From NCBI GenBank assembly GCA_030145205.1, contig JAQYVZ010000029.1, positions 1 through 36,111 of the forward strand: 36,111 nt of DNA. Reading direction: 5' to 3'. The notes under the pieces were generated by a model. It ran no database searches, had not been told where the DNA came from, and worked only from the letters and a program-made list of their open reading frames with translations. Source of the DNA: Desulfuromonadales bacterium. GTDB taxonomy: Bacteria > Desulfobacterota > Desulfuromonadia > Desulfuromonadales > BM103. Both the position numbers and the translations under genes were made by a program. Below are positions 1-36,111 of this stretch, piece after piece. Numbering within the stretch: the first letter of the stretch is position 1; each line of letters opens with the position of its first letter.

Positions 1-270
1 TAACTAGTAAATAGACGGAAAAGTAGCGGCCTAATATGTACAGGCAGACTACCGTAGAATTCGTTTGTTTTGGGAATGTTTTCGAGAGTTTGGAAGTTCC
101 CCCTCCCGTAAGGTGCCAGCGCTGATCCCGATTGTTGTCCTAGCTTCGTGCCGGACAATTCGTCAAAGCGTTGACGTGCCGTTTTCCCCCTTGATTTTTA
201 TATCAGGTTAAGGTTTCCTTATGCAATCTTTTGTTGTGTTTTCTTGTACTTGAACTATCTGGAGGGAATC
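1..270. other. Upstream region of the integron-type integrase; no gene
   Basis: No gene is supported here. In known integrons the recombination site attI lies beside the 5' end of the integrase gene and cassettes extend away from it, so any cassette array would run leftward past base 1. I looked for the GTTRRRY and RYYYAAC core motifs on both strands and found only imperfect matches, for example near 28-36 and 206-213, so attI is not called. A short inverted repeat (TTGTCC at 135-140, GGACAA at 153-158) could form a hairpin. Bases 261-266 are the ribosome binding site of the integrase. Confidence 0.4.
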
Positions 271-1236
271 ATGAGCAAGCCTCGTCTGCTGGACCGGGTC
301 AGGTCCGCAATCCGCACTTTACATTACAGCCGCCGCACCGAAGAAGCTTATACCTACTGGATCAAGCAGTTCATCCTCTTTCATAACAAGCGTCATCCTT
401 CGGAATTGGGAGCGAAAGAGGTTGGCGATTATTTGACGTGGCTTGCCGAAAAACGCAATGTGGCGGCTTCGACCCAGGACCAGGCCCTTAACGCGATCCT
501 GTTTCTCTACAGGAATGTCTTGCAGATCGACATGGGGATTCTTGAGAACGTGACACGTGCGAAAAAGCCAAAACGATTGCCCGTGGTCTTGACGCGCAGC
601 GAGGTGAAAAGTGTGCTCGACAGCATGGAGGGGGTGCCGCGTCTGGTGGCGAGCCTTCTGTATGGTTCCGGTCTGCGATTGCTCGACGGCTTGCGGCTTC
701 GGATTCAAGATGTTGATTTCGATGCGAGCGAGTTACTGATTCGGGATGGGAAAGGTGGTAAAGACCGTCGGACCATGCTGCCGCAGAGTCTGATGCCGGT
801 TTTGCGCAATCACCTGGAACATGTCCGCCAGCAACATGTCAACGATCTGGCGCAAGGGTACGGTGCAACGCTGCTTCCCAACGCGCTGGTTCGAAAGTTT
901 CCGAACGCCAACCGTGACTGGCGTTGGCAGTATGTGTTCCCCGCGGCAAGACGTTGGCATGACTCGGAGAGGGAAGAGTGGCGGCGACATCATCTGCACG
1001 AATCCGTGATCCAGAAGGCGGTTAAGCGGGCGGCGCACAAGGCCGGTATCTCCAAGAAGGTTGGTCCGCACACGTTTCGCCACTGCTTCGCCACTCACTT
1101 GCTGGAGGATGGTTATGATATCCGTACGGTGCAAGAGCTGCTTGGACACGCGAACGTGAAGACGACTATGATTTATACCCATGTGCTGAACAAGGGAGGG
1201 CAGGGTGTGCGTAGCCCATTGGATGGGGGTGGGTGA
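271..1236 (+). CDS. intI: Integron-type site-specific tyrosine recombinase (IntI family)
   Basis: This is a 321-residue tyrosine recombinase that should catalyse cassette insertion and excision between attI and attC sites. The catalytic set is complete: R136 (in GSGLR), K161/K164 (GKGGKDR), H267 and R270 (HTFR), H293 (LGH) and the nucleophile Y302 (IYTHV). A SAM-like core-binding domain occupies about residues 5-90. The insert at about 201-224, with LPNAL, KFP and a WRWQYVFP stretch, is characteristic of integron integrases and absent from XerC/XerD. An in-frame TTG at 244 would add nine residues, but the ATG at 271 follows GGAGGG with good spacing and is preferred. No cassette or attC site is visible in the window, so activity on a local array is unproven. 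Family assignment is firm. Confidence 0.9.
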
Positions 1237-1263
1237 AAACAGATGATCCAGGGGATGGGTGGT

Positions 1264-1302
1264 CCCTCTCACCCCAGCCCTCTCTCGCCAGGGGAGAGGG
1301 AG
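1264..1302. repeat. Interspersed GC-rich repeat, single copy (R1)
   Basis: A roughly 39-bp unit of the form CCCTCACCCC, GCCCTCTC, then CAGGGGAGAGGG. Its two halves are partly complementary, so it can fold into a hairpin. The same unit recurs at 2371-2406, 2434-2471, 6376-6412, 6437-6485, 17392-17428 and 17597-17643, always between genes. This copy sits just after the integrase gene and has no inverted partner nearby. Confidence 0.8.
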
Positions 1303-1466
1303 ATGCTCTTGTTGGGGCTTATTTTCTGAAAAAGAGTGTCGTGTGTCGGCGTGAAGACTTCTCTTTGAGAATAAGGGCAAAAGCGGGGGATTACCATTTG
1401 TATATATGACTATGATAGTATGGAATTACGTTTAGGCAGGGCGCCAACGTATTAAGGAGAGTCATT

Positions 1467-2054
1467 ATGTACCGTAAAATTTCTATATTAACGTTCGGGC
1501 TGCTGCTGATTGCACAGCTGGCCGTTGCAGCGACCTACAAGGTTGATGCGCCACATTCCAAGGTAGAGTTTACAGTGAAGCACCTGGTGTTTTTTGACGT
1601 GAGCGGTGTCTTTACTGATTACGAGGCCGAGATCGAGGCGGATCCGGTTAACAAAACCATTCAATCAGCCAAGGCAGTTATCAAGATTGGTTCGGTCGAT
1701 ACCAACGAAAAGAAGCGGGATGATCATTTGCGCAGTCCCGATTTCTTTGATGCCGCCAACCACCCGGAGATGAGCTTTGTGAGCAAGCGGGTTGAGGGGG
1801 CGGGGGACGACATCACCCTGTATGGTGATTTAACCCTTCGCGGCACAACTAGGGAGGTCGCTCTGAAAGGCAGCTTCCGGGGAGCAATCAAGGGGCCCTG
1901 GGGGAATAACCGCGCCGGCTTCGCCGCCAGTACGGTAATCAACCGGTTTGATTATGGTTTGCAGTGGAACAAGACATTAGAGACCGGTGGGCTTGTGGTC
2001 GGTGATGAGGTGACGATAAGCCTGGTGATTGAGGCGGTGGAGGTTGGGCAGTAG
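1467..2054 (+). CDS. YceI-family periplasmic protein
   Basis: This 195-residue protein has a clear signal peptide (short positive start, hydrophobic stretch, cleavage near residue 21 after AVAA) followed by a complete YceI domain. Typical landmarks are the YKVDAPHSKVEFTVKHL opening, the DDHLRSPDFFDAANHPEM segment and a TLRGTTREV strand. Members of the family form a lipocalin-like barrel that binds polyisoprenoid or other amphiphilic molecules in the periplasm; the ligand here is unknown. The ATG at 1467 has an AAGGAG site at 1454-1459. It is a stand-alone gene between the integrase and a repeat element, so context gives no further hint about its role. Confidence 0.9.
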   Translation: MYRKISILTFGLLLIAQLAVAATYKVDAPHSKVEFTVKHLVFFDVSGVFTDYEAEIEADPVNKTIQSAKAVIKIGSVDTNEKKRDDHLRSPDFFDAANHPEMSFVSKRVEGAGDDITLYGDLTLRGTTREVALKGSFRGAIKGPWGNNRAGFAASTVINRFDYGLQWNKTLETGGLVVGDEVTISLVIEAVEVGQ

Positions 2055-2110
2055 GGCTAGGGAGTATTTAAGGAGCTCCCCTTGGGCATGTTGATGATTG
2101 GGGTTTTTCA

Positions 2111-2594
2111 GGTTTCTATCCGGGGTTGCGCCCCCGGACTACGCCTTACTTTCTTTGCTCGTGCAAAAGAAAGTAAGCTAAGAAACACGCCCGAGCTCCT
2201 TGCCCGCCTTTCAGGCGGGTTCCCTCCGCCGAAAAGATGAACGCCGGCAGGACAAAAACTCGGCTTCGCCTCAGACAGATTGTCCTGCTTTTTCGGCGTT
2301 AATCCATCCGGCGCAGGCTGCGTCGCTACGGGAGGGAAGTCACAATCAAAACCTGATTTATGGGTGGTCACCCTCACCCCCGCCCTCTCCCGTCAAGGGA
2401 GAGGGAGTTAACAAGAAACGCTGCGTAGCAAGTCCCCTCTCCCCTGGAGGGAGAGGGTCAGGGTGAGGGGGATCATGATGCTTTTGACTCCCCCCGGCAA
2501 GATCACCCTGTCGGGCGCCTTTTCTCTGCTTACTCGCTTTGGGCGAGCAAAGAGAGTAAGGCGTCGTCCGGGGACGCAACCCCGGTTAGAAACC
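2111..2594. mobile_element. 484-bp MITE-like element with long terminal inverted repeats
   Basis: The gap 2055-2699 has no credible gene. Its ends, about 2111-2190 and 2515-2594, are inverted copies of each other over roughly 80 bp at about 80% identity by eye; both begin GGTTTCTA and run through CCGGGGTTGCG, CGCCTTACT and TTTGCTCG. Each arm holds its own palindrome, for example CTTACTTTCTTT against AAAGAAAGTAAG on the left. The middle has nested hairpins (GCCGAAAA with TTTTCGGC, AGGACA with TGTCCT) and a pair of the genome's GC-rich repeats. No transposase is encoded and no target duplication was evident. It is best read as a non-autonomous repeat element; spurious reading frames across it are not genes. 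Confidence 0.7.
2371..2471. repeat. Inverted pair of the GC-rich repeat (R2a/R2b)
   Basis: The unit at 2371-2406 and its inverted counterpart at 2434-2471 are separated by about 27 bp. They would pair over some 35 bases to form a long stem. The pair lies inside the larger 484-bp element, so it may have inserted into it or be part of its structure. Confidence 0.75.
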
Positions 2595-2642
2595 AGGGAA
2601 AGTTCAGTTCTGAACAATGTTACCTGGGGCCGGAACTAAAAC

Positions 2643-2678
2643 AAAAAAAGCGGACAGGGCATCAACCCTGTCCGCTTT
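2643..2678 (-). terminator. Rho-independent terminator of the minus-strand reductase gene
   Basis: A 13-bp perfect stem (2647-2659 with 2666-2678) with a 6-base loop is followed, read on the minus strand, by a run of T residues. It lies just after the stop codon of the 2700-3566 gene. Confidence 0.9.
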
Positions 2679-2699
2679 AAAGTTTTCATCATCAAAAAC

Positions 2700-3566
2700 C
2701 TAGCGCCGCAACACCTTGATAACCGCCGAGAAATCCTCTTCTCCGCGACCATCTTCAACGGCCTGCTCATAAACCTTGATCACTGCATTATTCACCGGCA
2801 GATCAAGTCCGTTTTCGTCGGCGAGCTCCTTGGCGGTTTGCAAACCTTCCAACACGTACTTGAGGGCCAGGTTGCGGGAGAAGTCTCCACGGGAGATACG
2901 ACGGCCCTTGGAGTGCAGCAGCGGCGAGGCGACGCCGCCGGAGTCGAGCACTTCGAGGATGCGGTCGGCGGTGAAGCCGAGTTTCTCGCCGAAGACCAGC
3001 GCTTCGGCCAGACCTTCCACCAGTTGACCCTGAATCAGGTTGACCACGTACTTCATGCGGGTGGCGTTGCCGACTTCACCGACATGAATGATGTTGAGAG
3101 CGAAGAAGGAGAATAGCTCGCGGCAGCGGCTGATTAGTGTCTGGTCGCCGCCGGCGAGGACCGTCAGCAGGCCGTTGGCGGCGTGCTCCTTGGTGCCCCA
3201 GACCGGTGCCTCGACGAAGAGGATCCGCTTCTTGGTCGCTTCTTCTGCCAGCTCCAGAGTGGTCTCAAGAGAGTGGGTGCCCATGTCAACCAGAATGGTG
3301 CCGGGATCGATGCCGACAAACAGGCCATCTTCAGTGGACAGGGCGGCTTCCAGCTCCTCCTTCTCAGGGAGGATGAGGATCACCATGTCCTGGCCCTTGG
3401 CTGCTTCCAGGGCGCTGCTGGACCCTTTGGCGCCACGTTTAACCAGCTCGGCGACGGTGTCAGGGTTCTTATCATAAACCGTCAGGTTGTAATTGCCGCC
3501 CATCACGTTGATGGCCATATGCTTGCCGACGGTGCCAAGACCCACAAAGCCAACGTTTTTAATCAT
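2700..3566 (-). CDS. NAD(P)-dependent reductase of the 3-hydroxyisobutyrate dehydrogenase family
   Basis: This 288-residue protein has an N-terminal Rossmann fold with GLGTVG at 9-14 and an all-helical C-terminal domain. The family's catalytic lysine is seen as K172, with N176 four residues on (GNATRMKYVVN). The substrate-binding loop is EAPVWGTKEHAANG rather than the usual DAPVSGG form, so the substrate is not predictable. Family members reduce or oxidise beta-hydroxyacids, tartronate semialdehyde, glyoxylate or succinic semialdehyde. A longer frame opens at a TTG at 3581, but the ATG at 3566 has GAGGAGG at 3573-3579 (minus strand) and is preferred. It is monocistronic, with a terminator behind it and 112 bp before ctaB. 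Confidence 0.85.
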   Translation of the reverse strand: MIKNVGFVGLGTVGKHMAINVMGGNYNLTVYDKNPDTVAELVKRGAKGSSSALEAAKGQDMVILILPEKEELEAALSTEDGLFVGIDPGTILVDMGTHSLETTLELAEEATKKRILFVEAPVWGTKEHAANGLLTVLAGGDQTLISRCRELFSFFALNIIHVGEVGNATRMKYVVNLIQGQLVEGLAEALVFGEKLGFTADRILEVLDSGGVASPLLHSKGRRISRGDFSRNLALKYVLEGLQTAKELADENGLDLPVNNAVIKVYEQAVEDGRGEEDFSAVIKVLRR

Positions 3567-3678
3567 CGATATCCTCCTCAAAGATGTTCAAATAAAGTTA
3601 AACGTGGTTATGGTATACCCGATCTTCGTGAAAAACAACCAATTATGGAGCCTTGGGCCGAACAAAAAAGGGAGAATC

Positions 3679-4578
3679 TTATCCGCTGAAACGACTCAGG
3701 ATCGGATCAAGCAGCAGAGTTGCAAGAATCAGCGCCAGGTACAGGTGCAGGATGATCCGCAGCGTGCGTGCGGTTCGGTTGGCAAACAGGGCGCGTTTGG
3801 TCAGCCAGCTGGCGATCAATGCCAGAGCGGTGGCCAGACCGTACAGCAGACCGCTGAGGATTGGGTGGTGCACCAGGTCGAGCAGGGGCAGCAGCGTGGT
3901 TGCGGCGGCGACGGCCAGAATCCACTGATGCGACGTAAGCAGTAGTTGCCGGTCGCTGAGGCCCTGCGGCAGAACCAGGAAGCCGGCGGCATTCAGTTCG
4001 GCTCGGTCGGGCAGGGCGAGCAGCCAGTAATGAGGGACCTGCCAAAGCAGCAAGAGCAGCGCCAGTGCCAGCGGCTGCGGTGCCGTGAGGTCGCCGCCGG
4101 CGGCCAGCCAGCCCATCAGCAGCGGCAGCACACCGCAGGGGGTGCCGGCCAGAACAGCAAAAGAGGTGATCCGCTTCAGTGGAGTGTAGACCGCCAGGTA
4201 CCAGGCGAGTGCCGCCAGACCGAGCAGGGCGGTCGGCAGGTTGGTGCCGACCATGAGTACAGCCAGGCCACCGCTGGCAAGCAGCAGACCGATGGCGGTA
4301 CCGACCCCGGCCGAGAGCAGGCCACAGGCGAGTGGGCGCTGGCAAGTGCGACGCATCAGGCCGTCTGCGAAGCGTTCCTGGACCTGGTTGAGTACCGAGC
4401 TGGCGGCGGCCAGCAGGAAGACACCCCAGGTCAGCGCCTGCAAGGTGAAGGCTGAGACCGGCCGTCGCGTGGCCAGACAGGCAGCGAGAGCGGTCAACGC
4501 TACCATCACGGCCAGCGGCAGGCGGAGTAGTTGCGCCAAGGCAAGCAGGTTCATGGTCGAAAGGCTTCGGGTCGACAT
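3679..4578 (-). CDS. ctaB: Heme O synthase (protoheme IX farnesyltransferase), divergent CtaB/CyoE
   Basis: This integral membrane prenyltransferase of the UbiA superfamily has 299 residues and about eight to nine hydrophobic segments. It should farnesylate heme B to heme O for the adjacent oxidase. The signature loop reads N64-x3-E68-x3-D72 followed by RRTCQRPL; the usual middle aspartate is glutamate. YTPLKR and WQVPHYW match other conserved family blocks. The second aspartate motif, normally KDYxxAGIPMLP, is AELNAAGFLVLP here, so a usual diphosphate/Mg site residue is missing. The gene starts three bases after the coxB stop and is the last gene of the oxidase operon. Position makes the role likely; the motif changes lower certainty about activity. 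Confidence 0.8.
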   Translation of the reverse strand: MSTRSLSTMNLLALAQLLRLPLAVMVALTALAACLATRRPVSAFTLQALTWGVFLLAAASSVLNQVQERFADGLMRRTCQRPLACGLLSAGVGTAIGLLLASGGLAVLMVGTNLPTALLGLAALAWYLAVYTPLKRITSFAVLAGTPCGVLPLLMGWLAAGGDLTAPQPLALALLLLLWQVPHYWLLALPDRAELNAAGFLVLPQGLSDRQLLLTSHQWILAVAAATTLLPLLDLVHHPILSGLLYGLATALALIASWLTKRALFANRTARTLRIILHLYLALILATLLLDPILSRFSG

Positions 4579-4581
4579 GGT

Positions 4582-6060
4582 TTATTCAAGGTTCTCCATC
4601 CAGGCAATCAGTGCTTTGATGTCATCAGCCGTCAGATGCGCGTAAGGCGGCATGGCTGGCGGATAACCCTGGGCGATTTCGGCGGACGGTTCGCGTAACG
4701 CACGCGCCAGGTAGTCAACGCCTGCCGTTACAGTCACGTCCTGACCGTCGCGTGTCACGCTGCGGTCGCTGCCGGCCAGCCCCAACAGGCTCGGTCCGAC
4801 CCGGCGGCTGCCGTCGAGGCTGTGGCAGCCAAGACAGCCGCTCTGGTTGGCGAGCGCTTCACCGGCAGCAATCAGGTCGGCGGACGGTGGTGCGGCTGGC
4901 TCAGGCTTCGCGTCGATCGGTTCAGCTGCTTGGGGTGGGTCTACCACGACTGCTTCCGCCACTGATTTTGCTTCAATGGCCGGCTCGTCAGTAGTGGGTT
5001 CGACCACTGCGGCGATCTCTTTTTCTGCGACCTGCTCAGCCGGCGCGCTCTCCGGTGAGGAGGCGACAGGTTCGGGGACAATGGCTGCTGCCGGAGTCGG
5101 AGTTTTGTCGGGTGGTGTCGCCGCCGGTTCTTGTGTCTGAGCAGGAGCTGTTTCAGTTAAGCTCTCCAGGTGGTCAAGCAGCTCTTCCAACTCGTCTTCC
5201 GGAATGCGCCCGGCGTAAGGTGGCATGGCTGGCGGATAGCCGTCGACGATGTCAGCACCTGGTTCGAGGATGGCGGCTTTCAGGTAGGCACGGTCCGTCT
5301 GGAGCGTGCGTTGTGCGCCCGCGGTGACCACGATCACCTCGCGGCCGCCGAGCCCCTGGAAGCTCGGGCCGACGGCGCGGCTGCCGTCCAGCGAGTGGCA
5401 GCCGAGGCAGCCATGCTTCTGCAGCAGGGCGAGTCCTGCTGACGCCGCGTCCGGGCTGGCGGTCAGCCAGGCATCGAACTCTTCGCGGGAGAGGGCTTCG
5501 ACGGTGGTCGTCATATCGGCGTGGCCGACGCCGCAGTACTCGGCGCAGAACAGGTCGTAGCTGCCCGGTTTCTCGGCGACGAACCAGGCGTAGGTGTCCA
5601 TGCCCGGCACGCAGTCGCGTTTCACCCGGAAGGCGGGCACGTAAAAGCTGTGCAGCACATCCTCGGCGATCAGCTTGACCCGCACCGGCTGGCCGACCGG
5701 AACAAAAAGTTTGTCGGCGGTCTTGCCATTTTCATAACTGAACAGCCAGGACCACATCCGAGCCGTACCGGTGACCGGCATGGCATTATCAGGAATGCGT
5801 CGCAGCGAGAGATACCCCTCCCAGCCGTACCAGAACATCACCATCACCAGAATCGACGGGATCACCGTCCAGGTGATTTCCAGCCAGAGGTTGTGATCCT
5901 TCTGACTGATCGGCTGCGGTTGGCGCTTGCGGTTGTAACGCCAGATCAGCGCGATCATCGCGATGATAATGCCGACCAGGGCGAGGCCGCCAATACCGAA
6001 GATCACGTAAAAGGCGGTATCGACCGTTTGCGTCGTGGAGACCAGGGGTTGAGGGTTCAC
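4582..6060 (-). CDS. coxB: Cytochrome c oxidase subunit II with two C-terminal cytochrome c domains
   Basis: This 492-residue protein has two transmembrane helices (about 16-40 and 60-80) and a CuA cupredoxin domain with ligands H137, C172, E174, C176, H180 and M183. Two cytochrome c domains follow. The first has CLGCH at 218-222 and axial M279; the second has CLGCH at 409-413 and M470. A Pro/Ala/Glu-rich linker (about 303-393) separates them. The two heme domains share CLGCHSLDGSR, VGPS and GYPPAMPPYA, so they look like a tandem duplication. Ordinary caa3 subunit II has one such domain. The start is GTG at 6060 with AGGAGC upstream; it lies 8 bp after the subunit IV gene. The protein should pass electrons from hemes to CuA to subunit I. 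Confidence 0.93.
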   Translation of the reverse strand: MNPQPLVSTTQTVDTAFYVIFGIGGLALVGIIIAMIALIWRYNRKRQPQPISQKDHNLWLEITWTVIPSILVMVMFWYGWEGYLSLRRIPDNAMPVTGTARMWSWLFSYENGKTADKLFVPVGQPVRVKLIAEDVLHSFYVPAFRVKRDCVPGMDTYAWFVAEKPGSYDLFCAEYCGVGHADMTTTVEALSREEFDAWLTASPDAASAGLALLQKHGCLGCHSLDGSRAVGPSFQGLGGREVIVVTAGAQRTLQTDRAYLKAAILEPGADIVDGYPPAMPPYAGRIPEDELEELLDHLESLTETAPAQTQEPAATPPDKTPTPAAAIVPEPVASSPESAPAEQVAEKEIAAVVEPTTDEPAIEAKSVAEAVVVDPPQAAEPIDAKPEPAAPPSADLIAAGEALANQSGCLGCHSLDGSRRVGPSLLGLAGSDRSVTRDGQDVTVTAGVDYLARALREPSAEIAQGYPPAMPPYAHLTADDIKALIAWMENLE

Positions 6061-6068
6061 AAGCGCTC

Positions 6069-6353
6069 CTAACGGTACAACACGTCAAAAAAGGTTAAGC
6101 CGATAAAAATGGCGAGAATGGCCAGCGCGGCCAGCAACGCCAGCTTGAACAGCCATTGCTCGTACTTCATGTGCATGAAGATCGCCACCACCAGGCTCGA
6201 CTTGAGCGTGGCGATGCCGAGGGCGATCCAGATATTGAGCGCGCCAAAGTCGAACTGCGCCGCGGCGACGGTGATCACGGTCAGTACCAGCAGGGCGACC
6301 CAGATCAGCAGGAAGGTCTTGTAGGGGACCAGATGTGCGTGTTCTTCAGTCAT
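6069..6353 (-). CDS. Cytochrome c oxidase subunit IV, prokaryotic type
   Basis: This 94-residue membrane protein has three predicted transmembrane helices (about 12-32, 37-59 and 68-90). The central FMHMKYE motif on the second helix is typical of the small subunit IV that stabilises bacterial heme-copper oxidases. The ATG at 6353 is preceded by GAGGT. It lies between the subunit III gene, from which it is separated by 173 bp of repeat sequence, and coxB. Confidence 0.88.
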   Translation of the reverse strand: MTEEHAHLVPYKTFLLIWVALLVLTVITVAAAQFDFGALNIWIALGIATLKSSLVVAIFMHMKYEQWLFKLALLAALAILAIFIGLTFFDVLYR

Positions 6354-6375
6354 AATGACCTCATTGCCTCTAGTT

Positions 6376-6485
6376 CCCCTCTCCCTTGACGGGAGAGGGT
6401 CAGGGTGAGGGTGACCAATTCATTCAATCGACCCCATCACCTCAATCCTCTCCTTTAGGCCCTGCGGGTCCGCCAGGGGAGAGGA
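6376..6485. repeat. Inverted pair of the GC-rich repeat inside the oxidase operon (R3a/R3b)
   Basis: One unit (6376-6412) and a longer inverted unit (6437-6485, with about 15 extra bases in its middle) occupy the only sizeable gap in the operon, between the subunit III and IV genes. As RNA they would form a long hairpin, which could slow ribosome-free polymerase or protect upstream mRNA. This is inference from structure only. Confidence 0.75.
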
Positions 6486-6526
6486 AGCCATAATGTATTG
6501 ATCGTAGCCTTCAGTGCTCTACACAG

Positions 6527-7132
6527 TTAATGCAGGATCAGGTAGTAGAGCGGGAAGATGAAAATCCAGATCAGGTCGACCAGGTGCCAGTAGAGGCCCG
6601 CATTCTCGAGTAGCACCCAGTCTTCGCCGGTAACCTTGCCGCGAGCGATCATAAGCATGGTCCAGAGGATCAGCAGGGCGCCAATGACCACGTGCAGGCC
6701 GTGCAGGCCGGTGGTCACATAGTAGATGTTAAAAAAAACCATTTCGCCCGGCGCCAGCTCCTTGAGATGCTCCGAGCCGGGGTAGATGCCGTGGTTAATC
6801 TTGGCGCTCCACTCGAAGTACTTGTTGATCATGAAGATGGCGGCGCTGACGATGGTGCCGGCCAGCAGACACTGGGTCAGCCCCTTGGCGCCACGGCGCA
6901 GGGCGGTGATCGACATGGCGACGAACAGGCTGCTGGTAAGCAGCACCAGGGTGTTGCCGGCGCCGAAGCGTACGTCCAGCTCCGTCCCGGCGCTGACGAA
7001 CTCCTGCGGGTAGCGCGCCAGGTAGACGGCATAGAGGATGAACAGGCCACCGAACAGGATCAGCTCGGTGAACAGGAACAACCACATGCCGAACTTGGCG
7101 CCAGTGTAGTCTTTGTGGACGTGGCCGCTCAC
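6527..7132 (-). CDS. coxC: Cytochrome c oxidase subunit III
   Basis: This 201-residue protein has about five transmembrane helices and the typical features of the short bacterial subunit III: FGMWLFLFTE near the N-terminus, FFNIYYVTTGLHGLHV in the middle and a final YWHLVDLIWIFIFPLYY. It starts with GTG at 7132, and that codon overlaps the TGA stop of coxA by four bases, which indicates translational coupling. Subunit III supports the stability and turnover of subunit I. Confidence 0.93.
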   Translation of the reverse strand: MSGHVHKDYTGAKFGMWLFLFTELILFGGLFILYAVYLARYPQEFVSAGTELDVRFGAGNTLVLLTSSLFVAMSITALRRGAKGLTQCLLAGTIVSAAIFMINKYFEWSAKINHGIYPGSEHLKELAPGEMVFFNIYYVTTGLHGLHVVIGALLILWTMLMIARGKVTGEDWVLLENAGLYWHLVDLIWIFIFPLYYLILH

Positions 7133-8751
7133 AAGATCCCCGCTTTCTTGTAATCGTAGGGGCCGTGGGTGACCACCGGATCGTCGTCAAAATTCTCGGT
7201 TGGCGGCGGTGAGGGCACTTGCCATTCGAGGGTGGCGCCGCCCCAGGGGTTGCTGCCGAACGGTTCCCCTTTGAAGATGCCGCGGAACAGGTTGACGAAC
7301 ATCAGCAGCAGACCGAAGGCGAGGATCCAGGAGCCGACCGTGGCCAACTGGTTGATGCCGGTGAACTCGGGGATATAGTCATAATAGCGGCGTGGCATGC
7401 CTTGCATGCCAACCACCTTCATTGAGATGTAAAGTACGCAGAAGCCGATGAGAATCACGCCCCAGGCGACGGTGGCGACGACTTTGTCGTACATCCGGCC
7501 ATAGATCTTCGGCAGCCAGTAGTGCATGGCGGCAAAGAAGGCCATGCCGGTGCCGCCGAACATCACGAAGTGGAAGTGACCGACGACGAAGTATGTGTCG
7601 TGGACATGCACGTCGGTGGCTGCCGCGCCGAGGACCAGACCGGTCAGCCCGCCGATGGTGAACAGCAGGATGAACGACAGCGCGTAGAGCAGCGGCGGGT
7701 CGAGCAGAATCGAGCCCTGGTAGAGGGTTGCCAGCCAGTTGAACACCTTGATCGCCGAGGGAATCGCGACGATAAAGGTCAAAAAGGAGAAGACCAGTAC
7801 GGCCATGTCACTCATGCCGCTGGTGTACATGTGGTGCGCCCAGACCAGTGAGCCGGCGAAGGCAATTGCCAGGCTGGAGACCACGATCGCCTTGTAGCCG
7901 AAGGCGGGTTTGCGGGCGAACACTGGGATGATGTCGGAGACCACGCCCATGCCGGGCAGGATCATGATATAGACCGCCGGGTGGGAGTAGATCCAGAAGA
8001 GGTGCTGGAACATGATCGGGTCGCCGCCCTGAGTCGGGTCGAACAGACCGGTGCCGACGATGCGCTCAACGAACAGTAACGCGACGGTAATGCCGATCAC
8101 CGGCGTGGCCAGAATCTGGATCCAGGCGGTAGCGTAGAGCGACCAGGTGAACAGCGGGATGCGCATCCAGGTCATGCCCTCGGCGCGCAGGCGGTGAATT
8201 GTGGTCACAAAGTTCAGGCCGGTCAGGATCGACGAGAAACCGAGGATAAACACGGCAACGGCCGCCAGCGAGACGTTGGTGCTGGTCTGTGCAGAAAAGG
8301 GCACGTAGAAGGTCCAGCCGGTGTCGGGTGGGCCGCCACCGGTAAACAGCGAGGTGAGCGCCAGGGCTGCGCCGATCACGTACAGCCACCAGGACATCAG
8401 ATTTAATTTGGGAAAAGCGACGTCGCGCGCGCCGAGCTGGATCGGCATAATCAGGTTGCCGAAGGCCGCCGGGATGCCGGGGATAATAAACAGGAAGATC
8501 ATGATCACCCCGTGCAGGGTGAAGGCGGCGTTGTAGGTCTGTGCCGTCATGATGGTCTCGCCGGGAGCGAACAGCTCCAGCCGGATCAGCAGGCCGAGCA
8601 GCACACCGACGCTGAAGAAGACGACGATGCACCAGAAGTAGAGCAGACCGATGCGCTTGTGGTCAGTGGAGAAGATCCAGCCCAGAATGCCCGGATAGTT
8701 GGCTTCGCCGAAGAAGCCGCGGTCAACCGCTGTCGGTGTCGTTTCACTCAT
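7129..8751 (-). CDS. coxA: Cytochrome c oxidase subunit I, A2-type heme-copper oxidase
   Basis: This 540-residue catalytic subunit has twelve or more transmembrane helices and holds the low-spin heme and the heme/CuB centre. Hallmarks visible are the YSHPAVYI block with the CuB/tyrosine cross-link region, HHMYTSGM, and HDTYFVVGHFHFVMFG with the heme ligands. The K-channel helix carries YSHP in place of the GHPEVY glutamate of A1 oxidases; YS at this place defines the A2 group, as in Thermus caa3. The ATG at 8751 overlaps the SCO gene by 8 bp. It should reduce oxygen to water with proton pumping. Confidence 0.95.
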   Translation of the reverse strand: MSETTPTAVDRGFFGEANYPGILGWIFSTDHKRIGLLYFWCIVVFFSVGVLLGLLIRLELFAPGETIMTAQTYNAAFTLHGVIMIFLFIIPGIPAAFGNLIMPIQLGARDVAFPKLNLMSWWLYVIGAALALTSLFTGGGPPDTGWTFYVPFSAQTSTNVSLAAVAVFILGFSSILTGLNFVTTIHRLRAEGMTWMRIPLFTWSLYATAWIQILATPVIGITVALLFVERIVGTGLFDPTQGGDPIMFQHLFWIYSHPAVYIMILPGMGVVSDIIPVFARKPAFGYKAIVVSSLAIAFAGSLVWAHHMYTSGMSDMAVLVFSFLTFIVAIPSAIKVFNWLATLYQGSILLDPPLLYALSFILLFTIGGLTGLVLGAAATDVHVHDTYFVVGHFHFVMFGGTGMAFFAAMHYWLPKIYGRMYDKVVATVAWGVILIGFCVLYISMKVVGMQGMPRRYYDYIPEFTGINQLATVGSWILAFGLLLMFVNLFRGIFKGEPFGSNPWGGATLEWQVPSPPPTENFDDDPVVTHGPYDYKKAGIL

Positions 8752-9808
8752 GCTTGGCCGTCTTGCCCTTCTTTTTGCCGGTCAGAACCAGGAATGCGAG
8801 GAATGCGCCCAAGGTCAACAGGATCACGGTCGCCGAGATGCGCAACAGGTTGAGCACGTAGGTCTTTTGCTCCGGGTCGAAGCTGAAGCAATACTGAATC
8901 ACCTTGCGGATGGTGGTGCCGACCCGGCCGGCCTGTGCTTCGTAGAGGGCGAGGGTCAGGTCCTTCGGGACGATGTGGGTGCCGTGCAGGTAACGGACGA
9001 TCTTCCCTTCCGGCGAGACGATTACCAGCACCACCGGATGCAGGAAGTCGGCGCCGACTTTTTGAAAACGGAAGCCGACCGATCCGGTCAGCGCCTTGAT
9101 CTGGTCGATGTCGCCGGTGAGGAAACGCCAGCCCTGCTCATCGATTACGTTGTTCATCGCCGCCATGTAAGTGCTGCGGCTGCGTGTCGCCAGTTCAGGT
9201 GTTTCGGTTTCATCGAAGCTGATCGAGACGACCTGGAAATCCTCGCCAGGCTTCAGCTTGAGCTGCGGCAGGACCCGTGCCAGGTCACCCTGCAGAAAGT
9301 GACAGACATTCGGACAGCGGTAGTAGATTGGTGCGATCACGGTCGGTTTGGTGACCAGGCTCGACAGGGCGATCGGTTGGCCGGTTTCATCGCGGAAGGT
9401 CAGCTGTAGGGGTAGGCTGTCGCCAAGCTTCTCGTCGAGGCCGACCGCTGCCGGATCGACTTCGTCAACGACCGGGTGGACATGCTCCGCCGGAGCAGCA
9501 TCCTCCTGCGGCATGGTATGCCCCTCGTGAGCCATGTCGTGACCCTTGTGCTGCACATCCGCTTGGGCTGCTGGCTCTGCCTGCTCCATGTCGTGGTCGC
9601 CATGTTGCATGTCGGCGTGACCGGCATGCTCCTGCATGGGCGATACCGCTTCCGTAGTGGCTGCCGGTGCTATGTCGGTATGATTGTCATGCTTGTGCCG
9701 CGGGACTTCGCTCCAGGCCGGCTGCGCCAGCAGCCAGAGCAGGCAGAGACCGGCCGGAAGAATCCGACGGGTCAGGGCGGTGGGCCAACATCCGGAGAAG
9801 ATCAGCAT
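8744..9808 (-). CDS. SCO1/SenC copper chaperone with a His/Met-rich N-terminal region and C-terminal membrane anchor
   Basis: This protein has 354 residues. A signal sequence (about 1-33) precedes a His/Met/Asp-rich stretch (about 38-112) with repeated HGDHDM- and GHDMAHEGH-like groups that look like a copper store. The thioredoxin-fold SCO domain (about 125-295) has the copper-binding CPNVC at 165-169 and H257. A hydrophobic helix at about 322-343 with a lysine-rich tail anchors the C-terminus. SCO proteins insert copper into CuA of subunit II, which fits its position as first gene of the oxidase operon. The Shine-Dalgarno before the ATG at 9808 is weak. The His/Met-rich insert is unlike the compact E. 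coli or human SCO proteins. Confidence 0.92.
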   Translation of the reverse strand: MLIFSGCWPTALTRRILPAGLCLLWLLAQPAWSEVPRHKHDNHTDIAPAATTEAVSPMQEHAGHADMQHGDHDMEQAEPAAQADVQHKGHDMAHEGHTMPQEDAAPAEHVHPVVDEVDPAAVGLDEKLGDSLPLQLTFRDETGQPIALSSLVTKPTVIAPIYYRCPNVCHFLQGDLARVLPQLKLKPGEDFQVVSISFDETETPELATRSRSTYMAAMNNVIDEQGWRFLTGDIDQIKALTGSVGFRFQKVGADFLHPVVLVIVSPEGKIVRYLHGTHIVPKDLTLALYEAQAGRVGTTIRKVIQYCFSFDPEQKTYVLNLLRISATVILLTLGAFLAFLVLTGKKKGKTAKHE

Positions 9809-9954
9809 AGAGTCATCTCAATGGGCGGAAGATTAAATCTTGACCTGTTCACTCATGATAGCAATTTTTCGGAATTTTGCAATGAGTCTGTACCCTTGAA
9901 GCGATTGCACGGGGCTCCCTCTTCTGCTAGCATGAGGCTCCCGAGGAGGAGACT

Positions 9955-10146
9955 ATGAGTGACTTGAATGACCGCCTGACCGACCTGGAGGTACGTTATT
10001 CCCACCAGGCCCATTTGGTCGATGAACTGAATGACGAGCTGACCAAAGCGACAGCACGGATTGATAAGCTGGTCAAAGAGATCGGTATGCTGCGCGAGAT
10101 GATGGGTTCTCTGGCGCCGCAGATGGAGGTTTCGCCGGATGAATAG
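9955..10146 (+). CDS. slyX: SlyX family protein
   Basis: A 63-residue acidic protein, almost entirely a predicted coiled coil with heptad-spaced L/V/I residues (LNDRLTDLEVRY, LNDELTKATARIDKL). Length and pattern match SlyX, a small family of unknown biochemical function. The start ATG at 9955 follows GAGGAGG. The end overlaps the rhodanese gene by 8 bp. Confidence 0.85.
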   Translation: MSDLNDRLTDLEVRYSHQAHLVDELNDELTKATARIDKLVKEIGMLREMMGSLAPQMEVSPDE

Positions 10147-10645
10147 TTCCGGGCCGGCCTGGTGGTGGTCGCTCGTTCAGGCGGTCCTGTTGCTGATCTG
10201 CAGCAGCTTGGCTGGTCTGGCGGTCAATCACCAGCTGGTGTTCGATGCCTTTGCCGGTCGACTGACAACGTCCGTTGAAGCCGCGACCCCGGTAGCCGAC
10301 CTGACCACATTTCCGGTGCCGGCACTGCTGGCAGATATCGACTCTTTGCTCGAGCAGGGGGGGCTGCTGGTTGATGCCCGTCCGCAGGATATCTATGCTT
10401 TGGAGCATATCACCGGTGCGGTCTCTTTGCCGATGCTCGGACTGGATGAAACCTTTCCACGGTTTCGCGAACAGACCCCCCTGGACCGGAAGATCATCAC
10501 CTACTGTAGTGGCTACGGCTGCCAGGACTCCTTCGATCTGGCGATGCACCTGATCCTTGAAGGGTATCAGAACGTCTATATCTACGAAGGTGGCTTCCCG
10601 GAATGGCAGGCGGCAGGTCGTCCTGTGGCAGGAGAGGGCCTATGA
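10139..10645 (+). CDS. Membrane-anchored rhodanese-domain protein
   Basis: This 168-residue protein has an N-terminal hydrophobic helix (about 9-28) that probably anchors it with the catalytic domain outside the membrane. A single rhodanese domain occupies about 58-165. The active-site cysteine is C123 in YCSGYGC, a loop long enough for a sulfurtransferase, and a second cysteine (C128) lies in the same loop. GGFPEWQAAGRP closes the domain as is typical. The start overlaps slyX and the stop overlaps the next gene (ATGA), so the three are translationally coupled. Pairing with a MauE/DoxX protein suggests periplasmic thiol or sulfur redox handling; this is inference. Confidence 0.88.
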   Translation: MNSSGPAWWWSLVQAVLLLICSSLAGLAVNHQLVFDAFAGRLTTSVEAATPVADLTTFPVPALLADIDSLLEQGGLLVDARPQDIYALEHITGAVSLPMLGLDETFPRFREQTPLDRKIITYCSGYGCQDSFDLAMHLILEGYQNVYIYEGGFPEWQAAGRPVAGEGL

Positions 10646-11076
10646 AGCTCTCCAGAAACAGCTTCTTCCTGACGGGACGTCTCGTCCTGGGGGTTGTCTT
10701 TCTTTATGCCGGTCTCATCAAGGCGGCTGATGTGGCCGGTTTTGCCGGCCAGGTGGCGGCATATCAGCTGCTGCCTTACGCGTTCAACTACCTGGTGGCG
10801 GCGACGCTGCCCTATGTTGAAATCGCCTGTGGAGTGTTGCTGCTGTTCAAGCGCCACGTGCGACCGGCGCTACTGCTTCTGGCCGGGATGAACCTGGTGT
10901 TCATCGGTGCGCTGCTGTCGGTGGCCTGGCGCGGTCTGGAGATCGACTGCGGCTGTTTCGACCCCACGGGGAGCTCTGGCACCAGTGCCGGCGCCGCTCT
11001 GCTGCGCGATCTGGTCCTGATGGGGCTGATTGTGATGACCTGGCGGTTTAAATCAGCGCGGAGTGCTGAGCGATAA
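10642..11076 (+). CDS. MauE/DoxX-family membrane protein
   Basis: This 144-residue protein has four transmembrane helices (about 9-28, 48-70, 76-95 and 117-135). The conserved RLVLGVVFLYAGLIKA opening and the IDCGCFD motif (C103, C105) are those of the MauE/DoxX group. MauE helps mature methylamine dehydrogenase and is related to membrane thiol-redox proteins, so the Cys pair may be redox-active. The ATG at 10642 overlaps the rhodanese stop and has GGAGAGG at 10631; a longer frame from 10603 lacks such a signal. The rhodanese partner supports a joint role in thiol or sulfur redox; the substrate is unknown. Confidence 0.85.
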   Translation: MKLSRNSFFLTGRLVLGVVFLYAGLIKAADVAGFAGQVAAYQLLPYAFNYLVAATLPYVEIACGVLLLFKRHVRPALLLLAGMNLVFIGALLSVAWRGLEIDCGCFDPTGSSGTSAGAALLRDLVLMGLIVMTWRFKSARSAER

Positions 11077-11144
11077 GTGTTGTGATGGGCCTGTCCCCGG
11101 CTTAAGATATCTTTCTTCCCCTTGATCTGTATGAGCGTGTCCTC

Positions 11145-12182
11145 TTGAATTCCTGGCAACAACAACTGGCGGCGAGCCTGACCAGACCGGAGCAGCTGGC
11201 GGAACGGTTCGATATCGATCCGGTGCCGCTACGCGCTGTCGCGGAACGCTACCCGATGCAGATCACGCCGCTGACCTTGAGCCTGATCGAGCAGCCGGGC
11301 GATCCGATCTGGCGACAAGCCGTTCCCGATCCGGCCGAGTTGCTGCCGGACCAGCTGTACGAGGATCCGCTCAACGAAGCCGCATTTGCGCCGGTGCCGG
11401 CGGTGGTCCACCGCTACCCGGACCGGGCGCTGCTGCTGGTATCCGGAACCTGCGCCGGCTACTGCCGCTTCTGTACGCGCAAAAGCCGGGTGGGTCGGCC
11501 CGCACTCTGTCTCTCCGAACAGCAGGTCGACGAAGGGATCGCTTACATTGCGGCACAGCCGGAGATCCGGGATGTGATTCTAACCGGCGGGGACCCCTTG
11601 CTGCTTGAAGATGACCGCCTGGCCGAGCGACTCGAGCGGCTCAGGCGCATCCGTCACCTGGAAATCCTGCGGATCGGTACCCGCGTGCCGGTGACTTTGC
11701 CGGAGCGGGTCACGCCGCAGCTCTGTACGCTGCTGGCACGCTGTCACCCGCTCTATATCAATACCCACTTCAACCATCCGCGGGAGTTGACACCGGCGGC
11801 CAGGGCCGCCTGCGCCCGGCTGGCCGATGCCGGCATCCCGCTCGGCAATCAGACGGTGCTGTTGCGTGGCGTGAACGATGACCCGGAGGTGATGGCCTGT
11901 CTGTGCCGCGGTCTGCTGGCCATGCGGGTCCGCCCCTACTATCTGCATCAGATGGACCTGGCGCGTGGTACGACCCATTTCCGGGTACCGGTGGAGCGTG
12001 GCCTGGAGATTATCGAATCGTTGCGCGGCCGGGTGTCCGGTTTGGGGATTCCTGCCTACATGGTTGATCCGCCTGGAGGCGAGGGGAAGGTGATGCTGAC
12101 GCGTGATTGCCTTGCGGCCGGAGAGGGGACCATTCAGGTCCGGAGTGCGCAGGGAGACGTCATTCTTCTGCCTGGTTGTTGA
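11145..12182 (+). CDS. epmB: KamA-family radical SAM aminomutase, probable EF-P-(R)-beta-lysine pathway enzyme (EpmB-like)
   Basis: This 345-residue enzyme has the radical SAM cluster motif CAGYCRFC (C103, C107, C110) and an LTGGDPLL SAM-binding block. K315 in the GGEGK segment is the likely PLP lysine. It should convert L-alpha-lysine to beta-lysine. Its size and N-terminus (WQQQLAASLTRPEQL) fit EpmB, and epmA and efp are about 1-2 kb away. However, it keeps D308 seven residues before K315 and the QMD aspartate, both substrate-contacting positions of true lysine 2,3-aminomutase, and E. coli EpmB has only one of them. The start is TTG at 11145; homology to the EpmB N-terminus supports it, although no strong ribosome site is seen. 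Confidence 0.85.
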   Translation: MNSWQQQLAASLTRPEQLAERFDIDPVPLRAVAERYPMQITPLTLSLIEQPGDPIWRQAVPDPAELLPDQLYEDPLNEAAFAPVPAVVHRYPDRALLLVSGTCAGYCRFCTRKSRVGRPALCLSEQQVDEGIAYIAAQPEIRDVILTGGDPLLLEDDRLAERLERLRRIRHLEILRIGTRVPVTLPERVTPQLCTLLARCHPLYINTHFNHPRELTPAARAACARLADAGIPLGNQTVLLRGVNDDPEVMACLCRGLLAMRVRPYYLHQMDLARGTTHFRVPVERGLEIIESLRGRVSGLGIPAYMVDPPGGEGKVMLTRDCLAAGEGTIQVRSAQGDVILLPGC

Positions 12183-12207
12183 TGGTTGCGTGAAGAGACG
12201 AAGCCCG

Positions 12208-12975
12208 TCAGCGCCTTAACCTGGCATTGTGCTGTTTCAGCTTGCGCGCCAGTTCGTCCGCTTCCCTTTGGCTCATCAGACCCTCATTGACAAAATAATG
12301 TCCGAGCCGTCGCTGGCGCGACCTTTGATGGGTAAGCAGGGACTCGACCTGGTGGGGGCGCAGATGTTTCAGCTCCACCGCTTTTTTCCCAAAGCGCTGG
12401 GAAGGCCCGCGTTGCTTCAGAATGGTGTTGACCTGTTGTTCGTTCAGCCAGCCCCAATGTCGGGCAATGGTCCCAATGGAGGGGCGTTGCTTGCGCTGCC
12501 AGATCAGTCCCCGGATAAGGTCATGGTAGGCGATTTTCCCCGAATAATAGACGAACATGCCGTATTCAAGCGGAATATTTGGGATGAGTGACTGACTCCG
12601 CGTGGAGGGCTGTGTGGCTTGTCTGTGCTGAGGGTGGGGACTCCGATAGGGTTGCGCTGTCCGTGGCCTGGCTGTCGGTGCCTTGGGGAAGCGGATTTTC
12701 TGACGGTTGTCGAGAAAGTCCTTGAGCAGCGTGTAGGCCTGGTGAATATCCCGGAAGCGTTCGGTCTGTTGCTCGCGTACCTGCGGGGGGGCGTTTGTGA
12801 AGCGGTCAGGGTGGTGAGCTTTGACCTGGGAGCGATAAGCGATCTTTGCCCCGTCAGGCTGCAGGTAGGCCAGAAAATTTTGTGAGAGCACGATATCCTG
12901 ACCGAACAGGGTTCGGCAGGCCTGGAGCAGAAGGTTATTGTGTGAATGCTGCATGGGTCGTGTCACCGGTGTCAT
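12208..12975 (-). CDS. J-domain protein with a C-terminal domain of unknown function
   Basis: A J domain occupies about residues 12-92 of this 255-residue protein, with the DnaK-stimulating HPD at 55-57. The linker that follows is rich in Pro, Arg, Gln and Ser (about 95-128). The C-terminal region (about 132-255) is basic, with two similar helical segments (IGTIARHWGWLNEQQVNTIL and LGHYFVNEGLMSQREADELA) that look like a short repeat. There are no Gly/Phe or zinc-finger regions, so it is a specialised co-chaperone, not DnaJ itself. The frame reaches a GTG at 13014; the ATG at 12975 is my choice, but the ribosome site is weak and 12954 is also possible. It lies 21-60 bp behind epmA. Confidence 0.75.
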   Translation of the reverse strand: MTPVTRPMQHSHNNLLLQACRTLFGQDIVLSQNFLAYLQPDGAKIAYRSQVKAHHPDRFTNAPPQVREQQTERFRDIHQAYTLLKDFLDNRQKIRFPKAPTARPRTAQPYRSPHPQHRQATQPSTRSQSLIPNIPLEYGMFVYYSGKIAYHDLIRGLIWQRKQRPSIGTIARHWGWLNEQQVNTILKQRGPSQRFGKKAVELKHLRPHQVESLLTHQRSRQRRLGHYFVNEGLMSQREADELARKLKQHNARLRR

Positions 12976-13035
12976 GGTCTCATTTTTACGACATTGTAAT
13001 CTGTCCCTTGCCACAAGACAAGTGAGGATTGCCGT

Positions 13036-13953
13036 CTAGAGCTGCTCTGGTGCGAAGGCGACGACCTCGGCGATCTCGGCCTGATCTGTGAGTAACATGA
13101 TCAGACGATCGATGCCAAAAGCGATTCCTGCAGCCTCCGGCATGCGGCCAAGCTCATTCAGGAAGGCTTCCGGCAGCGGGGCCGGGGGCTTGCCAGCGTC
13201 GCGCCTCTGCTTTTCTTCCCGCTGGAAACGGTCCCGTTGTTCCGCAGGGTCATTCAACTCTGAAAAGGCATTCGCCAGTTCAAAGCCGCCGATATAGAGT
13301 TCGAAGCGCTCGGCAATGGTCGGTTCTCCCGGTTTTGTCCGGGCGAGAGCGGCCATTTCGGCAGGATATTCGATCAGAAAGGTCGGTTTGCCTTGGCCGA
13401 GCTGCGGTTCGACCTGGTTGACCAGGATCTCTTCAAAACGGTTCTCTTGCAAAGCCTCTTGCAGGGAGATCCCGGCATGTTGGACAAAGGCGTCATGCAG
13501 AGTCAGTCGTTCCCAGGGGGGCGTGAGATCAAAGGTGTGTCCCTGCCAGGAGATACGCTGCTCCGGGACGAGGTGGGTCAGCAGTCTTTCGCAGTCGTGC
13601 ATCAGTACGTGATAATCGATCTCTGCACGGTACCATTCCAGAAGACTGAATTCGGGGAGATGCCGGGAGCCCCTCTCGGCAGCCCGCCAGACCCGACAAA
13701 CCTGGAACAGTCTGGCGTAGCCTGCTGCGAGCAGCCGCTTCATCGCCAGTTCCGGTGAGGTGTGCAGAAACCAGCCGTCGCTGGCAACGGCGTCAATGTG
13801 CTGTTCGGGGGCGTTGGCCGGGATGCGGTGGGGCGTTTCGACTTCGAGAAAGTCATCCGCAATGAAAAAAGCCCGGATATCCTGGATGATCCGGGCTCTT
13901 TTGAAAAGAGTCTGCTGTTTGTGGGCCAGAGCCCAGTTTACATCACGTGTCAC
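13036..13953 (-). CDS. epmA: EF-P--(R)-beta-lysine ligase EpmA (PoxA/GenX)
   Basis: This 305-residue class II lysyl-tRNA-synthetase-like enzyme lacks the anticodon-binding domain. It attaches beta-lysine to the EF-P tip lysine. Motif 2 is seen in FQVCRVWRAAERGSRHLPEFSLLEWYR, and motif 3 in GIAFGIDRL near the end. The alanine in GIAFG stands where lysyl-tRNA synthetases have glycine and E. coli EpmA has A298, a position linked to beta-lysine preference. It begins at GTG 13953, 26 bp after the efp stop, and is probably cotranscribed with it. A short repeated GTGAC/GTCAC tract lies right at the start (13949-13974), so the exact start is less certain. Confidence 0.9.
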   Translation of the reverse strand: MTRDVNWALAHKQQTLFKRARIIQDIRAFFIADDFLEVETPHRIPANAPEQHIDAVASDGWFLHTSPELAMKRLLAAGYARLFQVCRVWRAAERGSRHLPEFSLLEWYRAEIDYHVLMHDCERLLTHLVPEQRISWQGHTFDLTPPWERLTLHDAFVQHAGISLQEALQENRFEEILVNQVEPQLGQGKPTFLIEYPAEMAALARTKPGEPTIAERFELYIGGFELANAFSELNDPAEQRDRFQREEKQRRDAGKPPAPLPEAFLNELGRMPEAAGIAFGIDRLIMLLTDQAEIAEVVAFAPEQL

Positions 13954-13979
13954 TCGTCACTCGTTACGTGTCACAAAGG

Positions 13980-14546
13980 TTATTCCTTAACCCGGGTGAC
14001 GTAATCCCCGGTGCGGGTGTCGATCTGGATCAGAGTGCCAGGCTCGACAAAGGACGGGACCTGCAGGGTGTAGCCGGTTTCGACGGTGGCCGGTTTATTG
14101 TTGCCGGCGGCGGTGTCGCCCTTGACCCAGGGGTCGGATTGGGTGACTCGCAGGTTGACGAAGTTCGGCAGAGTGACGCCGATACCGCGTTCACCGAACA
14201 GCAGGATTTTGACTTCCATGTTATCCACCAGGAAGTAGCGGTCATCAGCGAGGGTGTCCGCGTCCAGGACCACCTGCTCATAAGTCTTGTTGTCCATAAA
14301 GACGTAGCCGGTCTCGTCCTGGTAAAGGTACTGCATGTCGCGCTCTTCGAGACTGGCCGGATCGAAACTCTCGCCGGAACGGTAGGTCCGGTCAAACAAA
14401 GCGCCGGTGATCATGTTGCGCAGTTTGCATTTATAAAGAGCCTGGCCCTTGCCCGGCTTGGTGAAATCAAATTGGGCGATGACATGCGGCTCGCCGTCGA
14501 TCATCAGTTTCAGACCTTTTTTTAGGTCAGAACAGCTGTAAGACAT
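13980..14546 (-). CDS. efp: Elongation factor P
   Basis: At 188 residues this is full length, with the three beta-barrel domains of EF-P. The domain I tip reads KPGKGQA with K33 at the position that EpmA/EpmB modify in E. coli (K34). This matches the nearby epmA and KamA-family genes. The C-terminus carries the LPNFVNLRV and DTRTGDYVTRVKE blocks. EF-P rescues ribosomes stalled at polyproline stretches. ATG at 14546 has AAGGAG on the minus strand. The gene is divergent from efpL across about 200 bp. Confidence 0.96.
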   Translation of the reverse strand: MSYSCSDLKKGLKLMIDGEPHVIAQFDFTKPGKGQALYKCKLRNMITGALFDRTYRSGESFDPASLEERDMQYLYQDETGYVFMDNKTYEQVVLDADTLADDRYFLVDNMEVKILLFGERGIGVTLPNFVNLRVTQSDPWVKGDTAAGNNKPATVETGYTLQVPSFVEPGTLIQIDTRTGDYVTRVKE

Positions 14547-14747
14547 GATGCGACTCCTTGTTGTCAGCAGTTCGCCGGTCCTCCGGCAGTGCCTTTATAC
14601 ACAAAAGGCCTGGGGATGTCATCGAAAATCTCCCGATGAAACAGGCCCCTTCGGCCCGGAGAGTTTTTTAAATGGGAGATGAAGCGCTTGAATTTTGTTC
14701 CCGCTCTCCTGTATTCTGTCACACCCTTTTCACACTGGAGAATAGAG

Positions 14748-15308
14748 ATGACATCAAACGATTTGAAACGCGGCCAGATCATTCAGCTTGACCAGGCACC
14801 CTGCGTGGTTCTCGATATCAGCAGCCAGAGCCCTTCGGCGCGCGGTGGCAGTACGCTGATCAAGACCAAGTACCGCAACCTGCTGACCAGCCAGGTTCTT
14901 GAAAAGACCTTCAAAGCAGGAGAGCGGGTCGATGAGGCCGACTTTGAAAAGCGCAAAGGGCAGTTCCTGTATGCCGATGGCGACCAGGGCGTATTCATGG
15001 AACTGGAGAGTTACGAGCAGTTCGAGATCGGTGACGAGCTGTTCGGCGCGGTAAAGGGTTACCTGCTGGATGGGACGGAAGTCGTTCTGGGGCTTTACCA
15101 GGGGCAGGCGATCAGTATCGAGCCGCCGATGACCGTTGAACTGGAAGTGATCGAAACCGACCCGGTGATCAAAAACGCGACAGCCCAGGCTCAGGCTAAG
15201 GATGCTGTGCTCGAAACCGGCCTCAAGATTCAGGTCCCTGCATATCTGGCGACCGGAGAAAAGGTTAAAGTCGATACCCGCGAAGGCCGGTTCGTCTCTC
15301 GCGCCTGA
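14748..15308 (+). CDS. efpL: EF-P-like protein EfpL (YeiP)
   Basis: This 187-residue EF-P paralogue has the domain I tip SPSARGGSTL, with arginine where EF-P has its modifiable lysine. The block is nearly the QSPTARGAATL of E. coli EfpL/YeiP, so it belongs to that subgroup and should act without beta-lysylation. The other domains match the family (SIEPPMTVELEVIETDP, VDTREGRFVSRA). The frame is open from 14679, but the ATG at 14748 after GGAGAATAGAG gives the family's N-terminus. EfpL relieves stalling at a wider set of motifs than polyproline in E. coli; here this is inference. It is divergent from efp, so both may share a regulatory region. Confidence 0.92.
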   Translation: MTSNDLKRGQIIQLDQAPCVVLDISSQSPSARGGSTLIKTKYRNLLTSQVLEKTFKAGERVDEADFEKRKGQFLYADGDQGVFMELESYEQFEIGDELFGAVKGYLLDGTEVVLGLYQGQAISIEPPMTVELEVIETDPVIKNATAQAQAKDAVLETGLKIQVPAYLATGEKVKVDTREGRFVSRA

Positions 15309-15437
15309 TCTCACTCTCTGGTGGTGCATGCCGCAGCCTGACTGAACGATGGCTGTGGCACACCTCCACCTGTCCTGCCCTGTTTCTCCCCTTCTTTCCG
15401 AACCGTGTGCTCGAACCCCTGTGACGTTGTCATTTTT

Positions 15438-15484
15438 TTTGCACTTTTGCAAAAGGGCCATTTCTCTCCTCGCATCTTTGCAAA
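15438..15484. promoter_or_regulatory. Distal pair of putative enhancer sites upstream of the OFA transporter
   Basis: Site 1 (15438-15453) is a perfect TTTGCA-CTTT-TGCAAA palindrome. Site 2 (15469-15484) is CTCGCA-TCTT-TGCAAA, with two mismatches in the left half. Their centres are 31 bp apart, about three helical turns, and lie about 245 and 277 bp upstream of the -24 element. The same pair occurs upstream of the acetate-type transporter. Confidence 0.65.
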
Positions 15485-15608
15485 ACCTCGTTTGACGTGA
15501 GCTGATCTTCTGGTGAAATACAGGTATGTTGCCGGTTTTGCATGTGTTTTTTGCCTGCCCCCACAATTTTTAATGTCCGAAACCATTCAGGTCAGGGTTT
15601 TTTGTTGA

Positions 15609-15624
15609 TTTGCATTTTTGCAAA
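15609..15624. promoter_or_regulatory. Proximal putative enhancer site upstream of the OFA transporter
   Basis: A perfect palindrome TTTGCA-TTTT-TGCAAA (extended to ATTTGCA...TGCAAAT). Its centre is about 105 bp upstream of the -24 GG. An identical 16-bp sequence occurs at 20045-20060. Confidence 0.7.
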
Positions 15625-15720
15625 TAGGGGGTGTTGTCTCCGTCTTGTTATATTTCTGAATGTGTTAGGTAAGATATTGAAATTAAAGGAAAACATTTTT
15701 TTTTGAAAGAATGGCAAGCT

Positions 15721-15736
15721 TGGTACGAGGGTTGTA
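15721..15736 (+). promoter_or_regulatory. Sigma54-like -24/-12 promoter of the OFA transporter
   Basis: TGGTACG-AGGG-TTGTA compares with the consensus TGGCACG-N4-TTGCW. The GG of the -24 element and TTG of the -12 element are present with exact spacing; the -12 GC is GT. Transcription would start near 15748, about 45 bases before the first start codon. The upstream palindromes and the nearby NtrC-type activator support the call. Confidence 0.6.
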
Positions 15737-15793
15737 ATTAACAGTGAGCAAAACGATGGTTGTTTTTCTGTCGATTACCTGGAGGCCAGAGCC

Positions 15794-17248
15794 ATGAGTC
15801 AAAAAACGTCTGACCGTAAAAGCCGCTCAGATAAACCGTTGATCGGAGAGATCAAGGCGAATTGGCCCCTCAGGCTCCAGGTTCAACAAATGATGCAGCG
15901 TGGTTTAGAACATCCCTTAACGATAGCCAAGGAGGCAAGCATGAGTGACGCAAAACAATCTTATCGTAGCGGCTGGATCGTCGCATTGGCCGGAACAGGT
16001 ATCAACCTCGCTCTGGGCATTCTGTACACTTGGAGTATCTTTAAAGGCGCCATCACCGATTCCATCGCAGCGGGTGGGCTTGGTGCTTTCAATTGGGACA
16101 AAGCGTCCATCAATGATCCTTACGCAACGGCATGCTTGGTTTTCGCGGTTGCCATGATCCTTGCCGGCAAGGTTCAGGATAAATTCGGCCCTCGGATCAC
16201 CGCAATCATCGGCGGTCTGCTGACCGGCGCCGGTTTTGTCGTGATTTCCCAGACGACCAGCTACTGGGGCTGGATTGTCGGTTTCGGCGTCATGGCCGGT
16301 ATGGGTATCGGCTTTGGTTATTCGGCGGCAACCCCGCCGGCACTGAAGTGGTTCCCGCCGAAGAAAACCGGTCTGATTGCTGGTATCGTGGTCGCCGGTT
16401 TCGGACTGGCTTCGGTTTACATCGCACCGCTGGCTCAGTACCTGCTGGCCAACTTTGGCCTGCAGCAGTCGATGCTTTACTTCGGTATCGGTTTCACCGC
16501 CATCGTCAGCTTCTTTGCCCTGTTCCTGAAGAATCCGCCGGAAGGCTATATTGCTGATCCTTCCGCGAACACAGCTGCTGCCAAGGCCGCAGTGGTTGAA
16601 GATAAGAAGCCTTCTGAAATCTTGAAAACCGCCAAGTTTTACGTCCTCTGGACCTGCTACTTCATCGGCGCCGGTGCCGGCCTGATGGTTATCGGCAGCG
16701 CCAAGGGCCTGGCCAAGGCCAGCATGGGCGAGATGGCCTTCCTGGTCGTGGCAATCATGGCAGTCGGCAACGCCGGTGGCCGGATCACTGCTGGCGTGGT
16801 GTCCGACAAAATCGGTCGCGCTAACACCCTGGTCATTATGCTGGTTTTCCAGGCCGTCCTGATGTTCCTGGCCATCCCGGTCATCGATGGTGTCTACACC
16901 AGCGCCTTCGCGATGCCTCTGCTGGTCACCTTCATGGTCTTCAACTACGGCACCAACCTGGCCCTGTTCCCCTCCTTCACCAAGGACCTTTGGGGCGCCA
17001 AGAACTTCGGCATGAACTACGGCATTCTCTTCTCCGCCTGGGGCGTTGGAGCTTTCGCCCTGGTGCGTGTCTCCGAGATGCTGCGGGTCAAAACGGGTGG
17101 GTTCACCATGTCCTTCGCCGCTGCCGGCGTGCTGCTGATGGTTGGCGCGATGCTGGCCGGTTCGTTGCGGACCCGCAAGTCTGAGGCTCCGGCTGTTGCC
17201 CCGGCATTCGAGGAAGAAGAACTCGAACTGCAAAAGGCCGTTGATTAA
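15794..17248 (+). CDS. OFA-family MFS transporter (monocarboxylate/oxalate-formate antiporter family)
   Basis: This protein has twelve predicted transmembrane helices and the OFA features LALGILYTWSIF near the start, GKVQDKFGPR (MFS motif A-like) and YSAATPPALKWFPPKKTGLIAG. The family carries small organic anions such as oxalate, formate, lactate or acetate; the substrate cannot be read from sequence. Two in-frame ATGs have strong ribosome sites: 15794 (GGAGG at 15781) and 15941 (AAGGAGG at 15929). The second gives the usual 435-residue transporter; the first adds 49 mostly polar residues. Translation from 15941 is the conventional choice and both may be used. A strong terminator follows. Control probably runs through sigma54 (see upstream sites). 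Confidence 0.88.
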   Translation: MSQKTSDRKSRSDKPLIGEIKANWPLRLQVQQMMQRGLEHPLTIAKEASMSDAKQSYRSGWIVALAGTGINLALGILYTWSIFKGAITDSIAAGGLGAFNWDKASINDPYATACLVFAVAMILAGKVQDKFGPRITAIIGGLLTGAGFVVISQTTSYWGWIVGFGVMAGMGIGFGYSAATPPALKWFPPKKTGLIAGIVVAGFGLASVYIAPLAQYLLANFGLQQSMLYFGIGFTAIVSFFALFLKNPPEGYIADPSANTAAAKAAVVEDKKPSEILKTAKFYVLWTCYFIGAGAGLMVIGSAKGLAKASMGEMAFLVVAIMAVGNAGGRITAGVVSDKIGRANTLVIMLVFQAVLMFLAIPVIDGVYTSAFAMPLLVTFMVFNYGTNLALFPSFTKDLWGAKNFGMNYGILFSAWGVGAFALVRVSEMLRVKTGGFTMSFAAAGVLLMVGAMLAGSLRTRKSEAPAVAPAFEEEELELQKAVD

Positions 17249-17281
17249 GAACGAAAGTTATACAGTTACACCTCTTGTAAT

Positions 17282-17308
17282 GCCCCGCCTTTCGGCGGGG
17301 CTTTTTTT
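17282..17308 (+). terminator. Rho-independent terminator of the OFA transporter gene
   Basis: An 8-bp GC stem (17282-17289 with 17294-17301) with a 4-base loop is followed by seven T residues on the plus strand, 34 bp after the stop codon. Confidence 0.93.
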
Positions 17309-17391
17309 GTTTGTCTGCCGTTTTCAGCATATTTCTCTTCTTGCGCATTCAACTTTCTGACCTGGTTGTCGTTAAAGGTATCAGTTGGTCT

Positions 17392-17643
17392 CTCTCACCC
17401 CAGCCCTCTCCCGCCAGGGGAGAGGGGAGAGGGGGGATAGGGGATAGGGGATAGGCAAGGCTTCGTCATTGTTGCCTCTATTGACGGGAGAGGGGTTAAC
17501 TCTTTCGCGATTAATGCTCCTACCCGAAAGAAGGGAGCAAGGGAATCTATCTTATGAATTGACTATTTATTTAGTAAAATGGAGTGGCAATGACTTCCTC
17601 TCCCCTGGCGGGAGAGGGTTGGGGTGAGGGTTGGGGTGAGGGG
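17392..17643. repeat. Inverted pair of the GC-rich repeat with a short tandem repeat (R4)
   Basis: Unit R4a (17392-17428) and inverted unit R4b (17597-17643) are about 170 bp apart; R4b ends in a doubled TTGGGGTGAGGG. Just after R4a are three tandem copies of the 7-mer GGGGATA (17433-17453). A partial third unit lies at 17475-17496. Together with the flanking sequence this fills most of the gene-free stretch 17309-17726. Confidence 0.75.
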
Positions 17644-17726
17644 GATGCCCTACTCGACTTAACTCTCAAGGCTCAGGGGGCAAAACAGTGCGTGCTGAAA
17701 TGCGATTGCTCTACATAATTTGAAAT

Positions 17727-17841
17727 AAAAAAAACCCCATGATCCAGGAGAGGGGATCATGGGGCAAGGTCTCAGGAGGTATATCGTTTGAAGAAAGCTT
17801 TTGGTCTGTTTACTCCTTTTCGCCTGCCAAACGAAAAGGTT
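17727..17841 (-). ncRNA. Candidate small regulatory RNA, about 115 nt
   Basis: Read on the minus strand, a strong sigma70-like promoter is followed at the expected start point by a hairpin (17815-17839, stem CCTTTTCG/CGAAAAGG). A single-stranded segment follows containing ACCTCCT (17774-17780), complementary to a Shine-Dalgarno, and then an 11-bp terminator stem (17735-17745 with 17754-17764) and eight U residues (17727-17734). No minus-strand reading frame of note lies within. These are the usual parts of a trans-acting sRNA that blocks ribosome binding. It matches no RNA family I recognise. The call rests on structure alone. Confidence 0.6.
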
Positions 17842-17842
17842 G

Positions 17843-17876
17843 ATCTATATATAACTAAATCGGTTATATATGTCAA
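17843..17876 (-). promoter_or_regulatory. Sigma70-like promoter with embedded palindromic operator, driving the candidate sRNA
   Basis: On the minus strand TTGACA (17871-17876) and TATATA (17848-17853) are 17 bp apart. The spacer and -10 contain an inverted repeat, ATATATAAC-TAAATCG-GTTATATAT, placed where a repressor would block polymerase. The half-site GGTTATATAT resembles GGTTATAAAT in the promoter of the zinc-ribbon gene at 18244. Confidence 0.6.
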
Positions 17877-18073
17877 TAAAAAAATCAGCCATGGAAAAAA
17901 AGATTTTCTTTCAATGACTGACAGCGTGAAAAAGAGTCTTCGATGTTACGTTTGGCAGAAACTGCGATACGATGAAACAGGCAGTAGGTCCGTCTGGCGA
18001 CTATTGCCGGAGACTTAATGAATCACCGCGTCCGAGTTGTCCATACGCAGACTGAATAGTTAGGCCGTGAGGC
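17877..18073. other. Gene-free stretch upstream of the sRNA promoter
   Basis: With the flanking parts this completes the 825-bp gap between the OFA transporter and the zinc-ribbon gene. A plus-strand frame from a TTG at 17788 crosses it but is judged spurious. Nothing else is supported here. Confidence 0.4.
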
Positions 18074-18244
18074 TCAGGCGTTCTTCTGTGGTACGTACTG
18101 AGGTGTGTGGATCGTTTCCAGGACCTCATTGTTCAGGTGAAGCAGGGATCCGCAGTCGCTGCATTCGACCAGGTTGCCGCTGAACCCGTCAGCGTGCATG
18201 TCGATTTCGAGATGGTCTTTCTGGTTGCAATACGGGCAATTCAT
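18074..18244 (-). CDS. Small zinc-ribbon protein
   Basis: This 56-residue protein has two CxxC pairs (C3/C6 and C28/C31) spaced as in a zinc ribbon, with a polar, hydrophilic tail. The ATG at 18244 has GGAGG on the minus strand at the right distance, so this start is well supported; a longer frame running to 18613 has no such signal and overlaps the next gene. It has its own promoter with an overlapping operator-like palindrome. The function is unknown; small zinc ribbons often bind nucleic acid or act as adaptor or metal-handling proteins. No terminator follows directly; the next one on this strand is at 17727-17764. Confidence 0.75.
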   Translation of the reverse strand: MNCPYCNQKDHLEIDMHADGFSGNLVECSDCGSLLHLNNEVLETIHTPQYVPQKNA

Positions 18245-18257
18245 AGTTTCCTCCAAG

Positions 18258-18308
18258 GTGGTTAATTTATAACCACTATAGACCCATAAATAACCAAGTA
18301 AAGACATT
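18258..18308 (-). promoter_or_regulatory. Promoter and operator-like palindrome of the zinc-ribbon gene
   Basis: On the minus strand TTTACT and TATAGT (5 of 6 to the -10 consensus) are 16 bp apart. Just downstream is the palindrome GTGGTTA-TAAAT-TAACCAC (18258-18276), which would overlap the transcription start. A further half-site, GGTTATTTAT, lies in the promoter spacer. Confidence 0.5.
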
Positions 18309-18388
18309 TTTACTATTTTTAGTAAAACGCTATTGTATTGCTTTTCGAAGGTGAAATGGCAGGGCTCAACTGGGAGCAACCGTGCCAT

Positions 18389-18418
18389 AAAAAACGGCCG
18401 TTTAAAGCTAAACGGCCG
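18389..18418 (-). terminator. Rho-independent terminator of the 128-residue membrane protein gene
   Basis: A 10-bp stem (18395-18404 with 18409-18418) with a 4-base loop is followed on the minus strand by six T residues. Confidence 0.9.
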
Positions 18419-18447
18419 ACTTGAAAGCTGTTTTGTTCGGGGGTAAA

Positions 18448-18834
18448 CTAAGGTGAAATCGGAACGCTCATTTCCGGAGCGAAATCGGTGTACAGGATGA
18501 AATTTCCCAGTTCCGGGAAACTCATGCCCGCCGGCTTCGCCAGAAAAACAGCGACGACACTGACGATCGTTGCCGCAGCGACCCAGTTCAGAACCAGGGT
18601 ACGCAGCTCCCAATCAGGCTCAGGCTTCAGCTCTTCTTCCTCTTCTTTTTCGCGGCCGGGAAGCTTGGCGGCGATCTGGCGCATGAAACGCCCAGAACAA
18701 AGGAAGATTACAGCAGAAACCGCAAACTGGGGGAGAACCTCGATAGAGACCTGACCGGTGGCGAGCAGGCCGGCATAAAAGGCCAGTACGCCAAGTCCAA
18801 GCAGGGTCATTTGTAAGCTGAGCTTCGTGTTCAT
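18448..18834 (-). CDS. Membrane protein of unknown function
   Basis: This 128-residue protein is not one I recognise. It has two hydrophobic helices at about 7-27 and 30-48, a strongly charged cytoplasmic-type loop with a glutamate run (about 58-76), and a third helix at about 80-98, then a short hydrophobic tail. It lies 85 bp behind the acetate-type transporter on the same strand, but has its own sigma70-like promoter and terminator, so it need not be cotranscribed. A role as accessory to the transporter is possible but unsupported. Confidence 0.7.
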   Translation of the reverse strand: MNTKLSLQMTLLGLGVLAFYAGLLATGQVSIEVLPQFAVSAVIFLCSGRFMRQIAAKLPGREKEEEEELKPEPDWELRTLVLNWVAAATIVSVVAVFLAKPAGMSFPELGNFILYTDFAPEMSVPISP

Positions 18835-18874
18835 CTGTCACATTTCCCAGTTCAAGACACGCCTATTACTCTAG

Positions 18875-18903
18875 AATCTAGCGAGAAACGGCTCCGCTGT
18901 CAA
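18875..18903 (-). promoter_or_regulatory. Sigma70-like promoter of the 128-residue membrane protein gene
   Basis: On the minus strand TTGACA (18898-18903) and TAGATT (18875-18880) are 17 bp apart. The start would be near 18868, about 34 bases before the ATG at 18834. Confidence 0.55.
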
Positions 18904-18919
18904 GAGGGGGCAGTTTAAA

Positions 18920-19684
18920 CTACCGTGTTTTCCCCGTATCGGAAAGCTCCGGCATAACATCTTTGAGGGATTCACGATACAAATGCTGCAGGCCGAGCAG
19001 CAGGCCAGGCAGGCCGCTGGTGATGCCGACCAGGGCAGCAATTTGCATCAAAGCCGGGTTGCTGATTGCGTGGGCAACTGCCAACAGCAGCAAAAAGGCC
19101 ATGAACAGGGAGAAGACGATTCGGCAGACGCGGCTCAGGTCGCCTATGCCCTGTGAGATGATCAGACTGAATAAGCCCCAGACAGCCAGGTAGCCAACCA
19201 TCGGCAAGGTTCCTGGTACAAAACCGTATCCGGCCTGAGGCAGGATGTTGAATGCCAGCATTGAGATCCAGAAGAGACCAATGCCGCTCAGTGCGATGCC
19301 CTGCAATGGATTCTTTTTAAGGGCAGACAGACCGGCAATCACTTGGCATAAGGCGGCGACAAAGACAATCGCGCAGAGAAAGCGGAGATTGATATTCAGT
19401 GCCGGAATTTGGCCCAGTGCGAATACGGTTGCTGCGACACCATAACTGAACAACCCGAGAACGGGTGGTGCCGGGGTTGTGCTGGCTGCAATCGGCAGCT
19501 GGCTGCCAGGAAGTTCATCCTGGCGATTGCGGGCATCCAGTTCGCGATACTTGTTGCACGCGCTGTAATCCGACGAGCAGTAGCGGATAATCATATTGGC
19601 ATCATGCGAAGAGATGTAACCGCAGCCGACATCACAAGCATCTTCATCACGACCGTAGTGGGGACATACAACTGATTTATGCAT
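18920..19684 (-). CDS. Acetate/succinate-type transporter (GPR1/FUN34/YaaH family) with Cys-rich N-terminal domain
   Basis: Of 254 residues, about 72-245 hold six transmembrane helices that match SatP/YaaH in order: the LGLFSYGVAA opening, IAGLSALKKNPLQGIALSGIGLFW, and LAVWGLFSLIIS. Family members take up acetate or succinate with protons. Ahead of this is a soluble region of about 50 residues with five cysteines (C7, C17, C21, C36, C43) and H9 and H27, including CDVGCGYIS and YCSSDYSACNKY, which looks like a metal or Fe-S site. E. coli SatP lacks it. The ATG at 19684 has GGGAGG before it. Upstream lie a hairpin, a sigma54-like promoter and three palindromic sites. Confidence 0.85.
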   Translation of the reverse strand: MHKSVVCPHYGRDEDACDVGCGYISSHDANMIIRYCSSDYSACNKYRELDARNRQDELPGSQLPIAASTTPAPPVLGLFSYGVAATVFALGQIPALNINLRFLCAIVFVAALCQVIAGLSALKKNPLQGIALSGIGLFWISMLAFNILPQAGYGFVPGTLPMVGYLAVWGLFSLIISQGIGDLSRVCRIVFSLFMAFLLLLAVAHAISNPALMQIAALVGITSGLPGLLLGLQHLYRESLKDVMPELSDTGKTR

Positions 19685-19701
19685 TATCGCCTCCCGCCTG
19701 G

Positions 19702-19750
19702 AAGAAAAATTGGGCCCGGCCAGGCTGGCTTATGTCGCCAGGCCGGGCCC
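19702..19750 (-). terminator. Strong hairpin with U-tract in the 5' leader of the acetate-type transporter
   Basis: A perfect 10-bp GC stem (19712-19721 with 19741-19750) is extended inward by TGGC/GCCA (19726-19729 with 19737-19740). On the minus strand it is followed by AATTTTTC. It lies between the sigma54-like promoter and the start codon, so it could act as an attenuator, or end read-through from the regulator gene. Confidence 0.7.
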
Positions 19751-19779
19751 TGCATCGGAGTCACACGCTCTTAAGAAAC

Positions 19780-19795
19780 AGCAAGCTTCATACCA
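19780..19795 (-). promoter_or_regulatory. Sigma54-like -24/-12 promoter of the acetate-type transporter
   Basis: On the minus strand TGGTATG-AAGC-TTGCT fits TGGCACG-N4-TTGCW: the -24 GG and the -12 GC are both present at exact spacing. Transcription would start near 19769. Confidence 0.65.
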
Positions 19796-19891
19796 AAATA
19801 AATATTTTTGAAAGAAGTGGCGGAAGTGTTAAATATCAAGAACTTACGGGAATTTGGAGAATCGTGTGATTTTACGGAGATTTTCCAATAA

Positions 19892-19907
19892 TTCGCAGAA
19901 ATGCAAA
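19892..19907. promoter_or_regulatory. Proximal putative enhancer site of the acetate-type transporter
   Basis: TTCGCA-GAAA-TGCAAA, one mismatch from a perfect palindrome. Its centre is about 105 bp from the -24 GG, the same distance as the proximal site of the OFA transporter. Confidence 0.6.
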
Positions 19908-20012
19908 GAATGCTGACGGGATTGACGTTGCAGGCAGCTCGTACCAGCAAGCCCATCAGTGCAGTTGATTATCCTTATGTAAATACAAAGGGTTACGCAG
20001 GCAATTATAGTT

Positions 20013-20060
20013 TTTGCCAATTTGCAATCGCTCAATCAGGCATTTTTGCATTTTTGCAAA
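20013..20060. promoter_or_regulatory. Distal pair of putative enhancer sites of the acetate-type transporter
   Basis: Site 20013-20028 is TTTGCC-AATT-TGCAAT (two mismatches from consensus). Site 20045-20060 is a perfect TTTGCA-TTTT-TGCAAA, identical to the OFA proximal site. The centres are 32 bp apart and about 227 and 259 bp from the -24 element. Confidence 0.65.
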
Positions 20061-20094
20061 CAGGTGTTGAGAGCCCTTGATTGAGTCAAGGGAG

Positions 20095-21453
20095 CTACTT
20101 CTTTTTGATCCCGTATTTCTTGAGCTTGCGGTAAATTGTGGCCATATTCATCCCCGCTTCAGCCGAGGCTTCCTCTACGTTGCCATTGTGTTTGCTGAGC
20201 AAGTGCGTCAGGTAATCGGTCTCAAAGCCCGCCAGCGCCGAGGAGTAGTCAACCTGGTCGGGGCTGCTGCCGACATGGTCGGTTTCGATAAGCTGAGCCA
20301 GTTCCGGCAGGCCGATATAATTGCCGCTTGAGATCGTCATGGCAGCTTCAATCACATTCAGCAGTTGGCGAATGTTGCCGGGCCAGCTGTATTTTCTGGA
20401 GGCCTCCAGAGCTTCCGGCGTCATCCCCTTGAAGTTGGTTCCGAACTTGTCGTTTTGCAGGCGAATGAAATGATTGATCAACAAAGGGATGTCTTCCTGC
20501 CGTTCGCGCAGGGGAGGGAGATGCAGGTTAATCACGTTGAAGCGGTAGAACAAGTCCTCCCGGAACGTTCCTTTCTCAACTTCGGCCATCAGGTCGGAGT
20601 TGGTCGCAGAGATGAGGCGGACGTCGACTTTGGTCGAGGTGGTTTCACCCAGGCGGCGAAATTCCCGTTCCTGTAAAAAGCGCAGCAAGGTTTTTTGCAT
20701 GTTCATTGGCAGGTTGCCGACTTCATCGAGGAACAGGGTGCCGCCATTCGCTGTTTCCAGTAGCCCCTTGCGATTTTCCGTTGCGCCGGTGAATGCCCCT
20801 TTGCGATAGCCGAACAGCTCACTCTCCAGGATGTTCTCAGGCATGCCGCCGCAATTGAGTGCAACAAATTTGTGATGCTTGCGGGGCGAGTTGTGGTGAA
20901 TGGCCTGGGCGATCAGCTCTTTGCCAGTTCCGGATTCACCTGTGATCAGGGCGGAGGTGTCGCGAACGGCAACCTTGGCGACCCGTTCGAGCAAGCGTTT
21001 GATCACAGCCGAGGTGCCGATGATACTGTCGAACTGAAATTTGCCGGAGAGCTCTTCCTTCAGCTCACGATTCTCTTCGGTCAACTCGTGATGCGTCAAG
21101 GCGTTTTTAACCCGGAACAGCAGCTCTTCCGGCTCAAAGGGCTTGGTCAACATGTCGTAGGCGCCTTGGCGGAGGGCCTGGATCGACATTTCGACTGTCG
21201 CGTATGCCGTGATCATGATGACCGGGACTTCCGGGTCACGGTTGCGGATATGCTTGAGAACCTCGAGGCCATCCATTTCCGGCATTTTTATGTCGGTGAT
21301 GACCAAATCGTAATCGTCGGCGGAAAATTCCGCCACGGCCTGAACGGGGTTGGTGTGCGCCTTGACTTGGTAACCTTGGTCTTTGAGTACGGCTTCCATC
21401 ATGCGACACAGCCCGACCTCGTTATCAATTAACAGGATACGGCTGTCGTTCAT
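20095..21453 (-). CDS. Sigma54-dependent response regulator, NtrC family
   Basis: This 452-residue regulator has three domains in order: a receiver (about 4-118) with phospho-acceptor D54 and the switch lysine K104; an AAA+ domain (about 142-370) with Walker A GESGTGK at 172-178, the sigma54-contact loop GAFTGA at 219-224 and Walker B FLDEVG at 241-246; and a Fis-type helix-turn-helix at about 424-448 (VEEASAEAGMNMATIYRKLKKYGI). It should open sigma54 promoters when phosphorylated by the kinase encoded just upstream. The ATG at 21453 follows GGGAGG and overlaps the kinase stop by one base, so the two are coupled. Its closest likely targets are the two transporter genes either side of 17-20 kb. 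Confidence 0.95.
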   Translation of the reverse strand: MNDSRILLIDNEVGLCRMMEAVLKDQGYQVKAHTNPVQAVAEFSADDYDLVITDIKMPEMDGLEVLKHIRNRDPEVPVIMITAYATVEMSIQALRQGAYDMLTKPFEPEELLFRVKNALTHHELTEENRELKEELSGKFQFDSIIGTSAVIKRLLERVAKVAVRDTSALITGESGTGKELIAQAIHHNSPRKHHKFVALNCGGMPENILESELFGYRKGAFTGATENRKGLLETANGGTLFLDEVGNLPMNMQKTLLRFLQEREFRRLGETTSTKVDVRLISATNSDLMAEVEKGTFREDLFYRFNVINLHLPPLRERQEDIPLLINHFIRLQNDKFGTNFKGMTPEALEASRKYSWPGNIRQLLNVIEAAMTISSGNYIGLPELAQLIETDHVGSSPDQVDYSSALAGFETDYLTHLLSKHNGNVEEASAEAGMNMATIYRKLKKYGIKKK

Positions 21454-23417
21454 CAGATTTCCTCCCTGACTAGAGGTAGGCAAATCGTGACCGTCGTGCC
21501 TTTGCCCAATTCACTGTCAATGCTGATATTCCCCTGGTGTTGTTCAATAATCTGCTTGGTGATTGCCAACCCCAGGCCGGTTCCTCTTTCACGGGTGGTG
21601 TAGAAGGGCTCGAAAATCCTTCCCAGGTCCTCTTCTTCGATACCGTTGCCTGAATCGCGGAAGTCAATGGCCAGGAAGGTGTCCTGCGCCCGGGTCGTGA
21701 CCGTCAGGGTGCCGCCGTTCGGCATGGCGGCACCGGCATTCAGGACAACATTGATTGCTACCTGCCGGATCTGATCGCCGTCCGCAGGAAGCTTGGCTGC
21801 CGGGGCCTGGTAATCTCGGATGATCTCGACACCATGCAGGTCGGTGTGGTTGGCGGCAAAGTCGAGAATCTGGTCCAGCAGCTGATGGAGGTTGGTCTCC
21901 GTGAACTTCGGCTGTGGCGTGCGGGCGTAATTCAGCAGATCCTGGACAATTTTCTTGCAGCGCTTGCTTTCCCGTTTGATCTCGTGAATGTACGTAAAGT
22001 TCGGATCCTCAGGGTCGAGTTTTTTCTCGAGGTAGCCGGCATACCCCATGATGACCCCGAGCGGGTTGTTGATTTCATGGGCGACGCCAGACGACAGGAC
22101 GCCAAGTGAGGCCATTTTCCCCTGCTGGGCAAGGTTCGTTTCCAGTTCGCGGTTGCGCCGCAGGACCCGGGTCAGGCGATTGAAGGTCGTTGCCAGCTCG
22201 CCGAGTTCATCTCGGCTCTCGACCTGCATCTGTCGTTTGAACTGCCCCGCCTTGATGTCGCGGATCACTTCCGTCATATGCTTGATCGGGTCGCTGAGGA
22301 TTTTGGCGGCCAGAAATACCAGGAAAACCGAAATCAGGCCGGCCGCCAGAGAAATGACCGTCAAACTCGACATGATCCTGCCTTTGATCAGAGTCGCTTC
22401 CTGATAGAATTCATCTTCGTAAGAACCGACGGCGATGATCCAGTCCCAAGGCTGGTAATAAAGATAACGGACGATTTTGCGGCGGGGATTTTTGTCCCCC
22501 GGGTTCTGCCAGGGGTAGCGGATCCAGCCCTCGCGTTCTCTGCACATCTGCTGGATAAACGGCGTGCCGATCGAATCCCGTGCCGCGAAGATGTTGTCTC
22601 CTTCGCTTTCCGGATGGATGGTCAGCTTTCCCTTGCGATCCATGCAGTAGATGTAGCCGGTCTGTCCGACCTTTTTCGCCTTGATCCTCTCCTTCAGCTC
22701 AGTAAACGCCTTCTGCTCGGCGACCGGATCCTTATAGGTTTCTTCCAGGTAGCCGCCTGCAGCGATGATCCAGTCCCAGGGTTCGAAATATTTATAGACG
22801 ACCATCTTCTGACGGGGCCGCGCGTCGCCAAGGGCTTCGTTGCGCCAGGGGTAGACGATGGTCAGGGTTTCTCCCGGAGCAGAGTTTCTGGCCGCTTCGC
22901 TCATGCTGCGAATAAAGTAGCGGCCGTTTTCGTCCTGCCTGTCATAGACATTCTCGCCTTCGCTGGCGATATGTACGGCCAGGTCTCCCTTGGAGGTCAT
23001 GGCGTAGAGATAACCGGATTCGCCAACTTGAACGATTTTCATAGCGCGGCGCACTGCATCCTGAGCACTCTCCAGATCGATTTTCCCTGCCAGGATTTGC
23101 TGCTGTTGCGCGTTCACCATGCCGCAGGTTAACAGCACCAGGGATTCGAGGTCTTCCCGAACCGTTAATTTCTTGTCTTCCTGGTAGACCTGAAACTGGC
23201 GATGGTGGGAATCGAGCAGATCGACGGTGAAGCCGGCGAGATGGTCCAGGTCATCCATGCTGGTCTGGGTGATTCCCAGGTGTGCCTGCCGGTAGCCGAT
23301 CCAGCCGACCACGGTGCCGACCACAAAAATCGGCACCAGGACCAGTGGCAGGACGACCACCACCATCTTCCAGCGGATATTCAGTTTGTTGACAAATGTG
23401 AAAAGATGCCGACCCAT
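21453..23417 (-). CDS. Membrane histidine kinase with two extracytoplasmic Cache domains
   Basis: This kinase has 654 residues. Helices at about 18-41 and 350-373 flank a large periplasmic region with two similar Cache_2-type units: GYLYAMTSKGDLAVH, YPW and FEPWDWIIAAGGY (about 135-223), then GYIYCMDRKGKLTIHPESEG, YPW and YQPWDWIIAVGSY (about 254-333). A HAMP linker (about 365-420), a HisKA domain with H447 in AHEINNP, and an ATPase domain with GNGIEEE and GTGLGLAI follow. Cache_2 domains commonly bind small carboxylates. The ATG at 23417 gives the best N-terminus; a start at 23450 is also open. It is cotranscribed with the NtrC-type regulator. Confidence 0.93.
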   Translation of the reverse strand: MGRHLFTFVNKLNIRWKMVVVVLPLVLVPIFVVGTVVGWIGYRQAHLGITQTSMDDLDHLAGFTVDLLDSHHRQFQVYQEDKKLTVREDLESLVLLTCGMVNAQQQQILAGKIDLESAQDAVRRAMKIVQVGESGYLYAMTSKGDLAVHIASEGENVYDRQDENGRYFIRSMSEAARNSAPGETLTIVYPWRNEALGDARPRQKMVVYKYFEPWDWIIAAGGYLEETYKDPVAEQKAFTELKERIKAKKVGQTGYIYCMDRKGKLTIHPESEGDNIFAARDSIGTPFIQQMCREREGWIRYPWQNPGDKNPRRKIVRYLYYQPWDWIIAVGSYEDEFYQEATLIKGRIMSSLTVISLAAGLISVFLVFLAAKILSDPIKHMTEVIRDIKAGQFKRQMQVESRDELGELATTFNRLTRVLRRNRELETNLAQQGKMASLGVLSSGVAHEINNPLGVIMGYAGYLEKKLDPEDPNFTYIHEIKRESKRCKKIVQDLLNYARTPQPKFTETNLHQLLDQILDFAANHTDLHGVEIIRDYQAPAAKLPADGDQIRQVAINVVLNAGAAMPNGGTLTVTTRAQDTFLAIDFRDSGNGIEEEDLGRIFEPFYTTRERGTGLGLAITKQIIEQHQGNISIDSELGKGTTVTICLPLVREEI

Positions 23418-23516
23418 TGTTTTCCCTACCTGTTTAAAAAAAATCAACAAATTATGCTGGATATGGAGAGAAAAAGCAAGGTGGCAAAACGGCTTTTTAT
23501 TCGTAGGGTAAGGTGG

Positions 23517-24647
23517 CTAATAGAGCTCGTACTTGAGCAGGCGACATTCAATCGGGCCGTTGTAAAGAACCAGTCGACGGGAGGCTTTCAGGCCAACTTT
23601 TTTGGCCAGTTGCAGGTTGCCGGTCAGCACCCAGGCCGTCCAGCCGGTCCAACGTTGTTTGAGGGTGTCGCCGATGCTGCGGTAGAGGGGCTCTAGAGCG
23701 TGACAGTCCCCCAGGCGTTCACCATAGGGCGGGTTGAGCAGCAGAGTTCCCGGTTCAGCAGGGGGCTGCAGATCGGCAAAAGCGCAGTGTTGCCAGTGGA
23801 TTGCGTCCTGCATACCGCTGCGGGTGGCGTTGCTACGGGCTGTTTTCAGCGCGCGTTGGTCTTTGTCCGCGCCCAGGATTGTAACGGGTGAGGTTGCGTG
23901 AACTTCCGCCTGTGCGGCCTCTTTCAACTCCTGCCACGCCTTGCGGTCCAGGTCCGGCCAGCGCTCGAAACCGTAGCTGCGGCCGAACAGCCCCGGAGCA
24001 CGCCGCGTGGCCAGCAGGCAGGCTTCCAGGGGCAGGGTTCCCGACCCGCACATGGGGTCGACGAACGGGGTGGTGCCCTCCCAGCCGCTTAGTCCGATCA
24101 GCCCGGCGGCCAGGGTTTCACGGAGGGGCGCGACGGTCAGATCCTGGCGGTAGCCGCGACGGTGCAGGCCGTCGCCGGCGAGGTCCAGGCTGACGGTACA
24201 GCGGTCGTTGGCAAGGTGAACGTTGATGCGCAGGTCGGGGCTCCCCGGATCGACATTCGGTCGTTGTCCGGTCCTGTCCCGCAGCATATCGACAATGGCG
24301 TCTTTGGTTTTAAGCGCAACGTATTTCGAGTGATTGAGCTGGGAGTTGCGGACTTTGGCATCGACTGCGATGGTCATGTCCGGGGTGAGATAATCCAGCC
24401 AGGGAAGTTCACGGACCCTGGCATAGAGCATCTCAGCCGAAGGACAGGGAAAGGTGCTAACCGGTTGCAGAATGCGATTGGCGGTGCGCAGCCAGAGACA
24501 GGCCCGGTAGGCGTCGCGGCGTGAGCCGGTGAAGGCCACACCGCCGGTAACGCTCTCAAGAACCGTGAGTCCGAGGTCAGTCAACTCCCGGGACAGGGCC
24601 TCCTCGAGGCCTTTCGCCGTGGTTGCAAAGTAGGATGTCGATGTCAT
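23517..24647 (-). CDS. THUMP-domain class I RNA methyltransferase (RlmL/YpsC-like)
   Basis: This 376-residue protein has a ferredoxin-like/THUMP N-terminal part (about 1-160) and a Rossmann methyltransferase domain. DPMCGSGTLPLEA forms the SAM site (about 206-218) and NPPYGER is the catalytic N-P-P-Y motif (about 308-314). It resembles the first half of E. coli RlmL, which makes m2G2445 in 23S rRNA, and the stand-alone YpsC type. The RlmK half is absent. It lies 15 bp behind the AI-2E-family gene. Confidence 0.9.
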   Translation of the reverse strand: MTSTSYFATTAKGLEEALSRELTDLGLTVLESVTGGVAFTGSRRDAYRACLWLRTANRILQPVSTFPCPSAEMLYARVRELPWLDYLTPDMTIAVDAKVRNSQLNHSKYVALKTKDAIVDMLRDRTGQRPNVDPGSPDLRINVHLANDRCTVSLDLAGDGLHRRGYRQDLTVAPLRETLAAGLIGLSGWEGTTPFVDPMCGSGTLPLEACLLATRRAPGLFGRSYGFERWPDLDRKAWQELKEAAQAEVHATSPVTILGADKDQRALKTARSNATRSGMQDAIHWQHCAFADLQPPAEPGTLLLNPPYGERLGDCHALEPLYRSIGDTLKQRWTGWTAWVLTGNLQLAKKVGLKASRRLVLYNGPIECRLLKYELY

Positions 24648-24662
24648 GGTCAGATCAGTCGT

Positions 24663-25799
24663 TCAGGGTCCGCGTTCCAGGTCGAGGGCGCTTTCCGGCA
24701 GTCGGAATGTCCTTCGGTACATGCGGACTTCGAGGATTGTCATCTTGATGATGCTGACGATCGGTACGCCGATAATCATACCGATGATGCCGTAAAGTTT
24801 GCCGCCAACGATGATCGCAAAGAAAACCAGGAGGGGATGCAGATTGGAGACCCTGGAGATCAGTACCGGGATGAGAATAAAATTATCGATCAGAACCTGG
24901 GCGATCAGGACATAGAGGATGACCGTCCACCAGAATTGTCCCCCCAGACCGAAGTCGACGAAGGCCATCAGGATGCCGGGCACCATGCCGACAATCGGCC
25001 CGATGTAGGGGATCAGATTCGTGATGCCGGCAAAAATACCCAGAACCAGGGCGTAGCGGATATCCGTCAGGGAGAGACCCAGCCAGACGACTAGTCCGAC
25101 AATAAAGGCTTCGAGAATCCGACCGCGAATAAACTGCGCCAATTGGCGGCTGACCAAGTAGGAGAGGTCGTGGATCATCTCAAAATGCCGATTAGGCGTG
25201 AGTGAGACGAAAGCGCGCAGGATGGTCCGGCCGTCACGAAGGAAAAAGAAAGTGAACAGTGGTACCAGCACCATCAATCCGCCGATTTTGAGGGCAGAGA
25301 CCGGGGTGCGCGCCAGGGTCGCCGACAGGATTTGCTGCGTCCAGAGATTGATTTTGGTGTTTAGATCGTAACTTTTGATCTGCGGAAAGTGCTCATGAAT
25401 AGTATCGAGGACCTCTTTGGCATAGCCGGTGAACTTGTCGGCGTAGCGGGGCAGGTCAACGCCCAGGTTGGTCCAGAGGGCCTCCCAGTTCGGCAGGAAG
25501 CGGAGGGCCAGAATGGTGCCAATGCCGACAATCAGCAGATAGACCAAAAAAATACTGTTGGTTCGGCCGAGCCCAGATTTCTCAATGAAACGCACCAGGG
25601 GGGAGAGGAGAAACGAGAGTACAAATGCCAAAAACAGCGGCATGAACAGAACCGAAAAGGCGGTTCTGGAGAGATTGGTCAGCGAGGAGGCCGAAGAAAA
25701 GAGTGCCAGCCCACTGGCGATCGCGGTCGTCAACACCAGGAACGCGAGCAGGATCTGTCCCCGGGTCCAGCCACGACGTTGTGGAGGGGCCACATTCAT
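24663..25799 (-). CDS. AI-2E family (PerM-like) membrane transporter
   Basis: This 378-residue protein has about eight transmembrane helices: two near the N-terminus, a soluble stretch (about 95-150), and a C-terminal bundle with the family block GIFAGITNLIPYIGPIVGMVPG. A lysine/arginine-rich N-terminus points to the cytoplasm. Members include the quorum-signal exporter TqsA and sodium/proton antiporters, so the substrate is open. The ATG at 25799 overlaps the stop of the cyclic-nucleotide-binding gene (ATGA), so the two are coupled. Confidence 0.9.
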   Translation of the reverse strand: MNVAPPQRRGWTRGQILLAFLVLTTAIASGLALFSSASSLTNLSRTAFSVLFMPLFLAFVLSFLLSPLVRFIEKSGLGRTNSIFLVYLLIVGIGTILALRFLPNWEALWTNLGVDLPRYADKFTGYAKEVLDTIHEHFPQIKSYDLNTKINLWTQQILSATLARTPVSALKIGGLMVLVPLFTFFFLRDGRTILRAFVSLTPNRHFEMIHDLSYLVSRQLAQFIRGRILEAFIVGLVVWLGLSLTDIRYALVLGIFAGITNLIPYIGPIVGMVPGILMAFVDFGLGGQFWWTVILYVLIAQVLIDNFILIPVLISRVSNLHPLLVFFAIIVGGKLYGIIGMIIGVPIVSIIKMTILEVRMYRRTFRLPESALDLERGP

Positions 25800-26329
25800 G
25801 TTTCGATTGTCTCCGGGGCGGCATCTTCACCCAACATTCTTTGCAAGCGACGGATCTCGATGCTGGCGGCTTGCAGTCGCTCACTGACGACGCGAGTCAG
25901 GCCGAACAGGATGTGACTGGCCGCTCGAGGATTTTCTTCTGCAGCCTCCTGCAGGTCCGAACGGAACAGGCCGACCAGTTCGGTGGCCTCCAGGGTGCGT
26001 GCCGAAGCTGAGCGTTGTACCGGTGCCGTCAAGGTGGTTTCGCCGAAAAAGTCTCCCGGGCCCAGTCGGGCGAGGTCTTCCTCTTCCCCCTGTGGGGTCC
26101 GGGAGAAGATCTGGATCGAACCGCTGCGGATCATGTACATGCCGGAGCCGGGGTCGCCGTCTTCAAAAATAATTTCATGCGCGCGGTAGTTGCGCAGATG
26201 AACCAGGTTCTCGAGCAGAGAGATCTCTTTGGCAGACAGCTCCGAGAAAAGCGGCAGGTTGCTCAGAAAATAAGCCAGGGAGTCCTGCTCGGGGGTCTTG
26301 CGAAAAATATTGCTCCAGATCGGGTCCAT
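25796..26329 (-). CDS. Cyclic-nucleotide-binding domain protein without DNA-binding domain
   Basis: This 177-residue protein has one cNMP-binding beta-barrel (about 25-140) with the family landmarks EIIFEDGDPGSGMYMIRSGSI and GPGDFFGETTLTAPVQRSASARTLE; the GETTL-x6-RSAS segment is the phosphate-binding cassette. A helical tail (about 140-177), probably a short coiled coil, follows. There is no helix-turn-helix, so it is a ligand-sensing adaptor, not a Crp-type regulator. It is coupled by overlap to the AI-2E-family transporter and may gate or regulate it. Confidence 0.88.
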   Translation of the reverse strand: MDPIWSNIFRKTPEQDSLAYFLSNLPLFSELSAKEISLLENLVHLRNYRAHEIIFEDGDPGSGMYMIRSGSIQIFSRTPQGEEEDLARLGPGDFFGETTLTAPVQRSASARTLEATELVGLFRSDLQEAAEENPRAASHILFGLTRVVSERLQAASIEIRRLQRMLGEDAAPETIET

Positions 26330-26350
26330 GGCGGCCTCGTTTAAACAGAT

Positions 26351-27211
26351 TTATTGCAACTGCCCGAAGTGGTTCTGGATGGTTGCAGGAAAAGGCTGGT
26401 TAATTCGATAGTCATCAAAAATAATCACCAAGGTCTCTTGGAGCTGGGGACGATTGGTGACCTGGGACAGTTTGACCGGCAGGTCGAAGCCGTCGACCTG
26501 TTCGTAGGTGACTTCAATCAGGTCGTCAATTTGTCCGTCAGGGCTGGTGATTTTCATGCGGGCAGGCAGGTGCCCGCCGGGGACTTCATGGTAACGCATT
26601 TCCAGAGTGAGTTTCAGGCCATCAGCGGTCAGCAGCCCGATCTCCTGGATCGTCAGGTTGCCAGCGTTGATGTCGAAATACAGGCTGGTAATCTTGTCCT
26701 GAGGTAAAGGCAGTTTGCGTGTATAGAAGGCCTCCTGCAGTGTCGTCGGCGTGTTGAAGGTCAGCTCGACCCGTTTCAAGAGGGTCTCGCCGAGCTGTGT
26801 GTCCGCAGTTTTAACCGTGGCCTTGCCGGCCAGAGTGCGTCGTTGCACGGCCTGTCCCTCAGGAATCAGTGCGCCTTCCAGACTGGTCGTGAGAATCCTT
26901 GCCAGGGCACCCGCCAAAGATTGCTCCGACGGGGTGGGCTGTGGGCTCATGGTCGTAACCAATCCCTGCCGCTGTTGTTGCCAGTACCTGACCAGCAGGG
27001 GAGAGGTCGGCAGCGGCTGGTCGGCAGGCATGCTGGCGGTACGAGCCAGTGCTTCAAGGTTGTTCAGGGAAATTCGGCTGGAGTATTGCTCCAGTTCAGG
27101 CTGCAGGGAGCTGCGTTGCAGCGCGGTTTCTTCCAGAACCGCAATCCGGTCGTCGCCGATGGCCAACCCCGGCAACAACAGGAAAAGACAGAAGAAAAGA
27201 CGCACGAGCAT
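26351..27211 (-). CDS. Secreted protein of unknown function
   Basis: This 286-residue protein has a clear signal peptide (about 1-19). The mature part begins with a helical, glutamate- and leucine-rich stretch (about 20-60), then a beta-rich region (about 130-286) that ends with QETLVIIFDDYRINQPFP. That ending resembles outer-membrane lipoprotein-sorting-type (LolA/LolB-like) folds, which often close with a YRVNxPLP-like strand, but similarity is too weak to assign. It lies 21 bp ahead of the cyclic-nucleotide-binding gene in the same operon. Confidence 0.75.
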   Translation of the reverse strand: MLVRLFFCLFLLLPGLAIGDDRIAVLEETALQRSSLQPELEQYSSRISLNNLEALARTASMPADQPLPTSPLLVRYWQQQRQGLVTTMSPQPTPSEQSLAGALARILTTSLEGALIPEGQAVQRRTLAGKATVKTADTQLGETLLKRVELTFNTPTTLQEAFYTRKLPLPQDKITSLYFDINAGNLTIQEIGLLTADGLKLTLEMRYHEVPGGHLPARMKITSPDGQIDDLIEVTYEQVDGFDLPVKLSQVTNRPQLQETLVIIFDDYRINQPFPATIQNHFGQLQ

Positions 27212-27315
27212 GTATAATCCTTTAAACGGGGGTTGTTGACACCCCGGAAGCGCATTGTTAATTTAAGACGTTAACGAAGGATAATCGATAATTTAGCCGG
27301 TTGCAAGGAGCTTCT

Positions 27316-29148
27316 GTGCCTGTTTTTAATCCATCCAGACAACCTGCTTCCCCCGGGGTTTACCTGATGAAGGGTTCGGATGGTGAAGTGCTGTATGTCG
27401 GCAAGGCGAAAAATCTGCGCAACCGTTTGCGCAGCTACCTGAATGCTGGCCGCGACAGCCGCCCGCAAATTCGCTTTCTGCTCGATCGGACCGTTGCGGT
27501 TGAGACCATTGTTACGGATACGGAAAAAGAAGCTCTGATCCTCGAAAACACCCTGATTAAAAAGCACCGCCCCCGCTACAATATCCACCTGCGCGACGAC
27601 AAGACCTTTGTGTCCCTCCGGCTGGATCTGCGTGAGACCTTTCCGGCCATTCAGATTGTGCGCAATGTTAAGCCGGATGGAGCACGCTATTTCGGACCTT
27701 TTGCCTCTGCGTCTGCAGTCAGGCAGACGCTCAAGGAAATTTACCGGCTTTTCCCGCTCAGACATTACCCGCTCGAGACCTGTCAGCGCCGGGGACGCCC
27801 CTGCCTGTTTCACCAGATTGGTCAGTGCAGCGCCCCTTGCCATGGCAAAATCTCCGCAGCGGACTATCATCGGCTGGTCGATGGCGTGGTCGCCCTGTTG
27901 AGCGGGCGCCAGGCTGATGCCATTGCCAGCCTGCAGACCCGGATGACTGCTGCTGCGGCTGAGCTGCGCTACGAAGATGCGGCCCGGATGCGCGACCAGA
28001 TCCAGTCTATCGAGCAGACGGTGGAGCACCAAAAAGCGGTTCGCCACCAGGCCGAGGATCAGGATGTGGTCGGTTTCTACCGGGAAGGTGGCGAGGTTGA
28101 GGTGGTGGTCATGTTCTTCAGGAACGGTCGCCTGATGGATCGACGCAGCTACAACCTGGACTGGCGTGCGGACGAAGCGGAGCTGCTCGAAGAGTTCCTG
28201 GGGCGTTTTTACGACCGGGATGTGCCGGTCCCTGCCGAGGTCCTGCTGCCCGTTGCCGTGGAGGGCATGGATACTCTGGCAGATTGGCTGACGGAACGGC
28301 GCGGCAAAAAAGCGCAGCTGCTGGCGCCGCAACGCGGCGAGCGCCGCTCTCTGGTGGAAATGGCGAACCGGAACGCGCGGGAATCATGGCAGGAACGCGG
28401 CAGCCGCAGAGAAGCACGCCAGGCTGTGCTGACGGCGATCCAGGAAAAACTGCAGCTGGCGCGGCGGCCGGTGCGGATGGAATGCTTTGACATTTCAACC
28501 ATCCAGGGTGACGCGATGGTTGGCAGCATGGCGGTTGTGCTGGACGGGGAACCGGCCTCGCGTGAATACCGGCACTACAAGATCAAGTCGGTTGTCGGCA
28601 CCGATGATTATGCGGCCTTGCGCGAAGTTTTGCGGCGTCGTCTGGAGCGAGGACTCCGCGAGGACTGTTTGCCTGATTTTATCCTGATCGATGGTGGCAA
28701 GGGGCAACTGGGCGTTCTAAAAGTTTTGCTGGATGAAATGAACCTGCTCGATCAGGTTTCGATCGCGGGTATCGCCAAGAGCCGGGTCAAGGCCAATGCA
28801 CGCGGCAAGGTCGTGGAGCGCAGTGAAGAGCGGTTTTTTCTGCCGGGGCGGAAGAACCCGGTCATCCTCAAGCGGGGGTCCGCTGAGTTGTTTTTGCTGG
28901 AGCGGCTGCGCGATGAGGCCCATCGTTTCGCCATCACACACCATCGGAAGGTGCGGGGGCGGCGCAGCCTGGCCTCCGAACTGTCAAATATCAAAGGCGT
29001 TGGGACAAAACGCCAACAAGCGTTGCTCAGACATTTCGGTAGTCTTAAACGACTTCGGGCGGCAAACCTTGAGGCCTTAATGAAAGTTCCTGGGCTACCT
29101 TCATCATTAGCGGTCAGTATTTATCAGCATTTTCACGAGTCAGATTAA
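27316..29148 (+). CDS. uvrC: UvrABC excision nuclease subunit C
   Basis: This 610-residue protein has the full UvrC set: a GIY-YIG nuclease domain (PGVYLMKGSDGEVLYVGKAKNLRNRL at about 12-37), a cysteine-bearing CQRRGRPCLFHQIGQCSAPC segment, a UVR domain for UvrB contact (about 200-235), the RNase-H-like 5' nuclease domain (ECFDISTIQGDAMVGSMAV, about 387 on), and a C-terminal helix-hairpin-helix (IKGVGTKRQQALLRHFGS). It makes both incisions in nucleotide excision repair. The start is GTG at 27316 with AAGGAG at 27305-27310; a TTG at 27301 is less likely. It meets the OmpR-type regulator gene tail to tail with a four-base overlap. Confidence 0.96.
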   Translation: MPVFNPSRQPASPGVYLMKGSDGEVLYVGKAKNLRNRLRSYLNAGRDSRPQIRFLLDRTVAVETIVTDTEKEALILENTLIKKHRPRYNIHLRDDKTFVSLRLDLRETFPAIQIVRNVKPDGARYFGPFASASAVRQTLKEIYRLFPLRHYPLETCQRRGRPCLFHQIGQCSAPCHGKISAADYHRLVDGVVALLSGRQADAIASLQTRMTAAAAELRYEDAARMRDQIQSIEQTVEHQKAVRHQAEDQDVVGFYREGGEVEVVVMFFRNGRLMDRRSYNLDWRADEAELLEEFLGRFYDRDVPVPAEVLLPVAVEGMDTLADWLTERRGKKAQLLAPQRGERRSLVEMANRNARESWQERGSRREARQAVLTAIQEKLQLARRPVRMECFDISTIQGDAMVGSMAVVLDGEPASREYRHYKIKSVVGTDDYAALREVLRRRLERGLREDCLPDFILIDGGKGQLGVLKVLLDEMNLLDQVSIAGIAKSRVKANARGKVVERSEERFFLPGRKNPVILKRGSAELFLLERLRDEAHRFAITHHRKVRGRRSLASELSNIKGVGTKRQQALLRHFGSLKRLRAANLEALMKVPGLPSSLAVSIYQHFHESD

Positions 29149-29855
29149 TCTTCAGATGCGCCAACATACTGATATCCGACGCCATGAGCGGTCAGGATGA
29201 CGGTGGGGTTTTCGGGGCGGGGCTCCACCTTTTTGCGTAATTGAGCAATATGCTGGTCAAGCGTTCGGGTCGTCCCCTGGTAATCAATTCCCCAGGCATG
29301 ATTCAGCAGGACATCTCTGCTGAGAATTTCTCCGGGGTGCTGATGAAAAAAAGTCAGCAGGGTCAGCTCCCGCAGGGTCAGGCGGCAGATCCTGTCGTCA
29401 AGCAAGACTTCGAGGCGCTTGCGATTGACCAATGCATCTCCGAAGCGGAATTCGTCCGGCTGCGGAGTGGGGTCATTATCGGAACGTCTGCTGCGGCGCA
29501 GCATCGCCTTGACGCGGGCGCGTAATTCGTGCAATCCAAAGGGCTTGGTGATGTAGTCATCCGCACCCAATTCCAGACCGATTACTTTGTCAATCTCTTC
29601 ATTCTTGGCTGTCAGCATGATGATCGGGACGGTTGTATCCTGTTGCCGGATGTGTCGACAGACATCGTAGCCGCTCAGCTCCGGCATCATCACATCGAGC
29701 AGGACCAGATCCGGCCGATCCGCCTGAAAGCATTGCAGGGCCTGCTGTCCATCGACTGCGGCTTCGACCCGGTAGCCTTCATCCGTCAGGAGATCTGACA
29801 GGCCCAGCCGCAGGTTGAGGTCATCTTCGGCGATCAGGATTTTGATAGAAGCCAT
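29145..29855 (-). CDS. OmpR/PhoB-family response regulator
   Basis: This 236-residue regulator has a receiver domain with D10/D11, phospho-acceptor D54 and K104 (about 5-115), and a C-terminal winged helix (about 138-232) with LTLRELTLLTFFHQHPGEILSRDVLL and the recognition-helix block TRTLDQHIAQLRKKVEP. It lies 2 bp after the kinase gene and belongs to its operon. Targets are unknown. Confidence 0.95.
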   Translation of the reverse strand: MASIKILIAEDDLNLRLGLSDLLTDEGYRVEAAVDGQQALQCFQADRPDLVLLDVMMPELSGYDVCRHIRQQDTTVPIIMLTAKNEEIDKVIGLELGADDYITKPFGLHELRARVKAMLRRSRRSDNDPTPQPDEFRFGDALVNRKRLEVLLDDRICRLTLRELTLLTFFHQHPGEILSRDVLLNHAWGIDYQGTTRTLDQHIAQLRKKVEPRPENPTVILTAHGVGYQYVGASED

Positions 29856-29857
29856 AC

Positions 29858-31513
29858 TTATTCTCCAGAGGGTGTCGCTCCCGGCAAGGTCATCGTGAAG
29901 ACACTGCCACCTCCGGTACGGGGGTGATAGTGCAGGTCGCCGCCCAAGTCGCGCATCAACTGGCGGGCGATGCTCAGGCCGAGGCCGCAGCCCTGCGTGC
30001 GCGTCGTCAGGGAGTCGTCGCCACGTTGGAACATGTCAAAGACCTTTTCGGCCTGTTGTGGCGCGATGCCCGGGCCGCGGTCGGCTACTTCGATGCAGAC
30101 CTGCTGTTGGTCAGCAACCAGTCGGAGCGACAATTCCTGCCCGTCGCCGGCATATTTCAGAGCGTTGTCCACCAGATTGAGTAGCACCTGTTCGACCGCG
30201 TCGCCATCGGTTGTTACCCGGACGGGGGTGTCGGGCAGATCACTCGACAATTCCAGCGGCGCGTCGGCCTGCAGTGTTGCATGGCTGGCGAGGGTTCTGG
30301 TCAGCAGAGCGTTAAGGTCAACCTCCTGGAAATGATACTGCTTGCGGCCCTGCTCGAGTCGGCTGAAATCGAGCAGGTTATTGACCAGGCGGGTAAGCCG
30401 GCGGGCTTCGCTGCCGATGACATCCAGGTAGCGGCGCCGTCGGTCAGTGGGCAGCTGCTCCTGCTCTTCAAGCATCTCAGCGTACATGCGGATGGTTGTC
30501 AGCGGCGTTTTCAGCTCATGGCTGACGTTGGAGACAAATCCCGTCTTGCGGCGGGCGTCCAACTGGTTGCGGCGGGCCTGCCAGAGCAGGAGTGAGCCGC
30601 CCAACAGAATCGCCGCGACCAGGATCAGGGTCAGGATGCTGCCGAGCCACCAAAGTCCCTGCTGCGTCGAGGCTGCTGTGGCCCTGCTGTACAGGCCGAC
30701 CTGCCAGTGGGGCAGGCTGGGTCCGACCGGCAGGCTCAGCGCCGGAACCGGATTGCCGGACAGATCAAGTTGTCCTCTTTGTTGAACGACCTGGCCGCGG
30801 TCATCCAGCAAAGCCCAGGCTTCTTGAGGGTTGGCGGGCTCGGGCAGAAGTGTGACCAGGCGCGACAGCAGGGCGGCCATCTCCAGCTCAATGCCGAAGC
30901 GGGTCTGGTCAGGATCGGTTGCCCAGATCAGGATATGCAGGCCCTCTTCCCAGAACCAGGGACGCCAGTCACTGCGGTGTCGTGTGCGGATTTCATCTGC
31001 GAGCGGGCGCGGGCTGCTTGCCGCCAGGGGGCGTGATTTTGCCAGTTCGGTCAGCTCCCGGCGGGCCTGGACCGGCGCCGGCGCCGCCGGGCTGTCTGCA
31101 GCAGGGAGCGCCCAGGCGGTCGACAGGTCAAACAGGGCGGCGTAACGCTGCAGGAAGGCCCGCTCTTCACTGCTTGTCGGGCGGTCCGGGTCGGGGAAAA
31201 TGACGCCGGGGCCTGGCCGCCAGACAAACACATTGCGGATCAAAGGGTTGCCCAGTCGCCAGTTTTCCAGGGCGTCGATATAGTTCTCTCCGGGAAGTTC
31301 GCGCAGCGAGGTTGCCAGGGCGTCGCGGGATTCGCTTACGGTCAGATGAATGGTCTCTGCGACCGCTGCCAGGCGCTCACGGTCGGCTTCCCGTGCGGCC
31401 ATGGCGAAGTTGTCCTGCTGCTTGTCGAGCAGGTAGAAGGCCATGCTGCCGATCAGCAAGGATGCGATCAGCAGCAATAGCCAGCCGAGAATCAGGTTGC
31501 GGGTGTGCATCAT
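29858..31513 (-). CDS. Membrane sensor histidine kinase
   Basis: This 551-residue kinase has transmembrane helices at about 6-28 and 284-308, a periplasmic sensing region of about 250 residues with no recognised domain, a HisKA domain with the phospho-accepting histidine in NVSHELKTPL (about residue 332), and an ATPase domain (DNALKYA, GPGIAP, GCGLGLSIA). There is no HAMP domain. It starts at ATG 31513 (31510 is also possible) and pairs with the OmpR-type regulator 2 bp behind. The VWA protein gene upstream (49 bp gap) is the likely third member of the operon. Confidence 0.93.
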   Translation of the reverse strand: MMHTRNLILGWLLLLIASLLIGSMAFYLLDKQQDNFAMAAREADRERLAAVAETIHLTVSESRDALATSLRELPGENYIDALENWRLGNPLIRNVFVWRPGPGVIFPDPDRPTSSEERAFLQRYAALFDLSTAWALPAADSPAAPAPVQARRELTELAKSRPLAASSPRPLADEIRTRHRSDWRPWFWEEGLHILIWATDPDQTRFGIELEMAALLSRLVTLLPEPANPQEAWALLDDRGQVVQQRGQLDLSGNPVPALSLPVGPSLPHWQVGLYSRATAASTQQGLWWLGSILTLILVAAILLGGSLLLWQARRNQLDARRKTGFVSNVSHELKTPLTTIRMYAEMLEEQEQLPTDRRRRYLDVIGSEARRLTRLVNNLLDFSRLEQGRKQYHFQEVDLNALLTRTLASHATLQADAPLELSSDLPDTPVRVTTDGDAVEQVLLNLVDNALKYAGDGQELSLRLVADQQQVCIEVADRGPGIAPQQAEKVFDMFQRGDDSLTTRTQGCGLGLSIARQLMRDLGGDLHYHPRTGGGSVFTMTLPGATPSGE

Positions 31514-31562
31514 AGCGGTCCAGGCCCGTCACCTGCTGACTGCAGGCGACGGGCATTTCAGG

Positions 31563-32888
31563 TCAATAGTCCTTCTGCTGTTTACGGATCCGGTAGCTCT
31601 CCGAACGGATTTCTTTCTTGCGGGCGCTGTCGAGATCATCGGCCTCATATTCCTCGGCTTCATCCGCCAACGTCGCGGCCGGGGCGGCCAGGGCCGGCAG
31701 GCCGAGAGCCTGGCTCTTCTGTTCGATCAGCTGGCGGCGCTGCTCCAGTTCACGCACCGCTTCATCCTTACGCCCGGCATTATAGAGGTCAAGCGCTTTG
31801 TCGCGCGACTCGGCAATTTCATTGGCGACCACCGATTTCTGCACCGCGGGTTTGACCGACTTGCGGACTTCTTCGGTGCTGCCGCTGTAGCGGGCCACAA
31901 CCTGAACAGAGCTCTGCTCCTGCTGTGCCGTCAGGACATTTTCATAACGGCAGTGGACGCGGGCCAGTTCAATCTCCTGGTCAGGGTGCCCCGCCGGGAT
32001 TTCCACCTCCACCAGGGCGTACTTGTTCTGGCCACCGTAAAGCTGGTTCATGCGCAGCTCCACCCGGTCGCCGCGGATGCGGCCGTCCCGACCGATAATC
32101 CGGACCGGCTTGACGCCTGCGGGACATTCGATCTCGATCACCACGCGGCGGGCCACGGTGTTGAGAACGTCTCCCAGCTCACTGGCGAAGATGCGCGGCA
32201 ACTCGCGGCTTTCGGCGACGAAGTAGTGGTTGCCGTCGCTGCGGTCCGCCAGCTGAACCATCAGGTCTTCGTTGTAGTCCGTGCCGACGCCAACGGTGGT
32301 GACGGAAATGCCCTCTTTGAGCAGGGCGGCACCCAGCCGCGCCAGGTCGGCGGGGTTGCTCGGGCCGACGTTGGCCAGGCCATCCGATAACAGGATAACA
32401 CGGTGAATATAATCGGTACCAAGGTGTTTGCGTGCTTCCGCGGCGCCCTGACTGACGGCTCCGAACAGGGCGGTGTTGCCGTCAGCCTGGATTTGTCGGA
32501 TGCGCGATTCGATCCAGGTGCTGTTGCGCGGACTTTGCGAAGGGACCAGGGTGTCGACCCGGTGGTCGTAGGCGACCAGGGCGAAGCGGTCGGCGCTGTT
32601 CAGGCGGCGCAAGGCTTCAATGGCGGCTTCGCGCGCTTTGGCGATTTTGCTGCCTTGCATGGAGCCGGAGCGGTCAAGGACCAGGGCCAGGTTGACCGGT
32701 GGCCGCTCGTTGCGGTCCTGGAACGGGAGGGCATCAAGGTTGATTTTGATGACAGCGGTCTGGGTCTGGCCGGCCGGCAGAACCGAGCGGTCGAGGTCAA
32801 CGGTGCAGTTGACCAGCGGTGTCGCGAGTGCGGGACTGGCTAACAGCAGGCCAAACAGTAGGTTGATACAGAGTTTCATCGGGGTCAT
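31563..32888 (-). CDS. Secreted VWA-domain protein
   Basis: This 441-residue protein has a signal peptide (about 1-22), a von Willebrand A domain (about 65-245) and a beta-sandwich-like region (about 248-330). The C-terminus is helical and charged (about 350-441), ending in a basic segment. The MIDAS metal site is complete: DRSGS at 72-76, T139 and D169. VWA domains bind metal and protein ligands. It heads an operon with the kinase and regulator below, so it may be part of the stimulus or act on the sensor; this is inference. The ATG at 32888 follows AAGGA. Confidence 0.88.
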   Translation of the reverse strand: MTPMKLCINLLFGLLLASPALATPLVNCTVDLDRSVLPAGQTQTAVIKINLDALPFQDRNERPPVNLALVLDRSGSMQGSKIAKAREAAIEALRRLNSADRFALVAYDHRVDTLVPSQSPRNSTWIESRIRQIQADGNTALFGAVSQGAAEARKHLGTDYIHRVILLSDGLANVGPSNPADLARLGAALLKEGISVTTVGVGTDYNEDLMVQLADRSDGNHYFVAESRELPRIFASELGDVLNTVARRVVIEIECPAGVKPVRIIGRDGRIRGDRVELRMNQLYGGQNKYALVEVEIPAGHPDQEIELARVHCRYENVLTAQQEQSSVQVVARYSGSTEEVRKSVKPAVQKSVVANEIAESRDKALDLYNAGRKDEAVRELEQRRQLIEQKSQALGLPALAAPAATLADEAEEYEADDLDSARKKEIRSESYRIRKQQKDY

Positions 32889-33093
32889 GGCAGTGTCCTT
32901 TCCGTGTCAAAGCGGGTCCGGGTGATGTCTTGAGGTGTTGTGCCGATTGGACCACTTTGCATGGCGGAAGTCGTCATGAGCCGGTAAAAGGTTGTAAAAA
33001 AATGTCATGTAGGTCAGGACATAGTGTATCAGGAACAGGATACAACAGGGTGAAGAGAAGTAAACCCTTTTGCGGAGTCGGCCAGCGGGTAGG

Positions 33094-34209
33094 TCATTGA
33101 GCGACGATATCGATCACAGTGATCTCAGGGGCTGAGAACAGGCGCATCGGCGGCCCCCAGCAACCGGTTCCCCGGTTGGTATAGAGATGACTGTCGCTGT
33201 CGAGCTGATAAAGGCCATCCTGCAGTGGATAGACCAGGCCAGTGATCAGGTTGAAGGGGAAAATCTGGCCGCGGTGGGCGTGCCCGGACAGCTGCAGGTT
33301 GAACCGATCCAAGCTGTCGTCAGTGATCCAGGGCCGGTGCTTCAGGAAGAGTGTGAAGCGGTCGCGGCGCGCCCCGGTGAGCGCAAGCTTGTCGCTTGAA
33401 GAGACCCCTCTGGTCGGGTCGGTGACGCCGGCAACCTGAATGCCGCCAGTCTCGACCAGGCGGTTGGTGAGGATATTGAAACCGGCCTTCTCCAGGAATG
33501 CGATGGATTGGTCCATGCCGGAGTAGATCTCATGATTACCGATAACGGCGAACTTCCCGAGCGGCGGGTTCAGGATGTGCCAGGCCTCGGTCAGCCCTTG
33601 AAGATGGCTGGCGCCTGCATCCAGAATGTCGCCGGTGGCAGCCAACAGGTCGGGTTGAAGCGTGTCGATTTCCCGAATAATTGCATTCAACTCTGCATCC
33701 CGGTTCAGCAAGCCAAGGTGTACGTCTGAAATTTGGACAATCCGTAGCCTCTGACGGTCGGTCGGCAACAGTGAGCTTTTTAGGGTGATGTGTTCTGTTT
33801 GTAGCCAGCGCGCTTCGAAAAAAGCGTAAGTGCCGGTGCAGAGGACGATCAGAACAATGAACAAGGTGACCCGCTGGCCGCGGAGAGCCCAACGTTTGAC
33901 CGGTGTACAGCTGCGACCGGCGAGGAAGATTGTGCCGTTCCATAAAGCCTGAGCAACGAACAGGGCGAACGCCAGCCAGAGAAATCCCATCCAGAGGTAG
34001 CCGGCCCAGGCCCAGATGCGCGCGGCGAAAAACAGATCGAACCTTTCCAGAACCCGGATAATAATCGGCGCGAAAATCATGCCGGTAGTCCAGATCAGCA
34101 GGCTGGCACGGACCCATTTGCCTTGTGGTAGCAGGGGCCGCAGCCCCCACCAGACCATCAGGTGCATGAGGCTGTAGATGCTTAAAAAAATAATAATGAA
34201 CAGTGGCAT
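33094..34209 (-). CDS. Membrane-anchored metallophosphoesterase (YkuE-like)
   Basis: This 371-residue protein has an N-terminal half (about 1-130) with four transmembrane helices and a calcineurin-like phosphoesterase domain (about 145-365). Metal-binding motifs are DVHLG (about 162-166), GDILDA, GNHE and SGHAHRGQ. The final GTGCWGPPMRLFSAPEI resembles the YkuE/YaeI group, which includes enzymes acting on UDP-diacylglucosamine or other phosphodiesters. The substrate is not assigned. It is preceded by a 113-bp gap that contains the lipoprotein gene's terminator. Confidence 0.9.
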   Translation of the reverse strand: MPLFIIIFLSIYSLMHLMVWWGLRPLLPQGKWVRASLLIWTTGMIFAPIIIRVLERFDLFFAARIWAWAGYLWMGFLWLAFALFVAQALWNGTIFLAGRSCTPVKRWALRGQRVTLFIVLIVLCTGTYAFFEARWLQTEHITLKSSLLPTDRQRLRIVQISDVHLGLLNRDAELNAIIREIDTLQPDLLAATGDILDAGASHLQGLTEAWHILNPPLGKFAVIGNHEIYSGMDQSIAFLEKAGFNILTNRLVETGGIQVAGVTDPTRGVSSSDKLALTGARRDRFTLFLKHRPWITDDSLDRFNLQLSGHAHRGQIFPFNLITGLVYPLQDGLYQLDSDSHLYTNRGTGCWGPPMRLFSAPEITVIDIVAQ

Positions 34210-34276
34210 CCGGTTCCCCTGGATGGGCAGGCTTGATCAGGTGTAGAGTCTCGGAGAAAACAACCTTGCCGGAATC

Positions 34277-34305
34277 AAAAAGGCCCCCGGGGAAACCGGG
34301 GGCCT
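34277..34305 (-). terminator. Rho-independent terminator of the lipoprotein gene
   Basis: A perfect 10-bp GC stem (34281-34290 with 34296-34305) with a 5-base loop is followed on the minus strand by a T run, 17 bp after the stop codon at 34323. Confidence 0.9.
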
Positions 34306-34322
34306 GAGTGTTTTTGCCAGAC

Positions 34323-35114
34323 TTATTCCTTGACGATTTCTGCGTCCTGGATAATCAGGTCGTAGTAGTAGCCGGAACCGAAGTCGACGGCGGTGGAGAG
34401 GGTGCCCGTGACCAGAACGGTGTCGCCGACGGCGGCTTCAGCCGTGGTCGTGACCGTCAGGTCGTTGCTGCCTTCGGCGCCGGTGCCATCCTGAATGTGC
34501 AGCCAGTTTTTCTTCATGATCTGGGTGCTGTATTTGACCACCTTGGCGCGGATTTTGATTGTCTTGCCCGAAAGCTCTTCTTGCTGAGCGAAGACGTCTG
34601 CGACTGTCAGGCCTTCTGCGGCAGGTGTGATGCCGGTCAGGTCAACCTCGGTTTTGCCAACCTTGGTGCTGCCACCAGTCATGGGCGGATGTCCGGCCGG
34701 CATTCCACCCGGAGCCGCTTCCGCTGAAGCGCCACCGACCATCACCGCCGAGACGAACAGGATGGAATCGAAGGTTCGGTCAAGCTCCTTGCTCGGGAAG
34801 TTGGTCATCAGGGTACCATCGGGAACGAGGACGGTGTCACCAACCTTGACCGGCATCTTGGTCGTGGCGACCCAGAAAGTCTCGCTACCGGTGTCTACTT
34901 GGAGATAGGTGTAGTTCAAGGCGTCCATGGTTTCAACGACCGTGCCGCTCTTACCGGGGGCCGCGGCCTCTTCTGCTGCCACCTTGGCCGGCGCGGCCGG
35001 CTGGGGTTGTTCAACAACTTTCTGGGGTACCGGAGCCGGGGGCTCCTGGCTGCAGGCGGAAAGAAAAGCAATGCCGCAAAGGGCAACGAGAAGACATGTA
35101 AGCAGTTTTTTCAC
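34323..35114 (-). CDS. OB-fold lipoprotein with an NrfJ-like N-terminal region
   Basis: A 263-residue lipoprotein with lipobox LSAC (cysteine at about residue 21). A Pro/Ala/Lys-rich linker leads to a domain (about 55-125) with GTVVETMDALNYTYLQVDTG and FWVAT; such sequences occur in NrfJ-like proteins of delta-proteobacteria. The second domain (about 165-260) is an OB-fold of the bacterial periplasmic type, with KIRAKVVKYSTQIMKKNWLHIQDGTG. It may bind small ligands or metals; the function is unknown. The start GTG at 35114 follows CTGGAGG; the open frame runs further to 35201 but without this signal or a signal peptide at its N-terminus. Confidence 0.82.
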   Translation of the reverse strand: MKKLLTCLLVALCGIAFLSACSQEPPAPVPQKVVEQPQPAAPAKVAAEEAAAPGKSGTVVETMDALNYTYLQVDTGSETFWVATTKMPVKVGDTVLVPDGTLMTNFPSKELDRTFDSILFVSAVMVGGASAEAAPGGMPAGHPPMTGGSTKVGKTEVDLTGITPAAEGLTVADVFAQQEELSGKTIKIRAKVVKYSTQIMKKNWLHIQDGTGAEGSNDLTVTTTAEAAVGDTVLVTGTLSTAVDFGSGYYYDLIIQDAEIVKE

Positions 35115-35265
35115 GAAAAGTTCCTCCAGAGTGAGCAGGGCGTGTGCCCCGGGTGTTATGGTGTTAACGATGCCGCCTGATCTTTTCGTTGGCGACATCA
35201 AAATGTTTCTCCCAAACTCAACTTATAGCATACCCTGGCCAATTGCTACAAGAGGCCCCTGGGTG

Positions 35266-36111
35266 TCATCCGCAGCGCCCGGCTTGACTGCAAATCTGGT
35301 GCAGTCTGGCAGTAATGTTCGGTGTCAGCTGGCCGGGTTTCAGGCGCCAGTTCCAGTTCCCGCCAACCGTTCCAGGGGTGTTGAAGCGAGCTGTTTCATC
35401 GAGGGCAAGAATGTCCTGACACGGCAGAACACAGAGCTGGGCCACACTCTCTTCGGCAAGTTTGATCAGGTCCCAAGGCATGTCAGGCTCTGTTTTGCCG
35501 AGAACCTTTGCAACGGCACGGCGTTGCGTGGCAGAGGCTTCCCGCCACCAGCCGAGTGTGGTGGCGTTGTCGTGGGTGCCGGTGTAGACCACGCACTCCG
35601 GGGTGAAGTTTGCAGGCAGATAGGGGTTGTCCGGTCCCGAGTCGAAGGCAAACTGCAGGATTTTCATGCCGGGGAAGCCGGCGTTCCGCCGCAAGGTTTC
35701 AACCTCCGGAGTAATAATACCCAAGTCTTCGGCAATGATCGGCAGAGGTCCGAATTCGGCCTGCAATCGTGAGAATAGTTTGGCGCCGGGAACCTTCTCC
35801 CAATGACCGTTGATGGCGGTATCTTCACCTGCAGGGATGGACCAGCAGGCCTGGAAGCCACGAAAATGGTCGAGCCTGACCAGATCGGCACAGAACAGGT
35901 CCCGGCGAAACCGCTTGAGCCACCAGTGGAATCCGTCTTGTTCCATGCGCTCCCAATTGTAGAGGGGGTTGCCCCAGAGCTGCCCGGTTTTGCTGAAATA
36001 GTCGGGGGGGACGCCGGCGACAGCGATGGGTCGGCCATCCTGGTCAAGCTGAAACAGCTCCTGGTGAGCCCAGACATCGGCGGAGTCATAGGCGACGAAA
36101 ATCGGGATGTC
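35266..36111 (-). CDS. malQ: 4-alpha-glucanotransferase (amylomaltase), 3' part
   Basis: The last 281 residues of MalQ, cut by the window edge; the start is beyond 36111. Glycoside hydrolase family 77 landmarks are seen: RLDHFRGF with the catalytic aspartate, the IIAEDLG region with the acid/base glutamate, and THDNATTLGWW. The frame continues unbroken to base 36111, where the extra residues (PIFVAYDSADVWAHQ) match MalQ. It transfers maltosyl units between glucans in glycogen or maltodextrin metabolism. It lies upstream of the lipoprotein gene with a 151-bp gap and is probably a separate unit. Confidence 0.94.
   Translation of the reverse strand, partial: DIPIFVAYDSADVWAHQELFQLDQDGRPIAVAGVPPDYFSKTGQLWGNPLYNWERMEQDGFHWWLKRFRRDLFCADLVRLDHFRGFQACWSIPAGEDTAINGHWEKVPGAKLFSRLQAEFGPLPIIAEDLGIITPEVETLRRNAGFPGMKILQFAFDSGPDNPYLPANFTPECVVYTGTHDNATTLGWWREASATQRRAVAKVLGKTEPDMPWDLIKLAEESVAQLCVLPCQDILALDETARFNTPGTVGGNWNWRLKPGQLTPNITARLHQICSQAGRCG

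Follow-up and report, generated by a model that had tools for sequence, protein, structure and literature searches.

A predicted NtrC-type two-component regulon for monocarboxylate uptake in the Desulfuromonadales

A double-Cache sensor kinase and the NtrC-type regulator encoded after it very probably switch on two neighbouring monocarboxylate transporter genes through a shared palindrome. The genes lie in a 36,111-nucleotide stretch of DNA from a Desulfuromonadales bacterium, analysed as a whole and referred to as the window (Table 1). Taken together, the data are best explained by an NtrC-type two-component regulon for monocarboxylate uptake, a reading that we hold with considerable confidence.

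Many metal- and electrode-respiring bacteria belong to the Desulfuromonadia, a group for which acetate and lactate serve as important electron donors. For Geobacter, excerpts of one study name acetate as an important electron donor (PMC2725144). A search of open-licence PMC text for a described regulator sensing acetate or lactate in the Desulfuromonadia found none, and a 2015 study, in the passage cited, gives sigma54-dependent transcription of lactate genes as undescribed outside the Desulfovibrionales (PMC4641369). In a comparison set of 98 order-level genomes, 74 have the kinase and 24 lack it, and the prediction covers those 74. As a large group of related bacteria shares the arrangement, it can be tested at the bench now, and a single protein with a single DNA fragment would be enough for the test, given how tightly the sites, the promoters, the sensor pocket and the targets are defined.

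Table 1. Coordinates of the features in the window; targets 1 and 2 are the predicted target genes
Feature	Position	Strand	Remark
Palindrome, exact, target 1 distal	15438..15453	.	-297 from the -12 C
Palindrome, 2 mismatches, target 1	15469..15484	.	-266 by coordinates
Palindrome, exact, target 1 proximal	15609..15624	.	-126
-24/-12 element TGGTACGAGGGTTGTA, target 1	15721..15736	+	GT in place of GC at -12
OFA/SfMCT-type MFS monocarboxylate (L-lactate) transporter, target 1	15794..17248	+
TctB-like protein, 128 aa	18448..18834	-	Pfam TctB 20.6 bits, below the cutoff of 29.1
SatP/AceTr_1-type acetate transporter with N-terminal Cys-rich module, target 2	18920..19684	-
Cys-rich module, about 55 aa, N-terminus of the SatP-type protein	19496..19684	-	no prior name
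-24/-12 element TGGTATGAAGCTTGCT, target 2	19780..19795	-	canonical
Palindrome, 1 mismatch, target 2 proximal	19892..19907	.	-126
Weak palindrome, 2 mismatches, target 2	20013..20028	.	-247 by coordinates
Palindrome, exact, target 2 distal	20045..20060	.	-279
NtrC-type response regulator: REC, AAA+ with GAFTGA, Fis-type HTH	20095..21483	-
Sensor histidine kinase: dCache_2 sensor (two tandem sCache_2-like halves), HAMP, HisKA, HATPase	21453..23450	-

Palindromes in the two intergenic regions

A sequence scan located all six palindromic sites where the earlier note had placed them. The three that it called perfect match TTTGCA-N4-TGCAAA exactly, and sites 15609 and 20045 are, as it reported, the same 16-mer (TTTGCATTTTTGCAAA). 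Its description of three sites of this form per promoter suits the four exact or one-mismatch sites and is generous for 15469 and 20013, because these have two mismatches each. The middle site of target 1 has a one-mismatch counterpart at -264 to -267 in four relatives (L106, L110, L116 and L118), and that of target 2 lies at -257, not -247, in the two closest relatives.

The genome search proposed with these claims returned three exact copies in the assembly (3,721,735 bases in 317 contigs), all in the two transporter-gene intergenic regions, and the reversed-pattern control gave 0 copies across the same contigs. The window holds three exact sites, four with ≤1 mismatch and seven with ≤2, compared with means of 0.017, 0.083 and 1.63 in 60 dinucleotide shuffles of its whole length, and six of the seven fall in the two intergenic regions. 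When these regions were shuffled 2000 times, the exact count observed was reached in 0 runs for 15309-15793 and in 0.05% of runs for 19685-20094. AT-rich intergenic DNA might be supposed to yield such palindromes by chance or composition, and a scan of the window with ≤3 mismatches is indeed only mildly enriched (24 sites against 15.8 expected). Set against this, the exact and ≤2-mismatch counts, the intergenic shuffles, the assembly-wide count, the reversed-pattern control and the similar site positions in relatives leave that explanation a negligible probability. Chance origin was rejected on the assembly-wide count, the shuffles, the positions in relatives and the co-occurrence with the kinase described below.

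Sigma54-type promoter elements

In both window promoters a 96-bp gap separates the proximal palindrome from the -24/-12 element; the distances given earlier (105 bp, and 227-277 bp for the paired sites) exceed the edge-to-edge values by about 10 bp, a difference of definition. The SatP promoter reads GG-N10-GC and the MFS promoter GG-N10-GT. GC at -12 occurs in 30 of 33 MFS promoters compared, the exceptions being those of the window, L005 and L091.

A plain scan of the whole window for the sigma54 consensus showed no enrichment (53 matches against 64 expected) and was uninformative. Among the loci fetched, the sigma54 score exceeded that of the reverse strand in all 86 distinct palindrome-bearing promoters, a result conditional on the palindrome because the promoters were selected for having one; 80 of the 86 scored ≥22, compared with 0 reverse-strand controls. 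The proposal was to fall if palindromes were not enriched near sigma54 promoters in related genomes. It survived: in the window's family a sigma54-type element lies at enhancer distance for 49 of 55 exact palindromes versus 345 of 3892 random positions.

Helical phasing of the sites is suggestive only. Over all sites relative to -12, the best period was 11.3 bp when weighted by promoter; counting each distinct position once gave no significant phasing (926 of 2000 random sets were as good). The 71 proximal sites, which come from related promoters, gather around -127, -116 and -105; their period of 11.7 bp was equalled by 0 of 3000 random sets, and with their 19 distinct positions only, 216 of 3000 random sets were as good.

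Co-occurrence of palindrome and kinase

Kinase orthologs are clearly set apart from paralogs across the 98 genomes, and the exact palindrome is found in 68 of the 74 genomes with the kinase versus 6 of the 24 without (Fisher p = 5.6e-10). Six kinase-bearing genomes, G128 among them, are exceptions. In the five inspected, one-mismatch sites are in place in G008, G125 and G039, the stretch fetched from G127 has no palindrome with ≤2 mismatches, and the G032 stretch ends at a contig edge.

Comparison with orthologous loci, also proposed earlier, revealed similar site positions in relatives. At loci retrieved through the kinase alone, 54 of 60 upstreams of SatP-type (or Cys-module) genes and 21 of 27 of MFS genes have a site with ≤1 mismatch, a promoter before a module-MFS fusion possibly counting in both tallies; the corresponding numbers are 0 of 78 for the response regulator gene and 4 of 78 for the kinase gene. 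This is the repeat, on kinase-fetched loci only, of a count on a broader promoter set partly fetched via the palindrome, in which 8 of 75 SatP-type and 6 of 38 MFS upstreams had no such site (3 further MFS upstreams, too short, were left out of the 38). Upstreams of this kind include L150, L152 and L156, where the best sites have two mismatches; L156 has two copies of TTCGCA-N4-TGCGAA. The predicted operator has the form TTYGCA-N4-TGCRAA (173 sites with ≤1 mismatch), a profile whose sharpness is partly due to selection, since it was built from ≤1-mismatch sites. Sites are kept at transporters distant from the kinase or on a separate contig (L070, L104, L105, L106 and L110).

These counts bear on whether the palindrome could be the operator of a different regulator, either another enhancer-binding protein or a repressor, with the kinase-regulator pair merely adjacent. 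Six kinase-less genomes do contain it, and these genomes encode many kinases of the same general type, so other such regulators exist. However, its presence tracks the kinase, and sites are found close to the regulator and at distant transporters alike, and in a few cases also before the kinase gene. As for a repressor, its site would be expected to overlap the promoter, whereas the palindromes in the promoters compared lie about 100-310 bp upstream. We therefore consider a different regulator improbable, and infer that the adjacent NtrC-type protein is the one that binds.

Regulator and sensor kinase

The regulator contains the GAFTGA motif (alignment) and the Fis-type helix-turn-helix (Pfam) ascribed to it earlier. 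PF00072, PF00158 and PF02954 all score above their Pfam cutoffs, which with GAFTGA identifies it as NtrC-type; its true start, to judge by the alignment, is probably an internal ATG near 21447. The helix-turn-helix stretch MNMATIYRKLKKY is nearly invariant in 16 regulator orthologs, and the palindrome is likewise conserved.

Pfam also confirmed the double Cache sensor of the kinase. In the Cache domain of PscD the hydrogen-bonding residues are Tyr90, His103, Tyr143 and Lys156 (PMC5062169, in excerpt). This set is matched by Y266/H279/Y312/K325 in the second Cache half (alignments to 4k08 and 5g4y) and by Y147/H160/Y200/K215 in the first (by reading of the sequence), and all eight residues are invariant in 16 kinases. 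As judged by sequence alignment, both halves thus keep the Tyr, His, Tyr, Lys set predicted to bind carboxylate, as in solved Cache domains of C2/C3 sensors. PscD and Adeh_3718, which share these four residues and one Trp with both halves here, are single-Cache chemoreceptors, whereas the kinase has two tandem copies (PMC5062169, PMC3831638, in excerpt); PscD Trp92 aligns with Tyr in both halves. When the whole kinase model was used for fold searches, most of the matches listed were kinase cores, and the sensor was scarcely probed.

Target transporters

The transporter names given earlier, OFA and acetate-type, hold. The MFS protein scores 404.7 bits against the NCBIfam SfMCT L-lactate transporter NF049980 (cutoff 320) and belongs to the family of the SfMCT structure (PDB 6g9x). 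The SatP-type protein scores 77.4 bits against AceTr_1 NF038013 (cutoff 50) and 24.4 against PF01184, just below the cutoff of 25. It is of the same family as the SatP acetate channel (PDB 5zug, 5ys3) but adds the N-terminal Cys-rich module; its predicted body aligns to 5ys3 with Z 21.1 and rmsd 3.0 over 172 residues. The TctB-like gene often adjoins the SatP or MFS gene in relatives and may be on the SatP transcript.

Four Cys residues of the Cys-rich module are invariant across 28 aligned members. Many target transporters, of SatP or MFS type, carry the module fused at their head; it also occurs as a separate protein of 62-70 aa encoded first behind the same promoter. We claim no fold for it because its structure prediction has low confidence (block means of pLDDT 44-66).

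Proposed mechanism

The comparative tests support the earlier interpretation as a monocarboxylate-uptake regulon. Computation has established the sites and how specific they are, their link with the kinase, their spacing from sigma54-like elements, the protein families and the pocket residues; from these we infer the ligand, activation and import direction as follows. The kinase would sense periplasmic C2/C3 monocarboxylates (acetate, lactate, pyruvate or propionate) via its two tandem Cache pockets and phosphorylate the regulator, whose dimers would bind TTYGCA-N4-TGCRAA at the proximal site and at a distal site or pair and loop to sigma54-RNA polymerase, turning on the lactate-type MFS and acetate-type SatP transporters.

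The regulon might be real with the signal being something else, for example a dicarboxylate or a redox cue read through the Cys-rich module, or the transporters might export fermentation products. SatP relatives also carry succinate (PDB titles), the module heads many targets, and both sensor halves have Tyr in place of PscD Trp92. In addition, four sodium/solute symporters from a different family account for acetate uptake in G. sulfurreducens according to excerpts of one study (PMC7894505), which means that the main route need not run through SatP-type proteins. Against this, neither sensor half shows variation in any of the four residues that hydrogen-bond in the C2/C3 pocket, and the score of the MFS protein exceeds the cutoff set for a named L-lactate transporter. 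Another signal or export therefore appears rather unlikely, less so than a different regulator.

Besides the genomes in which kinase and palindrome do not go together and the symporters just mentioned, two further observations count against the monocarboxylate-uptake regulon. One is the GT at -12 of the window's MFS promoter. The other concerns GSU2490 of G. sulfurreducens, a possible ortholog annotated as an oxalate-formate antiporter: it is up on RpoN over-expression and has a computationally predicted RpoN promoter, but primer extension gave only an RpoD start (PMC2725144, in excerpt).

Comparison with known systems

On the best reading, the system works like LurSR of Desulfovibrio (DVU3023) but with a different operator and kinase. 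LurSR is a sigma54-dependent two-component regulator of lactate uptake genes with 16-bp sites; three of them precede a sigma54 promoter ahead of por, at -389, -350 and -250 relative to the start codon (PMC6456213, in excerpt). The control type, the lactate-uptake targets and 16-bp sites upstream of a sigma54 promoter match the regulon predicted for the window. In the LurSR excerpts, however, the operator is of the GTCCRCTTTTTCAGAC type, unlike TTYGCA-N4-TGCRAA, LurS is a hybrid kinase with three PAS domains, and the targets include a lactate oxidation operon, a further difference. Pfam gives only Cache, HAMP, HisKA and HATPase_c models for the window's kinase.

AtoSC of E. coli provides the best NCBIfam relatives of both regulatory proteins, although the scores fall far below the AtoC and AtoS equivalog cutoffs (447.6 of 714 and 233.4 of 646 bits). 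It resembles the window system in its sigma54-dependent control of short-chain fatty-acid use and its TGCA half-sites; the AtoC site controlling atoDAEB, by contrast, has TGCA-N6-TGCA spacing (GCTATGCAGAAATTTGCACA), unlike the window operator (PMC3118216, in excerpt).

Further targets in relatives

The earlier note described a compact regulon. This fits the two promoters of the window; relatives add an alpha/beta-hydrolase gene as a palindrome target, sometimes the kinase gene itself (the 4 of 78 upstreams above), and, in one genus, a probable small RNA. The window itself holds no known structured RNA at the gathering threshold. A tentative idea, conceivable but doubtful, is that the Cys-rich module gates or assembles monocarboxylate transporters according to metal or redox state, alongside a small RNA with an exposed C-rich loop driven by the same regulator in genus g13. 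If so, acid sensing in that genus would govern post-transcriptional control as well as uptake, and the regulon would represent a new type of transporter control. The small RNA is a candidate sigma54-driven transcript seen in family f6 of the window's order (genus g13) and in the MAG L160; in g13 it is a probable regulon target.

Palindromic sites and predicted sigma54 promoters of the two transporter genes

All six palindromes that the earlier note had placed upstream of the MFS (OFA-type) and SatP-type transporter genes were recovered at their coordinates, although the form it gave them, TTTGCA-N4-TGCAAA, is exact only at 15438, 15609 and 20045, with one mismatch at 19892 and two at 15469 and 20013. 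Dinucleotide shuffling predicts 0.017 exact sites and 1.63 sites with at most two mismatches per window, against the three and seven observed. Six of these seven lie in the two target intergenic regions, and no exact copy beyond those three occurs in the 3.72-Mb assembly. From the coordinates, the gap between proximal site and sigma54-type element is 96 bp at both promoters. The proposed -24/-12 element is canonical for SatP (TGGTATGAAGCTTGCT), whereas that for MFS carries GT at -12. By eye, a G+C-rich CCCTCTCCCGCCAGGGGAGAG-type repeat was also noticed in inverted copies in the stretch that separates the target operons (~17390-17640).

The arrangement corresponds to a classical enhancer-driven sigma54 layout, with 1-4 operator sites ~100-310 bp upstream for a single activator, and the transporters would be switched on by their own substrate class. 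Binding, phosphotransfer and activation would proceed as in the NtrC family.

Coordinates of promoter sites, genes and candidate features (L numbers are fetched loci)
Feature	Location	Strand	Remark
MFS promoter sites	-297, -266, -126		relative to -12 C
SatP promoter sites	-279, -247, -126		relative to -12 C
Elongation-factor-P-type gene	window 13980-14546	-	named by look; beside MFS gene
Elongation-factor-P-type gene	window 14679-15308	+	scanned against families; beside MFS gene, opposite strand to 13980-14546
Cys-rich module, SatP-fused	window 19496-19684	-	
Cys-rich module, stand-alone	L154 13912-14100; L161 15999-16187; L125 13809-14003		
Palindrome immediately 5' of kinase gene	L124 2910; L125 9870; L154 9956; L076 11641		4/78 kinase-fetched loci
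Candidate small RNA	L100 4914-5104	+	
Candidate small RNA	L101 7011-7201	-	
Candidate small RNA	L026 1187-1377	-	
Candidate small RNA	L029 1186-1377	-	
Candidate small RNA	L099 6903-7088	-	
Candidate small RNA	L160 11115-11321	+	
Alpha/beta-hydrolase gene	L109 1080-1940; L112 4182-5042; L107 2986-3798		
Alpha/beta-hydrolase gene	L114 4138-4998		sequence likeness only

Conservation of the promoter architecture

The comparison of orthologous loci suggested in the earlier note places the palindromes near sigma54-like elements. In the window's family (22 genomes of the 136-genome palindrome search, three without an exact copy), all 55 exact palindromes were checked; for 49 of them an element with a score of >=21 lies 90-306 bp away, compared to 345 of 3892 random positions. 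The other six belong to G002 (two), G005, G011, G018 and G020; that of G020 and one of the G002 pair lie at contig edges, the element of the latter scoring 20.5 in our promoter survey.

Gene and site layout was followed in 60 stretches and 80 titled loci, the first 45 of which (>=51% identity) were taken as orthologs. Sites with at most one mismatch precede 67 SatP-type and 33 MFS genes, lists that overlap where a module-MFS fusion or a short module ORF follows, and that merge into 86 distinct promoters. A sigma54-like element exceeds the reverse-strand score in 86/86, and scores >=22 in 80/86 versus none of the controls. A recount including misses gave 67/75 SatP-type and 32/38 MFS upstreams, three MFS upstreams being left out as short. 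Among loci fetched by kinase only, sites precede 54/60 SatP-type and 21/27 MFS genes, 0/78 regulator genes, 4/78 kinase genes, where autoregulation is possible, and 4/20 efp-type genes, where they are probably candidate small-RNA promoters (see below). The profile from 173 sites with at most one mismatch reads TTYGCA-N4-TGCRAA, and two more distant titled loci (L156, L157) have TTCGCA-N4-TGCGAA copies at the same place.

Co-occurrence of palindrome and kinase

Within the order, 91 of the 136 genomes searched contain the exact palindrome (reversed-pattern control, 8/136). Kinase orthologs (E < 1e-150) were clearly set apart from paralogs (E > 1e-59) in the 98 genomes searched, where 68/74 kinase-bearing but 6/24 kinase-less genomes hold an exact copy, the latter group including G036 with its contig-edge kinase fragment. 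Five of the six kinase-bearing exceptions were looked at, G128 being left out: G008, G125 and G039 have one-mismatch sites in place, and G127 and G032 have no site with at most two mismatches in the stretches searched, that of G032 stopping at a contig edge. Of the titled orthologs, Citrifermentans bremense (L125) and Geobacter sp. OR-1 carry exact sites and Desulfuromusa kysingii one-mismatch sites; Oryzomonas japonica has none with at most one mismatch within the stretch covered.

Kinase, regulator and known systems

Domain searches agreed with both protein assignments made previously, the NtrC-type regulator (REC, sigma54 AAA+, Fis HTH) and the double-Cache kinase (dCache_2, HAMP, HisKA, HATPase). 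The predicted model of the sensor has a twofold-repeated secondary structure, as expected for two tandem PAS-like domains. By sequence alignment its first half resembles 4exo and its second half 4k08 and 5g4y, all Cache chemoreceptor domains; we take 4k08 to be the acetate-bound Adeh_3718 structure. The text consulted describes the Adeh_3718 Cache domain with bound acetate (PMC3831638), and PscD with bound propionate (5g4z) and Tyr90, His103, Tyr143 and Lys156 as carboxylate-binding residues (PMC5062169). These align with Y266, H279, Y312 and K325 of the second half; by our reading, Y147, H160, Y200 and K215 are their first-half equivalents, Y200 standing opposite a Phe in the 4exo alignment. 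All eight are invariant among 16 kinases (the window's and 15 relatives 56-81% identical to it). One sandwiching Trp is retained (W202, W314) and the other replaced by Tyr.

In function, LurSR of Desulfovibrio comes closest, with a different operator and a different type of kinase (PMC6456213); AtoSC (PMC3118216) is nearest by sequence among NCBIfam models, the window proteins falling below its curated cutoffs. Published hints to the contrary are GSU2490 of G. sulfurreducens, a candidate counterpart only (PMC2725144), and the crediting of acetate uptake in that species to other symporters (PMC7894505). The published text searched, supplementary files being outside its scope, held no description of the palindrome or the kinase-regulator pair (including PMC4641369, PMC3333781, PMC2725144, PMC6456213, PMC3118216, PMC7894505, PMC4914508, PMC5062169, PMC3831638 and PMC2700814).

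Transporters and a Cys-rich module

Family models bear out both transporter classes. Against NCBIfam SfMCT L-lactate transporter, the MFS protein reaches 404.7 bits (cutoff 320); the acetate-type protein, of 254 aa, reaches 77.4 bits against AceTr_1 (cutoff 50). The predicted model of the latter matches SatP structures starting at residue 69 (5ys3: Z 21.1, rmsd 3.0, 172 residues). At the N-terminus of this SatP-type protein is a module of ~55 residues with four invariant Cys. Other families have the module joined to MFS transporters, although the window MFS protein lacks it, and it also exists as a separate ORF of 62-70 aa that follows the same promoter. A palindrome with at most one mismatch lies upstream, in the stretch searched, of 66 of 71 distinct examples, part of whose loci had been fetched for their palindrome. 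Of 297 genomes sampled across the phylum, 19 contain the module; four members scanned matched no Pfam or NCBIfam model, one Pfam match (E 0.18) being below cutoff. A small TctB-like protein (18448-18834, - strand), in relatives often beside a SatP or MFS gene, could be a transporter partner.

Candidate small RNA and further targets

Genus g13 (family f6) has a conserved ~190-nt stretch, with a C-rich loop and an intrinsic terminator at its end, that follows two palindromes (at about -227 and -129) and a sigma54 element; it is a candidate sigma54-driven small RNA. Its core 19-mer occurs in 7 of 136 order genomes, every one in g13, and is absent from the window's assembly. RNAalifold on six sequences (five from g13, one titled MAG) gave 49 pairs; for 12 of these, one or more of the sequences show a compensatory change. 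Rfam returned no family at gathering score (RNAI, 31.6 and 26.4 vs 47).

An alpha/beta-hydrolase gene is a predicted further palindrome target in the window's family, its promoters having a site pair 32 bp apart and a sigma54 element at the usual distance. The palindrome and sigma54 arrangement also lies 5' of other genes with no clear function (L103 3083-3776, L115 4058-4809, L117 3885-4100).
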